This document shows positions 1 through 64,000 of a DNA stretch of 64,000 nucleotides, one piece after another (the first letter of the stretch is position 1; each line of letters begins with the position of its first letter). The notes below the pieces were generated by a model, which was not told where the DNA came from, did not search any database, and saw only the letters and a program-made list of their open reading frames with translations. A program made the translations under genes and the position numbers. Source of the DNA: Roseithermus sacchariphilus. Lineage in GTDB: Bacteria > Bacteroidota > Rhodothermia > Rhodothermales > MEBIC09517. Location of the stretch: contig CP030158.1 in the NCBI GenBank assembly GCA_003285105.1, positions 2,642,501 through 2,706,500 on the forward strand. The letters are read 5' to 3'.

Positions 1-162
1 CGCTTCTACCACGACGAAGCGGCCCACGACGGCGAGTACATCGTCTTCGAGGGCGAGGTGGAAGCCGGCGGCCTGCGCCTGCCTCGAACGCGGGCCTGGT
101 ACACCAACCAGGACGGCCGGTATCTGGGAACCGACACGGTCGAAGCCTACCGCATCCGGTAG
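1..162 (+). CDS. C-terminal fragment of an unidentified protein
   Basis: The window opens inside a reading frame that runs from base 1 to a TAG at 160-162 and encodes the last 53 residues of a protein. The fragment is polar and beta-rich, with the stretches YIVFEGEVEAGG and RAWYTNQDGRYLGTD, and ends in YRIR. The style resembles Bacteroidota proteins made of repeated beta strands, but no family can be assigned from so short a piece. The next gene is convergent, ending at 192, so this is the 3' end of a plus-strand unit. Confidence 0.6.
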   Translation, partial: RFYHDEAAHDGEYIVFEGEVEAGGLRLPRTRAWYTNQDGRYLGTDTVEAYRIR

Positions 163-191
163 GGCGCCCACGTTGCGGGCCGGGGTGTGGC

Positions 192-1478
192 TTACAGCAC
201 CGCGTCGTCGGTGGCGGGGGTGCCCAGGGCGTACTGCGGCGTGTGCGCCCCGCCGAGCAGGGGGAGCAGGCGGTCCCGTTCCGCTTCGAAGGCGGCCCGG
301 TACGTCTCCTCGATCGGGCGGGAGGGCGGCATCTTCTCCCGCAGCGGATCCACCTGCACCCCGTTCTTCCAGAAGCGATAGCAGACGTGCGGCCCCGTGG
401 CCAGGCCCGTACTGCCCACGTACCCGATCACGTCCCCCTGCCGGACGCGGGTGCCGCGCTGGATCCCCCGCGCGAACCTGGACATGTGCAGGTACCCGGT
501 CGTGTACGTGCCGTTGTGGCGGATCTTGACGTAGTTGCCGTTGCCGCGGGTATAGCCGGCCTCGATGACGACGCCGTCGCCGGTGGCCCGGATCGGTGTG
601 CCGGTGGGGGCGGCGTAGTCGGTGCCCAGGTGGGCACGGCGGCGTTTGAGGACGGGGTGGAAGCGGTTGGGGTTGTAGCGCGAGGTGAGGCGGTAATATT
701 CGAGGGGGGCTTTCAGGAACGCCTTGCGCAGGCTGTTACCCTGCTCGTCAAAGTAGTCCGTACCTTCTTCCCGCTCGAACCGGAAGGCATAGAAGTCCTG
801 GCCGAAGTGTGAGAACCGGGCGGCAACGATGCTGCCGATGCCCACGGGCTCGTCGTCGATCACCTGCTCCTCGTACACGATCGAGAAGCCGTCTCCCGGC
901 TGAATGCGGAAGAAGTCGATCTGCCAGGCATACACCTCGGACAGGCGCACCGCCAGCAGCGGGTTGACGCCCTGCTCGGCCAGAGCCTCGTAGAGCGAAC
1001 GGGTGATGACGCCCTCTACGGAGCGGCGAACCGTGTGCACCGGTCGCTCGCCGATGCGGACGTTGAGGGAGTCGTCCAGGCTAAAGACGACGTAGGTGAT
1101 GGGATCGGGCTGATAGACGAGGTAGCGGGCGGCCTGCAGGGAGTCGTCCCGATAGATGCGCAGCGTTTTGCCGGCCTGGATGCGGCGGACGCTGAAGACG
1201 TCCTCGGCGGAACGGGCCAGCCGGAAGACCTGCCCGGGCGGGACGTTGTGTTCGGCGAGGATGTCGGAAAAGGTCTGGTTGCGCCGGATGCGATGCTCGA
1301 CCACGTCGTACGCGCCGGTTTCGAAGCCGAAGGCGTCGTAGGTGACTGCCGGTTCGGCCGGCTGCGGGGGGGGCGGTGTCTCCTCCGGCCTCGTCGGCGT
1401 GCGGGTCAGCAGCAGGCCGGTGCTGACGGCGAGGACGACCGATGCGACGGCGACGAGGAGGCGGGTGCGTGCGGGCAT
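192..1478 (-). CDS. M23 family peptidoglycan metallopeptidase
   Basis: Predicted 428-residue envelope protein. The ATG at 1478 places a single hydrophobic anchor or signal (LLVAVASVVLAVSTGLLL) right at the N-terminus; the longer frame upstream is low-complexity and unlikely. A Pro-rich linker follows, then an OapA/LysM-like segment (HRIRRNQTFSDIL, about 62-110), a beta-rich middle part, and a C-terminal M23/LytM domain (about 280-380) with HLGTDY and GYLHMSRF. The usual final HxH is HVC here (GPHVCYRF), so one zinc-ligand His is Cys. Family members cut peptide cross-links in peptidoglycan during cell growth or division. It stands alone, with the cobalamin genes behind it on the same strand (about 95 bp gap). 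Confidence 0.85.
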   Translation of the reverse strand: MPARTRLLVAVASVVLAVSTGLLLTRTPTRPEETPPPPQPAEPAVTYDAFGFETGAYDVVEHRIRRNQTFSDILAEHNVPPGQVFRLARSAEDVFSVRRIQAGKTLRIYRDDSLQAARYLVYQPDPITYVVFSLDDSLNVRIGERPVHTVRRSVEGVITRSLYEALAEQGVNPLLAVRLSEVYAWQIDFFRIQPGDGFSIVYEEQVIDDEPVGIGSIVAARFSHFGQDFYAFRFEREEGTDYFDEQGNSLRKAFLKAPLEYYRLTSRYNPNRFHPVLKRRRAHLGTDYAAPTGTPIRATGDGVVIEAGYTRGNGNYVKIRHNGTYTTGYLHMSRFARGIQRGTRVRQGDVIGYVGSTGLATGPHVCYRFWKNGVQVDPLREKMPPSRPIEETYRAAFEAERDRLLPLLGGAHTPQYALGTPATDDAVL

Positions 1479-1572
1479 GGCAACCGGGGGGATCGGGCGG
1501 TGGCGGGTGGGTGGGGGGTGTCTGAACGTATCGGCGGAATATACGGATTCGCAAATTCGCCATCCCGGCGGT

Positions 1573-2133
1573 TCAGCGCGGTGTAGGGGCCCAGGTGGAC
1601 TCGGAGACGCCGGCACGGCGGTTGACCCAGCGGGCGAGCACGAAGAGCAGGTCCGAGAGGCGGTTCAGGTAGATGAGGCCTTGCTCGTTCAGGGGCTCAT
1701 CGGCCATGGCCTCCACCACGTGCCGCTCGGCGCGGCGGCAGACCGTGCGGGCCACGTGCAGCGTGGCCGCCGCCGGGGTGCCGCCGGGCAGGATGAAGTG
1801 CTTGAGCGGCGGCAGGTCGGCTTCGAGGCGGTCAATGTCTTCTTCCAGACGGAGCACGTGCCGCGGTTCGATGCGGGGCACCGTCGGGCCGGCGTCGAGC
1901 GGCGTGGCGAGGTCGGCGCCGAGGACGAACAACTCCTCCTGCAGCCGTCCCAGGAGCGGTTCGGCGAGGTCGGCGCCGGGGTGCGCTTGCAGGTGGCTGC
2001 GCGCCAGGCCCAGCACGGAGTTGGCCTCGTCGACGGTGCCGTAGGCGCGGATGCGGGGGTGGTGCTTGGGCACACGGCCTCCGCCGAAGAGGGCGGTGGA
2101 GCCGGTGTCGCCGGTGCGGGTGTAGATCTTCAT
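1573..2133 (-). CDS. ATP:cob(I)alamin adenosyltransferase, PduO type
   Basis: 186-residue protein with the N-terminal MKIYTRTGDTGSTALFGGGR nucleotide-binding signature and the later segments ILPGGTPAAATLHVARTVCRRAER and NRLSDLLFVLAR that are diagnostic of the PduO/MMAB family. The enzyme transfers the adenosyl group of ATP to the cobalt of cob(I)alamin to make coenzyme B12. Full family length. Its ATG overlaps the last codon of the upstream ABC ATPase gene (ATGA, 2130-2133), so the two are translationally coupled. The pair therefore links corrinoid import to activation. Confidence 0.92.
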   Translation of the reverse strand: MKIYTRTGDTGSTALFGGGRVPKHHPRIRAYGTVDEANSVLGLARSHLQAHPGADLAEPLLGRLQEELFVLGADLATPLDAGPTVPRIEPRHVLRLEEDIDRLEADLPPLKHFILPGGTPAAATLHVARTVCRRAERHVVEAMADEPLNEQGLIYLNRLSDLLFVLARWVNRRAGVSESTWAPTPR

Positions 2134-2951
2134 CGGACAGGGGACATCGGGACGGTGGATGGGGAGGCGGGCCGGGGGGCCACCGGGCGGTCATAGCGGA
2201 TGCGGACGTAGCCGTCGGCCTCGACGGTCACACGGGCGTGCATGCGGAACACGTCGGCCAGCAGCGCTTCGGTCAGCACCTCGGCGGGGGGGCCGGCAGC
2301 CACCCGCCGGCCCCGGTGCAGGACGATCAGGGCGTCCGAGAACCGGGCGGCGAGTTCGAGGTCATGGAACACCGCGATGACGGTGCGGCCGCTGCGTACC
2401 AGCTCATCGACGACGTACATGATCTCGAACTGGTGGTGCACGTCCAGGTGGGTCGTCGGCTCGTCGAGCAGCAGCAGGTCGGCTTCCTGGGCCAGGGCCT
2501 GGGCGAGGAACACCCGCTGCAACTCCCCGCCGCTGAGCGAAAGGGCCGAGCGGTGCGCGAAGGCGTCCATCTCCACCCGCTCCAGCGCCGCCCGGGCTCG
2601 TGCGTGGTCCGTCACCGTGTAGCCTTCCAGCCAGGGCTTGTGGGGGGCGCGGCCGAGCAGCACCAGGTCGATGACGGTGAAGTCGAAGCCGAGCGTGGCG
2701 GCCTGCCGGAGGAACGCCAGGCGCCGGGCCAGCGCGCGCGGACGCCAGCGCCGCACCTCCTGCCCCCACAGCGTCAGCCGACCCCGATAGGGCAGGAGGC
2801 CCCCGACGGCCCGCAGCAGCGTCGTCTTGCCGCTGCCGTTGGGGCCTACCAGCCCGATCCATTGCCCGGCCTCCACGGCCAGATCCAGCCGGTCCAGGAT
2901 CGTCGTGCCGTCCAGGCAAACCGTCAGGTCGTGTGCGGCGAGCAGAGACAC
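2130..2951 (-). CDS. ABC transporter ATP-binding protein, BtuD/FecE type (probable vitamin B12 import)
   Basis: 273 residues. Walker A GPNGSGKTT is at about 36-44, signature LSGGELQRV at about 138-146 and Walker B with LLLLDEPTTHLD at about 160-170, followed by the switch His in IAVFHDLELAARFSD. The sequence is of the FecE/BtuD/HmuV class that powers uptake of cobalamin, haem or ferric siderophores. The four-base overlap with a cob(I)alamin adenosyltransferase makes corrinoid the best guess for the substrate. No permease (BtuC) or binding protein (BtuF) lies in the window; the next gene upstream is divergent. The ATPase must therefore work with membrane subunits encoded elsewhere, or the import genes have been separated. 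Confidence 0.88.
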   Translation of the reverse strand: MSLLAAHDLTVCLDGTTILDRLDLAVEAGQWIGLVGPNGSGKTTLLRAVGGLLPYRGRLTLWGQEVRRWRPRALARRLAFLRQAATLGFDFTVIDLVLLGRAPHKPWLEGYTVTDHARARAALERVEMDAFAHRSALSLSGGELQRVFLAQALAQEADLLLLDEPTTHLDVHHQFEIMYVVDELVRSGRTVIAVFHDLELAARFSDALIVLHRGRRVAAGPPAEVLTEALLADVFRMHARVTVEADGYVRIRYDRPVAPRPASPSTVPMSPVR

Positions 2952-3081
2952 GGGAGGCGAAGGGGGGCGCGGCGGGACGGAACAAACCCGAACGGCGGCA
3001 CTTTGAGCCCACGGGCCGGGCGAACGCCTCTGCTATATGCCCGCCCGCTGGTTTCGATCCCGCTTTGCCCGCCGCCCCTCC

Positions 3082-3564
3082 ATGCGCTGGTTCGCCTTCC
3101 TGCTGTCGTTGCTGTTGATGGCCGGGCTGTCGACGGCCGGCTGCGATTCGACCGGTCCTCAGGAGACGTTCGAGGACGACGCCTCCCGCCCGCCCTCCGG
3201 CTTCACCCGCACGGATGCCAACGGCGGGGTGCTGTCGGTCGATGAGGACGACTGGCGGACGGCGCCGGCGTTCGCCGGCATCGTGCGGGTCAGCCCGGCC
3301 CATCCCAATCCCCCCGGGGACCAGTTCGTCAACATCCCCGTCTCGGTCTTTCAGTTCAACCAGGTGCGCGGGGGCCTGGTGGTGCGCGCGCTCGACGCCG
3401 CGGATCGCTTCATCGTGCTGGACGAGATCCAGCAGGCCAGCAGCCCGGGGGCCTACGTCTTCACCTTCAGCCCGTCCCTGATCGGGCGGCGGGGGCTGGT
3501 GCGCCTCTTCATCCTCGACGGCTTCGGGAAGCTCGTCTCCTACGGGGATCTGATGATCGAGTGA
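3082..3564 (+). CDS. Small predicted lipoprotein, function unknown
   Basis: Start ATG at 3082 gives a textbook lipoprotein signal: MRWFAFLLSLLLMAGLSTAG followed by the acylated Cys at residue 21. The mature part is about 140 residues, begins with an acidic linker, and is then beta-rich (RVSPAHPNPPGDQFVNIPV, FNQVRGGLVVRALD, RRGLVRLFILDGFGKL). The phrase AHPNPPGDQF recalls the start of C-terminal sorting-type beta-sandwiches (YPNPF), so it may be a small Ig-like surface lipoprotein. It is divergent from the ABC ATPase and convergent with the next T9SS gene. No enzymatic motif is visible. Confidence 0.7.
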   Translation: MRWFAFLLSLLLMAGLSTAGCDSTGPQETFEDDASRPPSGFTRTDANGGVLSVDEDDWRTAPAFAGIVRVSPAHPNPPGDQFVNIPVSVFQFNQVRGGLVVRALDAADRFIVLDEIQQASSPGAYVFTFSPSLIGRRGLVRLFILDGFGKLVSYGDLMIE

Positions 3565-3598
3565 GGCGCGCGGCCGCGTGGGGGAGGCGCCGCCGGGG

Positions 3599-4000
3599 CT
3601 ACTTGAGCAGCGTGACCTGGCGCGTGGCCGTGAAGGTCTGCCCCTGGACCCGGTACAGGTAGATGCCCGAGGGCAGGTCGCCGGCTTCGAAGAGGAAGGT
3701 GCGGGTTTCGCCGGCGTCCATGACGCCGCTGAAGAGCGTGCGTACCCGCTGGCCCAGCAACGTGAACACCTCGACCGTGACGGCCTGGCGGTCCCGCACC
3801 GTCAGGCTGAACGTGGTGCGGGGGTTGAAGGGGTTGGGGTACGCCGCCGAGAGCACGTAGCCCTCCGGCAGGTCCGGATCGCCGGAGAGGGCCGGTGCGG
3901 CGGCGGGAGCCGGGACGGACGGAGCCGCCCGCCCGACCCCCGCGAGCACCGGAAGCAGCAGAAGCAGAAGGAACAGCCGTCGTAGCACGCCGGGCATCAT
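3599..4000 (-). CDS. Minimal T9SS-sorted protein (signal peptide plus sorting domain only)
   Basis: From the ATG at 4000 (a second ATG follows immediately at 3997) the product is 133 residues: a Leu-rich signal peptide, an Ala/Pro-rich spacer of about 30 residues, then a complete type A C-terminal domain, AYPNPFNPRTTFSLTV through SGIYLYRVQGQTFTATRQV and ending TLLK. Type A domains direct proteins across the outer membrane by T9SS in Bacteroidota and relatives and are removed by PorU. There is almost no cargo in front of the domain, so it is either a degenerate remnant or a free sorting module. It is a tandem neighbour of the next T9SS gene on the same strand and may share its promoter. Confidence 0.75.
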   Translation of the reverse strand: MMPGVLRRLFLLLLLLPVLAGVGRAAPSVPAPAAAPALSGDPDLPEGYVLSAAYPNPFNPRTTFSLTVRDRQAVTVEVFTLLGQRVRTLFSGVMDAGETRTFLFEAGDLPSGIYLYRVQGQTFTATRQVTLLK

Positions 4001-4093
4001 GGAGTCGCGTTCGGTGAAGGGGACGGTGCCCGTCCGGGCACGCGTGGAGAGACGACACCATGAAAGCAAAAATCGCGCCGTGGCGACGGGTTG

Positions 4094-4978
4094 TCACTTC
4101 AGCAGCGTGACGGGGCGCGTGGCCGAGAAGGACGTGCCGGTGGCGCGGTAGAGATAGACGCCGCTCGGCAGGTCGCCGGCCTCGAAGGTGATGGTCTGCG
4201 GCACCTGCGCCTCGAGCACGCCATCGAAGAGGACGCGCACGCGCCGGCCCAGGAGCGAGTAGACGGCCACGACCACGTGCTGCCGGGTGGGCACCGTCAC
4301 GGTGAAGCGCGTGGAGGGGTTGAAGGGATTCGGGTAGGCCTCGGACAGGTGAAAGGTGCCGGCCAGGTCCAGCGTAACCTCGACGGTGGGGCTGTAGGCG
4401 AAGGTGCCGTCGTAATCCACCTGCTTGAGCCGGAAGACGTGCCGGCCCGGCGGCAGGCCGGAAACGGGGTAGTCGTAGTGCTGCCGGAGAGTCGTCGTCC
4501 CGTGGCCCTCGACGAAGCCGAGCGGGGCAAACGTCACGTTGTCCACGCTGTGCTGCACCTCGAAGCCGGCGTTGTTCAGTTCGCTGGCCGTGGTCCAGGA
4601 GAGCCGAACGGTGCCCTCGTGGAGGGTCGCTTCGAAGGCGGTGAGTTCGACCGGCAGGGCGCTCTGGAGGCTTCCGGCGCTGCCCGGGGAGCCGAGGTCG
4701 GTGCCGGCGCCGGTGTAGGTGGCCTGCCGCTCGAGCGCCTCGACCCAGAAGGCGGGGTCGTTGCTTGCCGTGATGACGTGGCTGTCCGAGCCGTCGTCCC
4801 GGATCGTCCAGCCTTCGAGGTCGATCGCGGCGGTGGTGGGGTTGAACACCTCGAACCACTCGCCGGCGGAGTCGTTGACGTCGCGTGGGTTCTGCATGAT
4901 CTCGGAGATCAGCAGGTTCTGAGCAGCGGCGCTCATGGGGAGCGCCAGGAGGATCACGAGCGGTAGCACGATGCGCAT
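4094..4978 (-). CDS. T9SS-sorted surface protein with lamin-tail domain
   Basis: 294 residues: signal peptide (MRIVLPLVILLALPMSAAAQ), a lamin-tail-like domain starting NLLISEIMQNPRDVNDSAGEWFEVFNP and GWTIRDDGSDSHVI, a fibronectin-III-like segment (LSWTTASELNNAGFEVQ, about 125-195), and a type A sorting domain (YPNPFNPSTRF to the terminal TLLK). The lamin-tail fold looks internally shortened: after DSHVI the chain goes straight to FWVEALERQATYTGAGTDLGSPG, which resembles the closing strand of the domain. Such proteins are surface-displayed, often calcium or polymer associated, and of unknown specific role. It precedes the mini sorting-domain gene by about 90 bp on the same strand. Confidence 0.8.
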   Translation of the reverse strand: MRIVLPLVILLALPMSAAAQNLLISEIMQNPRDVNDSAGEWFEVFNPTTAAIDLEGWTIRDDGSDSHVITASNDPAFWVEALERQATYTGAGTDLGSPGSAGSLQSALPVELTAFEATLHEGTVRLSWTTASELNNAGFEVQHSVDNVTFAPLGFVEGHGTTTLRQHYDYPVSGLPPGRHVFRLKQVDYDGTFAYSPTVEVTLDLAGTFHLSEAYPNPFNPSTRFTVTVPTRQHVVVAVYSLLGRRVRVLFDGVLEAQVPQTITFEAGDLPSGVYLYRATGTSFSATRPVTLLK

Positions 4979-5192
4979 CGGTGGAAGGGGTCGGGTTGGG
5001 GGAAGTGGACGGCGGAGTATAGGCCGCTCCGGCGCAATTCGCTTCGTAGGACCGGCGCATCGACCGGGGAGAGGCGGCGTAGCGGGGCCTGCGCCGGAAC
5101 GTCACACGGATGTCGCCTCGCCGTCGGGCGCGGGAGGCCGTGGCGGCGTAGATTTCCGTCGACGCCCGCATCCAGCCCTCCCGGAGCGCCCC

Positions 5193-5930
5193 ATGCCGCC
5201 GCCCTCGTTTGCCACCCGCTCGCAGGCCCGCGAGATGATGGATGACTTCTCGATCACGGACGACCGGCTCGGCCGGGCGCTCCGGGATCTGCAGGTGGTC
5301 AACCGATGGCTGGGCGGGTATGCCGGGACGATGGCGGTGCTGGCGCCGTACCTGCGGGCGCGGCCGGGGCATCCGACGCGGATCCTGGACCTCGGCACCG
5401 GCGGGGCCGACTTTCCGGCGTACCTCGTCCGCTGGGCGGCCGCACGCGGCCTGGCGGTGTCCGTCGTCGGCGTCGATGCCAACCCGGCCACCGTCCGCTG
5501 GGCCCGGCAGCGGCTCGACCGGACGTTGCCGCCTTCGCTGCGGGAGCGGGTGCGCCTGGAGGTTGGCGATGCGCTGGCGCTGGAGGCGGACGCCGGCTGC
5601 TTCGACGTGGCGGTGGCCTCGCTCTTCCTGCACCACTTCGATGCGCCCGCGGCTGTCGCCCTGCTGCGCGAGATGCAGCGCGTCGCCTCCGCCGGCCTCA
5701 TCGTCAACGACCTGCACCGGCACCCGGTGGCCTACCACGCCATCCGGGCTCTGGCGCACGGGTTGCCCGTTTCGCCCATGTTTCGCCACGACGCCCCGCT
5801 GTCGGTGCTGCGCGGCTTTCGCCGGGACGAGCTGGAGGCGCTGGCCGCAGAGGCCGGGCTGCCGGCCGTCCGGCTGCACTGGCGCTGGGCGTTTCGCTGG
5901 ATCCTGACCACCCTGCCCGAGCAGACATGA
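5193..5930 (+). CDS. Class I SAM-dependent methyltransferase
   Basis: 245 residues from ATG 5193, chosen because the frame upstream is Arg/Gly-rich shadow sequence. Motif I is ILDLGTGGADFP (about 64-75), the acidic ribose-binding strand is VVGVDANPATV, and post-motif strands include FDVAVASLFLHHFD. This is a UbiE/Methyltransf_11 type small-molecule enzyme. The stop overlaps the start of the following flavoprotein gene (ATGA at 5927-5930), so both work on the same substrate or pathway. In Bacteroidota this methyltransferase and FAD-oxidoreductase pair is commonly found beside type III polyketide synthases making alkylresorcinol/alkylquinone lipids. No synthase is in the window, so that role is inference only. 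Confidence 0.8.
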   Translation: MPPPSFATRSQAREMMDDFSITDDRLGRALRDLQVVNRWLGGYAGTMAVLAPYLRARPGHPTRILDLGTGGADFPAYLVRWAAARGLAVSVVGVDANPATVRWARQRLDRTLPPSLRERVRLEVGDALALEADAGCFDVAVASLFLHHFDAPAAVALLREMQRVASAGLIVNDLHRHPVAYHAIRALAHGLPVSPMFRHDAPLSVLRGFRRDELEALAAEAGLPAVRLHWRWAFRWILTTLPEQT

Positions 5931-7054
5931 CCCGGCATTGTGATGTGTTGATCGTGGGCGGCGGGCTGGCCGGTTGCAGCGCCGCCATCCAGCTTGCCCG
6001 GCGCGGCTATGCCGTTCGCCTGGTCGAAAAGCGGCGGTATCCGGCCCATCGGCTGTGCGGGGAGTTCCTCTCGCCCGAGGTGCAGGGGCAGTTCGAGCGG
6101 CTGGGAGTGGCCGGGGCCGTCCGGGCCGCCGGCGCACGGGCTATCGACACGTTCTGGCTGACCGCGCCGGACGGCCGGGGCTGCCGGGGGCGGTTGCCGG
6201 GCACGGCGCTGGGGCTGAGCCGCTACACGCTGGACCGGCTGCTCTTCGAGGCGGCCGCCGGAGCGGGGGCCGTGGCCGAGGCGGGGCGGACCGTGCGGGG
6301 CGTGGCCGGTACGCTGGCCGAGGGGTTCCGCGTGCGGGTGGACGAGGAGGAGGTGCGGGCGCGGGTGGTGCTGGGTGCGTTCGGCCGCCGCAGCACCCTG
6401 GATCGTGTGTTGCAGCGGCCGTTTCTGCGCCAGAGCACGCCGTGGGTGGCCTTCAAGGCGCATTACACCGGGGTCGATGTGGCCGGCGTCATCGAACTGC
6501 ACGCCTTCCCCGGCGGGTACTGCGGCCTCTCCGAGGTCGAGGGCGGCCGCGTCAACGTGTGCTGGATCGGGCAGGCGGACGCGCTGCGTGCCGCCGGCGG
6601 CCGCCCGGAGGCCTACATCGCGCAGACCCTCTGCCGCAACCCCGTGCTGGCCGAGCGCTTCGGGGCGATGACCCGCCTGACGCCCTCGTTCGAAGCCGTC
6701 AGCCAGATCACCTTCCGCGTCAAAGGCACGTTTGCCGGCGACGTGGGGCTGCTCGGCGATGCGGCGGGCATGATCGCGCCGCTGTGCGGGGACGGCATGG
6801 CGATGGCGCTGCGCTCGGCGGAGCTGGTGGTGCCGCCGGTGGAGGGCCTGCTGGCGGGGACCCTGGAGCCGGAGGCGTTCCGTGAGGCCTACAGCCGGGC
6901 CTGGCAGCAGGAGTTTCGGGCGCGGCTGCGCCTCGGGCGGTGGCTGCACCGGGCCGGGGAGCGACCCGCGCTGGCACGCCTGGCCGTGGGCACCCTCGCC
7001 CGGTGGCCCCGCCTGGGGGCCTGGCTGGTGCACCGGACGCGCGGCGGTTCCTGA
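5927..7054 (+). CDS. FAD-dependent oxidoreductase, geranylgeranyl-reductase-like
   Basis: 375 residues. The N-terminal dinucleotide-binding motif DVLIVGGGLAGCSAA (about 6-20) and the second FAD motif GDVGLLGDAAGMIAPLCGDG (about 268-288) are intact, and RLCGEFLSPE resembles the substrate-side motif of the geranylgeranyl reductase / FixC group. These enzymes reduce isoprenoid or polyketide double bonds or hydroxylate quinone precursors. Translation is coupled to the upstream methyltransferase by a four-base overlap. The C-terminus is Arg- and Leu-rich and could associate with the membrane. The substrate is unknown. Confidence 0.82.
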   Translation: MTRHCDVLIVGGGLAGCSAAIQLARRGYAVRLVEKRRYPAHRLCGEFLSPEVQGQFERLGVAGAVRAAGARAIDTFWLTAPDGRGCRGRLPGTALGLSRYTLDRLLFEAAAGAGAVAEAGRTVRGVAGTLAEGFRVRVDEEEVRARVVLGAFGRRSTLDRVLQRPFLRQSTPWVAFKAHYTGVDVAGVIELHAFPGGYCGLSEVEGGRVNVCWIGQADALRAAGGRPEAYIAQTLCRNPVLAERFGAMTRLTPSFEAVSQITFRVKGTFAGDVGLLGDAAGMIAPLCGDGMAMALRSAELVVPPVEGLLAGTLEPEAFREAYSRAWQQEFRARLRLGRWLHRAGERPALARLAVGTLARWPRLGAWLVHRTRGGS

Positions 7055-7076
7055 CGCCGGCGACGCCCGGCCCCGC

Positions 7077-7856
7077 TCAGGCAGCCTGGCGGGCGTCGAG
7101 CCGGTCCAGTTCGTCCTGGATGATCTGCTGCAGCATCTCGAACGTTTCGTGGATGCGCCGGACGATGGCCGGCGCCTGCTCCAGCGAGCCGCCCCGGCTC
7201 AGCGACTCCAGCTCGGCGCACAGCTGCTGCAGCTCCCGCGCCCCGATGGCGCCGCTGCTCGACTTCAGCGTGTGGGCGGCCTCCCGCGTCTGGTTCGGGT
7301 CCGCCGCGCCCAGACCGGCGTCGATGCCGGCGAGCAGTTCCGGAGCCACGTTCAGGTAGTCGGTCAGGATCTCCCGGACGAAGTCCAGGTCGTCGCCGGC
7401 CAGTTCGGTGAGCTGAGTGCGGATGGTATCGATCATGGGTACGACGGGGATGGTGGTGTCAGATGAAGGAGACTCGGTGGATGCCGGGGCTGCGTCGGCG
7501 CGACGGGCGTCCCGGCAGCGGTCCAGGGCCGCCGCCAGCTCGTCCAGCCGCGTCGGCTTGCTGACATAGTCGTCCATGCCGGCTTCGAGGAGGCGGCGGC
7601 GGTCCTCCGGCATGGCGCTGGCCGTCATGGCCACGATGCGGGGCTGGCGATGGGCCGGCAGGGTGTCCCGGATGAGGCGGGTCGCCTCCAGCCCGTCCAG
7701 GTCCGGCATGTGCAGGTCCATCAGAACCAGGTCGTAGGCCTGCTGCTGCACGGCCTCGACGGCCTGGCGGCCATCGGCGGCGACGTCGGCCTGCGCTCCC
7801 AGCTTCGCCAGCATGCGCAGGGCCACCTGCTGGTTGACGCGGTTGTCCTCGGCCAC
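7077..7856 (-). CDS. Detached C-terminal part of hybrid histidine kinase: receiver domain plus HPt
   Basis: This frame carries a full second receiver domain (ILVAEDNRVNQQVALRML; phosphoacceptor Asp in LVLMDLHMPDLDG; MTAS; SKP) followed by a Glu/Ala linker and an HPt domain with the phosphorylatable His in REAAHTLKSSSGAIG. The first codon counted here is a GTG inside the receiver strand, so it is not a natural start. The same frame continues upstream to about 8000 as a Pro/Ala/Ser/Glu linker (PATPSEPASG, AEEASPAEASP). The preceding kinase reads out of frame by one base exactly at a C6 run. It therefore represents the 3' end of the kinase gene, translated only if the frame is restored. Confidence 0.75.
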   Translation of the reverse strand: MAEDNRVNQQVALRMLAKLGAQADVAADGRQAVEAVQQQAYDLVLMDLHMPDLDGLEATRLIRDTLPAHRQPRIVAMTASAMPEDRRRLLEAGMDDYVSKPTRLDELAAALDRCRDARRADAAPASTESPSSDTTIPVVPMIDTIRTQLTELAGDDLDFVREILTDYLNVAPELLAGIDAGLGAADPNQTREAAHTLKSSSGAIGARELQQLCAELESLSRGGSLEQAPAIVRRIHETFEMLQQIIQDELDRLDARQAA

Positions 7857-10800
7857 CAGGATGCGGAGCGAGGCGTGCTTCGCCGTGGAGGCCGGGGCGG
7901 GGGACGCCCCCTCGGTGGGGGAAGCCTCCGCGGGGGAAGCCTCCTCGGCGGGGGCGGTGGGGCCGGATGCCGGTTCGGAGGGCGTGGCCGGCCCGTCCGG
8001 GGGGTGGGAGCGGACTCGCCGGGGCCGGGCGTGGGCGACCGGGACAGGGCGGCGGCGAGGGTGCGGGCCAGGGCGGCCCGCCGGATGGGTTTGGACAGCT
8101 GGTCGGTCAGGCGGGGGTCGTTTTCCCGCCGGCCGAAGGGATGCATCAGGATGAGAGGCAGGCCCGGGTGCTGTGGGGCCATGGCGCGGGCCAGCATCAG
8201 CCCGTCCATCCGGGGCATGTGCCGGTCGATCAGCACGGCGTCACACGCCGGCGCGTCGTTCAGCCAGCGAAGGGCGGCGATGCCGCTGTCGACGGCCTGC
8301 ACCTGCATCCCCCAGGAGGCCGCCAGCTCCGCAAGGACCTCCCGGCTCACGGCGTGGTCGTCGACGATCAGCAGGTGGCGTCCCTGTAAGACCTCGGTGG
8401 GTTCAGGGCTGGCCTCTGCGGGCGGCTCGGTGGGGGTGAGGCGCAGGGTGACGTGGAACGTGGAGCCGACGCCTTCTTCGCTCTCGGCCCAGATGCGCCC
8501 GTCCATCAGCGTGCTGAGCCGGCGGCAGATCGCCAGCCCGAGGCCGGTGCCGCCGTACCGCCGGGTCGTCGAAGCCTGGGCCTGGCTGAACGGCTCGAAC
8601 AGCCGATCCAGCGCCTCCGGCGCCATGCCGATGCCGGTGTCGCGAACGCTCAGGTGCAGCTCCACCCGCCCATCTTCGAGCGGCGTGGCTCCGGCGGTGA
8701 GGACGACTTCGCCCGCCTCGGTGAACTTGACCGCGTTCGAGAGCAGGTTGTTGACGATCTGCTGTACCCGCGTCGGGTCTCCCGCCACGTACCGGGGCAC
8801 GTCCCCGGGGATGCGGCAGACCAGTTCGACGTCCCTGTCGGCGGCTTTGCCGGCGATGAGCTGCAGCGCGTCTTCCAGCAACGTGTGCAGGTCGAACGGA
8901 TGCGTCTCCAGTTCGATGCGGCCGGCTTCGATCTTGGAAAAATCCAGGATGTCGTTGAGGATCGTCAGCAGCGTCTCGCCCGAGGACCGGATGACATGGA
9001 CCAGTTCCTGCTGTTCGGCGTCGAGGGCGGTATCCAGCAGCAGCTCGGTCATGCCGATGACTCCGCTCATCGGCGTTCGGATCTCATGGCTCATCATCGC
9101 GAGGAAGTCGCTCTTGACGCGAGTAGCTTCCTCGGCCGTTCGCCGGGCTTCCTCGGCCGTCCGTCGGGCCTCCTCCAGTTCCTCGACTACCCGGGCCAGC
9201 TCGTTGGCCTGGGCTTCGTGCACCTGCTTGGCTTGCTCCAGGTCTTCCGCGTAGCGTTTCAGCGCCTCCTGGCGGTCGTGCTCCTCGGTGACGTCGCGGG
9301 CGACGCCCACCAGCCCGACGATCTCCCCGGACGGGTTGCGCAGGGGCACCTGGGTCACGCGCATCCAGCGGCTGAGGTTGCCCTGCTCGTCCAGGCCCTG
9401 ATGCGTGTGGTCGATGATGCTCGCACCGGTGCGGATGAGCTCCAGGTCCTCCTCGTAGTACGTCTGAGCGACCGATTCGGGGTAGAAGTCCAGCACCGTG
9501 CGCCCGATGACGTCCTCGAGCGAGGCGGCGCCGAGGCGGCGGAGGTGGGCGGTGTTGCACAGGACGTACCGGCCCACGACATCCTTGATGAAGATGGAGT
9601 CCGGCAGGGTGTCGATGAGGGTGCGGAGGAGGTTGCGCTCGGCTTCGAGGGCTTCCTCGGCGGCCACCTTGCTGCTGACGTCGCGGGAGGAGGTCTGCAG
9701 GCGGACGATGTCGCCCTCGTCGTTCAGGATGGCTCGCGTCAGCGTTTCCAGCCAGACGTACGAACCGTCGCGGTGGCGGAAGCGGTAGCGGACGGTGACG
9801 CCTTCCATCGGTGCCTCGCCGAGCACCGGGCGATGGGCGTGCTCACGGATGTGCTCCACGTCGTCCGGATGGAAATACGCGTAGGGGTTCTGTCCGATCA
9901 GTTCATCCGGCTCGTAGCCGAGCAGGTCCTTCACGGAGGGGCTGACCCAGACGTACGTGCCGTCGGGTTCGTGCAGGCAGACGAACTCCTGCATGTTCTC
10001 GGCCAGGAGGCGGAAGCGCTCTTCGCTGGCCTGGAGGGCCAGTTCGGCCTGCTTGCGCTCGGTGATGTCCAGGATCGTGCCGATGAGGCGGACCACCTGC
10101 CCGGCTTCGTTGCGGACGCCCCGCCCGCGCTCATGCACGTACCGGCGCGTCCCCGACGGGAGTTCGAGGCACAGGTCGAGCGCGTAGGCCCGGCCGGTCT
10201 GGATGGCGCGGGAGCGCGCCTGGTCGAGGCGGGCGCGGTCGTCGGGGGGGAGGCAGGCCAGCGCTTCGTCGAGCGGCGGGGGTCCGGCCTCGGGGGACCG
10301 CTCGAAGAGGTGGAAGACTTCGTCGGACCAGGTCAGCGCCCCGGTTTCGACGTCGAGCCCCCAGTCGCCGATGTGGGCAAGGTGCTGGGCTTCGCGCAGG
10401 CGGGACGAGCTCTGGCGCAGCTCGGCCTCGGCCCGTTTGCGCTCGGTGATGTCACGGATGGAGACGACGACCTCGTCGTCGTCCGCCCGCACGAGGCGGG
10501 CTTCGAAGTGCCGGGGGCCGTCGGGTCCGGGCAGGGTGTACTCCACCTGATCGACGTGCCCGGCGTGTCTGGCGTCGAGGGTCTGCTGGATGCGTTGCAT
10601 CAGCCGCGTGCCCTGCGGTGGGGGCCACAGTTCCAGCAGGTGGCGCCCAACGAATCCGTCGGCCGGGGCCGGCAGGTCGTCCTGGCGCCCTCCGTGGAAG
10701 GCGGTGATGAGGCCGTCCCGGTTCACCTGGACCACCGTGTCGGGCAGCGCGGTCAGGATCGCTTCGAGCCGGCGGACGGCGTGCTCACGCTCGCGTTCGA

Positions 10801-12799
10801 GCCGGCGGGTTTCCGTCACGTCGTGTTGCAGCCCGACGAAGTGGGTGATCTGCCCGGCCGGGTCGGTGACGGGGGCGAGGGTGAGGCGGTTCCAGAACGG
10901 CGTGCCGTCTTTACGGACGTTGCGCAGCTCGACGGTACAGGGCCGGCCCTGCCGGATGGCCTGGCGCACGGTGTCCAGCCCGTCTTGATCGCGGTCGGAG
11001 CCCTGCAAGAAACGGCAGTTCCGCCCGAGGATCTCCTCGGCGCGGTAGCCGGTCAGCGCTTCGAAGCCCTGGTTGACGAAGATGAGCGGGAGGTCCGGCT
11101 GGCGGGCATCGGCGACGGCGATGCCGGTGGGGCTGGCGTGCAGGATGCGTTCGTAGAGATGGAGTCGGGCCTCGATCTCGGCGCGGTCGCCCACGGGCTG
11201 GGCCGTCATCAGGCGGCCGCGGAGGTGGGGGTGGGTGCGCAGATCGTGCCAGCGGACCGAGAGCGGCACCCACCGCCCGTCCGCCGTGCGGATGCGACAG
11301 GCCGGCGGCATCGGGTCCGTGGCGAGGTCGTCCGGGTGGATCAGTTCCGGGAACGGCCGCCCCACCAGATCCGGCAGGGCGTAGCCCAGCCGCCGTTCCA
11401 TCGCCGGGTTGGCATATCGGATGCGGCCGTCGTCGTCGAGGAGGGCGACCAGCTCCGTGACGTGGTCGAGCAGCGTGCGGTACTGTGCTTCCCGCTGTTG
11501 CAGGGCGTCTTCGCTGCGTCGCTGCTCGGTGACGTCGCACAGCGAGAGGTGCACGCCGCGGACGGCGGTGCCGTCGTGGATGGGGGCGTAGGTCGCATCC
11601 AGCCACACGGTGAGTTCGCCGGCGTCGATCGTGTGGACGGCGTGCGACGTCTCACCGCCGAGGGCCTGGTCGATGTACCGGCGGACGGGGTCGCGCAGGG
11701 CTTCCGGCAGGGCCGCTTCGAGGAGGGTGCCCGGTTCCGGCGTGTGGCCGAAGTGCTGTGCGGCCAGGGTTTCGGCCGCCGCGTTGAGCGTCTCGATGCG
11801 TCCTTCGGGATCGAGCAGGAACACGGCCCGGGAACGGCTCGCCAGCAGGGTGCGCAGGTACGTGCCGGTCGTGGACAGCTCCCGGCGGGTCGCCTCCAGC
11901 TTCATCTGCTGGGCCACGGTCCCCGCGATGAGCTGGAGGGTGGACAGGAGGCTTTCGGAGGCCGGGCGGCTCCGCTCGTCGGCCAGGGTCAGCACGCCCA
12001 GGATCTCGTCGCCGGCCTTGATGGGCAGGCTGATGAGCGTCTGGAGGGGGCGATCCCCGAGGGCCGGGTGGTGGGTCGGGGCGGCGTCCTGCGGTCCGGG
12101 GAGGACCAGCCGCCGGCCGGTGCGGGCCGTCTGCCCGGTGACGCAGGCCTCGGCCGCACAGGGGGGGAGGTCCGCCGCGTCCACCCCGTGGGCGCCGAGC
12201 AGGTGCAGCGTGCCGGTCCCGGCGTCGTAACGTTCCAGGAGGCACACCGGGAAGCCGAGCTGGACGCCGATCAGCCGGGGGATCGTGCGGCCGATCGGCG
12301 CCAGGCCGTCGCTGTTCAGGCACAGCTGGCTGACGACGCGGAGGATCTCCTGTCCGGCATCGGCCTGCCGGGCGTCGGTGAGGGGCGTGGCGGTGGCATA
12401 GAACCACGTGCCGTCATCGTGGGGCGTGAACGACCACGAGAGCCACGCCCAGGAGCCGTTCCGGTGGCGGAGGCGGAGGTCGATGCGGGTGCTCTGGGGG
12501 CGTTCCCGCAACGCAGCCCAGCGGGCTTCGAGGGCCGGTCGGTCCTCGGGATGGACGAACGCTGTCAGCGGCTGCCCGGTCAGCTCGTCTCCGGCGTGGG
12601 CGAGGGCTTCCTGAAAGGCCGGGTTGGTGCGATGGATCGTGCCCTCGGCATCCAGCACCGCGAGCAGATCCCGGGAGAGGTCGAAGAAGCCCGGTGGATC
12701 CGTTCGGAGGGGGGCAGGGCGGTCGTTCGAGGCAGGAGGCCGGTGCAGCGATTCGTTTTCCGCTCGCAGGTGCTCGGGCGGCAGATCCGGAGCTTGCAT
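7721..12799 (-). CDS. Multi-PAS/LOV hybrid sensor histidine kinase, frameshifted near its 3' end
   Basis: Start ATG 12799 is preferred; an ATG at 12880 would add 27 residues. Order, numbered from 12880: PAS 65-165, GAF 175-335, PAS 345-450, PAS 465-560, LOV 578-690, four more PAS to about 1198, coiled coil 1205-1255, HisKA with MMSHEIRTP (His1265), HATPase with NNLLSNAVKF, DTGIGM and GGTGLGLAI, and receiver 1502-1612 (Asp1552). The LOV domain has GRNCRFLQG with the flavin-adduct Cys622, WN in DGTPFWNRL and the Gln in VGLQHDVTE. No transmembrane segment is seen, so it should be cytoplasmic. After about residue 1626 the frame becomes Pro/Arg noise and stops at 7721; the true second receiver and HPt lie one base off, behind CCCCCC at 7999-8004. 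Rejoined length would be about 1,907 residues. Confidence 0.88.
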   Translation of the reverse strand: MQAPDLPPEHLRAENESLHRPPASNDRPAPLRTDPPGFFDLSRDLLAVLDAEGTIHRTNPAFQEALAHAGDELTGQPLTAFVHPEDRPALEARWAALRERPQSTRIDLRLRHRNGSWAWLSWSFTPHDDGTWFYATATPLTDARQADAGQEILRVVSQLCLNSDGLAPIGRTIPRLIGVQLGFPVCLLERYDAGTGTLHLLGAHGVDAADLPPCAAEACVTGQTARTGRRLVLPGPQDAAPTHHPALGDRPLQTLISLPIKAGDEILGVLTLADERSRPASESLLSTLQLIAGTVAQQMKLEATRRELSTTGTYLRTLLASRSRAVFLLDPEGRIETLNAAAETLAAQHFGHTPEPGTLLEAALPEALRDPVRRYIDQALGGETSHAVHTIDAGELTVWLDATYAPIHDGTAVRGVHLSLCDVTEQRRSEDALQQREAQYRTLLDHVTELVALLDDDGRIRYANPAMERRLGYALPDLVGRPFPELIHPDDLATDPMPPACRIRTADGRWVPLSVRWHDLRTHPHLRGRLMTAQPVGDRAEIEARLHLYERILHASPTGIAVADARQPDLPLIFVNQGFEALTGYRAEEILGRNCRFLQGSDRDQDGLDTVRQAIRQGRPCTVELRNVRKDGTPFWNRLTLAPVTDPAGQITHFVGLQHDVTETRRLEREREHAVRRLEAILTALPDTVVQVNRDGLITAFHGGRQDDLPAPADGFVGRHLLELWPPPQGTRLMQRIQQTLDARHAGHVDQVEYTLPGPDGPRHFEARLVRADDDEVVVSIRDITERKRAEAELRQSSSRLREAQHLAHIGDWGLDVETGALTWSDEVFHLFERSPEAGPPPLDEALACLPPDDRARLDQARSRAIQTGRAYALDLCLELPSGTRRYVHERGRGVRNEAGQVVRLIGTILDITERKQAELALQASEERFRLLAENMQEFVCLHEPDGTYVWVSPSVKDLLGYEPDELIGQNPYAYFHPDDVEHIREHAHRPVLGEAPMEGVTVRYRFRHRDGSYVWLETLTRAILNDEGDIVRLQTSSRDVSSKVAAEEALEAERNLLRTLIDTLPDSIFIKDVVGRYVLCNTAHLRRLGAASLEDVIGRTVLDFYPESVAQTYYEEDLELIRTGASIIDHTHQGLDEQGNLSRWMRVTQVPLRNPSGEIVGLVGVARDVTEEHDRQEALKRYAEDLEQAKQVHEAQANELARVVEELEEARRTAEEARRTAEEATRVKSDFLAMMSHEIRTPMSGVIGMTELLLDTALDAEQQELVHVIRSSGETLLTILNDILDFSKIEAGRIELETHPFDLHTLLEDALQLIAGKAADRDVELVCRIPGDVPRYVAGDPTRVQQIVNNLLSNAVKFTEAGEVVLTAGATPLEDGRVELHLSVRDTGIGMAPEALDRLFEPFSQAQASTTRRYGGTGLGLAICRRLSTLMDGRIWAESEEGVGSTFHVTLRLTPTEPPAEASPEPTEVLQGRHLLIVDDHAVSREVLAELAASWGMQVQAVDSGIAALRWLNDAPACDAVLIDRHMPRMDGLMLARAMAPQHPGLPLILMHPFGRRENDPRLTDQLSKPIRRAALARTLAAALSRSPTPGPGESAPTPRTGRPRPPNRHPAPPPPPRRLPPRRLPPPRGRPPPRPPRRSTPRSASWWPRTTASTSRWPCACWRSWERRPTSPPMAARPSRPCSSRPTTWF

Positions 12800-12962
12800 A
12801 AGGAGAAAAAGGGGGTGCGCACAGGAAAAGAACTCCGGAGGAGACGGGTCTCCTTCGCAGATGCGGGGGTGCTCCGGCATCCGTCAAAATGAGTGCCACT
12901 TTCCCCTTCGTGCGCCGGTGTTGCCGGGCGCGGCGGCATGCGTCACCGGGTGGCGAGGCGCG

Positions 12963-13907
12963 TCACCGCGCGGCGGCGCGTTGGAGCCGGTCCATCAGCG
13001 CCAGCCCCAGGCCGTCGGGTGGGACGCGCTGGCAATAGATGGCCGAGACGCCGCGGGCATCGCAGCGGCGGAAGAAGTCGAAGAGCCGGTGCGCGTAGTC
13101 CTGCACGTCGGCGCAGACCACGCTCAGGGCGGGTGCCGGCCCGGCAGGGACGGGCAACAGGCCGATGTAGGCGGCCTCCGGGTCGGCCGGCACTTCGGAG
13201 GGGGTGTCGATGAGGTGGACGGGGGCGTGCGGGGCATAGTGCCGGTAGCGGGTGCCAGGGCTACGGGCCAGCTCCGGCCCCGTCCGGGCCAGCCTCACGG
13301 CCGGCACCACCTGCCGCAACTGCTCCGGCGTGACGACCCCGGCGCGGAGCACCAGCGGGATCGGCCCGGTGACGTCGACCACGGTCGACTCCAGCCCGGC
13401 CTGCGTGGGACCGCCCTGGAGGATGCAGGCGATGCGCCCGGCGAGGTCTTCGTGGACGGCCTCCCAGGTCGTCGGGCTCGGCCGCCCGGAGCGGTTGGCC
13501 GACGGCGCGGCGACGGGCCGCCCGCAGGCTTCCAGGAAGGCGCGGGCCAGGGCGTGATCGGGCATGCGCACCCCGATCGTCTCCAGCCCGCCGCTGACGA
13601 CGGCAGGCACGGCCGGATGCCGGGGCAGAACCAGCGTCAGCGGGCCGGGGAAGAAGGCCTCCATCAGCGCACGGGCCGCCGGCGGGCATTCGGCCGCCAG
13701 CGCGTCCACCTGGGCCGGATGCGCCACGTGCACGATCAGCGGGTTGTCTCCGGGCCGACCTTTGGCCTCGAAGATGCGGCGGACGGCCTCCGGGTCGAGC
13801 GCGTCGGCACCGAGGCCGTAGACCGTCTCCGTCGGGAACGCGACCAGCTCGCCGCGACGGAGGAACGTGGCGGCCACGGTGGGCGAGGGGGTCAGCAGGG
13901 TCTGCAC
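12963..13907 (-). CDS. sua5: L-threonylcarbamoyladenylate synthase, Sua5 type
   Basis: YrdC-like domain with FPTETVYGLGADA, KGRPGDNPLIVHV, FFPGPLTLVLPR and APSANRSGRPSPTT, followed by a C-terminal Sua5 domain (SPGTRYRHYAPHAPV onward), about 314 residues. The enzyme makes threonylcarbamoyl-AMP from Thr, bicarbonate and ATP for the universal t6A37 modification of ANN-decoding tRNAs. A GTG at 13907 (VQTLLTPSPTVAATFLRRG) matches where family members begin; ATG codons further upstream (14111, 14081) would add a low-complexity extension. It is divergent from the asparaginase gene. Confidence 0.9.
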   Translation of the reverse strand: MQTLLTPSPTVAATFLRRGELVAFPTETVYGLGADALDPEAVRRIFEAKGRPGDNPLIVHVAHPAQVDALAAECPPAARALMEAFFPGPLTLVLPRHPAVPAVVSGGLETIGVRMPDHALARAFLEACGRPVAAPSANRSGRPSPTTWEAVHEDLAGRIACILQGGPTQAGLESTVVDVTGPIPLVLRAGVVTPEQLRQVVPAVRLARTGPELARSPGTRYRHYAPHAPVHLIDTPSEVPADPEAAYIGLLPVPAGPAPALSVVCADVQDYAHRLFDFFRRCDARGVSAIYCQRVPPDGLGLALMDRLQRAAAR

Positions 13908-14167
13908 GGGGGGAAGGGGTGGTTCGAGGGGCTCCAGCGACGCGGAGGCTCCAACGAGGCAGCGGCGGCCGGGGTTCAGGCTCCGGGGGAACGAGTGCGA
14001 GGCCGATGGAAGGAGCGCGAGGAACGGGCGAATTGTGTCACCGCGCGGCGTCCGGGTGGAACGGAATGCCGCTTCCGCCATTTGGAGCGGGGCACAGACC
14101 GCCGGCGCCATCCGGTTCCGTCCGGTTCATCCATCCACGTCTGTTCATCCATCCACGTCAGCGCGCC

Positions 14168-15154
14168 ATGCACATCGAGGCCGGCACGAGCGCCCCCCCG
14201 CGGGGCACGGATCACGGGGTCAGCCTGCTCGTCCACGGGGGGGCCTGGGACATCCCGGACGAGGAGTGCGACGATCATCTGGACGGCCTGCACGCGGCGC
14301 TGGCGCGCGGCCGGGCGCTGCTGCTCGACGGCGCGCCGGCCCTCGAGGTCGTGGCCGAGACCGTGGCCGTCATGGAAGCCCACGGGGCGTTCGATGCCGG
14401 CCGGGGCGCTGTGCTCAACCGCGACGGCGAGGTCGAGCTCGACGCCGGCCTGATGGACGGGGAGACGCTGGCCTACGGCGCGGTGGCGAGCGTGCGTCGG
14501 CTGCCGCATCCGATCCGGGTGGCGCGGACGTTGCTGGAGCAGGGTGCCGGAGCGGCCCGCATCCTCGCCGGTGCCGGTGCCGAGCGCTTCGCGGCGGAGC
14601 ACGGCTTCGCCCTCGTCGAGAACCGCGACCTGATCTGCCCCCGCGAGCGGGCGCGCTACGAGCGGCTCAAGGCCCAGGGGCGCTCCCATCCCAGCGATGC
14701 CTTCATCCCCCCGAGCTTCGAAGGCACGCCGCAGGGCACCGTGGGCTGCGTCGCCCGCGACCGGGCCGGCCGCCTCGCCGCGGCGACGTCGACCGGGGGC
14801 ACGCCCTACCGCCCGCCGGGCCGCATCGGGGACTCCCCGCTGCCTGGCGCCGGATACTACGCCGCCGACGCGGCCGCCGCCAGCGCCACCGGCTGGGGCG
14901 AAGCCATCACCGCCATGCTGCTCTGCGGCCGCGCCGTCGACCGCGTTGCCCTCGGCCGCGAGCCCGGTGCCGTGCTGACCGACGGCCTCCGGCAGATGCA
15001 CGACCGCATCCGCAACCCCGTCGGGGCCGGCGCTACGGGCGGCTTGATCCTGATGACCCGCCAGGGCGCCGGCTTCTGGGCCTTCTCGACGCCCCGCATG
15101 GCCCGCGGCGGCTGGCAGGAAGGCGGCGAGCCCTGGGCCGAGGTCTGCCGCTGA
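14168..15154 (+). CDS. Isoaspartyl peptidase/L-asparaginase (plant-type, Ntn hydrolase)
   Basis: 328 residues. The family hallmarks are present: LLVHGGAWDI near the N-terminus, DAGLMDG with the substrate loop, the autocleavage site with nucleophile Thr191 in PQGTVGCVARD, AAATSTGG, and RIGDSPLPGAGYYA. Members self-cleave before the Thr and hydrolyse isoaspartyl dipeptides and asparagine, clearing damaged peptides. The cytoplasmic form is predicted because no signal peptide is seen. The ARMT1-like gene follows about 100 bp later on the same strand, but with no overlap a shared function is not implied. Confidence 0.9.
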   Translation: MHIEAGTSAPPRGTDHGVSLLVHGGAWDIPDEECDDHLDGLHAALARGRALLLDGAPALEVVAETVAVMEAHGAFDAGRGAVLNRDGEVELDAGLMDGETLAYGAVASVRRLPHPIRVARTLLEQGAGAARILAGAGAERFAAEHGFALVENRDLICPRERARYERLKAQGRSHPSDAFIPPSFEGTPQGTVGCVARDRAGRLAAATSTGGTPYRPPGRIGDSPLPGAGYYAADAAAASATGWGEAITAMLLCGRAVDRVALGREPGAVLTDGLRQMHDRIRNPVGAGATGGLILMTRQGAGFWAFSTPRMARGGWQEGGEPWAEVCR

Positions 15155-15254
15155 GGCCCTCTGCCGCTTGCCGCGCTCCCGTTGCGTCCTCGCACGCCGT
15201 CGTCCCGTATCCCGTTGTCCCTCACCCCAACGTATCGTCCCGCCCCCTCACCCG

Positions 15255-16463
15255 ATGCCCGAGATCCTGCCACGGCTGCCGGTGCCTCCCGCCCTGCGAG
15301 GCGCCGAGGTTGGAACCTTCGCCCATCACACCGTCGCCCACCGCCTGCCGGACATCGCCCGCCGCGTCCTGCGGGAGAACGACCTGCCGGCGCCCGCCGT
15401 CGAGCGCCTCCATGCCCTGATCGAGGAGATCCCCGACGCGCCCGTGCGGCCGCTGACCGACACGAACGCCCCGGATGCCGCCGACTGGCAGCGGTACGTG
15501 GCCGCCGTCGAGGGGCAATCCTGGCTGGAGGTTCCCTGGTTCTTCGCCGAGACCTACTTCTACCGCCGCATCGTGGAGGCCGTCGCCTTCTTCGAGACGG
15601 GCCACGATCCGTTCTACGACCAGAAGCGGCGGGGGCTGGAAACCACGCAGGAGGCCATCGGGGCCCTGGCCGAGCGTCTGCACCACGGCCTGGCCGATGC
15701 CGCCCGGCACCGCGAGCACCTGACGCACGCCTTCCGGCAGGCGCTCTGGGGCAATCAGGCCGACCTCAGCCTCTGGCCGGCCGGGGAGGAGGGGGGGCCG
15801 CAGCACCGCGACGAGGCGGCCCAGACGGCGCACCTGCTCGCCGACGATACGGCGGCGGTGGTGGATTACCTGGGTGCTCTCGGGCGTCCGGCGCTGATCG
15901 ACGTCGTCGCCGACAACGCCGGCTTCGAACTCGTCGGCGATCTGTGCCTGATCGACTACCTGCTCTCCAGCGGGCAGGCGGCCAGCGTACGGATGCACCT
16001 CAAGCTGCATCCCACTTTCGTCTCCGACGCCCTCGTCCGGGACGTCGAGGCGACCATCGCGTACCTGCGCCGCACCGGCCCGGCGGCGGTGCAGCGGCTG
16101 GGCGAGCGGCTGCGCGATCATCACCGGCGAGGGCGGTTGCTGCTGGCCCGGCATCCCTACTGGACCTCGCCCCTGAGCGGCTGGGAGATGCCTACCCCGG
16201 TGCGGGCGTTCCTGGCCCCGGCGGATCTCGTCATCAGTAAAGGCGATGCCAACTACCGCCGCTGGCTGGGCGACCGGCACTGGGTCTTCTCCCTGCCGTT
16301 CGATCAGGTGGTCAGCTATTTCCCCGCGCCGCTGGTCGCCCTGCGCACCGTCAAAGCCGAGGTGGCCGCCGGCATCCCCCCGGAACGCCTGCGACGGCTC
16401 GACGAAGCCGACCCCGACTGGATGACCAACGGACACTGGGGACTCATCCAGTTCGTCCGGTAG
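15255..16463 (+). CDS. ARMT1-like damage-control phosphatase (DUF89)
   Basis: 402 residues from ATG 15255. The metal-dependent phosphatase motifs of the DUF89 family are visible: ALIDVVADNAGFELVGDL (about 213-230, with the Asp/Asn metal ligands) and ADLVISKGDANYRRWLGD (about 326-343). Helical N-terminal part with EVPWFFAETYFYRRIVEAV. Family members hydrolyse phosphate from damaged or excess phosphometabolites such as fructose-1-phosphate. Subfamily III (human ARMT1) resembles this length and motif set. It is convergent with the DUF5916 gene. Confidence 0.85.
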   Translation: MPEILPRLPVPPALRGAEVGTFAHHTVAHRLPDIARRVLRENDLPAPAVERLHALIEEIPDAPVRPLTDTNAPDAADWQRYVAAVEGQSWLEVPWFFAETYFYRRIVEAVAFFETGHDPFYDQKRRGLETTQEAIGALAERLHHGLADAARHREHLTHAFRQALWGNQADLSLWPAGEEGGPQHRDEAAQTAHLLADDTAAVVDYLGALGRPALIDVVADNAGFELVGDLCLIDYLLSSGQAASVRMHLKLHPTFVSDALVRDVEATIAYLRRTGPAAVQRLGERLRDHHRRGRLLLARHPYWTSPLSGWEMPTPVRAFLAPADLVISKGDANYRRWLGDRHWVFSLPFDQVVSYFPAPLVALRTVKAEVAAGIPPERLRRLDEADPDWMTNGHWGLIQFVR

Positions 16464-16491
16464 GTCCGGCCGGCGGCCCGGCACGGGGGTT

Positions 16492-19107
16492 TCAGCGCAG
16501 CAGCGTGTAATTCAGTTTGACCAGGAAGACGTTCTGCGGGATGATGCCCCAGACCTCGGAGAGCTGATCGGCCAGCGGCGTGTCGAAGGGCGAGGTGGTC
16601 GCCGGTGCCAGCGGGTCGATCCGGTTCTGCACGTCCCGCCGGTGCGTCCAGACGAGGTACAGCACCGACCCCGGGCGGTATTCCCAGCGGAGGACGGTGT
16701 TGGCCGTTACCTGGCTGAAGGAGAAGTCATGGTGTTTGGGGAAGGCGCCGAAGGGCAGGAGGGTGTCGCGGTCCCGCAGGATCTGGAAGCGTTCGAAGCG
16801 GCCGCCGGCAGCGAAGAGCTGACCGTAGCATTGCAGCGAGAGGGCCGGGGTGAACGTGATGGTGCTGCGGAGGGTGAGGTCCAGCGAGCGGGTATCCCGT
16901 GCGCCGAAGACGGGCACGTAGTAGCGTCCCGGTGCGTCGAACGGAGGCACGCCTTCGAGGATCGTGTCCAGGAGGCCCTGATCGTCGAAGGTCACGTAGG
17001 CCTCCTCGCCGAGGGCGTCCGGGGGCGCTGCTTCGGCACCGATGGCCCAGCCCGAAGGGGTACGCCGGAAGGTTTCGTTGGAGGACCAGGCCACGACGTC
17101 GCGTTCTTGGCCGACCTCCAGGTTGCCGCTGAGCGAGAGCCGCGTGCCGACGTTCCATTCGCCGCGAAGCCCCGCGGTGGTGCCGCGCCCGCCGCGGGCA
17201 TCGAAGGCGAACTGCACGGCGGGCTCGACGAGCCAGCTCCGCCGCGTGTCCGTCCCCATCAGGCCGCCGATGCCCACGCGCCGGGGCGCGGCATACGGCC
17301 CGAGGCCGCGCGTTTCGTACGGGTCATAGCCCCCGAAGAGCTGTTCTACTTCGACGTCCAGCTCGACGTACCGGAAGCTGCGCAGCGTCCAGCGCGAGCC
17401 CGTCCGGATGTCCAGCCCCAGGTCCAGGCCGTCCCGGTAGGAGAGCTGCTGGATCAGGAACGACCCGACGCGAGCCTGCTGGAACGGCCCGAAAGGCCGC
17501 CCCCCGAAGAGGTCGTGGTCCACCGACAGCAGCGCGGCGAAGAAGTCGCGCTGGCGGAGCTGGCCGAGGTCGTTGGGGTTGAAGCCGTCGCTGAAGACGT
17601 CGAGCCCCGCAAAGCCTTTCCATGCGCCCTGTCGCTTGCGGAACCAGAGCTTGGAGGCGAAGCCCGACTCGGTGGGGGCGGTCGGGTGCCGACGCTGCGT
17701 GAAGGCCGAGAACCCCTCCACGCCGTACCGGTTGCCGGCCAGGCGGAGGTCCCAGTCCAGCCCCCCGGCGATGCTCCGGCGCCGGCCGGCCTCCCCCGCC
17801 GGCGCGTCGAACACCGTCAGCGCACCCCCGGCCGACGAGAAGGCGCCGATCTGCTGGAGGACACGGGCCACCCCGTAGGCCCGTTCGGGCGTCATGGCCT
17901 CGCCCGTCGTCGCCGCCAACACCCCGAAGGAGGTCCCCCCGGCCGAACGGCCGGAGAGCTTCGTCGCACCCACGATCGGCGCTTCGGCTCCAATGCGGCG
18001 CGTATAGAGCAATTGCCCCGGCCCGACGCTGAAGGCATAGATCTGGGCACCTTCGACGAAGAAGGGGCGCCGTTCCTCGAAGAAGGTTTCGAACGCCGTC
18101 AGGTTGAGCACGGCCGGGTCCGACTCCACCTGCCCGAAGTCCGGGTTGACCGTCGCGTCCAGCGTGATGCCCGACCCGATGCCCAGCTTGAGGTCGGCGC
18201 CCAGGTCGACCTCACCGCTTCGGGAGCGGGTGCCGGGGGGCGTGCCTTCCGTCTGGTTGAGGCGGCCCAGCGTGTAGGGGATGACCTGCAGGTTGCGTCG
18301 CGGCTGGATCTGATGCAGCCCCTCCAGACGGCCGTACCGGGCCACCAGGTTTTCGCGCTGGGTACGGGGGATGAGCGGCCATTCGGACACCTCGCCCACG
18401 CGGGGAATGCGCCGGGCGAAGTGTATGCCCCAGGTCTGGACCTCCTCGCGGGAAAAGCGCAGCATGCTGTAGGGGATGCGCAACTCCGCCGTCCAGCCCT
18501 GCGGGGTGATGCGGACGGCAGAGGCCCAGACGGCGTCCCACGAGGCATCGACCCCGTCGAGGCCGCCTGCCGGAGGGCCGTTTCCTCCGCTGCCGGCGGT
18601 CCGCAGCCCGTCGTACTGGACTCCGGCGGCGTTGATGGCAAAGGTGTAGGCCGTTCGCTGGTCGAAGTACGAATCGAACGAGACGATGAACCAGTCCGCC
18701 TGGTTGATCTCATCGCGGCGTCCCAGCAGCGCCCGGATCGCCTCGGGCCGGTCGTCGTAGAGGGTGGCCCCGACGAAGACGTAGCGTTCGCCGTAGAGGA
18801 TGCGCACCTCGGTCGGTTGTGAGGCCGGGGCCCCTTCGATCGGTTCGAACTGACGGAAGCCGGTGACGGCCTCGGCGCGCTGCCAGGCCGGCTCGTCGAG
18901 ATATCCGTCTATCGTGATGCGTTCTGAGACGGGGTAGGCCTGGAGCGCATGGCGATCCTGCGCCGGCACACGGGCGGGGAGCAGCCCCGAGAGCAGCACC
19001 GTGCTCAGCATCGTCAGAGCGGCAGAAAGCCGAATGCCGCGCAGACGCAGGGCAGGGCGGAACAGCAGGAGCCAGGCTGGCGATGCAGGGAAGGCGGGTT
19101 GGGTCAC
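16492..19107 (-). CDS. DUF5916 protein: CBM9-like domain plus outer-membrane barrel
   Basis: About 871 residues from a GTG at 19107. That start leaves a basic n-region (LRLRGIR) before the hydrophobic core LSAALTMLSTVLLSGLLP; later Met codons would cut the signal peptide. The N-terminal CBM9-like fold begins ITIDGYLDEPAWQRAEAVTGFRQFEP. The rest is DUF5916, with AYTFAINAAGVQYDG, VNPDFGQVESDPAVLNLTAFETFF and ERRPFFVEGAQIY, and alternating strands to a C-terminal KLNYTLLR typical of a beta barrel. Function is unknown; members sit in the outer membrane of Bacteroidota-like bacteria, often near degradative loci. Single gene here, followed by a divergently unrelated Rrf2 gene upstream. Confidence 0.85.
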   Translation of the reverse strand: MTQPAFPASPAWLLLFRPALRLRGIRLSAALTMLSTVLLSGLLPARVPAQDRHALQAYPVSERITIDGYLDEPAWQRAEAVTGFRQFEPIEGAPASQPTEVRILYGERYVFVGATLYDDRPEAIRALLGRRDEINQADWFIVSFDSYFDQRTAYTFAINAAGVQYDGLRTAGSGGNGPPAGGLDGVDASWDAVWASAVRITPQGWTAELRIPYSMLRFSREEVQTWGIHFARRIPRVGEVSEWPLIPRTQRENLVARYGRLEGLHQIQPRRNLQVIPYTLGRLNQTEGTPPGTRSRSGEVDLGADLKLGIGSGITLDATVNPDFGQVESDPAVLNLTAFETFFEERRPFFVEGAQIYAFSVGPGQLLYTRRIGAEAPIVGATKLSGRSAGGTSFGVLAATTGEAMTPERAYGVARVLQQIGAFSSAGGALTVFDAPAGEAGRRRSIAGGLDWDLRLAGNRYGVEGFSAFTQRRHPTAPTESGFASKLWFRKRQGAWKGFAGLDVFSDGFNPNDLGQLRQRDFFAALLSVDHDLFGGRPFGPFQQARVGSFLIQQLSYRDGLDLGLDIRTGSRWTLRSFRYVELDVEVEQLFGGYDPYETRGLGPYAAPRRVGIGGLMGTDTRRSWLVEPAVQFAFDARGGRGTTAGLRGEWNVGTRLSLSGNLEVGQERDVVAWSSNETFRRTPSGWAIGAEAAPPDALGEEAYVTFDDQGLLDTILEGVPPFDAPGRYYVPVFGARDTRSLDLTLRSTITFTPALSLQCYGQLFAAGGRFERFQILRDRDTLLPFGAFPKHHDFSFSQVTANTVLRWEYRPGSVLYLVWTHRRDVQNRIDPLAPATTSPFDTPLADQLSEVWGIIPQNVFLVKLNYTLLR

Positions 19108-19195
19108 GTGGGCGAACGGGTTGGATGAGGGGAAGGAAGGGGTTGACGGTCGACGTCGTAGGGGGGAGCGGGCCGGGTCCCGGGGCGTCCGATTC

Positions 19196-19639
19196 TCAGG
19201 GCGCGGCCGCATCCGGCCGGAGGGGCGGCGTCTCGTCGATCTCCACGGCCAGGTCGGCGATGGTAGTGCGGGCCAGTTCGGCGTGCATGGCGTGGCGGAC
19301 CGCCTCGATGCGTGGGGTGAGCAGGCGTTTGATGCGGCCGCCGACGGGGCACTGCGGATGGGGGGAGGGATGGAGCGGGATGACGTCTTCGTCGTCCTCC
19401 ACGGCGCGGTACACCTCCAGGAGCGAGATGGCGTCGGCCGGGCGGGCCAGGAGGGCGCCGCCCCCGGTGCCCAGGCGCGACCGGGTCAGCCCGGCACGGT
19501 TGAGCCGGGAGAGCAGGCGGCGGATGAGCGACGGGTTGGTTCCCACGCTGCCGGCCAGCACCTCGGAGGAGGCCGGCTCATCGCCGTGCCGCTGCAGGAA
19601 GACCAGGACGTGGACCGCGACGGCAAAACGGGTTGTCAT
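19196..19639 (-). CDS. Rrf2-family transcriptional regulator, YwnA-like
   Basis: 147 residues from ATG 19639 (MTTRFAVAVHVLVFL); the longer frame upstream has no sensible start. The winged helix covers about 1-75 with SSEVLAGSVGTNPSLIRRLLSRL as the DNA-contacting part and a Gly-rich wing (LGTGGGALLARP). Only one Cys is present, in HPQCPVGGRI, so it lacks the three-Cys cluster site of IscR/NsrR and resembles the cluster-free YwnA group. The upstream region 19640-19740 is AT-rich and could hold its own operator. It lies beside the broken helicase gene. Confidence 0.82.
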   Translation of the reverse strand: MTTRFAVAVHVLVFLQRHGDEPASSEVLAGSVGTNPSLIRRLLSRLNRAGLTRSRLGTGGGALLARPADAISLLEVYRAVEDDEDVIPLHPSPHPQCPVGGRIKRLLTPRIEAVRHAMHAELARTTIADLAVEIDETPPLRPDAAAP

Positions 19640-19740
19640 GTGGGCCGGCTCGAAGTGTGATTGGTCTGATTGCGTATTCAATATGGTAACATTTAGAAAT
19701 GGCGTCAAGAGGGGGCGTGCGGGTACGGCGGGCGGCGTGC

Positions 19741-20996
19741 TCAACTCGCCATGCGAGCCAGCCGCAGGTAGTCCGAGGGGATGGGGGTATGAAGGCGCCA
19801 GATCACGTTCATCGGGCGTGCACCCTCATGGCGCACGTAATCGGCGGCGCCCAGGAACAGGTAGGGCATCGTTTCTCCACGCTCGTCGCGTTTCGTGGTG
19901 CGGATGAACAGGAGCGGCGTGATGCCCCGTTCGCGATGGTTGATGTGTCGCCGGCCCTTGGTCGTTTCCGGGCGCGTGGTGCTCTGGGATTGCCAGTGGA
20001 ATTCCGTGGGCGAGAGGGCGTATCGAGGATCTCCTGCTGGAAAGGGTACGGGCGGATGTCGAAGAACGAGAGGGCCGTGTCGTCTTCACCCCCCTGTTCG
20101 CGTTGGGTCGCTGTATCGAAGCGGCGGCGGTCTTCGTCGGTTGCGCGATACGGGACGAACTCGGGGTCTTCCCAGTAGGTGTCGAACGTCGCCTCGAACT
20201 TGTGCAGGATCTGCGGGGCGTCGATGGTCGAGACGCGGACGTTCCACTCGAGCCCGTCGAGCTGGGCAGCGGCCGAAAGGTTCGAGGAGCCGATGTAGGC
20301 CGTCGAGAAGCCCGTCTCGCGGTGGAAGAGCCAGGCCTTGGCATGCAGGCGAGTTCGCCGCGTGTCATAGGACACCTTCACGTCGGCGCCCATTCGGACG
20401 AGTTCGTCCAGGGCACGTCGATCCGTGGCGCCCAGGTACACCGTCGTGATGACCCGCACGCGTTTGCCGGCGGTGAGGGCGTCGGCGAGGGCCGCTCTCA
20501 GCAGCCGCAGCCCCGACCACTTCACGAAGGAGCAGAGCAGGTCGATGCGGTCGGCGGACCGGATTTCCTTGATCACCTCATGTCCCACCCGGTACTCCCC
20601 TCGTGCGTTGACGAGCAGCGCCGATTGAGAGAGAGGAATGCCCGGCCGAGGTGGGGGCGACGCCGGCGCCAGGCCAGCATTCCGGCGCGGCAGCATGGCT
20701 TCCAGCAGCTGCTGTGTCACGAAGTCTTCCCGGGAGAACGCCCCCGGGAATTCATCGGCGAGCAGTGCAAGGATGCGATTGGTGAGCGCGACCTGGCGTT
20801 CCAGGCGCTGCGAGTGGGAGTAGGCCTGCAGGGCTGCCAATAAAAGCCGGTAGAGATGCCGACTGAGGAAGAGATGGGCTTCGTCCGGGTCCAGCGTACT
20901 GATCGTCGCGAGGAGTGCATCCGCCTGTTTCAGGCTTTCAGCGAGTCCTTCCGTCAGGATCTCTTCATAGAGACCGGGATGCAGAGAGTCAGGCAT
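19741..20996 (-). pseudogene. Remnant of PLD-DEAD-DUF3427 helicase with large internal deletion
   Basis: ATG 20996 opens a normal family N-terminus (MPDSLHPGLYEEILTEGLAE) and an intact PLD-like domain with HAKAWLFH and YIGSSNLSAAA (about residues 220-250). The chain then reaches the first residues of the helicase domain, PYPFQQEIL. Directly after this the DNA encodes, in another frame, the extreme C-terminus of DUF3427: YALSPTEFHWQSQSTTR, RERGITPLLFIRTTKRDERG, MPYLFLGAADYV, then a stop at 19741. All helicase motor motifs, roughly 500-600 codons, are missing. In the PLD frame the product ends at 19809 with a junk tail. This gene type is a common defence-island component. Confidence 0.85.
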
Positions 20997-21196
20997 GCAA
21001 CCGGTTCGACGTGGTCCTGGCACGCCGGCCGAGGCCGGCACGGTGCCGTAGGTCATGCGCAGGCTGTGGAACGTCAGTGACGTGGAGAGTATAGTCAGCC
21101 GGCGGTCCTTTCGAAAGAGCGGGCCTTCAGGTAGCGGATGGCTGAACCGAAGAGGCTATGACGAAAAAACCGGTATGCCATGACGCGAACCGGGTG

Positions 21197-21222
21197 GTTT
21201 GGCTCCCCCGCAGAATCTGGAC
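21197..21222. other. Candidate left attachment site (att) of the island
   Basis: GTTTGGCTCCCC at 21197-21208 is identical to 41105-41116, which spans the 3' end of tRNA-Asn and the six bases beyond it. The match continues imperfectly (GCAG.AT..G.AC) into the tRNA-like part, about 21 of 26 positions with one gap. The serine recombinase gene sits directly at the right-hand copy, as expected for attP-derived ends. The match was found by eye and the core is short, so this is a hypothesis. Confidence 0.4.
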
Positions 21223-21316
21223 GCCCCTCTCCCATCGCCCACAAACCCTCTTTTTGGCCCGTATGGGCCGTTCTTCCTGCCGCTTCTGACTGACGTAGCC
21301 GGACGTGATCGCGGGT

Positions 21317-21346
21317 TTGTAGAACTATTGTAGAACGGTTCTACAA
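21317..21346. promoter_or_regulatory. Triple TTGTAGAAC repeat with perfect inverted repeat
   Basis: TTGTAGAAC occurs at 21317-21325 and 21328-21336 (11-bp phasing) and its reverse complement GTTCTACAA at 21338-21346. The last two form a perfect 9-1-9 inverted repeat. The arrangement looks like an operator for a dimeric regulator, about 75-100 bp upstream of the ATPase gene. Confidence 0.5.
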
Positions 21347-21397
21347 CATCATGCCCAGGGAGCCTTTTCACCTACGGGGTTGCATTCCCTGCTTCCT

Positions 21398-21428
21398 GTA
21401 ACTACAATTACATGTAATCATGGTTACA
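21398..21428. promoter_or_regulatory. Palindrome overlapping the start codon of the DUF234 ATPase gene
   Basis: ATTACATGTAAT (21407-21418) is a perfect 12-bp palindrome directly before the ATG at 21420. It is flanked by TGTAAC (21398-21403) and GTTACA (21423-21428), extending the symmetry across the start codon. It could be a repressor site or an mRNA hairpin hiding the start. Confidence 0.45.
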
Positions 21429-22886
21429 GTCCCCCCCTATATGCCGGAACGTCTCGTCAATCGTGAGGCCGAGGTCCAAACCCTGCGCCGCCTCGCTCGC
21501 TCCGGGTATCACCTTGCGCTCCTCAGCGGACGCCGCCGCGTCGGCAAGACCTTTCTGCTGACGCATACCTGGACTGAAGAACCTCTGTTCTTCTTCACGG
21601 CCTCCAGGACGACGCCGGAGATCAACCGGCGACAACTGATCGAGGACCTGGCAGCCTGGTCCGGCGAGGCGCTTCACCCGGAGGATTACCCTACCTGGCG
21701 TACCGTTTTTCGCCTGCTCCTGGACGTGGGCCGGCCTGACCCGCTGGTTGTGGTACTCGACGAGTTCCAGTACCTCGGCGACGATGCCGGAGGGGCCCTG
21801 GAGGTGGCCTCGGAGCTCAACGCCGTGTGGGAGCGTCATCAGTCAGATCGACCGTTTCTGCTGGTGCTCTCGGGCTCCGCCGTGGGGACGATGGAGGCGC
21901 TCGCCGCCGGAGGCGGGCCGCTCTACGGCCGGTTCGACTGGCAACACCGGCTTCAGCCCTTCGGCTACTGGCACGCCGCCGAGATGACCCCGTTCAAGGA
22001 TCTCCGCGATCGTGCCCTCACCTATGGCATCTTTGGGGGAACCCCGCGCTATCTGGCCGCGCTGGATGGCACAGCCCCCCTCGCGCAGCATGTCATGCGG
22101 CTCATGCTGGACCCGTCCGGGGCGGTGCGGCTGCTCATTGAAACAGCCCTCGAACAGGAAGAAGGGCTGCGCGACATCTCGAAATACCGGGCCATCTTGC
22201 ACGCCGTCGCCAGCGGATGCACCGAGCGGAACGACATCGCCACCCGCACCGGGCTACGCAACGACCGCGCCCTACGCGACAAACTCGAACGGCTCACGAC
22301 GCTCGGTTACATCGAGACGCGCAGGAATATCGACGCCCGGCCCAACGAGCCGGTTCGGTATGGCATCGCCGACGCCGCCTTCCGGTTTTACCAGCGCTTC
22401 GTGGAGCCAAACCGGTCGATGCTGGAGCAGTACCCGGCGGAGGAGGTGTGGACGAGCTCGGTCGCGCCGCACCTGGACGCCTACATGGGGCACGAGTTCG
22501 AGCGGATCGTCGCGCAGGCCTATCCCCGGCTCCGGGCTGCCTGCGACCTGCCCATGGTGGCCGAATGGGGCCGGTGGGAAGGGACCGACCGCCATCGGCA
22601 GTCGCTGGAGATCGATATCGTCGCCCGGCTAGCGGAGGGGGGCATGCTCACCGGGGCGATCAAGTGGAACCGTAGCCCCGTACCGGCGGCGGTACACCGG
22701 GAGCATATGGAGATGTTGAAGCGGGCGGCAGAGGCCGGGCGCAAGTGGGCCCACCAGGCCCTGGAGCCGGATGCGCCGCTCCTCTACGTGGCCGCCGGGG
22801 GCTTCTCCGAGGCGTTCCTGGAGGCCGCCAGCGCCAGCGGGCACCCCGTCACGACGTGGACGCTGGAGGATCTATATGCGGCTTGA
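21420..22886 (+). CDS. AAA+ ATPase with C-terminal DUF234 (nuclease-like) domain
   Basis: 488 residues. N-terminal ATPase of the archaeal-ATPase (STAND-related) group with Walker A LLSGRRRVGKTFLL (about 35-48) and Walker B PLVVVLDEFQYLG, followed by a winged-helix segment (ERNDIATRTGLRNDRALRDKL) and C-terminal DUF234. DUF234 is a PD-(D/E)XK-like fold; here the core reads EIDIVARL, then GAIKW, where relatives usually carry an acidic residue two before the Lys, so catalysis may be lost. The role of the family is unknown; many are found on mobile elements and in defence regions. First gene inside the proposed left end of the island, with palindromes at its start. Confidence 0.82.
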   Translation: MVTVPPYMPERLVNREAEVQTLRRLARSGYHLALLSGRRRVGKTFLLTHTWTEEPLFFFTASRTTPEINRRQLIEDLAAWSGEALHPEDYPTWRTVFRLLLDVGRPDPLVVVLDEFQYLGDDAGGALEVASELNAVWERHQSDRPFLLVLSGSAVGTMEALAAGGGPLYGRFDWQHRLQPFGYWHAAEMTPFKDLRDRALTYGIFGGTPRYLAALDGTAPLAQHVMRLMLDPSGAVRLLIETALEQEEGLRDISKYRAILHAVASGCTERNDIATRTGLRNDRALRDKLERLTTLGYIETRRNIDARPNEPVRYGIADAAFRFYQRFVEPNRSMLEQYPAEEVWTSSVAPHLDAYMGHEFERIVAQAYPRLRAACDLPMVAEWGRWEGTDRHRQSLEIDIVARLAEGGMLTGAIKWNRSPVPAAVHREHMEMLKRAAEAGRKWAHQALEPDAPLLYVAAGGFSEAFLEAASASGHPVTTWTLEDLYAA

Positions 22887-23154
22887 GGGTGATGACAGTG
22901 GTGGCAGCGAGCGTGATCATGCCTGTGGACGACTCGACTCGGTGCAAGAATTCAATCTTGCCACAGGAGAGAAAGCGCACAATGGCGCATGCGCCTTTAC
23001 GGGTGCCATACGAATCCAGCCGATCAACGTCTGCCCATCGCGGCAACCTGCCCATGCGGCCAGGGTGACGGGGCGAACCAGAATGAACGTATGTTGGTAT
23101 CAAAGAAAATCAAACACGCTGTTGCATAGCCATTGAATAGATCGAGATGCGCCC

Positions 23155-23406
23155 GTGAGCCAGGTCGTCTTAGATATTCCCGATGATGCGCTCTCCGCGC
23201 TGGGATCCTCTCCAGAGAATGTCGGTGAGGAGCTGCGCCTTGCCGCGGCCGTGAAGCTGTACGAGCTCAAGCGCATTTCGTCCGGTGCAGCGGCGCGTCT
23301 GGCGGGCATCCCCCGCGTAGCGTTCCTGTCCAGGCTGGCGGAGTACGGCGTCGATGCGTTCGATCTGAGCGAGGAGGACCTGAAGCGGGAGACGCGCCCT
23401 GGCTGA
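23155..23406 (+). CDS. UPF0175 family antitoxin
   Basis: 83 residues beginning at a GTG (GTGAGCCAGGTC) with the UPF0175 pattern: VVLDIPDDALSAL, ELRLAAAVKLYELKRISSGAAARLAGIPRVAFLSRLAEYGV. The central helix-turn-helix resembles a DNA-binding antitoxin. UPF0175 proteins pair with DUF3368 PIN-like toxins, and that partner overlaps its 3' end. The preceding 268 bp (22887-23154) contain no recognisable gene. Confidence 0.85.
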   Translation: MSQVVLDIPDDALSALGSSPENVGEELRLAAAVKLYELKRISSGAAARLAGIPRVAFLSRLAEYGVDAFDLSEEDLKRETRPG

Positions 23407-23887
23407 CGTTGTCTGCGACACTACGGCACTTCAGTATCTCCACCAGCTCGGGCTGCTCCACCTGCTTCCGGCCCTCGCGGATCGGGTGATCATACCGTCC
23501 GCTGTCGTCGATGAACTCGAGGTGGGCCGGGCCCGTGGCTACGACGTGCCTGATCCGGCTACGCTGGACTGGCTCGAAATCCGCCGGCCGTCGGGCACCG
23601 CCACACTACCCTCGACGCCCCACCTGGGTGCCGGCGAGCGCGAGGTGATGGCCCTGGCTCTGGAGCAACCCGGTCTCATCGCCGTCCTCGACGATGGCCT
23701 GGCGCGTGAGACGGCGCAGAGGTTGCATCTTCCACTGACCGGCACGCTCGGGCTTCTGATCGATGCGAAAGGGGCCGGCCTGGTTCAGCAGGTGGCGCCG
23801 CTTCTCGACCGGTTGCAGGCGCTGGGGTTTCGCCTGTCCGCCCGCACCCGTGTGGCGGTGCTCAGACTCGCCGGCGAGGAAGCCTGA
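23399..23887 (+). CDS. DUF3368 PIN-like toxin with probable CTG start
   Basis: 162 residues: ADVVCDTTALQYL, VIIPSAVVDELEVG, GAGEREVMALAL, AVLDDGLARETAQRL and TGTLGLLIDAKGAGL. The acidic residues of the PIN ribonuclease site (Asp of CDTT, Glu of DEL, Glu of GERE, Asp of LDDG) are all present. The frame has a stop at 23381 and no ATG, GTG or TTG before the first essential Asp; the only usable start is CTG at 23399, inside CTGGCTGA, which overlaps the antitoxin stop (23404-23406). Translation should therefore depend on ribosomes finishing the antitoxin, which keeps toxin output low. Confidence 0.78.
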   Translation: MADVVCDTTALQYLHQLGLLHLLPALADRVIIPSAVVDELEVGRARGYDVPDPATLDWLEIRRPSGTATLPSTPHLGAGEREVMALALEQPGLIAVLDDGLARETAQRLHLPLTGTLGLLIDAKGAGLVQQVAPLLDRLQALGFRLSARTRVAVLRLAGEEA

Positions 23888-23914
23888 TGGTGTAGCCTGG
23901 AATGTACCTGTGAG

Positions 23915-24154
23915 TCAAAATCTTACAACTCTCAACGAAACGTTTCCGAAGTCTGGCCAGTCCTTTTCATCATCAATGACCGGGGGCAGGCCAGCATATT
24001 GTTCATCCACGGCTACAACACTGATGAGCAGAGTGACCTTAGCCACAGGCTGACCTGTCATGTCTTGGATCCGGTCGCACGTGGTGAGATGAGCACGGAT
24101 GCCTGGTGCATTGTAAAGTACCCGAAGGGCGGCGATTGAACAGCGCTCAAGCAT
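23915..24154 (-). CDS. Small protein of unknown function coupled to the DNA glycosylase gene
   Basis: 79-residue frame whose ATG overlaps the glycosylase stop in TGATG (24156-24152), a classic re-initiation arrangement. The sequence contains HLTTCDRIQDMTG, VAKVTLLISVVAVDEQ and an acidic IDDEKDWPDFG near the end. I do not recognise a family. The coupling, and the absence of a competing gene on the other strand in this 230-bp stretch, support it as real. If so, it is probably a partner or immunity-type accessory of the defence locus. Confidence 0.45.
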   Translation of the reverse strand: MLERCSIAALRVLYNAPGIRAHLTTCDRIQDMTGQPVAKVTLLISVVAVDEQYAGLPPVIDDEKDWPDFGNVSLRVVRF

Positions 24155-24840
24155 CAAACTTCAGGCTGACTGGCAGACGCCTGAAATTTTTCTCTACCGT
24201 AGGTGCACAAACGCGGTCCAACAGGACAGGTCTCGCAGCGCGGCTCACCGGGAATGCAGATCGTCATGGTGAAGTCCAGTACCGCATAGTTGAACTGCTT
24301 TACATTCTCCTCTGGCGTAAGCCGGTCGGCGAGTTCGATGAGCCATTTCTTCCGGCGCGTCTCCCCGTCATATTTGCGGCCTATCATCCGACAGATCCAC
24401 CGTACCACATTCGCATCGATCAGAACGCCGCGGCCACCTCCATGAAAGCTCAACCAGGCAGCTGCAACGTAAGGGCCAACTCCGGGTAGCGATGTCAATT
24501 CCTCTATGCTCTTGGGCACCCGCCCGCGTTCATACAACCGCCTGCCAAGTGCTGCAAGTAAAGGGGCCCGCCACCGGAGTCCAAGCGGCCAGATGATTTG
24601 CTCGATCTCTTCGACAGAGGCCTCGGCGTAACGCTTCAGCGTCGGAAAGGAAGTGAGAAACGCCCGGTAAACCGGGATCACGTTCTCGGCCCGCGTCCGC
24701 TGTAGAAGGATCTCAGCGATGAGTCCGTGCCAGCGCCTTCGGGGATGCCGCCAGGGAAAATCACGAAAGTTTACTTTCCCCCAGCGTTGCACGATGTCAA
24801 CTGTTTCTTGAACTTCTCTGCTCGTGGGGGGATAGTTCAT
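24154..24840 (-). CDS. HhH-GPD DNA glycosylase, MIG-type thymine-DNA (T:G mismatch) glycosylase
   Basis: 228 residues of the Nth/MutY superfamily: FRDFPWRHPRRRWHGLIAEI at the front, the HhH LPGVGPYVAAAW (118-129), catalytic Asp142 in VLIDANVVR, and four C-terminal cysteines (195, 202, 205, 212; spacing X6, X2, X6) for a 4Fe-4S cluster. At the position that is Lys120 in endonuclease III and Ser in MutY this protein has Tyr124, the residue seen in the Methanothermobacter mismatch glycosylase MIG (Tyr126/Asp144). MIG removes T opposite G formed when 5-methylcytosine deaminates. The gene is divergent from a 5-cytosine methyltransferase across a 139-bp gap, which fits that role exactly. Confidence 0.82.
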   Translation of the reverse strand: MNYPPTSREVQETVDIVQRWGKVNFRDFPWRHPRRRWHGLIAEILLQRTRAENVIPVYRAFLTSFPTLKRYAEASVEEIEQIIWPLGLRWRAPLLAALGRRLYERGRVPKSIEELTSLPGVGPYVAAAWLSFHGGGRGVLIDANVVRWICRMIGRKYDGETRRKKWLIELADRLTPEENVKQFNYAVLDFTMTICIPGEPRCETCPVGPRLCTYGREKFQASASQPEV

Positions 24841-24907
24841 GGTCGTTTGCCTGTGCTGTCGCTCGTCAGACGACTATGCAAGGTTCAAGGTCAGGCACTC
24901 ACCCGAC

Positions 24908-24937
24908 TTGCTTATAGATTTCTATAAAACTTATATT
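24908..24937 (+). promoter_or_regulatory. Predicted promoter and operator of the cytosine methyltransferase gene
   Basis: TTGCTT (24908-24913) and TATATT (24932-24937) are spaced by 18 bp, about 40 bp before the ATG at 24980. Between them lies TTATAGA-TT-TCTATAA (24912-24927), a perfect 7-bp inverted repeat filling the spacer. A protein bound there would block the promoter, giving regulated methylation. Confidence 0.5.
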
Positions 24938-24979
24938 CCGTAACGCCGAAATTTAATCATTACCTGCACACATCAACAC

Positions 24980-26572
24980 ATGCCAGATGCGCACTCCGTC
25001 ATCCCGGTAGTGGACCTTTTTGCCGGTCCCGGTGGCCTGGGAGAAGGTTTTTCTTCATATGAAGGAGAAGACCTTAACTTCAAGATCGTTCTCTCTGTAG
25101 AGAAGGATGAAGCTGCTCACCAAACCCTTCTTCTGCGCGCCTTCTACAGACAGTTCGCCAGAGATCGAGTTCCTGATGACTACTATGCTTACCTGGCAGG
25201 TAAGATCAGCAGAGAAGACCTGTTCAAGCGTTATCCCGAGGCTATTGAAAGAGCAAAAGCGGAAGCATGGAATGCAGAGCTCGGCAAGGTACCAGATAGC
25301 GAGGTGTACCGTAGGGTGCGACAGGCTTTGAAAGAATACCCCGACAGTCCCTGGGTTCTGATCGGAGGACCGCCCTGCCAGGCTTACTCGCTGGTCGGCC
25401 GCGCCCGGATGGAAAAAGAAGTTCTGGCAAAGGATCATCGCCACTTCCTTTACAGACACTACCTAAAAATCTTGGCCCGATATAGCCCGACGGTTTTTAT
25501 TATGGAAAATGTCAAGGGGATCCTTTCATCGAAGGTACAGGGGGAGCGAATATTTGATCGGATCCTGGAAGACCTGAGTAATCCTTGCAGGTCTTTGAAA
25601 GAAGACGAGCTGACAGAACTATCATGGCCTTCCTGCCCCGGCTATAACATCTACTCTCTTGTCACCTCTAAAACCGTTCCCGAAGGGTTAAAGTCACAAG
25701 ACTTTGTAATTCGTTCCGAAGACTATGGAATTCCTCAGAAACGCCACCGCGTTATTCTTCTTGGGGTACGAAAAGATATGGATCCCTGCATTGCAGCCAG
25801 GCTCACCCCGGCACCAGAAAAGATCTCTGTCGGGGATGTTATCGGCAACCTGCCGCGTCTCAGAAGTCGTCTGTCAAGGGAGCCGGACAATGCAGGGAAA
25901 TGGAGAAAAGCTATTCGGAAAGGAATGAGGGACGGCCTGTTCAGGAATGTGGATGAGGCCGTTCGTTGCCTGATCCATGAAAGTATCGATGCGCTCGATG
26001 AAAGCTCTGATACAGGCGGGCGCTTCATAGCAGGATGCTTCATCCCCGAAAAGTTAGCAGACTGGTTTTTCGATCCACGACTCGGGGGTATCTGCAACCA
26101 TGAGGCCAGGGGACACATGCGCAGCGATCTGCACCGCTACCTGTTCGCCTCTGCCTACGCTAAGATAAAAGGTGCAACACCAAAGCTCAGGCACTTTCCC
26201 GAAGAACTACTGCCGGCCCATAAAAACGTCGAAAAGGCCCGGAAGTCTGCTTTAATCTTCAGCGACCGTTTTCGTGTGCAACTCCGTGATGAGCCTTCGT
26301 CAACTATAACCTGCCATATTGCCAAAGACGGCCATTACTTTATTCATTATGATCCGACACAGTGTCGCAGTCTTACTGTCCGAGAGGCTGCGCGTCTGCA
26401 GACGTTTCCAGACAACTACTTTTTCGAGGGAAGCAGAACGCAACAGTACACCCAGGTGGGAAACGCCGTCCCACCCCTTCTGGCCAAACAGATAGCCGGC
26501 GTTGTGGCGAAGGTTCTGACGGCTATCCGGCATGAGGACTCCGTTGCTGTCCCGGATGCAGCTGTAAGCTGA
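24980..26572 (+). CDS. drmMII: DNA (cytosine-5-)methyltransferase, DrmMII type
   Basis: 530 residues with all main C5-methyltransferase motifs: I (VDLFAGPGGLGEGF, about 11-24), IV (GGPPCQAYS, catalytic Cys133), VI (IMENVKGIL), VIII (GIPQKRHRVILLG), IX (RSLTVREAARLQTFPD) and X (GNAVPPLLAKQIAG). It modifies cytosine at C5 in a specific but unknown site. In class 2 DISARM the methyltransferase DrmMII marks self DNA and is encoded with DrmA, DrmB, DrmC and DrmE. Here it faces the rest of the locus, ending 23 bp from the stop of the DUF3883 gene. The codon usage is less G+C-rich than the flanking chromosome. Confidence 0.88.
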   Translation: MPDAHSVIPVVDLFAGPGGLGEGFSSYEGEDLNFKIVLSVEKDEAAHQTLLLRAFYRQFARDRVPDDYYAYLAGKISREDLFKRYPEAIERAKAEAWNAELGKVPDSEVYRRVRQALKEYPDSPWVLIGGPPCQAYSLVGRARMEKEVLAKDHRHFLYRHYLKILARYSPTVFIMENVKGILSSKVQGERIFDRILEDLSNPCRSLKEDELTELSWPSCPGYNIYSLVTSKTVPEGLKSQDFVIRSEDYGIPQKRHRVILLGVRKDMDPCIAARLTPAPEKISVGDVIGNLPRLRSRLSREPDNAGKWRKAIRKGMRDGLFRNVDEAVRCLIHESIDALDESSDTGGRFIAGCFIPEKLADWFFDPRLGGICNHEARGHMRSDLHRYLFASAYAKIKGATPKLRHFPEELLPAHKNVEKARKSALIFSDRFRVQLRDEPSSTITCHIAKDGHYFIHYDPTQCRSLTVREAARLQTFPDNYFFEGSRTQQYTQVGNAVPPLLAKQIAGVVAKVLTAIRHEDSVAVPDAAVS

Positions 26573-26595
26573 ACAGGTTGGTCCCGGAACCAGCT

Positions 26596-27372
26596 TCAGT
26601 TCTGGAGCTGGTGCGGAGAAACAGACCAGCTTATCTGTACTGTGGTATATAGGCGGCGCTGAGGATGAAGTACCGCAGCCGGGTTCTGAATGAGACCAAT
26701 CGTCGCAGTACCATTGAAAATTCGGACAAGGGCAAGGAAGTACAGATCGCCCTTTTCTTTTGCTGTACGCCACTCCCTGTCGGTGAACTGGATGCCACCC
26801 GAATCTCCAGCAATTCCTTTGACCTCAACGTAAATGGAACCACCACTTGCTGTCTCAATTTCGAAGTCGTAGCCGCAGGCCAGATTCCGAGTGTCCCGCA
26901 GGGTACCTGTAGCTGGCCGTCCTGTACTCCTGTGGTGCTGAATAAAGAAATCCTCTGCAAGTCGTCCGGTACGCAGGCGAGCGACCACTGAAGAGTTATC
27001 TGCAGTACGCTCGCCTGACTTTATATGGCTGAGGACCTCCTTTATGTCACCGGCCTGTCGGTATGCAGGGTCATTCAGGATGTCTTCGACAATACCACGC
27101 AGCGTCTGCTCATCAAGATCTTGAAACATTTCATGCACACGCACGCAGGCAGGTGCGAGAGGACGCTGATACCATCCAACGCGTGGATTATCATGTAACG
27201 GGTCAAACTCGTCTCTTCGATTCTTGACATAATTGGGCTTGACGTCCAGGATCCGACCAATGGCTTTGTGCGTGGCCGTCATATTTCCGAAGCCGAGTCG
27301 CTCGTAGGCCTCTCTGTCGAAACGAGAGAGGTAGTAGGCGACGATAGTTGCAAATGCATTCTGGCTATCCAT
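26596..27372 (-). CDS. DUF3883-domain PD-(D/E)XK protein, putative nuclease of the DISARM-like locus
   Basis: 258 residues. The N-terminal part (AFATIVAYYLSRFDREAYERLGF, NYVKNRRDEFDPLHDN) is a module often fused to restriction-type domains. The C-terminal part is DUF3883-like: Glu140 in GRLAEDFF, Asp169 in CGYDFEIE and Glu183-x-Lys185 in YVEVKG, giving a complete E-D-ExK nuclease site, then IQFTDREWRTAKEKGDLYFLALV. It is the last gene of the minus-strand operon, six bases after DrmB. No DrmC (PLD nuclease) gene is present, so this protein is the best candidate for a DNA-cutting subunit here, by inference. Confidence 0.72.
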   Translation of the reverse strand: MDSQNAFATIVAYYLSRFDREAYERLGFGNMTATHKAIGRILDVKPNYVKNRRDEFDPLHDNPRVGWYQRPLAPACVRVHEMFQDLDEQTLRGIVEDILNDPAYRQAGDIKEVLSHIKSGERTADNSSVVARLRTGRLAEDFFIQHHRSTGRPATGTLRDTRNLACGYDFEIETASGGSIYVEVKGIAGDSGGIQFTDREWRTAKEKGDLYFLALVRIFNGTATIGLIQNPAAVLHPQRRLYTTVQISWSVSPHQLQN

Positions 27373-27378
27373 TTCGCA

Positions 27379-29274
27379 TTACAGTAGCAAATCGAAGTAG
27401 CTGCTCTGTCTGTTCCCACCAATACCAACTACGTGGCCACGATCCAGGAAGCGGTTAAACTCTTCGCAGGAGGTCTCCGGCACCAGAGCACAGTTATGAC
27501 AGGCCGCAAGGTTGCACGAGTCGGGTCCCTGGCCACCGCGCTCGGCGGCTTCCATGCAGATCGGGTCGGCCGAACACCAGGTGGCATCGGCCAGCGCCCG
27601 CCGGATGACGGGCTCCAGATTACCGGGCTTACCCATGCGTACCAGCCCTCCCATCGTACCGTCTGAGTCGCCTGCAGCGGTATAGATGAGCAGGCCGGCC
27701 ATCGGAGCATCAGGGTCGGTAGAAATGTAAAGACGTTCCCGCAGCGCCGCCGTGCTGTAGCCGCATTCAAAGACAAGCTGGTTTATAAGCAGGTGGGCGA
27801 AGGTGTGGATGAGCACGAAGCGAGGCCCTGCCAGGTGCTCCGGGTCGTAGTGCCTGGACTGGCTGAAATTCCGTTCCAACCTGCCAAACTGTTCTTTCAC
27901 GTCATCGCGTCCTTCCCAGGCCCGCAGGCGTTCCTCGTTGAATTCCAGGAAGATTCCTTCTCCGTGCACGACCGTCGCCGGCAACCAGTCACGCTCAGAG
28001 CCGGGCTGTGGTGGATCCTGCCAGAGAAGCGTTCGCTTTTGCGCCGCGTCCATGTTCGGGCCACCTTCCGGGTAGACGCGCGTGAAACCGGTCAATACTC
28101 GTGTCTCGCGCAGACGGTCCACCAGCATAATCCGGGAGAAAAGTGCCCGGACATTCTCCTCATAACGCTGCTGACCGGGATCTCGAACAGTAAGCAGAGC
28201 GCTTGTACGCGGGTGGCGGAGCACGTTGAACTCCGCCCGCCGATACGCCGTCTCCGGCGTATCAGAATCGACCGGTTCATCGCCCTCCGCCCCGACTCCG
28301 CCGGTACCATTGCACACGATGCTCAGGGCCTGCACGATTTGTTTATCTGTGTACGCTTTGACGGCCAGACCGCCGGTCTCTTTGACCAGTGACAGTACCT
28401 GTTCCTGTGGTATTGCTCCGCTTTTTGCCAGTGAGCGGACCGTTGTGAATTTCGGCTTTCCGAGCAGTTCGATCAGTTCCTGCATTCCCTGCTCGTCGCT
28501 ACGGGGCAGGTACAGCGAACTGCGCACTTCGGCAAAGTAGACGTTTGAAGCGTTGCGCAGGCTGCCTCGCACAGGTCTGTCACAGCGAACCCGTGGCCCC
28601 GTTCCGGCCCAGGGCATCGCGCCCGGGCAGGTATAGATCTGTCCCGGAGCCAGATTACTGCTCAGGAAAGTATTATCGTCACTGGCCGTCGTGATCCCGG
28701 CCAGAGACCGATATGCCTTACAACGCTCACATTTCACGAAAACGCTGGACAGTGTAGCACCACCCTTCGCATCAAGTTTGAGGACACCATCACAGGTCGG
28801 ATTCTGATCTCGATGCACCCATTCCCGCCAGGGAAAGTCATGGATGTGCCCGTGGTCACAGATCATGACGAAGCGGACCTGGTACATCTCAACCCGCTCG
28901 CCGTTCTGCTCGCAGTGTGCGCACCGTACTTCACCTCTTGTTGTAAGGGATACCGAATACATACGGTCGCATTTCGGGCAGAAATGCCACTGCGGAAATC
29001 GAAAGGCTGGCACAGAGATGAACGTGTTCTGGTCGCCTTTCCGCCTGAAATCAGGAGGAAGTCGGAAGTGGTGGACGTCGAGCTGTTCTTTGAGCCTCCA
29101 CTCATCCACGATGAACTCACTTTCGTCGATGATCTTACCTGCGGTCTCGCTGAACCAGTGATCAAGCGAGGCACAGATCATGGAAATGCCATTCTGATTC
29201 GTTATCATGGCGCCCACACCGAACGGCGCTATGAGATGGGCACGTCGTACCGGAGTTCTAGATCTGTCAGCCAT
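27379..29274 (-). CDS. drmB: DISARM protein DrmB (DUF1998)
   Basis: 631 residues. The opening RRAHLIAPFGVGAMI and the C-terminal DUF1998 signature RFVLIHTFAHLLINQLVFECGYSTAALRERLY with MAGLLIYTAAGDSDGTMGGL match DrmB. Several zinc-knuckle-like Cys pairs occur (HFCPKCDRM with RCAHC, about 97-125; VKCERCKAY) and a final Cys-rich stretch near 590-620. DrmB partners the DrmA helicase; in DISARM the DrmAB complex recognises incoming DNA. Eight bases separate it from the drmA stop, and the DUF3883 gene follows six bases later, so all three are co-transcribed. Confidence 0.88.
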   Translation of the reverse strand: MADRSRTPVRRAHLIAPFGVGAMITNQNGISMICASLDHWFSETAGKIIDESEFIVDEWRLKEQLDVHHFRLPPDFRRKGDQNTFISVPAFRFPQWHFCPKCDRMYSVSLTTRGEVRCAHCEQNGERVEMYQVRFVMICDHGHIHDFPWREWVHRDQNPTCDGVLKLDAKGGATLSSVFVKCERCKAYRSLAGITTASDDNTFLSSNLAPGQIYTCPGAMPWAGTGPRVRCDRPVRGSLRNASNVYFAEVRSSLYLPRSDEQGMQELIELLGKPKFTTVRSLAKSGAIPQEQVLSLVKETGGLAVKAYTDKQIVQALSIVCNGTGGVGAEGDEPVDSDTPETAYRRAEFNVLRHPRTSALLTVRDPGQQRYEENVRALFSRIMLVDRLRETRVLTGFTRVYPEGGPNMDAAQKRTLLWQDPPQPGSERDWLPATVVHGEGIFLEFNEERLRAWEGRDDVKEQFGRLERNFSQSRHYDPEHLAGPRFVLIHTFAHLLINQLVFECGYSTAALRERLYISTDPDAPMAGLLIYTAAGDSDGTMGGLVRMGKPGNLEPVIRRALADATWCSADPICMEAAERGGQGPDSCNLAACHNCALVPETSCEEFNRFLDRGHVVGIGGNRQSSYFDLLL

Positions 29275-29282
29275 GGGATGTA

Positions 29283-32200
29283 CTACTCGGAATCTGGAAG
29301 TTTAATCTGAAGGACACACTCGGCATCTACGTTACGCATGGACATGGGCACCGGCCAGGTAACGCCCCGGTGTTCCTCGGGCACGTAGTCACCGGCAACA
29401 TACATCAGGCCGGGGTTATCCCCACGGGCTTCCCATTCCGTGCGCTCCCACCGCTCCCACTGCTGGATACGGCGGTCAAAGACACGGACGAAGTTGGTTT
29501 CTTCCGCGGGATCGACCCGGCGAATGCGCGGTAGAAGCAGGTTCTTTAGCTTGCTCAGTAGATCGGAGGGCAGTGGATACGGCAGCAGCCCCAGCTTACC
29601 GAACTGCCGCACGTAAGCAATCATCACCGCATGCAGTGCGCGGTCGAGTGCGGGCGGCGAGAACGGGGTAACACTGGTTGGCTCCACCTGAGCATAGAGC
29701 CGCTCATGGTAGCTACGAAACTTCTCAAAATGAGAGCGATCTCGCGGTTTTGATGCCGAGTAGAGCGTGACGACCAGGCCGGGTCGTTCCCACCATCGGC
29801 GACCCACACGACCGGTCACCTGAATGTACTGCGATGTTGTCTTGGGCTGCCCCACAACAGCCATCAGCGATAGCCGGTCAATGTCCACCCCGACTTCAAT
29901 GATGTTTGATGCCAGACATACATCAATCGGGCGGCGCCTGCCCGTTGTCGGGGCTTCCAGGCGGGAGATAGCTTCCGGCACTTCCTCACCGCTGATACGG
30001 CCCGTCAGCTCCAGAATGGTGTAATCATTCAGGAAACGGCGCCCAGGCAGACCATCTCGCTGCCTGATTCCATCGATGTATTCGGGAATGTCGGACTGAA
30101 ATAGAGAAAGGGCACCTCCCAGCTCCCGGAGGCTGTTGTAGAAAAGGAGTAGCGTCCACCACGGATCTTGTTCTGCTCTGTCAAAAGGTACCGGGGCCAT
30201 GAGCAGCGAGGAGAACGTGCGGACCTGAACGGTCTGGAAGGATTCAAGTCCGGGCGCGTGGACACCCACGTACTTGCGCCCTGGAAGCAGTTTACCGTTG
30301 TCATCGGTCGCGTGGCGGGCGAAGAAAGAGTCGCCGCTGTCAAGCCCCGGTGTCGGAAACAGCGTGACGCTGTCGCGCGCATACAGGCCCTTGATCTGGG
30401 CTTCGTAGCGCCGGATTGTGGCCGTTGAACTAATGATCTTGGGCCGAACCGGAGGATCAATGCGTTCCGTACACAGTGCTTCGATAAGCGGTTCGTAGAG
30501 ACCCACCATCGAGCCAAGCGGCCCGGAAATCAGATGCAGCTCGTCCTGGATGATCAGGCCCGGCGGCGACACGAACCGGCTTCCATCGGAATTGAGCCCG
30601 AAGATAGTACGTGCCTCCGGCCTCCAGGCAAGCATGGCGAACTTATCGACCGTGCCAATGATCAGGTCCGGACGCTGTTCGTAAATGTCCTCATCGATGA
30701 CGTAGATCGGCAGTCCATCATGAAACTCGCAGGCAGAGTCGGAACATTTCAGGCTTACCGTATTGCCGGTGCGCTCATATCCGATAACGTTTGGAGTTCC
30801 TTTTCCCTTTAGGTTCACGGGTCCCATTATTGCCCCGCACCACGGGCATTTCGTTACGAGGAACCGGTTTTCAACGCCCCGCTTACGCTGGCTTAAATCC
30901 CTGAGCAGTGACAGGGCATCTTTTCTCGTGTTCGGTGTGGTGCTGCCTCCCAGCCAGATGCCGATAGAAATCCTGTCATTGACCTCCGGCAGGAATTGCT
31001 TTCGCAGATGATCCATCGCACAGATGAGACGGGCCGCCCGCTGGAATTGCTGGGCTGTCAGCAAGCGCAGCGTATAGCGCATCAGGACGTGTACACCGTG
31101 ATCCTTCGGGTTGCGCAGGTAACGCAGGAAGATGGCGAAAGCGGCAAGGCCCAGGTACGCTTCCGTTTTGCCGCCACCCGTCGGAAACCAGATCAACTCA
31201 ACGTTTTCCCGGCAGGGATCGTGCCCCTCGGCGGTGGACCGCAGCGTCATCAGGAGAAAAGCGATCTGGAAGGCACGCCAGTTACCCTTGAATGAACCCG
31301 GGTTCAGCAGGTCGACCGAAGGGTATGGTTCAGAAAAGCCGAGGCGGTGAGCTTTTGCGTCGTAGGTGACCTGGCGCGGTTCTTTGAAGTCACGTACCTG
31401 CTGGATCAGGATAGCGTGGTTCGCCAGCCGGAATGCCTTCAGCGCCTTCTCATCCTGTTGTAGAAACGCAATGCCGTCTCGCATGCGCTCTGCACACCTT
31501 CGGGCACGAGCAACGTGCCGGCGAGCGGCCGGCTGATGCTTCGCGGGCAGCGCAGGTATCTCGGCCTCTCGCAGGTCTATCCAGTCCGAGTAGAGGTCGA
31601 CCACCTCTTTGAGTGCCGTGAAGCCATCATCATCTTCGATCAGGCCGGCAAGTGAGGCCATCGACACCCTGAGATCGGTACCGTCAGGTCGTTTGATATC
31701 GGGCGTTGTACTCGGCACCTCGACGACAGGCAGTGACTCGGCACTGACCTGTGTCGCGAAATCTGAACCTTCCTCTTTCTTCCAGTCGGCCGCACAGCCA
31801 TGTCCGACGGCATAGGTACGCTGGTTCCGATAGAGCAGATCAAGCGACTCCTCTTCCTCACGAGCCAGCCGGGCGTCTTCGTCCTCCTCACCGCCGCCCG
31901 GTGCACGGTCTGCGACCGGATACGGACAGATGTGCGCTCCACCGTCCGGTGCCTCTACGGTCGCGGTGAAATGAGCCTGGAACAGGCTGTAGTCATCGTA
32001 ACTCCGCTCCCACCTGCTCCGGTTAACCAGGGAGACTGTCAGCAGGCGTTCGTCAGGCTTCTCGGTCGGCCGGGAATACACCTCGACCGACAGATCGAGG
32101 CCGTCTGTGTTATCGGCTTCGGCAGGCCCGGGACGAAGGCTGACGGACTCTGGCTGACACAGTTCGGCGGCACTCAGGCTGGTGATAATGCGCACAGGCC

Positions 32201-32783
32201 GGCGAAGCCACCACAGGTACTCTCTGGTCTCATCCTGGCCACCGGTAGCGTTTGTTTCCGGTGCCCCGGCCTTCACCATTTTTCGTATGTACCGTCCGCC
32301 AGAAACGCGAACCACCAGGCGTGCATTTTCCGGTAAACGAGCCAGAAAGCTGACGGCCATGCTGCTCGGACGGTACGAGTTGGCAAGTGACAGGTCGAAG
32401 TCAAAAGCATCGTCCTCTACAGCCTCTCCTCTCAGCTCAATCCTCTCCACACCAGGCTTTTGAGATTCTTTTTCCGTCTCTTCACCGGTTTCATCCGCGG
32501 GCTCATTGCCTGTGTCTTCCTGCTCGTCATCACCTTCTTCAATGGCAACACCTACTGGATAGAGGACACCGACACCATACCGCCGGCCCGGGCGATCCCG
32601 CGTCAGAATCTCCTCGCCAGTGCCCTGCTGTCGCCAGGGTTTGAAGGCATCGTACCGGTTCTCAAAAAAAATCTCTCTTGAGCAGTCGATCTCTTCTCCG
32701 GCCGGGTTGGGGCCCACCAGTTCGGCTTTCAGGCTGTCAATCAGCCGTTCACGGTTTTGAATGTGCGGGTTGTTCACTGGCAT
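29283..32783 (-). CDS. drmA: DISARM helicase DrmA
   Basis: 1,166 residues. Helicase motifs: I (ELIWFPTGGGKTEAYLGL, about 529-546), Ia (LMRYTLRLLTAQQF), II as DELH (IIQDELHLISGPLG, about 744-757), III (STATIRR, about 786), and the C-terminal lobe with NIIEVGVDIDRLSLM and QYIQVTGRVGR (about 960-996). The long N-terminal region (1-480) is acidic and specific to DrmA. A CPWC...C...C knuckle (about 646-685) sits between the lobes. DrmA translocates on single-stranded DNA and forms a complex with DrmB. Downstream drmB starts after eight bases; the NERD gene upstream ends 15 bases before it. Confidence 0.88.
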   Translation of the reverse strand: MPVNNPHIQNRERLIDSLKAELVGPNPAGEEIDCSREIFFENRYDAFKPWRQQGTGEEILTRDRPGRRYGVGVLYPVGVAIEEGDDEQEDTGNEPADETGEETEKESQKPGVERIELRGEAVEDDAFDFDLSLANSYRPSSMAVSFLARLPENARLVVRVSGGRYIRKMVKAGAPETNATGGQDETREYLWWLRRPVRIITSLSAAELCQPESVSLRPGPAEADNTDGLDLSVEVYSRPTEKPDERLLTVSLVNRSRWERSYDDYSLFQAHFTATVEAPDGGAHICPYPVADRAPGGGEEDEDARLAREEEESLDLLYRNQRTYAVGHGCAADWKKEEGSDFATQVSAESLPVVEVPSTTPDIKRPDGTDLRVSMASLAGLIEDDDGFTALKEVVDLYSDWIDLREAEIPALPAKHQPAARRHVARARRCAERMRDGIAFLQQDEKALKAFRLANHAILIQQVRDFKEPRQVTYDAKAHRLGFSEPYPSVDLLNPGSFKGNWRAFQIAFLLMTLRSTAEGHDPCRENVELIWFPTGGGKTEAYLGLAAFAIFLRYLRNPKDHGVHVLMRYTLRLLTAQQFQRAARLICAMDHLRKQFLPEVNDRISIGIWLGGSTTPNTRKDALSLLRDLSQRKRGVENRFLVTKCPWCGAIMGPVNLKGKGTPNVIGYERTGNTVSLKCSDSACEFHDGLPIYVIDEDIYEQRPDLIIGTVDKFAMLAWRPEARTIFGLNSDGSRFVSPPGLIIQDELHLISGPLGSMVGLYEPLIEALCTERIDPPVRPKIISSTATIRRYEAQIKGLYARDSVTLFPTPGLDSGDSFFARHATDDNGKLLPGRKYVGVHAPGLESFQTVQVRTFSSLLMAPVPFDRAEQDPWWTLLLFYNSLRELGGALSLFQSDIPEYIDGIRQRDGLPGRRFLNDYTILELTGRISGEEVPEAISRLEAPTTGRRRPIDVCLASNIIEVGVDIDRLSLMAVVGQPKTTSQYIQVTGRVGRRWWERPGLVVTLYSASKPRDRSHFEKFRSYHERLYAQVEPTSVTPFSPPALDRALHAVMIAYVRQFGKLGLLPYPLPSDLLSKLKNLLLPRIRRVDPAEETNFVRVFDRRIQQWERWERTEWEARGDNPGLMYVAGDYVPEEHRGVTWPVPMSMRNVDAECVLQIKLPDSE

Positions 32784-32798
32784 AAATTGCGGATGTTG

Positions 32799-34595
32799 TC
32801 AGGATGAAATGTTTTCCGTGATGATGTTCAGCAGTTCCCGCTGCACAGAGCGGCCAGCCAGGATAATAAGCAGATCCTGCGCGCGTGAAATGGCGACATA
32901 AAACAGCGTTCGCGCATCGGGAGCAGCGATCTCCTCCAGGTCTGTCACGATCACCACAGGTGCTTCGAGGCCTTTAAACGCATGGATGGTGCAGTGCTGA
33001 ATATACCCGGCGCCGCCACTGCCGCAGGGCTTCAGGCGCTCCTTCCAGGGGCTGTCTGTAATGCAACTGGCAGCACTGTCCGGAGCTGCCAGCGTTGAAA
33101 GGATAACAATATCTTCGCCCCGGTAGCCATCGCGATACAACGATTCCAGCGTCTGGATTAACAGCATCTGTTGCTCGTCATGATCCTCATAGAAATGTAA
33201 GACCGGATCACGATCTTCGAGCCGGTCCGGGCGCAGAACAGATGCATAGCCCGGTGTCAGGCGAGCGGATGTTTCTATAAAACTGGCAATGCGCGGTGTA
33301 TTCCGGCAGTTATCACCGAGGTGGAATATCGGAAAGCCACTGGCGTACGGATTGAGCAGGTTTTCCAGCATCTCCAGTGTGCCGGCCGATCCGGGCGCAT
33401 AGATGTTCTGGTTGACAAAGTCACCGAAGAGCAACCAGCGCCCGTGTCTCAGGCCTCCATCGAGTATAAGATCCAGAACGTCCAGGTAGGCCGGCTTCAG
33501 TAGATCCTGTGCCTCATCAATGATTATCTCGTCAAAAGGGCGGTGCCGGCTACCGGTGTTATCGGACAAGAGCATTTGTATCGCTTTCTCAGGTAATTCT
33601 TTTTCCCAGAAGTGCGAGGATTCCTTCCCGGTGGGATGGTAGTTCGTCAGGTGAACGAGGAACTGGTGCAGCGTTCCGGCCACGACATCGGGGGCCAGGT
33701 CAGCGACCTGTTCCCGCATCCAGTTACCGAGCAGCCGATTGAAGCAGACTAGCAGTACTCTCCGGCCCTGTGTCCGGGCGCGGCGTACCGCTTCCACAGC
33801 CAGCATTGTCTTGCCTGTGCCGGCCGGGCCCATGAAGGCAACACGCGGATTCCAGGCCATCGCATCCAGGGCACGGGTCTGTTTCTCCGTGTAGTACCTG
33901 ATCTCTTCTTCTCTCCGTCTGGCACGGGAGACGGGTGACTCATAGAACTCGAATTGAGGGCGTAGCACTTCGGCAATACGGCGGCATTCGGCTGGCGTAG
34001 GATGGTTGTTTCCGGGATTGAACCACCGCGCTGATACATTCTTTTCCAGGTAACTCCTCGCATGGCGAAGCACCTTTACTGCCAGATGTCCTATGCTGTC
34101 TCTGCTCAATCTGGCCAGATCAATGACCTGCCAGGGATGCCACTCGGGCGAAGCCGTATCGAATACGACAAACGGGAAGACGACAGCCGACCAGAAGACG
34201 ATATGATTCAGGTCTGGAGCTTCTCTGACGAGCTGTGCCCGCAGGCTGTGCATGGTCTGACTGACCTGTTTGAACGGGCTGCGTTGCTTTTCACGCTGCC
34301 GCCCGAAGAACCACTCACCGTTTATGCACTCGATGGAGGAGTGGGATTTTACCTCCAGGCAGAGCACCCCCATGCCCGGAATTATGACCACAAAGTCAAC
34401 CTCGCCGGAGATACGCTTCCGGTGCGCCGCCACATCCAGCGAGTGCAGCACAATCCAGTCTTTGGTATCTGGATCATCCTTCAATTCGCGAAACAGCTTC
34501 TGCTCGCCCGGTGGGACGTTGCTTTCAGGATCGATCTGGGGTGGAATCATCCAGGCCATGCCCATCAACTCCCGCTGATACCGGATTGCAGGCAA
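32799..34595 (-). CDS. NERD-domain nuclease fused to SF1 (UvrD/DUF2075-like) helicase
   Basis: 598 residues. The NERD domain (about 25-130) has the PD-(D/E)XK core GEVDFVVIIPGMGVLCLEVK with Glu65, Asp67, Glu81 and Lys83. A superfamily 1 helicase follows: Walker A FMGPAGTGKTMLA (254-266), Walker B IIIDEAQDLL (357-366), GDNCRNTPRIA, HAFKGLEAPVVIV and YVAISRAQDLLII. Together they suggest an ATP-driven DNA-processing enzyme. It is in line with drmA (15-bp gap) and the 523-residue gene (about 35 bp), so it belongs to the same transcript. This gene is not one of the canonical DISARM components known to me, so it marks a variant. Confidence 0.82.
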   Translation of the reverse strand: MPAIRYQRELMGMAWMIPPQIDPESNVPPGEQKLFRELKDDPDTKDWIVLHSLDVAAHRKRISGEVDFVVIIPGMGVLCLEVKSHSSIECINGEWFFGRQREKQRSPFKQVSQTMHSLRAQLVREAPDLNHIVFWSAVVFPFVVFDTASPEWHPWQVIDLARLSRDSIGHLAVKVLRHARSYLEKNVSARWFNPGNNHPTPAECRRIAEVLRPQFEFYESPVSRARRREEEIRYYTEKQTRALDAMAWNPRVAFMGPAGTGKTMLAVEAVRRARTQGRRVLLVCFNRLLGNWMREQVADLAPDVVAGTLHQFLVHLTNYHPTGKESSHFWEKELPEKAIQMLLSDNTGSRHRPFDEIIIDEAQDLLKPAYLDVLDLILDGGLRHGRWLLFGDFVNQNIYAPGSAGTLEMLENLLNPYASGFPIFHLGDNCRNTPRIASFIETSARLTPGYASVLRPDRLEDRDPVLHFYEDHDEQQMLLIQTLESLYRDGYRGEDIVILSTLAAPDSAASCITDSPWKERLKPCGSGGAGYIQHCTIHAFKGLEAPVVIVTDLEEIAAPDARTLFYVAISRAQDLLIILAGRSVQRELLNIITENISS

Positions 34596-34630
34596 TGCAA
34601 CCCTGAATAAAGAGGGTAGTGCTTGAAAGG

Positions 34631-36202
34631 TTACTCTTCCCAGACAAAGGGGACGTTGAGCAGATGGTAAGGCACTTTTTCCGTATACGGGGCTTTATCT
34701 ATGACCCGAAAAGCTGTCAGACGACCGCCATCCGCTGAATCCAGTTCGAAGTGCATCACCCCTGCCTGCTCCAGTTCGTCTGTGCTAACGTTTTTTACCT
34801 TCTGCAACAGTCGTCGCCGTATATGTTTGCCTGCCCTGTGGTGAGCACTGTCAATCATAACCATGGCTTTCCAGAACTCGTCTGCCTTCTCTTCCAGTGC
34901 TACAAGCCTCATAATCGCATCAAAATCGGCTCGGTCGTGTGGTTTTATGGAACGCCCGGAAATCCAGTTTCGCAGGTTTACCTCGTTCGCTTTACTGGAT
35001 CCAAGATCCAGTAGCCGAATGGCAATTTCGGTATAATCACCGCCGGCTTCTTTAAGCTTTTCACGTAACCGCCTCTTCCATTCACGTTGCATTTTTCGCA
35101 CCCGTTCCGCCTCTTTTCCAAGAATTGCATCTGCAACAGAAATGATATAATCGCCACTGCCCTCTGTGCGCAGCAGGATAAATGAACCCGGACCGAGGTC
35201 GCGGATCTTGATGCGCTCCGGATCAGGGTGTTCATGATCCCGGACATTCAGTGTCATAACAGTATGGTCTTCATCGGCGTCCAGAAAAACAGCAAATCCA
35301 TCCTCCAGCAGATAGGCACGGGCCTCAACAATTTCTTCATTATGACCGATGTCGCTGTTGTTCGAGCGTCGGAGACCAGACCTCCGGATATGCTCCCAGT
35401 CATGTACCGGCTCTATGTCTTCTGCTTCAATAACAGCGGTCTCTTTTTGTCCGGCAGTAATACCGCCCGCCGTTCTGACAGTTGGTGCACCACCCCGGCG
35501 CGAAAGCATCGCGGGGAAAACCCCATCAACAGGTATCGTATCTCTGAGCCAACTGAAGGAGAAGATGTGGATTTCACCTGCCCGAGGAGCCTGAAACACA
35601 TGGCGTGGGAACCAGTACGCCGGTCCAATGACGTAAAGCTGAGGGTAGCAATTGTCGCCCAGATCTCCCGGAACGATCGCCCTGACCTCCACGCCGACTA
35701 TGCCTTCAGCCTGGAGTGCTCCCTCGAGATACTTTTCTGTTATGGAAAGATGTCGCCTTTCTTTGAGGAGGAGCACGGGTGCCATGTCGTGTTGCTCCAG
35801 TAGATGTGAGACTAGAGCATTTCCCAGGGGATTGTGCGGCTCTTTACACAGTTTATTTACAGCGTCCAGAAGGTCGCGAACCAGGCTTTCAAGGGCAGGG
35901 TACGTATCGCCACAGATCTGTACCCTTTGCTCCAGCAGTGATAGCATCCCCTCGGGCTGAATATCGGGGTGGTTCGATGGTATCGGGGTAGCCCGGAGAT
36001 TAAAGAGATAGCGTTTTAGTCGCGCCAGAACTACACGCCAGACATCATGCGTGGCCGCCGTGCCGGCGTCATGTTCAAACGTGCGGAGAAGATAGGCAAA
36101 ACGCTGTACCGACTGATCATCTATCGGATGCTGAACGATCCGGGCGGCGGCGACAGTACGGTATACACGATCTGCACGAATGAGAGGGTGATGCTCAGTC
36201 AT
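34631..36202 (-). CDS. DISARM-associated protein, possible DrmE C-terminal part
   Basis: 523 residues without a catalytic motif I can name. The N-terminal half is helical (VQRFAYLLRTFEHDAG, LESLVRDLLDAVNKLCKEP), the middle is beta-rich (GAPTVRTAGGITAG; DRADFDAIMRLV near the end), and EAERVRKMQREWKRRLREKLKEAGGDY forms a basic coiled coil. Its ATG overlaps the end of the previous gene (36199-36202, ATGA). Position as the second gene of the operon upstream of DrmA and DrmB, and the combined size of about 880 residues with its partner, make a two-gene DrmE plausible. This assignment is by context, not by a motif. Confidence 0.5.
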   Translation of the reverse strand: MTEHHPLIRADRVYRTVAAARIVQHPIDDQSVQRFAYLLRTFEHDAGTAATHDVWRVVLARLKRYLFNLRATPIPSNHPDIQPEGMLSLLEQRVQICGDTYPALESLVRDLLDAVNKLCKEPHNPLGNALVSHLLEQHDMAPVLLLKERRHLSITEKYLEGALQAEGIVGVEVRAIVPGDLGDNCYPQLYVIGPAYWFPRHVFQAPRAGEIHIFSFSWLRDTIPVDGVFPAMLSRRGGAPTVRTAGGITAGQKETAVIEAEDIEPVHDWEHIRRSGLRRSNNSDIGHNEEIVEARAYLLEDGFAVFLDADEDHTVMTLNVRDHEHPDPERIKIRDLGPGSFILLRTEGSGDYIISVADAILGKEAERVRKMQREWKRRLREKLKEAGGDYTEIAIRLLDLGSSKANEVNLRNWISGRSIKPHDRADFDAIMRLVALEEKADEFWKAMVMIDSAHHRAGKHIRRRLLQKVKNVSTDELEQAGVMHFELDSADGGRLTAFRVIDKAPYTEKVPYHLLNVPFVWEE

Positions 36203-37266
36203 GAGGAGCGTATTCTGTAGGCGATCAGTTCAACGCCGGCCGGTGGTTCCGGAAGTGCAGACAGATCAACTTCCCCGATTCGGGACATACTCTGCTGCTT
36301 GAGAAGGATTAACGCATCATCGAACTCGGGATCGAAACGCTCGAGCATGACGACGCGATGAAAACCCTGCATCTCCGCATGCCATTTCAGAAAACCCCGG
36401 GCACCATCAAAAATAACCAGGTGAGGCGCCTTCTCGCCCGGAAATGCAGGAATCTTGTTTCCCGTAGAGGGATAGATCTCGGTTCGGTACGCTTCTCCCG
36501 GACGAAGGAAACGTCGGACCCGCAGCACATCCTGCAGGTATCCTTTCGCCATACCGACCACAAACCGGGTTTCACATATTTCTTCTTCCAGACGATTGAC
36601 GCGTCCCACAATCACCCCGTCAAGGAATGATCTTGAAAGGTACTCCGCTGCGTCTGCACCAGGTATGAACGCTTCAATGAAAGACGTATCACCCCGGATC
36701 TGGCGACCCTGCTGGCTTCTGGGGAGACGTATCTTGTCGACTTCAAGTGGCGAAATTCGAAGTGCTACCTTCGGCGAAGTAATGATTTTTGTGGTATTGC
36801 CCCCACGCTCATTTTCTATCTGAATACCAATTTCACGCTTTCTGGGTCGGGGTTTCAGAATTCCACGATACTGAACCTGTCCCTTCCGGTAAGAGACGGG
36901 AGTACCGACAGGAAGGCTCAAAAGATATTCAAAGTGTGCGTCAGCCTGTTCCACGTGATGATGCTTTCTCAGGGCGAGCGATCGAACCAGTCCAAGCGTG
37001 CAGAAAACAGCAGCAAATGTTCTGACAGGTAACGCCAGTCCGATGACCAATCGTGACCTTTCATCTGTTTCAAAGGACAGGAAAGAGCCCAGTGTAGCGT
37101 AAAAACGCGCCCAGCCCGGAAGCCGTCGGCGACTCCCCTCTGCCACGAAGCATAGATCTGGCGGTAGAGAATGCTCCAGGGTCGATGTAGTAGAGATGGT
37201 GTCGATCCTGGAAACAGGTCGAGGAACTGTGTGCCCTGTTGATTCCAAGTTAGTAATCTCAGGCAT
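36199..37266 (-). CDS. DISARM-associated protein, possible DrmE N-terminal part
   Basis: 355 residues from ATG 37266 (MPEITNLESTGHTV); an in-frame ATG at 37314 would add 16. Visible parts are LVIGLALPVRTFAAVFCTLGLVRS (hydrophobic helix near 80), a beta module with GTPVSYRKGQVQYRGILKPR, and a C-terminal Rossmann-like segment (APHLVIFDGARGFLKW, HRVVMLERFDPEFDDALILL). First gene of the minus-strand defence operon and coupled to the next by a four-base overlap. I do not recognise a catalytic site. It could be the front half of DrmE or a separate subunit. The 254 bp upstream (37267-37520) are AT-rich, hold no gene and should carry the operon promoter. Confidence 0.5.
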   Translation of the reverse strand: MPEITNLESTGHTVPRPVSRIDTISTTSTLEHSLPPDLCFVAEGSRRRLPGWARFYATLGSFLSFETDERSRLVIGLALPVRTFAAVFCTLGLVRSLALRKHHHVEQADAHFEYLLSLPVGTPVSYRKGQVQYRGILKPRPRKREIGIQIENERGGNTTKIITSPKVALRISPLEVDKIRLPRSQQGRQIRGDTSFIEAFIPGADAAEYLSRSFLDGVIVGRVNRLEEEICETRFVVGMAKGYLQDVLRVRRFLRPGEAYRTEIYPSTGNKIPAFPGEKAPHLVIFDGARGFLKWHAEMQGFHRVVMLERFDPEFDDALILLKQQSMSRIGEVDLSALPEPPAGVELIAYRIRSS

Positions 37267-37520
37267 TTTGAAACAAACTGACTGGACGAATGAACTAGAG
37301 GCGCACGCATCCATGCGCCCGGGGACAAGACATTATCCACCGGCTGCTGCCCGCATTGATGTGCATGCCCCCGACTCTGTATCGGTCGATCGTTCCTACT
37401 ATACAGTTGGAGGTATACTCTTCTACATAGATTGCTATGCTGTTGCTCAAGCCTGCCTTTTCATAACCCCTGTGGAAGGATACAGGCAGGGTATGACAGC
37501 CCGACGTCACTGGCTGTCCC

Positions 37521-38234
37521 TTACGCCGGCCGCGGATAGTATACCACCTTGCCGACGATCTGGAAGAAGCCGACCAGCCCGGACTCGCGGGAGCGGTACA
37601 TGTTCGGCGTGTCGGCGTCGGGGAGCGGCAGCAGCATCTCCTTCTCGTAGGTCGGGTTGGCCGGGATGATCTGGATGGCGCCGCCCGCGTAGCGCTGCAA
37701 CTTCTTGATCTTGAGGGCATCGTCCATGCGGAAGATGTAGAGGCCGTCGTCCGTCATGCGATCCATCGGCAGGTAGACGACCACGTCGCCGGCGCGGATC
37801 TCCGGCTCCATCGAATCGCCGATGACGGGCATGACGCGTAGCCGCTCGGGGTTCTGGCCCGTCATCCGGCGCAGCTCGAAGCGTGAGTAGGCGCGGTACT
37901 CCTCGATCTCCAGCACGTCGCCGTTGACGCTGCCGCTTCCGGCGGACGCCCGGGCCATGACGGGGAGGAAGACCACGTCGTCATCCGCAGCCTTTGGCCG
38001 AGGGGGCGGGAGGGCTTCGAGGTCCTCCTCCGTCAGGCCGAGCGCTTGCATGAGCTTCTCGCGGTTGCGCTTACTCGGGGCACTCTTGCGGTTGAGCCAG
38101 TCCGAGACGGTCGGCTGCGAGACACCGACGCGCTCGGCCAGATCGCTCTGGCTCAGCTCCTGTTCGTAGAGCGCCCGTTGCACCCGCTGGATGAAGGCGT
38201 CGAGGTCGGCCGGCGTATCCAGATTTTTCGCCAT
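37521..38234 (-). CDS. cI-like repressor: XRE helix-turn-helix plus S24 self-cleaving domain
   Basis: 237 residues. Residues about 20-65 are an XRE HTH (LSQSDLAERVGVSQPTVSDWLNRK), and about 95-230 an S24/LexA-type domain with Ser141 in VIGDSMEPEI and the general-base Lys in ALKIKKLQ (about 177). An Ala-Gly bond at 98-99 (ARASAGSG) fits the autocleavage site cut on RecA activation. Such proteins silence prophage-like elements until DNA damage. It is divergent from the Cro-like gene, with a shared 74-bp AT-rich operator region. Confidence 0.87.
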   Translation of the reverse strand: MAKNLDTPADLDAFIQRVQRALYEQELSQSDLAERVGVSQPTVSDWLNRKSAPSKRNREKLMQALGLTEEDLEALPPPRPKAADDDVVFLPVMARASAGSGSVNGDVLEIEEYRAYSRFELRRMTGQNPERLRVMPVIGDSMEPEIRAGDVVVYLPMDRMTDDGLYIFRMDDALKIKKLQRYAGGAIQIIPANPTYEKEMLLPLPDADTPNMYRSRESGLVGFFQIVGKVVYYPRPA

Positions 38235-38308
38235 AGGTCTTGTATGCCTATAATTGGGTATGTATACTCGATGTGTGCCTCCAGTTCATCCCATAATATA
38301 GGTGATAT
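38235..38308. promoter_or_regulatory. Divergent promoter/operator region between repressor and Cro-like genes
   Basis: A 74-bp AT-rich gap containing GTATGTATAC, CCTATAATTGGG and an imperfect dyad CCATAATAT...ATATATGG close to the Cro-like start, where AGGTGA precedes the ATG by a few bases. The layout is that of a lysis/lysogeny switch. Individual -10/-35 boxes are not unambiguous. Confidence 0.45.
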
Positions 38309-38563
38309 ATGGCAAAAAGCATAGCAGATCCTCTCGTAAAAGTAGGAGAGGCCTACATCACCCGGACCGCCTACCGGCTTCGCATTCGCCAGGCGCGGGA
38401 CCGGCTGCGTGATCTGGGGATCAGCCTGGCCTGGGTGGCCCGGCAGATCGGACGCAGCCAGGGCCACGTCTCCAACGTGCTCAATGGCGCCGTCGACGGC
38501 CCGCCGACGCTGCTGCTCGTCGAGGAACTGATCGAGAAGGTCGAGGCGGAGGTGCTTCGATGA
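38309..38563 (+). CDS. Cro-like HTH protein
   Basis: 84 residues with a helix-turn-helix in LRDLGISLAWVARQIGRSQGHVSNVLNGAV (about 31-62) and a short acidic tail. AGGTGATAT before the ATG provides a ribosome site. Located divergently from the cI-like repressor and coupled by a four-base overlap (38560-38563) to the next gene, it matches the Cro position in a phage-like early operon. Confidence 0.72.
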   Translation: MAKSIADPLVKVGEAYITRTAYRLRIRQARDRLRDLGISLAWVARQIGRSQGHVSNVLNGAVDGPPTLLLVEELIEKVEAEVLR

Positions 38564-39384
38564 GCATCGCGTGGATGAGCCGGGTCTGGTCGTCGGAGGA
38601 GCCGACGGAGGCGAACGAGCGGCTGCTGCTGCTGGCCATCGCCGACGCCGCAAACGAGGACGGCATCTGCTGGCCGAGCGTGAAGGCGCTGGCCCGGAAG
38701 TGCGGCGTACGGCCTCGCACGGTGCGGAAGAACCTGGCGCGGCTCATCGAACAGGGTTTCATCGAGCGCCTCGAGCGGCCCGGTCGCAGCAACGTCTACC
38801 GGCTCCGCACCCCGGAATCGGAGGACACCCGGTCGCCGGCGTCCCCCGGTCCTGCCGGACAGCCCCACCCCGGAACCCGGGGACCGGGGAGCCCGGTCGC
38901 TCCCGACAGCCCACCCCGGTCGCCCGCGACCGCCGGAACCATCATAGAACCGTCATTGAACCCTCAGCACAACCACCAGCGCCCCCGCCCCCTGGCTGCA
39001 CTGCTTTCCGGCGGCGATGGGAGTGTTGTTGTTGATGAGGGGCATGACGAAGGGGATGTGTTGATGATGCTCCTGCGTCGCGGCATCGCCGAGGGTGTCG
39101 CCGCGCAACTCGTCCGGCAGTACGACCCCGGACGCATCCGCCGGCAGGTCGGCCACTACGACCGGCAACGTGCCACCGGGGGCGTGCAGTCGCCCGGCTG
39201 GCTGGTGAAGGCCATCGAGCATGACTGGCCGGTGCCGGAGACCGGCGGAGGCGACCTGATGACCTACCGGGACATGCTGCGGTGGTGCGAAGCCAACGGC
39301 GGACTGCACCGCACCGCCGAGTTCGAGGTCGTCAAACAGCCCGACGGCCAGACGTTTTTTCGTCCACCCGTAACCGCACGATAA
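38560..39384 (+). CDS. HTH_36-type DNA-binding protein, replication/early-region function
   Basis: 274 residues. N-terminal winged helix (RLLLLAIADAANEDGICWPSVKALARKCGVRPRTVRKNLARLIEQGF, about 20-68) as in phage replication-initiator-like or early regulatory proteins. A Pro/Ser/Thr/Arg linker (about 88-125) leads to a C-terminal helical part (MMLLRRGIAEGVAAQLVRQYDPGRIRRQV) that resembles domains at the end of phage replication proteins. ATGA overlap with the Cro-like gene and a four-base gap to the next small gene indicate an early operon ending in the recombinase. Confidence 0.7.
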   Translation: MSIAWMSRVWSSEEPTEANERLLLLAIADAANEDGICWPSVKALARKCGVRPRTVRKNLARLIEQGFIERLERPGRSNVYRLRTPESEDTRSPASPGPAGQPHPGTRGPGSPVAPDSPPRSPATAGTIIEPSLNPQHNHQRPRPLAALLSGGDGSVVVDEGHDEGDVLMMLLRRGIAEGVAAQLVRQYDPGRIRRQVGHYDRQRATGGVQSPGWLVKAIEHDWPVPETGGGDLMTYRDMLRWCEANGGLHRTAEFEVVKQPDGQTFFRPPVTAR

Positions 39385-39388
39385 AGCC

Positions 39389-39577
39389 ATGCTCAGCCCC
39401 GACCATTGCATGCGGCGCCTCAACGCAGAGGTGGGCTTCAACAAGTACAGCCTCGAAGAAGCCCGGCTGTTGCGTGACGCCCTCTATGAGATCGCCCACG
39501 TGATGCGCGGCATCCCCTTCGTCCGCGAACCCAACCCTCTTGCAGGAATCCTGACCGATTGCCATGCCGAAGCCTGA
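39389..39577 (+). CDS. Small protein of unknown function
   Basis: 62 residues (MLSPDHCMRRLNAEVGFNKYSLEEARLLRDALYEIAHVMRG). No family is recognised. It starts four bases after the HTH gene and overlaps the recombinase start by 14 bases, so it is part of the same transcript and could be an accessory to recombination, such as a directionality factor. That role is inference from position and size only. Confidence 0.6.
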   Translation: MLSPDHCMRRLNAEVGFNKYSLEEARLLRDALYEIAHVMRGIPFVREPNPLAGILTDCHAEA

Positions 39578-41171
39578 CCATTCCACCAGCGGCCGTCGCC
39601 GCGCCATTCTCTACACCCGCGTCTCCACCGACGAACAGGCCGACCGCGGCTACAGCCTGCGCGATCAGGAAGTACGCCTTCGTCGTCACTGCGAGCGCCA
39701 GGGCATCGAGGTGGTCGCCCACTTCCGGGAAGATCACAGCGCCAGGACCTTCGACCGCCCCGCCTTTCAGAAGCTGCTGGCCTACATCCGCGCCAACCGC
39801 AGCAGCGTCGATACGCTGCTCGTCGTCAAATGGGATCGCTTCAGCCGCGATGCCACCGGCGCCCTCGGCATGATCCGCACGCTCGACGAGCTGGGCGTCG
39901 AGGTGCAGGCCGTCGAGCAGCCCATCGACCGGAACGTGCCCGAGCAGCTCATGATGCTGGCGATCTACGTCGCCGCACCCGAGGTGGAGAATCGCCGGCG
40001 CAGCCTGGCCACGAAGCGCGGGATGCGTCAGGCCATGCGCGAAGGCCGCTACTGCAACCGCGTTCCGAAAGGCTACCGCCGCACCCGCGACGAGCACGAC
40101 CGGACCGTCATCGTGCCCGCCGAGGAAGAGGCCGCGTACATCCGCCGCGCCTTCGAACTGGCCGCCCGTACCGATCTGCCGCTCGAAGAGATCCGCCGTC
40201 GCCTGGTCGAGGACGGCTTCGAGTGCTCGAAGAATCAGTTCACGTTGCTCCTGCGCAATCCCCTCTACGCCGGCAAGATCCTCATTCCCGCCTGGCGCGA
40301 CGAACCCGAAGAGCTGGTCGAAGGACTCCACGAAGCCCTCGTCAGCGAGCGCATCTTCCAGCAGGTACAGCGGCGTTTCGAGGTGGACCGCTACGGTCGT
40401 AAGCAGCGCGGGAAGAAAGGCACGTTCAAACTCAAGCCTGAACTGGTACTGCGTGGCCATCTGCTCTGTGCCGAGTGCGGCGAGCTACTCACCGGCAGCG
40501 GCTCGAAAGGCAACGGAGGGCGGTACTGGTACTACCACTGCCACCACTGCAACGGCCAGCGCTTCCGGGCCGACGACGCCAACAGGGAGGTCGTGCGCTA
40601 CCTGAACGAAGTCGCCGTCGCGCCCGAGGTCGCCGTGTTGTACGCGGACATCGTCGAGGACCTGGCGCGGGAGGAGAAGGCGGCCCGTGCTCGCAAAGTG
40701 GCCCGGCTACGGCAGGAGATCGCGGCACTGGAAGAGAAGCTGTTCAGGGCCGATGAGGCCTTCGTCGAAGGGCAGATCGCGCCGGACTCGTACGGGCGGC
40801 TGAAGAGCAAATACCAGGACAACCTGAACCGGCTGCGTTTCGAACTGGAGGCGCTCACCGAGATGAGCGAGAGCTTCGCCGATCAGCTCCAGTTTGCCGT
40901 GAAACTGCTTTCGAACCTGGGCACGGTCTACCGCCGGGCCGACTTTCGGGCGAAGCACATGCTGCTTGGTTCGATCTTCCCCCGAAAGCTCGTCTTCCGG
41001 GACGGCAGTTTTCGAACCAGTCCGGAGAGCGAGCTCATCGCCCTTCTTGGCGGAAAAACGCAGAAAATGAGAAACGCCGACCGTCCTGCGACGACCGGCG
41101 TCCTGTTTGGCTCCCCGGGCAGGATTCGAACCTGCAACCCTGCGGTTAACAGCCGCATGCTCTACCGTTGA
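39564..41171 (+). CDS. Large serine recombinase (element integrase)
   Basis: 535 residues. N-terminal resolvase domain with the nucleophile Ser21 in ILYTRVSTDEQADRGYSL and the arginines of VVKWDRFSRD. A recombinase domain follows (YIRRAFELAARTDLPLEEIRRRL, NPLYAGKI), then a zinc ribbon (HLLCAECGELLTGSGSKG with YYHCHHC) and a long coiled coil (about 370-440). These enzymes integrate and excise elements at short att sites. The last 20 or so codons run through the tRNA-Asn gene on the opposite strand, so the C-terminal tail is att/host sequence and would change on excision. Confidence 0.92.
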   Translation: MPKPDHSTSGRRRAILYTRVSTDEQADRGYSLRDQEVRLRRHCERQGIEVVAHFREDHSARTFDRPAFQKLLAYIRANRSSVDTLLVVKWDRFSRDATGALGMIRTLDELGVEVQAVEQPIDRNVPEQLMMLAIYVAAPEVENRRRSLATKRGMRQAMREGRYCNRVPKGYRRTRDEHDRTVIVPAEEEAAYIRRAFELAARTDLPLEEIRRRLVEDGFECSKNQFTLLLRNPLYAGKILIPAWRDEPEELVEGLHEALVSERIFQQVQRRFEVDRYGRKQRGKKGTFKLKPELVLRGHLLCAECGELLTGSGSKGNGGRYWYYHCHHCNGQRFRADDANREVVRYLNEVAVAPEVAVLYADIVEDLAREEKAARARKVARLRQEIAALEEKLFRADEAFVEGQIAPDSYGRLKSKYQDNLNRLRFELEALTEMSESFADQLQFAVKLLSNLGTVYRRADFRAKHMLLGSIFPRKLVFRDGSFRTSPESELIALLGGKTQKMRNADRPATTGVLFGSPGRIRTCNPAVNSRMLYR

Positions 41172-41182
41172 GCTACCGAGGA
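41111..41182 (-). tRNA. tRNA-Asn (GTT)
   Basis: 72 nt. Acceptor stem TCCTCGG / CCGGGGA with one G:U pair, D-arm AGCTCAACGGTAGAGC, anticodon stem-loop GCGGCTGTTAACCGC with anticodon GTT, T-arm GGTTCGAATCC; discriminator G. CCA is not encoded. Its 3' end coincides with the right att copy of the island, and the recombinase frame overlaps it on the other strand. Confidence 0.95.
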
Positions 41183-41219
41183 AGATCGTCCGCCGGGGGT
41201 GTTGCTCCAGCGGGCTGCG

Positions 41220-41249
41220 AATATAGAACGCCCGTCGGGTCCGGGTCAA
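41220..41249 (-). promoter_or_regulatory. Promoter of tRNA-Asn
   Basis: On the minus strand TTGACC (41249-41244) and TATATT (41225-41220) are separated by 18 bp, about 38 bp before the tRNA 5' end. Both boxes are close to the sigma-70 consensus. Confidence 0.7.
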
Positions 41250-41452
41250 GGGGCTTGATACGCTTTTCAAGAACGACCCCGGGGAAGCATGAACGCCCGG
41301 GGGACAGGGAGACCGCCATCGCTCGGGGGTGCTGCCTCCGTGACGGGGCGCCGCCGTGCCCCCGGACGAGGACGCCCCGGGGAGCGGATCAGGGGCGGGG
41401 GGATGGGTGATGAATCCGGAAAGAAGAAGCTGCGAATTGGCCCCGCCGGAAC

Positions 41453-41481
41453 TTGCGTCATCCGCGCTGAATTGTTAACAT
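41453..41481 (+). promoter_or_regulatory. Promoter of tRNA-Leu
   Basis: TTGCGT (41453-41458) and TAACAT (41476-41481) with a 17-bp spacer, 18 bp before the tRNA 5' end. Confidence 0.6.
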
Positions 41482-41499
41482 CGTGGCCCGTTTGCACCG

Positions 41500-41584
41500 G
41501 CCCTGGTGGCGGAATTGGTAGACGCGCTAGATTCAGGATCTAGTGGCCGTTTAGGCCGTGGAGGTTCGAGTCCTCTCCAGGGCA
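41500..41584 (+). tRNA. tRNA-Leu (CAG)
   Basis: 85-nt class II tRNA. Acceptor stem GCCCTGG / CCAGGGC, D-arm with GGCGGAATTGGTAGACGC, anticodon stem-loop CTAGATTCAGGATCTAG (anticodon CAG), long variable arm TGGCCGTTTAGGCC, T-arm GGTTCGAGTCC; discriminator A, no encoded CCA. Confidence 0.95.
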
Positions 41585-41592
41585 CTCCGTTC

Positions 41593-41631
41593 AAGCCCCG
41601 CTTTCCCTGAGGAGGCGGGGCTTTCTCTTTT
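41593..41631 (+). terminator. Rho-independent terminator of tRNA-Leu
   Basis: Perfect 9-bp stem AAGCCCCGC (41593-41601) / GCGGGGCTT (41615-41623) with a 13-nt loop, followed by TCTCTTTT. It lies nine bases after the tRNA. Confidence 0.85.
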
Positions 41632-41665
41632 GTCGGCGGCCGGGTCGTTACCGCGGCCCCGTCGG

Positions 41666-42787
41666 TCACCGTAGTGGCGGGTGCCGTTCGATGAAGGTGA
41701 CGACCTCCTCCGGAGTGTCCACGGCCGTCACCAGCGGGTCGTAGCGGCGGTTCATGGCGAGCTGCCGGACCAGAGGGTACGCCGGTCGCGTGAAGCTCCA
41801 GAAGTCGCGGTCCAGAAATACCATCGGGCTCACCACGTCAAGCGTCTCGTAGTAGTTCTGGGCATTGTCCTGAAAGACTTCCTGGATGGTGCCGGGGCCG
41901 CCGGGCGCGAAGATGATGCCGTGCCGGGCCAGGGTGATCAGGCCTTCTTCGCGGAGGCTGTTGGCAAAATACTTGGCAATGTGGCTGGCAAACGGGGTGG
42001 GCGGCTCATGGCCGTATAACCACGTCGGGATACCCAGGCTGACGGGCCGCTCCCGGTCCAGCCCGAAACGGTCGATCACGTCGAACGCGGTGCTCAGCCA
42101 CCGGCGGTCGGTGTAGTGGGGGGCGGTAGCCAGAAGGGTGAGAGCGTGCTCCAGGTCGTCGTCGCTGCGATCGGCGAAGCAGGCGCCCAGGTGGGTGGCC
42201 TCCATCGCACCGGGTCCGCCCCCGCTGATGAGCACGTAGCCCCGCCGGGTGAGGGTGCGGGCGAGGTGGGCGACGTCGCGGTAGCGGGTAGCCGTGCGGG
42301 CCAGACCGTGCCCGCCCATCACGGCCACGAGCCGCTCGTGCCGGCGCACTTCTTCATCGAGCGCGTTGGTGATGGACAGGTCGTGCAGGCGGCGGGCCAG
42401 GGCCTCGAAGAGGGTGGCGGGCTGGGCGCCTCCCGTGGCCTGCCAGTGCCGGTAGATACGCCCGTCCGGCGTCTCGGCGTAGCTGTCCGGTGCGTCCGGG
42501 TCGAAGCCGGCATACAGCTCCCGGCCGTCGTAGAGCGTCGCCCGGTAGGGCTGGTAGGGCAGGCCGGTGAGAGGGGGGAAGATCAGGGCCTCATGGTCCC
42601 AGAGGGCACTCCGCGTGGCTGCGTCCATCGTACAGCCCAGGAACACGGCGCCGCGGGGATCGGCGGCCAGGATCCGTTCGCGGACCGTGTGCAGATCCAG
42701 GTTCTGGAGCACGGCATTGCGCAGATGCCCTCCGGCATCGAGGTGGGCCGTCAACTCGTCGAGGCTTTCGAACTCCAGCGAAGCCAT
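41666..42787 (-). CDS. LOG-family protein (lysine-decarboxylase-like fold)
   Basis: 373 residues from ATG 42787 (MASLEFESLDELTAHLDAGG). The family motifs are YVLISGGGPGAMEATHLGA (about 185-203) and IIFAPGGPGTIQEVFQDN (about 297-314), the PGGxGTxxE motif that binds nucleotide phosphates. LOG proteins hydrolyse cytokinin-type or other nucleoside monophosphates; this longer version has an extra N-terminal region (LRNAVLQNLDLHTV) seen in a bacterial subgroup. It ends about 80 bp from the tRNA-Leu unit and follows the glycan cluster on the same strand by about 40 bp, with no evident link to it. Confidence 0.85.
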   Translation of the reverse strand: MASLEFESLDELTAHLDAGGHLRNAVLQNLDLHTVRERILAADPRGAVFLGCTMDAATRSALWDHEALIFPPLTGLPYQPYRATLYDGRELYAGFDPDAPDSYAETPDGRIYRHWQATGGAQPATLFEALARRLHDLSITNALDEEVRRHERLVAVMGGHGLARTATRYRDVAHLARTLTRRGYVLISGGGPGAMEATHLGACFADRSDDDLEHALTLLATAPHYTDRRWLSTAFDVIDRFGLDRERPVSLGIPTWLYGHEPPTPFASHIAKYFANSLREEGLITLARHGIIFAPGGPGTIQEVFQDNAQNYYETLDVVSPMVFLDRDFWSFTRPAYPLVRQLAMNRRYDPLVTAVDTPEEVVTFIERHPPLR

Positions 42788-42825
42788 ACGGTCAGGTCTG
42801 TGTGGGGCCGGCGAGGCCGCTGGAC

Positions 42826-44916
42826 TCACCGCGAGGGGAGCGGGATCACGCCGGCGTCTCGCACGCGCTCGAAGAGGAGGCGGTGGGCCTCGTCGTTGAG
42901 GTGCAGGTGGTCGCCCGAGTCGTGGGTCGGATCGAGCCGGCCGTCGGGGAGGGCGATGCCGGTCCAGAAGTCGATGACGCGGGGGGCGTAGCGGGTCAGG
43001 ATGCTGTCCCGCAGGGCGCGCTGGTCGCGGCGACCGGCGTCGTCCAGGTTACGGGGCTGGGTGGTGGTGATCCAGAGGGGCACCCCGGCGGCCTCGGCGG
43101 CGGCGACCATGGCGTCGAAGTTGCGCAGTTGCTCCTCGACCGTGTAGCCGGCGGCCCGGTCGTTCGAGGGCAGGTTGACGATGATGGCTTCGGGGTGGCG
43201 CCGGAGTGCGGCGGTGATGTTGCGCAGGGTGTCCACACGCGGGCGATCCTCGGGGGTCGGGGTGCCGGTGGGAAGCAGGTGGTAGGTGGTGTAGCCGCCC
43301 CGGGCCAGGTTGAGGACCTCGACGGAGGGATCCCGCTGCTGCAGGTACGCCCGGTAGCGGTTGACCCAGGTGTTCTCGGCCCGCTGTGGCCCGACGCCCT
43401 CGGCGGTGGACGAGCCGAGCACCACCACCAGCCGGGCGTCGGCGAGGGCGGCTTCCGGGTCGGGCTGCCGCGCGGTGAACAGGGGGGCGACCTCCGGCAT
43501 GGGGGCGGCGTCGAGCCAGCCGCCGCTGAAGCCGGCGCGTTTCAGACCGCGGACGAGGTACGGGTTGTCCCGCATCACCTCCCAGATCAGGCCGCTGCGG
43601 TAGTTCTCGGCCATCAGCAGGATCGGCCCCTGGTCGATGCCCAGGTAGTCCTCGTCCACCCAGCCGATGCCCTCTCGCACTTCCCCCTTCTGCGGCGCGG
43701 CGCCGGTCAGCCCGAAGCTGGGGTTGAAGGCGTCTTTGAAGCCGTACTCGGTGAACAGCACGTCGCCGTAGCGCGCCCGCATTGCCTTCAGCGCGGCGAT
43801 GGTTTCGTCCGGGGCGAAGGGGATGGAGCCGCCGGCCGCCGTGGGGACGAGCGTGCCGTCGTCGTTGATGTGGCGGCTACTGGCGCCGCGAGCCCAGTAC
43901 GTGTGGAAGCGCCGCGTCTCGCCCCGGTACTCCAGTTCCGCGTTGAGCGGGCCGTCCGAGGCCGTCAGCCCCCAGAAATCCCCGCCGTAGCCCTCCCAGT
44001 TCATGGGGTTGTCCCGGGCATAGGCCTTCTGGCTGAGCGTGGCGCGGCGGCTGTTCTCGAAGTAGTCGATGCCTCTGTCCCGCATGTAGGCGTCCTGGAT
44101 GCCGCGGAAGTCGATCCAGACGTGGCTGTACTGGTGGCCGAAGAGCGGGCTGAAGTTGACGTGCTCGTAGTCATAGAAGTCGGCCCACTCGTAGGTGCTG
44201 GTGAAGGCGTCCCAGGCGTCGGGTTCGATGGGGAAGGTGGGCGAGCCGAGGGCCAGGATGTAGAGCAGCATCGCCTCGTTGTAGCCCTGGTACTCGGCGC
44301 GGCCGAAGCCGATCTCTGGGCGCCAGGCCATGGTGATGAGCGGGGAGTGCACCTGGAACCAGTCCCACTCGACCCGCTGGTAGAGGGAGTCGGCATAGGC
44401 CCGGATGGCGACCTCGGCCGGGTCGTCGCCGTCGAAGTATTCGCGGGCGAACAGAGCCCCGCCGAGCAGCAACGCCGTGTCGATGGTGGACAGCTCGGTG
44501 TTGCGGTAGCGCGTGCCGGTGTCGTAGTCGAGGAAGTGGTAGAAGAAGCCCTTGTAGCCGGTCATGCCCACCTGCCCCGTGCCCTGGGGGGCCTCCCAGA
44601 GGAAGCGGAGCGTGTTGAGCGTCCGCTCGGCCGCCTCCGCGCGGGAGACGTAGCCGCGTTCGGCGCCGACGCCGTAGGCCGTCAGCCCGAAGCCGATGGC
44701 GGCGACGCTGGAGAAGGCCCGCGTCGGCCAACGGTCGGGCGTCAGCCCCCGCTCGTGGTCGGTCGTCTCCCAGAACCAGTCGAACGTGCGCGCCTGGAGC
44801 GTGTCGAGGAAGGGGTCGACCGACGCCGGCGGCGTGGGGTCGTAGGTGATCGCCGGCTCGTGGGGCGCGTCGCAGGCGGCGAGCAGGAGGAAGGCGAGCA
44901 GGAGGAGGCGAGGCAT
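42826..44916 (-). CDS. GH144-like glycoamylase-domain enzyme fused to SGNH hydrolase, lipoprotein
   Basis: 696 residues. Lipoprotein signal MPRLLLLAFLLLAAC with the acyl Cys at residue 15. The first part (about 35-440) is the glycoamylase (PF10091/GH144-type) barrel: TFDWFWETTDHERGL, GMTGYKGFFYHFLDYDTG, ELSTIDTALLLGG, HQYSHVWIDFRG and LGIDQGPILLMAENYRSG. The second part (about 470-696) is an SGNH esterase: LVVVLGSSTAEG (Ser), NLARGGYTT, IVNLPSNDRA (Asn) and GDHLHLND (Asp/His), all catalytic blocks present. GH144 members are endo-beta-1,2-glucanases. The esterase could strip acyl groups such as succinate from the glucan. It is the last gene of the glycan cluster. Confidence 0.82.
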   Translation of the reverse strand: MPRLLLLAFLLLAACDAPHEPAITYDPTPPASVDPFLDTLQARTFDWFWETTDHERGLTPDRWPTRAFSSVAAIGFGLTAYGVGAERGYVSRAEAAERTLNTLRFLWEAPQGTGQVGMTGYKGFFYHFLDYDTGTRYRNTELSTIDTALLLGGALFAREYFDGDDPAEVAIRAYADSLYQRVEWDWFQVHSPLITMAWRPEIGFGRAEYQGYNEAMLLYILALGSPTFPIEPDAWDAFTSTYEWADFYDYEHVNFSPLFGHQYSHVWIDFRGIQDAYMRDRGIDYFENSRRATLSQKAYARDNPMNWEGYGGDFWGLTASDGPLNAELEYRGETRRFHTYWARGASSRHINDDGTLVPTAAGGSIPFAPDETIAALKAMRARYGDVLFTEYGFKDAFNPSFGLTGAAPQKGEVREGIGWVDEDYLGIDQGPILLMAENYRSGLIWEVMRDNPYLVRGLKRAGFSGGWLDAAPMPEVAPLFTARQPDPEAALADARLVVVLGSSTAEGVGPQRAENTWVNRYRAYLQQRDPSVEVLNLARGGYTTYHLLPTGTPTPEDRPRVDTLRNITAALRRHPEAIIVNLPSNDRAAGYTVEEQLRNFDAMVAAAEAAGVPLWITTTQPRNLDDAGRRDQRALRDSILTRYAPRVIDFWTGIALPDGRLDPTHDSGDHLHLNDEAHRLLFERVRDAGVIPLPSR

Positions 44917-44952
44917 GGGGCGGGGGAGGGTGGTTGCAGGGAGGTCGAGGCG

Positions 44953-46386
44953 CTATTTGCGCAGCAGCCGTTCGCCGGCCTGCCAGGAGCCGCGGCGCAT
45001 CGGAACGAACATCGCGCCGGCCTCCTCCAGGCGGTCGAAGAGGCGGTCGCGCATCTGGTTGGCGGTCTCCTGGTAGCTCGGGGTGAAGACGAGGTTGTGC
45101 TGCTCGTGCGGGTCGGCCTGGAGGTCGTACAGTTCGGCGAAGTCCCAGACGCCGTGGTAGTAGATGTACTTGAACCGGTCGCCGCGCAGGGCGAAGGTCG
45201 TCGGGGTGTGGGGGAAGGCGTGCTCCCAGTAGTACTCATAGAGGAACTCGCGGTCGTCGGCGGGGCCGGCACCGCCCTGCAACAGCGGCAGGAACGACTG
45301 GCCGTCCATGTCGATGGCCGAGGAAACCCCCATCAGGTCCAGCACCGTCGGGGCGATGTCGATGTTGCGCACGAGGCCGTCGACGGTGGTGCCTGCGTCG
45401 AGGAAGCCGGGCGCCCAGGCCAGCATCGGGACGCGCATGGACTCCTCGTAGGCGTTGCGCTTGTCGATCAGCCCGTGCTCGCCGAGCAGGAAGCCGTTGT
45501 CGCCCATGTAGATGACGAGCGTTTCCTCGGCCAGACCGCTCGCGGTCAGCTCGTCCAGCACCCGGCCGATGCTTTCGTCGAGGGCCAGGAGCGTCTCTGC
45601 ATAGCGCCGATAGAAGGTGTCGAAGTCGAACTGCCCGTGGTACATGTAGTCCACGCCGTGCCAGCTGTCGCGCTGAGCCCGGACCCAGTGGGGTTTGCCG
45701 CGGTAGTTCGATTCCGTGTAAGCCATCGAGGCCGGATAGGGGATGTCGATGTCTTCGTAGAAGCCGGCGTGCCGCTCGGCCGGTTCGAACTCGGCGTGGA
45801 CGGCTTTGTGGGAGAGGATGAGGAAGAAGGGACGCTCCGGATCACGCCCCTCACGCATCCAGTCCAGGGCGTAGTCCGTGAGGAGGTCGGTGGTGTAGCC
45901 CTGGTGCCGGCTGCGCTCGCCGTCGACGTTGAGGACCGGGTCGTAGTAGGTGCCCTGCCCGCGGAAGCTGACCCAGCGGTCGAAGCCCGGCTGCGGGTGG
46001 TCGTCCTCGTCACCCATGTGCCATTTCCCGAAGAAGGCGGTCTGGATGCCGTGTCGTTGCAGGTCCTGCGGGAAGAAGCGCGTGCCGTCGGGGATGGGGC
46101 TGGAGTTGTCCACGACGCCGTGGCGATGGGCGTACTGGCCGGTCAGGATGGAGGCGCGGCTGGGCGAGCACAGGGCCGTCGTCACGAAGGCGTTGGCGAG
46201 GTGGACGCCCTCGCGGGCCATCCGGTCCATGGCCGGCGTCTGCAGGAAGTCCGGGGCGTTCGGGTGGAAGCCCATGAAGTCGTAGCGATGATCGTCGCTC
46301 AGGATGAAGACGACGTTCCGGGGCTGTGCCGAGGCGGTCGTGATCAGCAGCGTCAGCGCGCCGAAGAGGGTAGCAAGGCGAGGCAT
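44953..46386 (-). CDS. Sulfatase, formylglycine type (S1 family), exported
   Basis: 477 residues with a signal peptide (MPRLATLFGALTLLITTASAQ). Sulfatase core: VVFILSDDHRYD (metal Asp pair), ALCSPSRASILTGQYAHRHG with the formylglycine Cys73 in CxPSR, FFGKWHMGD, MGDNGFLLGEHG and SMRVPMLAWAPG. The enzyme hydrolyses sulfate esters, most likely on a polysaccharide, in the periplasm or at the surface. A maturase (anSME or FGE) is required and is not in the window. It sits between the GH3 and GH144-SGNH genes, so the target glycan or a co-occurring one may be sulfated. Confidence 0.9.
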   Translation of the reverse strand: MPRLATLFGALTLLITTASAQPRNVVFILSDDHRYDFMGFHPNAPDFLQTPAMDRMAREGVHLANAFVTTALCSPSRASILTGQYAHRHGVVDNSSPIPDGTRFFPQDLQRHGIQTAFFGKWHMGDEDDHPQPGFDRWVSFRGQGTYYDPVLNVDGERSRHQGYTTDLLTDYALDWMREGRDPERPFFLILSHKAVHAEFEPAERHAGFYEDIDIPYPASMAYTESNYRGKPHWVRAQRDSWHGVDYMYHGQFDFDTFYRRYAETLLALDESIGRVLDELTASGLAEETLVIYMGDNGFLLGEHGLIDKRNAYEESMRVPMLAWAPGFLDAGTTVDGLVRNIDIAPTVLDLMGVSSAIDMDGQSFLPLLQGGAGPADDREFLYEYYWEHAFPHTPTTFALRGDRFKYIYYHGVWDFAELYDLQADPHEQHNLVFTPSYQETANQMRDRLFDRLEEAGAMFVPMRRGSWQAGERLLRK

Positions 46387-46484
46387 GGGCGAGGCCGGGT
46401 TACGAGGAGAGGACCATGTGGAAAGGGGGAATATAGGGGAGCGGAGGCAGAAGGGAAGCCGGACGCCGCCGCCGCCGGCCCCCC

Positions 46485-48758
46485 TCACTCCACGACTTCG
46501 AAGCGGGCCTGCAGGCCTTCGGCCGAGCTGGGGCCGACGTAGACGGTGAAGAAGCCGGGTTCGACGACCCGCTGCATGTGGAGGTCGTAGAGCGCCAGGT
46601 CTTCGGAGCCGAGCGTGAAGGTGACGGTGCGCGTCTGGCCGGGCTGGAGGTGAACCCGCTCGAAGCCACGCAGCGCCTTCACCGGCCGCGTCACGCTGGC
46701 GACCTCGTCGCGGACGTAGAGCTGCACGACCTCGGTGCCGGCCCGGTCGCCGGTGTTGGTCACGTCCACCTGTACGGTGAGTGTACCGTCGCGGGGGATG
46801 CGGTCGGTGCTGAGGCGGAGGTGGTCGTAGGCGAAGGTGGTGTAGCTGAGCCCGAAGCCGAAGGGGTAGAGCGGGGTCCAGGGGACGTCGAGGTACCTGG
46901 AGGTGTATTTCTGGCCGGCCTGCGGGGGGCGGCCGGTCGGTTTGTGGTTGTAATAGAGCGGCTCCTGGCCGGCCGTGCGGGGGAAGGTGACCGGCAGCTT
47001 GCCGCTCGGGTTCACCTCGCCGAACAGCACGTCCGCCACGGCCGGTCCCATCTCGGTGCCCAGGTACCACGTTTCGAGCAGGGCGGGGGCGTGTTCGGCC
47101 AGGAAGGGGATGGCCAGCGGGCGGCCGTTGGTCAGCAGCACGACGACGGGTTTGTCGCCGGCGGCGTCGAGGACGCGCCGTGCCAGCTCTTCCTGGGCAC
47201 CGGGCAGATCCAGCGTGGCCCGGCTGGCGGCTTCGCCCGTCATCTCCCGGTGCTCGCCCAGCACCAGCACGACGGCGTCGGCCTCCCGGGCGATGCGGAC
47301 GGCCTCGTCGAAGCCGCGGGTGTCCTCGCTCAGCATGGCCGCGACGATCTCGTCGAAGCTGCCACGAGCCGGGGGATAGCCGGGGGCGTAGAGGACGCGG
47401 GTCTGCGGCACGGCCTGCCGGATGCCGGCCAGGATGGAGATCGTCTCCTCGGCCCGACCCAGCGCCGCCCAGGAGCCGAGGGCCGACACGGAATCCGCCG
47501 CGAGGGCGCCGATGACGGCCAGCGAGCGGAGGTCGCGGGAGAGCGGCAACACGTTGCCGTCGTTTTTGAGCAGCACGATGGCCTGCCGGGCGACCTCGCG
47601 GGCGGCGGCGCGGTGCTCCGGGGCGAGGAGGGTCGCGGCTTCGCGCTCGGGGTCGTTGTAGCGGTAGGGGTCCTCGAACAGCCCGAGGCGGACCTTGGCC
47701 CGGAGGACGCGCCGGGTCGCCTCATCCACCACGGACATCGGGAGCACGCCCGAGGCGACCAGCGGCGGCAGCGTCCGGATGTAGATGCCATCGACCATGC
47801 TCATGTCCACGCCGGCCATGAGCGCCTGCCGCCCGGCGTCGGCGCTGTCGGCGGCGATGCCGTGATGGAGCAGCTCCCAGACGGCCGTGTAGTCGCTCAC
47901 CACGAAGCCGTCGAAGCCCCACTCGTCGCGCAGCAGGTCGGTGAACAGACGATGGCTGGCTGTGGCGGGCTCGCCTCCGATCTCGTTGAAGGCGGTCATC
48001 ACGGTCTGCACCCCGGCGTCGACGGCCGCCTTGAAGGGCGGCAGGTACACCTCGCGCAGCGTCCGCTCGGAGAGGTCGACGGTGTTGTAGTCGCGCCCGG
48101 CCTCGGCCGCGCCGTAGGCGACGAAGTGTTTGGCCGTGGCCAGGATGGTCGAGGGATCCCGCAGGTCGTCCCCCTGGAACCCGCGCACCCGCGCCGCCGC
48201 CATTACGGAGCCCAGGTAAGGATCCTCGCCGCTGCCCTCGACGATGCGGCCCCAGCGGGCGTCCCGGGCCACGTCCACCATGGGGGCGAACGTCCAGTGG
48301 ATGCCGGCGGCTGCGGCTTCCCGCGCCGCGATGCGGGCGGCCTGCTCGACCAGCGCCGGGTTCCACGTCGCCGCTTCTGCCAGAGGCACGGGGAAGATCG
48401 TGCGGAAGCCGTGGATGACGTCCTGGCCGAAGAGCAGCGGGATGCCCAGGCGCGATTCCTCAACGGCGATGCGCTGGATGTCGCGCGTCACGGCGGCACC
48501 GGTGATGTTCAGGAACGAGCCGATCCGCCCGGCGCGCAGGTCCTCTTCGCCGCCCTGCGGGACGCTCGGGCCGGTCACGGTCCACCGGCCGGTGTACTGG
48601 GTGAGCTGCCCGAGCTTTTCCTCCACGGTCATCTGGCTCAGCAGCGAGTCGACGAACGCGTCCTCGCGGGCGTCCCGGTAGGACGCCGCCTGGGCGCGTG
48701 CGGCCCGGGGCGCGAGCACCCCGAGCAGGAATACGATCAACAGCAGACGGGGAGACAT
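46485..48758 (-). CDS. GH3 beta-glucosidase (BglX/sophorose-glucosidase-like)
   Basis: 757 residues from ATG 48758, with signal peptide MSPRLLLIVFLLGVLAPRAARAQ. GH3 N-terminal barrel with FGQDVIHGFRTIFPVPLAEAATWNP, ATAKHFVAYGAAEAGRDYN and the nucleophile Asp289 in FDGFVVSDYTAVWEL. The second GH3 domain has VVLLTNGRPLAIPFLAEHAPALLETWYLG, and a fibronectin-like C-terminal domain ends FTVYVGPSSAEG. It releases glucose from the non-reducing end of beta-gluco-oligosaccharides. GH3 next to GH144 is the arrangement of the Bacteroides beta-1,2-glucan locus, where the GH3 cleaves sophoro-oligosaccharides. Periplasmic. Confidence 0.9.
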   Translation of the reverse strand: MSPRLLLIVFLLGVLAPRAARAQAASYRDAREDAFVDSLLSQMTVEEKLGQLTQYTGRWTVTGPSVPQGGEEDLRAGRIGSFLNITGAAVTRDIQRIAVEESRLGIPLLFGQDVIHGFRTIFPVPLAEAATWNPALVEQAARIAAREAAAAGIHWTFAPMVDVARDARWGRIVEGSGEDPYLGSVMAAARVRGFQGDDLRDPSTILATAKHFVAYGAAEAGRDYNTVDLSERTLREVYLPPFKAAVDAGVQTVMTAFNEIGGEPATASHRLFTDLLRDEWGFDGFVVSDYTAVWELLHHGIAADSADAGRQALMAGVDMSMVDGIYIRTLPPLVASGVLPMSVVDEATRRVLRAKVRLGLFEDPYRYNDPEREAATLLAPEHRAAAREVARQAIVLLKNDGNVLPLSRDLRSLAVIGALAADSVSALGSWAALGRAEETISILAGIRQAVPQTRVLYAPGYPPARGSFDEIVAAMLSEDTRGFDEAVRIAREADAVVLVLGEHREMTGEAASRATLDLPGAQEELARRVLDAAGDKPVVVLLTNGRPLAIPFLAEHAPALLETWYLGTEMGPAVADVLFGEVNPSGKLPVTFPRTAGQEPLYYNHKPTGRPPQAGQKYTSRYLDVPWTPLYPFGFGLSYTTFAYDHLRLSTDRIPRDGTLTVQVDVTNTGDRAGTEVVQLYVRDEVASVTRPVKALRGFERVHLQPGQTRTVTFTLGSEDLALYDLHMQRVVEPGFFTVYVGPSSAEGLQARFEVVE

Positions 48759-48792
48759 CGGGGCGGGGGACATCGGTGGTGTGGACGATGGG

Positions 48793-51645
48793 CTAGGGGA
48801 TGCGGACGAAGGTCCCGCTCCGTACGGCGGAGCCCTGCCGCAGCACGTAGAGGTAGATGCCGGCGGCCAGCGCCTCGCCCGGCACCGAAACGGCGTGGGA
48901 GCCGGCGGGCTGCCAGGCGTCGACCAGCACGGCCACTTCCCGGCCGAGCACGTCGTACAGGGTGAGGGTGGCAGGGCCGTCTGTGGGCAGGGTGTAGCGC
49001 AGGGTGGAGCGGGTCCGCACGGGGTGCGGGGCGACGGTGGCCGACAGCGTGGCAGGGGGTGCGGGGCGGTCGGTGGCGGCCGTCCCGGTCGGGGTGAAGC
49101 CGGCGCGTTCGAGGCCACGTTGCACGGCGGGATGGCGCATGAAGGCATCCCAGATCGCTCCGGTGCGGTGGTTCTCGTACATCAGCAGGATCGGGCCCTG
49201 GTCGATGCCGAGGTAGGCCGGGGCGAACCAGTCCCGGGCGACGTTGTAGGCGTCCCGGAGCCCGTACGGCCCCCAGAGCCGCCCGTGGTACCGGGCATAA
49301 AAGGTGCGCAGCGCCGCGCGAGATTCCTCCGGCGTGAAGGGAAAGGAGCCGCCGGGAGCCGTCGGGGCGAGAGTGCCGTCGTCGTTCTGGGGCGGCGGTG
49401 CGCCGCGGGCCCGGTAGCCGTCGGGCACGTCGGAGGCGGTCAGGCCCCACTCGTTCGGGCCGTAGTTCGGGTAGCCCCGCGGGTTGTCGATGGCATAGGC
49501 GCGGTTGGCGAGCGTGGCGCGGCGGCTGTTCTCGAAGTAGTCGATGCCCTTGCCCCGCATGTAGGCGTCCTGGATGCCGCGGAAGTCGATCCAGACGTGG
49601 CTGTATTGATGGCCGAAGAGCGGGGGGAAGCGGACGAAGCTGTAGCCGTAGTGGCTTTCCCAGCGGTACGTGCGGGTCCAGGCGTCCCAGGCCTCCGGGC
49701 CGAGGGGGTGGGTGGGCGAGCCGAGGGCCAGGACGTAGAGCAGCATCGCCTCGTTGTAGCCCTGCCAGTCGAAGCCGATGAAGCCGGATTCGGGCCGCCA
49801 GCCCATGCTGACGAGCGGCGGGCGAACGACCGCCCAGTCCCACTCGACGCGTGCGTAGAGGCGGTCGGCCAGGTCGCGGATCTCGGCTTCCTCGGGCGTG
49901 TCCGCGTCGAAGTACATGCCGGCGTGCAGCACGCCGCCGAGCAGCAGCGCCGTGTCGATGGTGGAGAGCTCCGAGGTGCCGGCACGGCGGCCGGTGTCCA
50001 TGCGGAGGAAGTGGTAGTAGAACCCCCGGTAGCCGGTCGCGTCGGCCTCGGGGCCGTGGGGGCTGTTCCAGAAGAAGCGCAGGGTGTTGAGCACGCGCTC
50101 GACGCCCCGGGCGCGGGTGATCCAGCCGCGGTCGATGCCGACGGTGATGGCGGAGAGGCCGAAGCCCACGGCGGCGATGCTGGCGAGGTCCGGGTTGGTG
50201 CTGCGGTCCCGGACGAGGCCGTTGGCGGGATTGGCCTCCTGCCAGAAGAAGTCGAACGCACGCCGGGCTAGCCACTCCAGGTAGACGTCCGGGCGGCCGG
50301 CGGTGGGGGTGGCGCTCAGCGGCGCGGAGGCCTCGCCGCGCACCCCGCCGAGGCCGGCGCTGCGGACGACGTAGCGGACCTCAGCGCCGTTGCTCACGGT
50401 GACGTCGGCAAAGGCGGGTTCGCCGACGAGGCTGCTGGAGATGCGGCGAAACGGGGTGTCGGGAGCGTCCTGGCGGAACACCTCGTAGCCGATGGCCCGG
50501 TCGGCCGGTGTCCAGCGCAGCACCACGCTGGCATCGCCCACCTCGGCTCGGAGGTCTGCCGGCGGTGCCGGGGGGTCGATGGGCGGGTCGTCGTCGATGA
50601 GCAGGATCTCGTCGAACCAGAGCGTTCGCTCGGCCGTCGGCGCCGGGGCGCTGACGAAGCGGACGGCGCGGAGGCGCGTGCGGTCGAAGGCGGCGAGCGG
50701 TCCGAAGTCGGTCAGCGGCAGGGCCACCCGCTGCCACGTCGCCGGGTCGGCATCCACGCCGCCGTTGTCGACGGCCAGGCGGAAGGTGTCGCCGGCGCCC
50801 GGCGGGGTGGAGGGGGCCTCGCGGACGGTGAGGCGCCAGGTGGGGCGCTGCGTCGTCGCGCCCTCGGCTTCGGGGGTGAGGATCTCGATGTACTCATCGG
50901 GTGCGCTCAGCGTCGCATCGCCGTCGGTGTCCCGGAAGCGAAAGGCGAGGCGGTGGCCGGCCGCCGTCGTCACGGAGAAGCGCGCGGGGATCGCCGGTGC
51001 GCCGATGCCGGCGACGGACGTGTCGACGGGGGTGTCGGCGAAGGCGATCAGCAGATCCTCCGGGTAGCCGGGGCGAACCCGGTCCGGTGGGAGGACGTCC
51101 AGGTAGCGGACGTCGAGGCGGGCGTCGGTCGTATGGCCGTCGAGGAAGCCGCTGCGGCCCGCGTTGTAGCCGATCCGCCCGCCGAGGTCGAGGGGCAGGG
51201 CCACCGTGGCGCGGCCGTCGGCATCGACGAGCGCGAGCCGGGGCAGGACGGTCCCGGCCACGGGCGCCGGGGCGTTCAGGTAGAGGCGGACGGAGTCGAC
51301 TGCGGTGGCATCGAAGGGCGCGAAGCCGGCCTGCCCGACGTCCAGCGCCCAGGCCCCCGTCTCGCCGTGGCTCCAGCCCTGGCGGTAGGTGAGGACGCCG
51401 CTTCGAGTGCCGCTTCGGGCCTGCGCCGTCGTCAGCGGGAGGCGGGTGCCGTCCGGTCCGGCCAGCACCAGGTCGGCATCGCCGGCCAGCAGCGCCACCG
51501 AGGCGGCGTGGTAGGCCGGGTCGCCGTCGCCCTCGTCGAACCAGACGGTGGTCGTGTGCCGGGTGGGCGTCGGCTGGGCGAGGGCCGGGCCACCGGGCCA
51601 CAGCCCGGCGACCGAGAGCATCAGCACCGGCAAGAGACGCGTCAT
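48793..51645 (-). CDS. GH144-like glycoamylase-domain enzyme with T9SS sorting domain
   Basis: 950 residues from ATG 51645 with signal peptide MTRLLPVLMLSVAGLWPGGPALA. The N-terminal 370 residues are beta-rich binding modules, including one shared with the neighbouring 1,096-residue surface protein (YPEDLLIAFADTPVDTS, AIPARFSVTTAAG, LTPEAEG). A fibronectin-III repeat follows (LRAEVGDASVVLRWTPADRA), then the glycoamylase/GH144 domain (about 455-860: AFDFFWQEANPANGL, GYRGFYYHFLRMDTG, HQYSHVWIDFRG, LGIDQGPILLMYENHRTG), and a type A sorting domain ending YLYVLRQGSAVRSGTFVRI. It is probably the surface enzyme that makes the first cuts in beta-1,2-glucan. Confidence 0.85.
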   Translation of the reverse strand: MTRLLPVLMLSVAGLWPGGPALAQPTPTRHTTTVWFDEGDGDPAYHAASVALLAGDADLVLAGPDGTRLPLTTAQARSGTRSGVLTYRQGWSHGETGAWALDVGQAGFAPFDATAVDSVRLYLNAPAPVAGTVLPRLALVDADGRATVALPLDLGGRIGYNAGRSGFLDGHTTDARLDVRYLDVLPPDRVRPGYPEDLLIAFADTPVDTSVAGIGAPAIPARFSVTTAAGHRLAFRFRDTDGDATLSAPDEYIEILTPEAEGATTQRPTWRLTVREAPSTPPGAGDTFRLAVDNGGVDADPATWQRVALPLTDFGPLAAFDRTRLRAVRFVSAPAPTAERTLWFDEILLIDDDPPIDPPAPPADLRAEVGDASVVLRWTPADRAIGYEVFRQDAPDTPFRRISSSLVGEPAFADVTVSNGAEVRYVVRSAGLGGVRGEASAPLSATPTAGRPDVYLEWLARRAFDFFWQEANPANGLVRDRSTNPDLASIAAVGFGLSAITVGIDRGWITRARGVERVLNTLRFFWNSPHGPEADATGYRGFYYHFLRMDTGRRAGTSELSTIDTALLLGGVLHAGMYFDADTPEEAEIRDLADRLYARVEWDWAVVRPPLVSMGWRPESGFIGFDWQGYNEAMLLYVLALGSPTHPLGPEAWDAWTRTYRWESHYGYSFVRFPPLFGHQYSHVWIDFRGIQDAYMRGKGIDYFENSRRATLANRAYAIDNPRGYPNYGPNEWGLTASDVPDGYRARGAPPPQNDDGTLAPTAPGGSFPFTPEESRAALRTFYARYHGRLWGPYGLRDAYNVARDWFAPAYLGIDQGPILLMYENHRTGAIWDAFMRHPAVQRGLERAGFTPTGTAATDRPAPPATLSATVAPHPVRTRSTLRYTLPTDGPATLTLYDVLGREVAVLVDAWQPAGSHAVSVPGEALAAGIYLYVLRQGSAVRSGTFVRIP

Positions 51646-51671
51646 GGTGAGCAGGGAGCGAGGCGGCCGGG

Positions 51672-52679
51672 TCAGAAGCCGAAGCCGACGGTGAAGCGTT
51701 GCACGTTCCCGATCCGTCCGTACTCGTTCCAGGCGAAGTCGAAGCGGAGGCCGTAGCGGCCCAGGGCATACTGCAACCCGGCGCCGAGCGTCAGGCCGGT
51801 TTCGGCGTCTTCCTGGAAGAGGTGCTGATACCCGGCCCGTGCCGAAAAGACATCCATGAACGTCCATTCGCCGCCGAAGCTGACGCTGTTCGTGTTGTCG
51901 CTCGGCTGGTAGGCGTTGACGACCAGGTGCACCTCGTTGGCGGGGTTGAGCGCGATGGGCAGGCCGATGCCGACGCGGAAGAGGATGGGCAGCGGGAAGT
52001 CTTCGGTGTAGAGGGCCGCCGGAAGGCTGCTGTTATCCCCGAAGCGGTCGGGGTCCTGATCATAGCGAATGCGGAGGTCCCGCCCGTCGAAGCGGGCGCG
52101 GGTGCCGAAGTTGGAGACGCTGGCGCCCAGGTAGGCCCGGAACGGCAGCTCGTAGAGCACGCCCAGGTCCAGCGCGAGGGCGTTCATGCGGCTGTGCCAG
52201 ATGGTTTCCTGGATGTACTGGACCTGCAGGCCCGCCGAGAAGCGGTCCGTGATCCGCCGGGCCATTCCCAGCCCCAGGGCCAGGTTCGTCACCTCGTACC
52301 GCTCGCCCGTGCCCAGCGGCTGTTCGACGGTGCGCACGTCGATCTCGCCGGAGTTGAGGGCCGTCACGGTCAGCAGGAGTGTGTTGACGGCGCCGACGCG
52401 CAGGGCCACGGCGGCGTAGTTGTAGGTAATGCCGGCCAGCCAGCTGCTGTGGGTGAACTGCGCGTCCGACCCGTCCAGGTGCCCCAGCGAGCCCGGGTTG
52501 TAAAAGGCCGAGGTGACCTCGCCGAAGGTCGTCACGCCGGCGTTGCCCATGGCCGCCACCCGGGCACTCGGCTCGATCAGGAGGAACTGGCCGACGGTCG
52601 TTCCGGTCTTGCTCTGCGCCATGACCGACGTTGCCCCGAGCAGGGCCAGCGCCAGCATCGAAAGCGATAAACGTCGCAT
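51672..52679 (-). CDS. PorV/PorQ-family outer-membrane barrel
   Basis: 335 residues: signal peptide (MRRLSLSMLALALLGATSVMAQ), then the family opening VGQFLLIEPSARVAAMGNAGVT with AFYNPGSLGHLDG, and repeated amphipathic strands to a terminal aromatic FTVGFGF. PorV shuttles T9SS cargo to the attachment complex; here the gene sits between two T9SS-sorted proteins and 18-27 bp from each, so it is likely a dedicated version for this glycan system. Not a solute porin by sequence. Confidence 0.82.
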   Translation of the reverse strand: MRRLSLSMLALALLGATSVMAQSKTGTTVGQFLLIEPSARVAAMGNAGVTTFGEVTSAFYNPGSLGHLDGSDAQFTHSSWLAGITYNYAAVALRVGAVNTLLLTVTALNSGEIDVRTVEQPLGTGERYEVTNLALGLGMARRITDRFSAGLQVQYIQETIWHSRMNALALDLGVLYELPFRAYLGASVSNFGTRARFDGRDLRIRYDQDPDRFGDNSSLPAALYTEDFPLPILFRVGIGLPIALNPANEVHLVVNAYQPSDNTNSVSFGGEWTFMDVFSARAGYQHLFQEDAETGLTLGAGLQYALGRYGLRFDFAWNEYGRIGNVQRFTVGFGF

Positions 52680-52697
52680 GGGATCCAGGCCCCGAGG

Positions 52698-55600
52698 TTA
52701 CTTGATGATGGCAAATTTGCCGACGTACTGCCCGAGGTCGCCGGCGTCCACGTGGAAGACGTAGAGGCCGGGGGCGACGTCGAGGTTGTCTTTGGTACGC
52801 AGGTCCCAGGGGACCATGCCGGTGGTGCCGCCGTCGTGGTGCAGCACGCGCACCAGCTCGCCGCGTACCGTGTAGATGCGGATCGAGGCGCCGGCGGGGA
52901 TCGCGCGGAACTCCATGCGGCGCACGCCGCGTCCGGATACGGCGAAGCGTTCGGGCTCGAAGCTGGCCGAAGCGACGTACGGGTTGGGGACCACGTACGG
53001 CTCTTCCTCCTGGAACACCTGCCGGGCCAGGCTGGCATCGACGTAGGCGCCCCGCGTCGTGAAGGTGAAGGCTTCCCCCGGCCCGAACGGCACGCGCAGG
53101 GCGACGCGGTAGACGTCTCCGTCGCCGGGGGCCTCGGGCGTCTCCCCGGCGGCGGCATCCACCTGGATGCGCCAGGTCGGGCGCAGCCGCGTCGAGCCCT
53201 CGGCCTCGGGGGTGAGAATGTCGATGAACTCCTCCGGTGCGCTCAGCGTGCCGTCCCCGTTGACGTCGCGGAAGCGGAAGTCGAGCTGGAGCCCGCTCCC
53301 GGCGGTGACGATCTTGAAGCGCGCCGGGATGGCCGGCGTCCCGATGGCGGCGCGGGAGGTGTCGAGCGGGGTGTCGGCGAACGTGATCAGCAGGTCCTCC
53401 GGGAAGCCCGGCCGCCGCAGGTTGATCGACAGGGGCGAGGCGTAGCGTGTGGTGAAGGCGATGGCCGGGTTGCCCTCGACGAAGCCGGTCGCCAGCGTGT
53501 CGAGTTCGACGGTGAGCGGCGTCTCGATGATGGGCAGCAGCCCGGCGCCCACCGGCCCGACGCCCCGCCCTTCGAGGTCCAGGCCGGTGTCGAAGACCAC
53601 CTCGCCCGTCGTCTCATCCGTCATCCGGTACGTCATCGCGCGGACGCTGTCGGCCAGGCCCTCCATCGTGAGGCGGAAGGTGTGCCCGTCCGGGACGAGC
53701 GCCGGGTGCTTGACCTGGACCTGCACCGAGCCGGTGCCGCTCCCGTTCACGTGCTGGAGCGATCCGTCGAGGACGGAGGCGGGCACGTAGCCGGCCACCG
53801 GTTTGTTGGGGCGGACCTCCACGGCGTTGGAAGGCAGGATGGTGCCGCCGCGCGGCGTCCGGGAGATGGTGATGGCGTTCTCCGACGGGTAGAACCGGAA
53901 TTCCTCCGAGCCCCGGTCGTAGGCCGTCACCGCGTAGTAGTAGGTCTGCCCGTTGGTCACGGTCGAATCCGTGAAGGTGTGGACGATGCCCGTATCCTCA
54001 CCGAGCCAGTAGGCGGTGCCCTCGACGGTCAGGTCCGAGAAGCCGCTGATGCCGTTGTCGAGGTCGAACTGGGCGATGGGCCGGCCGTTGCCGAGTGGCC
54101 CGGTGCCGCGGGCGTTGGTGATGACCTGGGCGTCGAGGAAGTTGGGGTCGGTGGCGCGGTAGATGCGGTAGCCCTCGAAGTCGTTGCGGTTCGTCACCGG
54201 GTCGATGCCCTTCTCGGCCGCATTGTCCCAGACGAGGGTCACGTAGCCGTCGCCGGCGAAGGCCTGCACCGTCGGCAGCGGCGGGGGCGTGGCGAACTGG
54301 TAGTTGGCGTTGTAGATGGACTGGACGGTTTCGACGTTCGTCTCCAGCTCGGTCAGGTCGTCGCCGTAGGCCAGGGCCAGGCTGAAGCGCTCGCGGCGGC
54401 CGGCTTCGAGGCGGAACGGCCCGGAGGCGAAGAGGAAACCGATGTTGTAGTTGAGCACGAGCGGGTCGTCGAAGCGCACGTCCGGGTCGGGGTGGGTGAA
54501 CTGCTCGTAGAGGCGGCGGGGCCACTCGCGCTCGTTGTTGAAGAAGACGATGTTGTCCGTCTCCGAGCTGGGCGCGCCGGCGCCGGCCCGGATGCGGTTC
54601 ATCTTGAAGCCCGTCAGCCCGATCATGTCGGACTCGTTGATGTCGGTCCGGTCGAAGTTGGGCTCGCCGGGGGTGGGGATGCCGTCCCCTTCGCCGGTGT
54701 CGGCCGGGTTGTCGTCGTTCTCGAAGATGCCGTCGGCGCCGGTGTCGTTGAACTCGGCGAGCCAGTCCATGTCTTCGTCGCCCGTCCACCAGACGCCGGC
54801 CACGTAGGCGGGGCGTTCTTCGAGCGGGCCGTAGGTGGCCTCGAAGGCGGCGAGGTCATAGTGGGCCTGCACGTAGGCGCGGATGGCGTCCTGCCCCTCG
54901 ATCTTCTCGCCGGGCCCGCTGTCGCGCATCTCGTCGACGATGCCGTCGTCGTCGTTGTCGAGGCCGTCGAAGGGGTTGCCCGGCGTTTCGAGGTAGGCAT
55001 AGCCGAGGTAGCCGGTATCCTCGCAGTTGCTGCGCAGGCTGACGCCGTGGCCGCCCTTGTCCCAGGTGTAGACCAGGTTGAGGCCGAAGTCGCGGTTGTA
55101 GAAGGCGTTGTCGTCGTCACTCTCGGCGATGCCGTCGCAGGAGACGGCCGAGCCGCCGACGCCGGAGTCCATGTAGAGCCCGAAGACGATGTCTTCGTAG
55201 GTCGTGGTGCTTTCGTTGACGATGTCGTAGTGCCAGAAGATGACGTTCTGCGCCTGCGGGTTGGCCCACTGGAAGCCGCGCACCTCGACGCGCAGCCCGA
55301 GGCCGCGGCGGGTGCGGTCCCGCGCGTCCGGGTAGAAGTTCCAGGCGTCGTAGTAGTTGTCGTCCATCACGTAGAACGATTCCTGGTCGGCATTGGGCCG
55401 TTTGCCAAAGAAGCCGTTCCAGGAGCCACACCAGCCCGGATCGTCGGGGTCGTCGATCTTGTCGTACCAGCATTCCTCGGGTGCGGCGCCCCTGCGCGGG
55501 GTGCCGTCCTCGTTCATCGCACCCGGCCAGGTGCGGGGGTCGTTGCTGAGGGCGATGGAGCGGCCCTTGTTGACGTTCGGGTTCGGCTCGGCATAGCCCG

Positions 55601-55988
55601 GCCGAGGTTCGAAGCGCATGATGCGGTTGGTGATCGGGCTGCGGGCCTGCCGCTCGCGGAAGCCGGTCAGCATGATCTCGGCCTGGCGTCCGTTCTCCTG
55701 CGTGATCCGGGCCAGCACGAAGGGGGTGATGCCGTCCGAGTAGTTGAGCCCGGAGCCCTTGGGCACTTCGGCGGAGTGGAAAATGCTGAGGTCCGGGTTG
55801 ACCTCGAAGTCGCCCACCATGCCGTAGTTGTAGAAGAGCGTGCGGATCCGGTTGGCGTCGTGGAGGCCGGATCGCTCGGCATCGATCTGTCCGCGCCACG
55901 GCGGCGGCACGACGGGCTCCAGCTCCTGCGCACGAGCCGGCAGAGCAGCCAGGAGCAGCAACAGCACGAGAACGGTGCGGTACGTCAT
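52698..55988 (-). CDS. Large T9SS-type surface protein of the glycan cluster, function unknown
   Basis: 1,096 residues from ATG 55988 with signal peptide MTYRTVLVLLLLLAALPARA. The central part has Asp-rich loops like dockerin/EF-hand calcium sites (GLDNDDDGIVDE, ADTGEGDGIPTPGE). Fibronectin-III-like segments follow (VTLVWDNAAEKG, FEGYRIYRA), then the module shared with the GH144 enzyme (FPEDLLITFADTPLDTS through DILTPEAEGSTR), and a C-terminal sorting-type sandwich (VVPNPYVASASF, RIYTVRGELVRVL, PGLYVFHVDAGD). No catalytic signature. Its place right after the TonB receptor suggests a SusE/SusF-like or SusD-replacing surface glycan-binding role; no SusD is present. Confidence 0.72.
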   Translation of the reverse strand: MTYRTVLVLLLLLAALPARAQELEPVVPPPWRGQIDAERSGLHDANRIRTLFYNYGMVGDFEVNPDLSIFHSAEVPKGSGLNYSDGITPFVLARITQENGRQAEIMLTGFRERQARSPITNRIMRFEPRPGYAEPNPNVNKGRSIALSNDPRTWPGAMNEDGTPRRGAAPEECWYDKIDDPDDPGWCGSWNGFFGKRPNADQESFYVMDDNYYDAWNFYPDARDRTRRGLGLRVEVRGFQWANPQAQNVIFWHYDIVNESTTTYEDIVFGLYMDSGVGGSAVSCDGIAESDDDNAFYNRDFGLNLVYTWDKGGHGVSLRSNCEDTGYLGYAYLETPGNPFDGLDNDDDGIVDEMRDSGPGEKIEGQDAIRAYVQAHYDLAAFEATYGPLEERPAYVAGVWWTGDEDMDWLAEFNDTGADGIFENDDNPADTGEGDGIPTPGEPNFDRTDINESDMIGLTGFKMNRIRAGAGAPSSETDNIVFFNNEREWPRRLYEQFTHPDPDVRFDDPLVLNYNIGFLFASGPFRLEAGRRERFSLALAYGDDLTELETNVETVQSIYNANYQFATPPPLPTVQAFAGDGYVTLVWDNAAEKGIDPVTNRNDFEGYRIYRATDPNFLDAQVITNARGTGPLGNGRPIAQFDLDNGISGFSDLTVEGTAYWLGEDTGIVHTFTDSTVTNGQTYYYAVTAYDRGSEEFRFYPSENAITISRTPRGGTILPSNAVEVRPNKPVAGYVPASVLDGSLQHVNGSGTGSVQVQVKHPALVPDGHTFRLTMEGLADSVRAMTYRMTDETTGEVVFDTGLDLEGRGVGPVGAGLLPIIETPLTVELDTLATGFVEGNPAIAFTTRYASPLSINLRRPGFPEDLLITFADTPLDTSRAAIGTPAIPARFKIVTAGSGLQLDFRFRDVNGDGTLSAPEEFIDILTPEAEGSTRLRPTWRIQVDAAAGETPEAPGDGDVYRVALRVPFGPGEAFTFTTRGAYVDASLARQVFQEEEPYVVPNPYVASASFEPERFAVSGRGVRRMEFRAIPAGASIRIYTVRGELVRVLHHDGGTTGMVPWDLRTKDNLDVAPGLYVFHVDAGDLGQYVGKFAIIK

Positions 55989-56097
55989 GGGAGGATGCGC
56001 TCCGAAACGTGGATCCGAAAGGGTCGGGTGCGGGTGGCGAGTCGAAAGGGGGGCCATGCGAAGGACGGGAGTCGTGTGCCCGCGGGGGAGCCCGGCC

Positions 56098-58824
56098 TCA
56101 CCGCGTGAACGCCCCGCGCAGCGACACCCCGAGCTCGATCCGCCGGGGCGGGTTGAGACGGCCGGGGTTGGGATTTCGCTGCTGCGTGGTGTCGAGCGTG
56201 TAGTACGGGCTGCCGGTGTCGGCATAGACGAAACCGTTGGCAAAGTGCTGATCGAACAGGTTGAAGACCCGGACGAACGCCGTCCAGTCCAGCCCGCCGA
56301 GGTCGAAGAACTTCTCGGCGCGGAGGTCGACGATGACGTTGCTGGGCTTGCGGCCGGAGTTGGTCTCCAGCTCAGAGCCGAAGGTCGTCCCGATCGACGG
56401 CGTATAGGGCCGGCCCGAGGCAAACTTGAGGATGGCCGTCAGAGAGAAGTTGCCGGGCTGGAACCAGATGAGCGAGCCGTTGAGCGTATGGCGCTGGTCC
56501 CAGTCGAAGGGGACCTGGCGGGGGCGCGGGTCCTCGCCGGCGGCGGCGCGGTTGGCCGTCTCGCGGGGGTCGCTGCTGTTGCCCACCCCGATCTGCAGCG
56601 TGTAGTCGATCGAGGCCGTGATGGGGCCGAGGCCGCGCTGGTCCAGCGCCAGCGTGAAGCCGCGCACACCGCCGAAGTCCACGTTGGTCAGCCGGGCGTA
56701 TTCGGCGGCGGTGTAGGTCTGCACGAACTCCACGCCGAGCAGGTCCCGGATGTCCTTGTAGAACAGGCTCAGATCCAGGCCCAGGAACGGCGTCACCTCA
56801 CTCTTGAAGCCGAACTCGTACTGCGTGGTGAACTCCGGCTTGAGGTCGGGATTGCCGAGGACGCCGTAGCTGACGGCGCCGGCCTGCAGGTCCTCCAGGA
56901 CCGAATAGTCGGCGTTGGAGAAGATCTGCCCGAGGCCGGGCATCTGGTAGAAGTGGCCGTAGGAGAAGAAGAGCGAGGCGCGGTCCAGGATGGGGAAGGA
57001 GACCCCCAGCCGGGGTGCCAGGGCCCACTTGACCGACGTCGGCTTCGGGCGGGACTCGGGGGCGCCGTCGATGCTGTTGGCCGGGTTGGCCAGGTCGCTC
57101 GGCACGGTGGCGTTGGCGTCGAAGTACTCCAGGCGGAGCCCGGCGCGGATGCGCAGGTCGCGCCACTCGATGCGGTCCTGGACGAAGGCGGCCACGGAGA
57201 GGGGGTTGTAGGCCCGGACCTGGGCGTCCAGCGTGTCCCGCACGACGCCCAGCACCTGCACTCCGTCGGCCACGATCTGCTGCACCTGCCCCGGCGAGCC
57301 GAACTCCAGGTGAGAGGCCTGCACCTCGTAGCCGGCCTTGAGCAGATGCACCTTCGTGGCCTGGCTGGTGACGGCCCCCTTGCTGACGAAGGCGTTCGTG
57401 CGCTGCACGAAGCGGCCGAGCTCGACGCCCTGGACGATGGCGCCTTCCTGGTAGTTGGCATCCCCGCGGGGCGGGCCGGGCTCGTAGTAGGGGGAATCCT
57501 CGGGCAGAGGATACTGCGTCCCGGCGTCCGGCGGCGGCGTGCCCAGGTCGTCGTACTTCAGGTCCTTGTAATCGAAGTAGTTCTGCCGGAAGCTGAGTTC
57601 ATAAAAGAGGCGATCCGAGAGGGTGTGCGTCCAGTCCAGCCCGTGCACGATGGAGAACTGGCGGGGGATGGAAAGGCCGTCCGGGTTGAGCCGGAAGGCG
57701 TGGTTGTAGCCCCGGCGCTGGATCAGGTTGCCCACGGCCTGGTAGGCCACCTTGACGTGCGGGATGGAGCGGTTGGAGATCTTGGCCAGCCAGCTCCATT
57801 GCTTGTTGAAGTTGATCGGCACCAGGGCGCTGTCGCCCGTCGGATTGAAGATGCGGCGCTCGAAGTCGTTCTCGTCCGTCGGGCGGAAGACCCGGAGGCC
57901 GGCGAGATGCCCCTGGTTGACGTAGCGCTGGCCGTTGAGCAGAAAGGTCGTCTGCGGCACGAAGGGGACCGGCCCGCTGAGGCTGACCTGGTAGTTCTGC
58001 AGCGTCATCGGGTCGATGTCCGAGATGTGAGGGAACAGGGCCACGGTCTGCGGGCCGTCGAAGCGGGTGATGACGGTGGTCGAGTCGTTGCCGGGGCTGA
58101 CGTACTCGCCCATGAAGACCTCGGCGGAGAACTCGTAGCGCTCCGGGTTGCCGTCGCGCAGCACGGCGTTGACGACGCCGCTCATCGCCTGCCCGTATTC
58201 CGCATCGAAGGTGCCCTGGATGACCTGCACCTCCTGCAACACCGACCGGTCCAGGTTCAGTGTCGAGGCGTTGTCGAAGGGGTTGTTGACCGAGACGCCG
58301 TCGACCTGGTACTGCACCTCCCCGAGGCGGCCGCCGCGGAAGTGCCCGTCGACGACGCCGGCCTGCAGGTTGACGATGTCCTGCAACTGCTGCACCGGCA
58401 GCACGGCGATGTCCTCGCGCGAGAGGGTCGCCATCGAAGACGTCAGCGAGACGTCGACGAGCGGCCGGTCCGCCGTGACGACGACCTCGTCGCCGACGAT
58501 GACTTCCTCGGCGAGCGTCACGTCGAGCGTCGTGGTCTGGTTGGAGGCCACCCGCACGCCTTCGACGACCTTCGTCTGGTATCCGATGATGCTGAAACGG
58601 ACGTCGTACGTCCCGGGCGGGATCTGCAGGATGATGTAGTCGCCGTTTTCGTCGGCGGCGGCGCCCAGGGTAGTGCCGAGGAGCAGGGCCGTGGCGCCGA
58701 TGAGAGGCTCGCCGGCTTCGTCCAGGATGCGGCCGGTGAGCTTGCCGGTCTGGGCGTGAGCCGTCTGAGCACCGAACAGGAGGAGCACGCCGAGCAGGAG
58801 CAGGCGTCGTCGGAGCAGTGCCAT
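56098..58824 (-). CDS. TonB-dependent receptor with carboxypeptidase-regulatory domain
   Basis: 908 residues from ATG 58824; signal peptide MALLRRRLLLLGVLLLFGAQTAHA. N-terminal regulatory domain (LTGRILDEAGEPLIGATALLLGT, PPGTYDVRFSIIGYQ), then plug (DRPLVDVSLTSSMATLSRED, LQDIVNLQAGVVDG, VDGVSVNNPFDNAS, GTFDAEYGQAMSGVVN) and a 22-strand barrel with RAGLRLEYFD and VFNLFDQHFANGFVYAD, ending LGVSLRGAFTR. It should import oligosaccharides across the outer membrane. No SusD partner follows; the downstream surface protein and PorV-like barrel may complete the system. Confidence 0.9.
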   Translation of the reverse strand: MALLRRRLLLLGVLLLFGAQTAHAQTGKLTGRILDEAGEPLIGATALLLGTTLGAAADENGDYIILQIPPGTYDVRFSIIGYQTKVVEGVRVASNQTTTLDVTLAEEVIVGDEVVVTADRPLVDVSLTSSMATLSREDIAVLPVQQLQDIVNLQAGVVDGHFRGGRLGEVQYQVDGVSVNNPFDNASTLNLDRSVLQEVQVIQGTFDAEYGQAMSGVVNAVLRDGNPERYEFSAEVFMGEYVSPGNDSTTVITRFDGPQTVALFPHISDIDPMTLQNYQVSLSGPVPFVPQTTFLLNGQRYVNQGHLAGLRVFRPTDENDFERRIFNPTGDSALVPINFNKQWSWLAKISNRSIPHVKVAYQAVGNLIQRRGYNHAFRLNPDGLSIPRQFSIVHGLDWTHTLSDRLFYELSFRQNYFDYKDLKYDDLGTPPPDAGTQYPLPEDSPYYEPGPPRGDANYQEGAIVQGVELGRFVQRTNAFVSKGAVTSQATKVHLLKAGYEVQASHLEFGSPGQVQQIVADGVQVLGVVRDTLDAQVRAYNPLSVAAFVQDRIEWRDLRIRAGLRLEYFDANATVPSDLANPANSIDGAPESRPKPTSVKWALAPRLGVSFPILDRASLFFSYGHFYQMPGLGQIFSNADYSVLEDLQAGAVSYGVLGNPDLKPEFTTQYEFGFKSEVTPFLGLDLSLFYKDIRDLLGVEFVQTYTAAEYARLTNVDFGGVRGFTLALDQRGLGPITASIDYTLQIGVGNSSDPRETANRAAAGEDPRPRQVPFDWDQRHTLNGSLIWFQPGNFSLTAILKFASGRPYTPSIGTTFGSELETNSGRKPSNVIVDLRAEKFFDLGGLDWTAFVRVFNLFDQHFANGFVYADTGSPYYTLDTTQQRNPNPGRLNPPRRIELGVSLRGAFTR

Positions 58825-58866
58825 GCCGCTATGTACGCGGTTCGCTGGATGACGAGGCCCCCGCAC

Positions 58867-58905
58867 GGGGAGGAGGGGCGCCGCAGAGAGCTACCCCTCC
58901 TCCCC
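58867..58905 (-). other. Strong hairpin between the CBM9-like gene and the TonB receptor gene
   Basis: GGGGAGGAGGGG (58867-58878) and CCCCTCCTCCCC (58894-58905) form a perfect 12-bp stem with a 15-nt loop in the 117-bp gap inside the operon. No U-run follows on the minus strand, so it is more likely an attenuation or mRNA-processing/stability element than a full terminator. It would allow unequal expression of the first gene and the rest. Confidence 0.6.
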
Positions 58906-58941
58906 CCGCACGAGAGCCGAAGCAAAGGTGAGCGGGTCCGA

Positions 58942-60948
58942 TTACTTCAGCAGGAGCATCCGGCCGGTAGCGGTGGCCTGCCGCACGCCGCTCGTAGCGT
59001 CTTTCATCGACACCCGGTACAGATACAGCCCGGAGGCCAGGCCGTCGGCGGCGAAGGTGACCTCGTTGCGGCCCGCGCCCTGAACGCCCGGCGTCAGCCG
59101 CGCCACCTCACGGCCCAGCAGGTCGAAGACCTGGATCGTGACGTCGGCCGACTGGGGCAGCATGTACCGGATCGTGGTGCTCGGGTTGAAGGGGTTGGGG
59201 TAGTTGCCCAGCAGCTTCAGCGAACGAGGCACCTCGGCGGCATCGTCCACGGACACCGTCATGGCGGGGTCGAGGTAGCCGTAGAGGCTGGCGCCCGTGT
59301 TGCGTTCGCCGGAGATCCAGGTGCGCGTGGCATAGCTGGCCTCCTGGGTCTCCAGGAAGTCCCCGTCGAAGAAGTTGAGAGCCAGCCAGATCCGGCCCTC
59401 ACCGAGCCCGTCCGGGTACCCGAGGGCCTCCACCAGGTTGATGGCGATCTCCATCTGGTAGCCCTCGTCCACGTCCGAGGGGTCGGCCGCCGTCGAGCTG
59501 CCCTTGAGGCTGACGACGCCCACGACGGCGCCCGGCGCTTCCTCCTGGAGGCCCAGGGCGTCGTTGCTGTAGGCGATGGCCCCCGTCGAGTCGATGGAGA
59601 AATCGAACTGGCGCGCCGCGAGGGTCTGGGCCGTCGTCAGCGAGTCGAGCCAGCGGAGGGTGATGCGGATGCCGTCGCGGCCGCCTTCGGACTGCATGCC
59701 GCTGATGGCCTGGTCGGCTACGTCGATGCCGGCGTAGAGGGTGTTGCCCTCGAAGAGCAGTTTCACCTTCGCCAGCGAGGGATCGACGACCACGGCGGCG
59801 TTCTGGTCGCCGTTGATGTCCGGGCGGAACCAGCGCGTGTAGTAGGGGGCCACGGTGCCGGGGTTCATGTCCAGGACCTCCGGCGTGGCCTTGTACTGGA
59901 GGTGGAACAGGTCCGGCGCGCCCGCCCAGGCCGGTTCGTCGAGCACGCCGTCGAGCGTCGGCGGGGCCGGGGCACGCATGACGGTGAACTCCGGCTCGGT
60001 CACGGCCGGGGCTTCCCCGGAGCTGACGGTCACGTCCGAGCGGCCCATGATGTAGCCGACGCCCTCGTTGAAGTTGTTGGCCCACTGGTTCTGAAACCAG
60101 ACGCGCGAGAGGAAGGTCATGTCCGGATCGGTGGGCCAGCTGTAGTCCTGGTCCTGGAGGGCGATGTTGAACGGAATCCGGTCGCCTCCTTCCTGGCTGA
60201 AGTCGTAGCCGAGGGCGCCGAAGTCGATGAAGGTTTCGATGACGTACCCGTTGTCGGCGCCGTGGGTGTCGTCGTTGGCGATGCCGTCGACGGTGGCGGC
60301 GAAGTCCCAGATGGCTTTGTCCTCCTCGGAGCGGGCGTCCCCGTCGAGGCCCTGGGTGAAGCCGACGCCGTAGTCGCCGAAGCCGCGGATGGCGCTGCCG
60401 GGGATGGTGCGCCCGCTGCCGATGAGCGTGCCGTCGTCGTAGGTGTCGTCGGCGTCGGTGGTGTCGGCCGGGTTCCACCAGCTCAGGATGAATTCCTGGG
60501 GCCGGATGAAGTTGTTGGCGTCGTCATAGTTGATGCGATCGCGTGCGGTGCGATCCAGGATGGCCATGATGATGCCGTCGAAGTTCCAGAGGCCGGTGCC
60601 CCCGCCGACGGAGGCGTCGTTGACCATCAGCCCCATCCAGACGACGTTGCCGTCGCGCAGGAGGTAGAGCGTGCCGTCGTTCGGGTCCGGCGGTTCGGCC
60701 GGGACCGGGTTGCCTTCGATGCGCTGGCCGCTGCCGGGCAGCCCGCCGGGCGGATTGCCCCAGACGAGCCGGATGGTTTCGGCCTGTTGCCAGGCGGCCT
60801 CGTCGAGGACGCCGTCCAGGGTCATCTGCGCGCCCTCGACGTCACGCGCCCAGAGGACGTCGACGCCGTTGCGCACGGGCTGGGCGAGGGCGGAGGAGGC
60901 GAGGATCGCCGTCGCCAGCAGGGTCAGGGTCGTAGCTGTGCGTTTCAT
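58942..60948 (-). CDS. T9SS-sorted protein with two CBM9-like domains
   Basis: 668 residues, signal peptide MKRTATTLTLLATAILASSALAQ. Two CBM9-like units start with near-identical motifs (MTLDGVLDEAAWQQAE about 42; PTLDGVLDEPAWAGAP about 330), consistent with sugar-end binding or a related domain. Asp-rich turns (DTTDADDTYDDG, DINGDQNAAVV) may bind calcium. The C-terminus is a type A sorting domain (YPNPFNPSTTIRYM, FDLLGREVARL, SGLYLYRVSM) ending MLLLK. It is the first gene of the glycan cluster, downstream of the LacI-type operator, so it should be surface-exposed and induced with the system. Confidence 0.82.
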   Translation of the reverse strand: MKRTATTLTLLATAILASSALAQPVRNGVDVLWARDVEGAQMTLDGVLDEAAWQQAETIRLVWGNPPGGLPGSGQRIEGNPVPAEPPDPNDGTLYLLRDGNVVWMGLMVNDASVGGGTGLWNFDGIIMAILDRTARDRINYDDANNFIRPQEFILSWWNPADTTDADDTYDDGTLIGSGRTIPGSAIRGFGDYGVGFTQGLDGDARSEEDKAIWDFAATVDGIANDDTHGADNGYVIETFIDFGALGYDFSQEGGDRIPFNIALQDQDYSWPTDPDMTFLSRVWFQNQWANNFNEGVGYIMGRSDVTVSSGEAPAVTEPEFTVMRAPAPPTLDGVLDEPAWAGAPDLFHLQYKATPEVLDMNPGTVAPYYTRWFRPDINGDQNAAVVVDPSLAKVKLLFEGNTLYAGIDVADQAISGMQSEGGRDGIRITLRWLDSLTTAQTLAARQFDFSIDSTGAIAYSNDALGLQEEAPGAVVGVVSLKGSSTAADPSDVDEGYQMEIAINLVEALGYPDGLGEGRIWLALNFFDGDFLETQEASYATRTWISGERNTGASLYGYLDPAMTVSVDDAAEVPRSLKLLGNYPNPFNPSTTIRYMLPQSADVTIQVFDLLGREVARLTPGVQGAGRNEVTFAADGLASGLYLYRVSMKDATSGVRQATATGRMLLLK

Positions 60949-60985
60949 AGCATGTGCCAGCTTGCTGAACGGATGGGTGGAGATC

Positions 60986-60997
60986 GGAAGCGCTTTC
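60986..60997. promoter_or_regulatory. Second LacI-like operator candidate
   Basis: GGAAGCGCTTTC has a perfect AAGCGCTT core with central GC and one mismatch in the outer arms. It is about 76 bp downstream of the first palindrome, in the leader of the glycan operon. Confidence 0.35.
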
Positions 60998-61036
60998 GTC
61001 ATCCCGGTGCAAGGCGACGCCGACGCCCCGGTGCAC

Positions 61037-61075
61037 ACAATAAGAACAGCGCATCGAGAATGTAACCGGTTACAT
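61037..61075 (-). promoter_or_regulatory. Predicted glycan-operon promoter with LacI-family operator
   Basis: ATGTAACCGGTTACAT (61060-61075) is a perfect 16-bp palindrome centred on CG, the form bound by LacI-family repressors. On the minus strand its right half supplies TTACAT as a -35 box, 17 bp before TATTGT (-10, 61042-61037), about 90 bp upstream of the first gene of the cluster. The repressor would therefore sit directly on the promoter. The LacI-family gene at 62231-63250 is the obvious candidate. Confidence 0.72.
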
Positions 61076-61253
61076 ATGTCCTTTTTGTGAAGATATGGTG
61101 AATCGCGGGGGCCGGGTGGGGCGGGGGGGCCGCCCGGTGCAGGGTGGTTCCGTGGGGGCCGGTGAGGGGTTGCACCTGCGGTCGCCGAGTCCGAGGTTGG
61201 GGCCGCCCGGTGTGCCGGGCCGGGTGTGTCGTCCACGTTCCGGGTGCATCGCC

Positions 61254-61736
61254 GTGCCGTCCGTCGTGTTCGGTTTCAGGAAGGCCGGGTCGTCCTCTGC
61301 GATCTGGCTGCCCGCGCTGGTGAGCCTCGGCGCGGGGGTGTTACTCGCCCTCGCCATCCGCGTCAACGCCACGCTGGGCGCCTACGTCGGGCCGCTGGGG
61401 TCGACCTTCGTCGTCCATCTGGTGGGGACCGTCTTCGCGCTCGCGCTGCTGGTCCGGCGCCTCGGCCGCACGGTCCGGCAGGTGCTCGGGCACCGCCCGC
61501 GCTACGAACTGACGGGGGGGCTCTTCGGCGTCGTCATGGTGCTGGTGGCGAACCTCGTGGTGCCGCACCTGGGCATGGCGCTCTCGGTGGGCATCTTCGT
61601 GGCCTCCGATCTGTTGTGCTCGACCCTGAGCGACCACGCCGGCTGGTTCGGTTTCCGGCGGATCCCGCTGTCGTGGCGGCGGGTGCTGGGGCTGGTGCTC
61701 GCGGTGGCCGGCGTGCTGCTGGTGCGATGGGGCTGA
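61254..61736 (+). CDS. DMT-superfamily transporter, DUF606/YdcZ type (first of a pair)
   Basis: About 160 residues from a GTG at 61254 (another GTG at 61266). Hydrophobic segments: IWLPALVSLGAGVLLALAIRVNA, STFVVHLVGTVFALALLV, TGGLFGVVMVLVANLVVPHLGMALSVGIFVA and VLGLVLAVAGVLLVRW, giving five short membrane helices. YdcZ proteins occur as small, often paired subunits in the inner membrane; substrates are unknown. The related second gene starts 55 bp later. The LacI-type operator lies about 180 bp upstream, so joint control with the glycan cluster is possible. Confidence 0.75.
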   Translation: MPSVVFGFRKAGSSSAIWLPALVSLGAGVLLALAIRVNATLGAYVGPLGSTFVVHLVGTVFALALLVRRLGRTVRQVLGHRPRYELTGGLFGVVMVLVANLVVPHLGMALSVGIFVASDLLCSTLSDHAGWFGFRRIPLSWRRVLGLVLAVAGVLLVRWG

Positions 61737-61791
61737 CCGGGCACGGCGGAGTCCCCCGAACGACCGCGATGAACCCTGAACGCAGAGATCC

Positions 61792-62310
61792 ATGCTGTAC
61801 GCGTTGCTTGCTGCCGCCAACGGGGTGCTGACCGTCATGAGCCGGATGGTCAACGCCGCGCTGGGCCGGTCCGTTGGCAGCCTGCCCGGGTCGATGGTGA
61901 ACCACCTCGTCGGCGCGCTGGGGGCGGGGGTGGTGGTGCTGTTCGGGTGGCAGGCCCGGCTGGAGGCGTGGACGTCCGTGCCGTGGATCTACTTCACGGG
62001 TGGCTGCCTCGGGGTGCTCGTGGTGGCGGCGAGCAACTACGTGGTTCGAGCGGTCGGGGCCACGCTGTTCGCGGTGCTGCTGCTGCTGGGGCAGATCCTG
62101 ACCTCGGCGCTGATCGATCACTTCGGGTGGATGGGCGAGATCCAGATCGCGATGACACCGATGAAGCTGCTCGGTCTGGCCCTGCTCTTCGCCGGTGCCC
62201 TGCTGGTGCTGGCCGACGGTCGCCGGCCGGTCACTCCAGGGACAGATGCGCCGGCACCGGAGGGCAGCCGCAGGACTCACGAAGCATCAGCCGGGTCGGC
62301 AGCGTCGTGA
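61792..62310 (+). CDS. DMT-superfamily transporter, DUF606/YdcZ type (second of a pair)
   Basis: 172 residues with the DUF606 pattern ALLAAANGVLTVMSRMVNAALGRSVGSLPGSMVNHLVGALGAG, then WIYFTGGCLGVLVVAASNYVVRAVGATLFAVLLLLGQ and PMKLLGLALLFAGALLVLA. Resembles its upstream neighbour in helix order and in the N...G..........NH motif, so the two probably form a heterodimer. The last 80 bases overlap, in antisense, the 3' end of the LacI-family gene. Confidence 0.82.
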   Translation: MLYALLAAANGVLTVMSRMVNAALGRSVGSLPGSMVNHLVGALGAGVVVLFGWQARLEAWTSVPWIYFTGGCLGVLVVAASNYVVRAVGATLFAVLLLLGQILTSALIDHFGWMGEIQIAMTPMKLLGLALLFAGALLVLADGRRPVTPGTDAPAPEGSRRTHEASAGSAAS

Positions 62311-63250
62311 TCGGTTCGATATCGTCGCCGCCGAGCAGGGCCAGCAGCAGGTGCATGGCGTGCTCGCCCAGGTCCTGCATCGGCGAGCGGACGGTGCTGA
62401 GCTGGGGGATCAGGTACTGCGCGGGGGGGATGTCGTCGAAGCCGGCGAGGGCGAGGTCGTCCGGGACGCGAACGCCGCGCTCGCGCAGGCCGAGCAGCGC
62501 GCCGATGGCCATCGAATCGTTGGCGGCGAAGAGCGCGGTGGGGCGCGGTTCCAGGGCCAGCAGCGCCTCGACGGCCCGATAGCCCGATTCCCGCAGGAAG
62601 TTGCCGTCCAGTTCCAGCGCCGGATCGGCCGGCAGGTCCAGCTCGCGCAGGGCGTCCCGGTAGCCGGCCAGCCGTTCTTCGGCGTCGTAGTTGCCGGCGG
62701 GGCCTTTCAGAAAGGCGATGCGGCGGTGTCCGTGCGAGGCGAGGTGGCGGGTCATGGCCGCCGCGCCGGTCTGGTTGTCGAACCGTACGGTCGGCACGGC
62801 GCCGTCGGCCGCGGCATTGAGCAGCACGATGGGCAGGTCGGGGGGGACGAGCGCGGTCAGCGAGGCGGCCTCCAGCCGCGGCCACATGACGATCAGCCCG
62901 TCGACGCGGCCCAGCATGGTGCGGATCATCGTGCCGGCTTCCGCCTCGTCGCTGTGGGAGCTGGAGACGAGCAGGTGATACCCCTCCGTGCGGGCCATGC
63001 GCTCGATGCCCTGGCTGACTTTGGCGTAGAACTCGCCGTGCAGATCGGGCAACAGCACGCCGATCACGTTCGTCTTGCCCGTGGACAGGATGCGGGCGGT
63101 TTCGTTGGGAAGGTACTGGAGGGCTTCCATCGCCTCCAGCACGCGCTTGCGGGTGATCGCCAGGACCCGGTCGCTTCCGTTCAGCACCCGAGAAACCGTT
63201 GCGACGGAAACGCCGGCGCGTTCAGCAACTTGACGAATGGTGGCGGCCAT
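62231..63250 (-). CDS. LacI-family transcriptional regulator
   Basis: 339 residues from ATG 63250. HTH at 3-25 (TIRQVAERAGVSVATVSRVLNG), hinge helix YLPNETARILSTG, then a periplasmic-binding-protein-like sensor (NVIGVLLPDLHGEFYAKVSQGIE, DGLIVMWPR, AFLKGPAG, TALFAANDSMAIGALLGL, LAGFDDIPPAQYLIPQLSTVRSP). Such proteins release a CG-centred palindrome when they bind a sugar. A perfect palindrome of that kind stands in front of the glycan operon. Ends tail-to-tail over the second DUF606 gene. Confidence 0.9.
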   Translation of the reverse strand: MAATIRQVAERAGVSVATVSRVLNGSDRVLAITRKRVLEAMEALQYLPNETARILSTGKTNVIGVLLPDLHGEFYAKVSQGIERMARTEGYHLLVSSSHSDEAEAGTMIRTMLGRVDGLIVMWPRLEAASLTALVPPDLPIVLLNAAADGAVPTVRFDNQTGAAAMTRHLASHGHRRIAFLKGPAGNYDAEERLAGYRDALRELDLPADPALELDGNFLRESGYRAVEALLALEPRPTALFAANDSMAIGALLGLRERGVRVPDDLALAGFDDIPPAQYLIPQLSTVRSPMQDLGEHAMHLLLALLGGDDIEPITTLPTRLMLRESCGCPPVPAHLSLE

Positions 63251-63433
63251 GGGGAACGGGGCGGCTCCCGGTGCGGGGCCGCGTCTGGACGGAGGAACGG
63301 AGGTGCTCCGCGTCCTCCCTGAACCGGCAGGTACGACAGAACGGCCTTCAATATAGTAAAGGGGGTGGAGCAATGGCGGAAGTCCGATCTGTCGCCCGGT
63401 GTGGAAAAGGATAGGGGCCGGGGATGAGGGTGT

Positions 63434-64000
63434 TCAGGCCTCGCCCGGCGATGGAGCCTGTGGGCCGGCGCGCACCATGCGCAGGCTGGCGATGACGAAG
63501 GGGATGTAGACGAGGCCGAGGGGGTTGCCGTCCTGCAGGAGCGTCAGCCGCGCCCGGCGCACGGCCTCGCCGATGGGCACTTCGTCCAGGAACAGCCGCA
63601 GGCATTCCTCGGCGAAGGCGCACGCCAGGGGTTCGAAGACGGTGATCTCGGTGCCCAGCACCCCGGCTGCGTTGGCGGTTTCGATGAATCCGCTGACGAG
63701 GTTGAGCGCCTGCTCCGGCTCCAGGGCCGTCGTGTGGCAGCCGTTGAGGAAGACCAGCGGCTGCGGGGCGGTCCAGAAGATGTCGCGGTTCCGTAGCAGA
63801 TCCCGCGTGATGTAGCCGTGCTCCTCGGGTGCGCCCACCTGCAGGTAGGGCAGGTCGTTCTGGAGGCCACCGTGGCAGTAGAAGTAGAGCAGGTGGGCCG
63901 GCGTCGTTTGCATCAGGGCCAGGGCGTCGTCCCGCGTGGCGGCATAGTGCCAGCCCAGGTCGTCGCGCAGCCCTTGCAGCGCCTGTTCGTGGGCCGGGCG
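63434..64000 (-). CDS. CHAT-domain protein, C-terminal part (runs off the window)
   Basis: The frame is open through base 64000, so only the last 188 or so residues are seen. Caspase-like CHAT catalytic elements are present: HLLYFYCHGGLQND (His) and PLVFLNGCHTTA (Cys), then GVLGTEITVFEPLACAFAEECLRLFL and GEAVRRARLTLLQDGNPLGLVYI, the typical C-terminal end. CHAT peptidases act in programmed cell death and defence, usually fused to sensor domains, which here would lie beyond the window. The gap to the LacI gene (63251-63433) has no gene. Confidence 0.82.
   Translation of the reverse strand, partial: RPAHEQALQGLRDDLGWHYAATRDDALALMQTTPAHLLYFYCHGGLQNDLPYLQVGAPEEHGYITRDLLRNRDIFWTAPQPLVFLNGCHTTALEPEQALNLVSGFIETANAAGVLGTEITVFEPLACAFAEECLRLFLDEVPIGEAVRRARLTLLQDGNPLGLVYIPFVIASLRMVRAGPQAPSPGEA

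Follow-up and report, generated by a model that had tools for sequence, protein, structure and literature searches.

A LOV domain in a multi-sensor hybrid histidine kinase of Roseithermus sacchariphilus, with a frame break after the first receiver in the deposited gene

Introduction

The locus described here raises two connected questions: whether one of the PAS-type units of a very large sensor kinase is a LOV domain through which blue light could enter signalling, and whether phosphate from this kinase could pass along a relay encoded in a single protein. Natural LOV-histidine kinases, some of them hybrid, include Brucella LOV-HK and proteins of Pseudomonas and Xanthomonas (PMC4438053, PMC8282871). 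The window, by which we mean the whole 64,000-nucleotide stretch that was analysed, comes from the single contig of the Roseithermus sacchariphilus genome, and an earlier note on it had proposed a giant hybrid kinase with a LOV domain and a His-Asp-His-Asp relay, encoded at 7077-12799.

Results

Domain organization of the kinase locus

The features of the locus are collected in Table 1. In comparisons with Pfam and NCBIfam, the kinase ORF was found to contain eight PAS-type stretches (PAS_4 and TIGR00229 each match eight) and one GAF domain, together with HisKA, HATPase_c, and one receiver in a single frame, which bears out the count of eight PAS-type units, the LOV unit included, plus a GAF given in the earlier note. 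The ATG at 12799, which that note had taken as the start, is an internal, in-frame codon and a possible start of the ORF.

Table 1. Features of the kinase locus, in positions of the window.
Feature	Position	Strand	Remarks
Multi-sensor kinase ORF	7721..12880	minus	1719 aa as deposited
PAS unit 1	12371..12694	minus	limits approximate
GAF domain	11906..12286	minus	aa 199-325
PAS units 2 and 3	11186..11848	minus	limits approximate
LOV domain (fourth PAS-type unit)	10811..11155	minus	aa 576-690
Adduct-forming Cys codon	11015..11017	minus	TGC, aa 622, in GRNCRFLQG
PAS units 5 to 8	9284..10768	minus	between LOV unit and kinase
HisKA	8921..9115	minus	phospho-acceptor His in MMSHEIRTPM
HATPase_c catalytic domain	8435..8782	minus	N and G boxes present
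Receiver REC1	8069..8371	minus	LIVDD, LIDRHMPRMDG, and SKP motifs
Frame break	8000..8016	minus	third-position G+C and codon usage change frame
Out-of-frame C-terminal tail of the kinase ORF	7999-7721	minus	~91 aa
Receiver REC2	7524..7862	minus	other frame than kinase
HPt domain	7125..7373	minus	AAHTLKSSSG; other frame than kinase

With HisKA, HATPase_c, and REC1 on one polypeptide, the protein is a hybrid histidine kinase. It is not, as deposited, a HK-REC-REC-HPt relay in a single protein, since the kinase frame does not run on into REC2 and HPt; the proposal of a four-step relay on one polypeptide is therefore not supported by the deposited sequence. The coordinates 7077-12799, read as one gene, in fact span two reading frames with a break that had gone unmentioned, and the REC2-HPt frame ends at a stop codon at 7079. 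REC1 retains its phospho-acceptor Asp, and its switch position is occupied by His-Pro (LILMHPFG) instead of the usual Ser/Thr. No membrane segment was found in the kinase, and so it is probably soluble, as far as its sequence tells. No response regulator gene adjoins the kinase gene.

The LOV domain

The motif GRNCRFLQG, with the adduct-forming Cys, lies on the minus strand at exactly the position that had been reported, and it was the only match to GxNCxFLQ in the six frames of the window. Both flavin-contacting Asn residues are present in LRN-VRKDGTPFWN, although the first of them stands just before the string VRKDGTPFWN in which the pair had been placed, and the switch Gln is present in VGLQHDVTE, as had been stated. 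When the LOV unit (aa 572-706) was compared with solved proteins, the best match was PF5-LOV (137 bits, E 2.6e-39), followed by a LOV domain from a histidine kinase of Meiothermus ruber and then by PpSB1-LOV and plant and algal phototropins. The PpSB1-LOV chains aligned to the unit without gaps, and in this alignment N84, N94, and Q115 of the unit correspond to N85, N95, and Q116 of PpSB1-LOV. The flavin-pocket residues of PpSB1-LOV have been named (PMC5314338), and the unit retains C53, R54, L56, Q57, R61, R70, N85, N95, and Q116; the single pocket residue lost is Arg66, which is replaced by Leu, and there are four conservative changes relative to PpSB1-LOV (V19A, I69V, I99L, and I113V).

An AlphaFold model of the LOV unit, made with relatives, had a mean pLDDT of 83.6. 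Its best Foldseek match in the PDB was the Mrub_1259 LOV domain (E 3.3e-16), and the top matches were LOV domains. In LOV kinases, a DVT motif and a Trp clasp the J-alpha helix (PMC13322254), and both the D-V-T motif and the clasp Trp are retained here. Taken together, the GxNCRFLQ motif with the adduct Cys, the two Asn and the Gln, the PAS fold near solved LOV structures, the ungapped alignment to short-LOV proteins that photocycle, and the DVT/Trp clasp uphold the identification made in the earlier note: the kinase contains a LOV domain with its signature residues. It is very likely that this domain photocycles as a LOV domain; flavin binding, the photocycle, and coupling to the kinase are inferred.

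In PpSB1-LOV, dark recovery takes 23 min instead of 2471 min once Arg66 is replaced by Ile (PMC6047819). Because Arg66 is replaced by Leu in the unit described here, it is reasonable to predict that its adduct would recover within minutes to a few hours, nearer minutes than days.

The frame break at the six-C run

The break lies in the sequence CCC ACC CCC CGG, whose six consecutive C occupy about 8005-8000. Third-position G+C shifts frame at about 8030-8000, a codon-usage model puts the switch at 8016, and across the junction the codon usage remains coding, with only the frame differing. The in-frame product ends after REC1 with a 91-residue nonsense tail that is 31% Pro and 23% Arg, whereas the first 1600 aa of the ORF contain 7% Pro and 10% Arg.

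That REC2-HPt could be an independent gene was considered and rejected. The last upstream stop in its frame is at 8243, and no ATG, GTG, or TTG occurs in that frame from 8243 to 7856, a position already within the REC2 core; with no usable start before 7856, a separate gene could not make the whole of REC2. Paralogues in the same genome with the kinase-REC1-REC2 arrangement are in one continuous frame. Deciding the frame through orthologues failed, as none was found: outside its own genome, among 245 genomes of the class, the GAF-PAS-PAS region matched nothing at more than 67 bits, and a search of 114 genomes of the order gave none at 1e-20. The simplest reading, which we favour, is that of a single fusion gene in which the C run is off by one base, most simply through a homopolymer or assembly error. 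In G+C-rich genomes, long-read assemblies commonly suffer from indels at C runs.

The quality of the assembly was evaluated by a codon-usage screen for mid-gene breaks over 464 kb of the same genome, which is a single contig and 99.98% complete. Two other clear mid-gene breaks were found, one affecting an IS630-type transposase and the other a truncated gene, and a further candidate that was inspected proved to be an ordinary gene boundary. The screen does not support a high rate of assembly error, and its sensitivity is limited, given that a first, stricter version missed the break at 8016-8000. Assembly errors are therefore infrequent here, yet one per about half a megabase is ordinary.

The transposase (L049:9711-10637, minus) has its frame break between its two halves. 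The truncated gene (window 19809-21056, minus) encodes a phospholipase-D-like domain protein that stops soon after SFFDIRPYPFQQEILD, with continuation in poor codon usage; it resembles the front of a PLD-helicase gene of which the remainder has been lost.

The same low number of other breaks in a nearly complete, single-contig genome, together with the intact Asp of REC1, could instead mean that the frame break is real. The gene would then encode a shortened kinase of sensors, HK, and REC1 with a nonsense tail, REC2-HPt would be a dead remnant, and light would act via REC1 only or the relay would be broken. We regard this as a doubtful, though serious, alternative. Against it, the REC2-HPt motifs are intact in a frame of strong coding composition with no second break, so that any mutation must be recent, and a C-run indel would be a common kind of error in long-read assembly.

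A different reading of the same bases is slippage at the C run, with two products: a short kinase that ends with REC1, and a longer form that includes REC2-HPt. At the P site, CCC could pair again after slipping by one base, and the downstream frame is open and lacks a start codon of its own; however, CCC ACC CCC CGG is not a canonical tandem slippery heptamer, the six-C run is short, and there is no conserved copy for comparison. This reading is very improbable, and there is accordingly scant reason to expect the functional consequence it would carry, in which slippage at the six C would set the ratio of relay-competent to relay-deficient blue-light sensors.

Other light sensors in the genome

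No match to BLUF or to phytochrome PHY domains was found in the genome, and one match to photolyase/cryptochrome was obtained. A rhodopsin search of the genome gave no match, with the search controls equally silent. A second, degenerate LOV-like PAS unit is located at G000:C1:719576-719962, minus strand (L022:1571-1963), within a 681-aa kinase. It retains a Cys, in GRSCCDLQG, and the Gln, with Lys and Ser in place of the two flavin Asn residues (EKRRPDGSTAWSD).

Coupling of the LOV domain to the kinase

In the established mechanism of LOV domains (PMC6798134), light drives formation of a Cys-flavin adduct with protonation of N5, the Gln flips, and a twist travels along the helices. Applied to the kinase described here, blue light would generate a Cys-C4a adduct with protonation of flavin N5 and a flip of the Gln, and the DVT/Trp clasp with the J-alpha helix would transmit a twist along the chain of PAS units to the HisKA dimer. 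Of five linkers measured, each counted from the D[IV][TS] motif up to the first strand of the following PAS unit, four were 28 residues long and one was 30; the 28-residue spacing is consistent with an uninterrupted helical stalk that joins stacked PAS dimers. The LOV unit and HisKA are about 500 residues apart, with four PAS units between them, and because of this separation light would be a single input among several; the earlier suggestion that blue light is one among several inputs to the kinase is plausible, and coupling of LOV to the kinase may be weak or absent.

The same separation, and the fact that LOV flavins are reducible under physiological conditions and are possible redox sensors (PMC6798134), would be consistent with a LOV flavin that senses redox state or is uncoupled from the kinase, in which case light would not be a physiological input. 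This seems improbable, considering that the adduct Cys and the entire set of photocycle residues are conserved. Moreover, neither Asn survives in the degenerate LOV-like unit of this genome, and therefore the full conservation in the kinase LOV domain is not simply inherited.

The reading that, on balance, we judge to be rather probable as a whole is that of a soluble multi-sensor kinase with a canonical LOV domain as its fourth unit, originally a REC1-REC2-HPt fusion, in which the break is an assembly discrepancy. The gene would originally have been one fusion ending in REC1-REC2-HPt. As deposited, HisKA would pass phosphate to REC1 only, whereas if the frame is continuous there would be a HisKA-REC-HPt relay and then transfer to some separate response regulator.

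Discussion

LOV-hybrid kinases are already known, and some from thermophiles have been solved; the kinase described here adds a member. Among known systems, Mrub_1259, the Meiothermus ruber histidine kinase (PDB 9vf7, 9vf8), is the best structural and second-best sequence match; its LOV domain is 45-54% identical to the LOV unit and, as here, is located within a kinase. Cagg_3753 of Chloroflexus aggregans, the source of CagFbFP (PDB 6rhg and others), is named a "multi-sensor hybrid histidine kinase" and contains a LOV domain about 48% identical to the one here, a likeness judged from the LOV unit; many forms of this domain with pocket mutations have been solved. PpSB1-LOV and PF5-LOV, short LOV proteins of Pseudomonas, align with the LOV core here without gaps and have the same flavin-pocket residues except for Arg66, which is Leu here; they are without an effector domain, unlike this kinase. 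In the LOV hybrid kinases of Pseudomonas and Xanthomonas, as in Brucella LOV-HK, the sensor region is shorter than here and the LOV domain lies near the kinase. The closest LOV domains among named genomes (50-58% identity) were found in the Pseudomonas mendocina group, in its diguanylate cyclase/phosphodiesterase LOV proteins (L024-L038), which, to judge from their sequences, have an integral membrane N terminus and a GGDEF-EAL output, in contrast to the kinase here. A literature search for LOV in Rhodothermus gave nothing relevant.

If the LOV domain photocycles, it would give a large multi-sensor kinase, for which no orthologue was found among 245 genomes of the class, an input for blue light, and would offer a way to test signalling by one PAS unit through four others. 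The domain could also serve as an additional flavin-protein scaffold, and the frame break is relevant to expressing the whole relay from the deposited sequence.

Elsewhere in the order, canonical LOV domains are fused to SpoIIE-type phosphatase domains or are found in kinases of other layouts. Fusions of LOV to a SpoIIE-type phosphatase were observed at L002:1372-2673 and L027:562-1815, in a member of the same order and a Lewinellaceae MAG. A kinase of a Pirellulaceae MAG (L023:554-937) has a LOV-like GRNMRLLQG, in which Met takes the place of the adduct Cys and the other pocket residues are largely retained.
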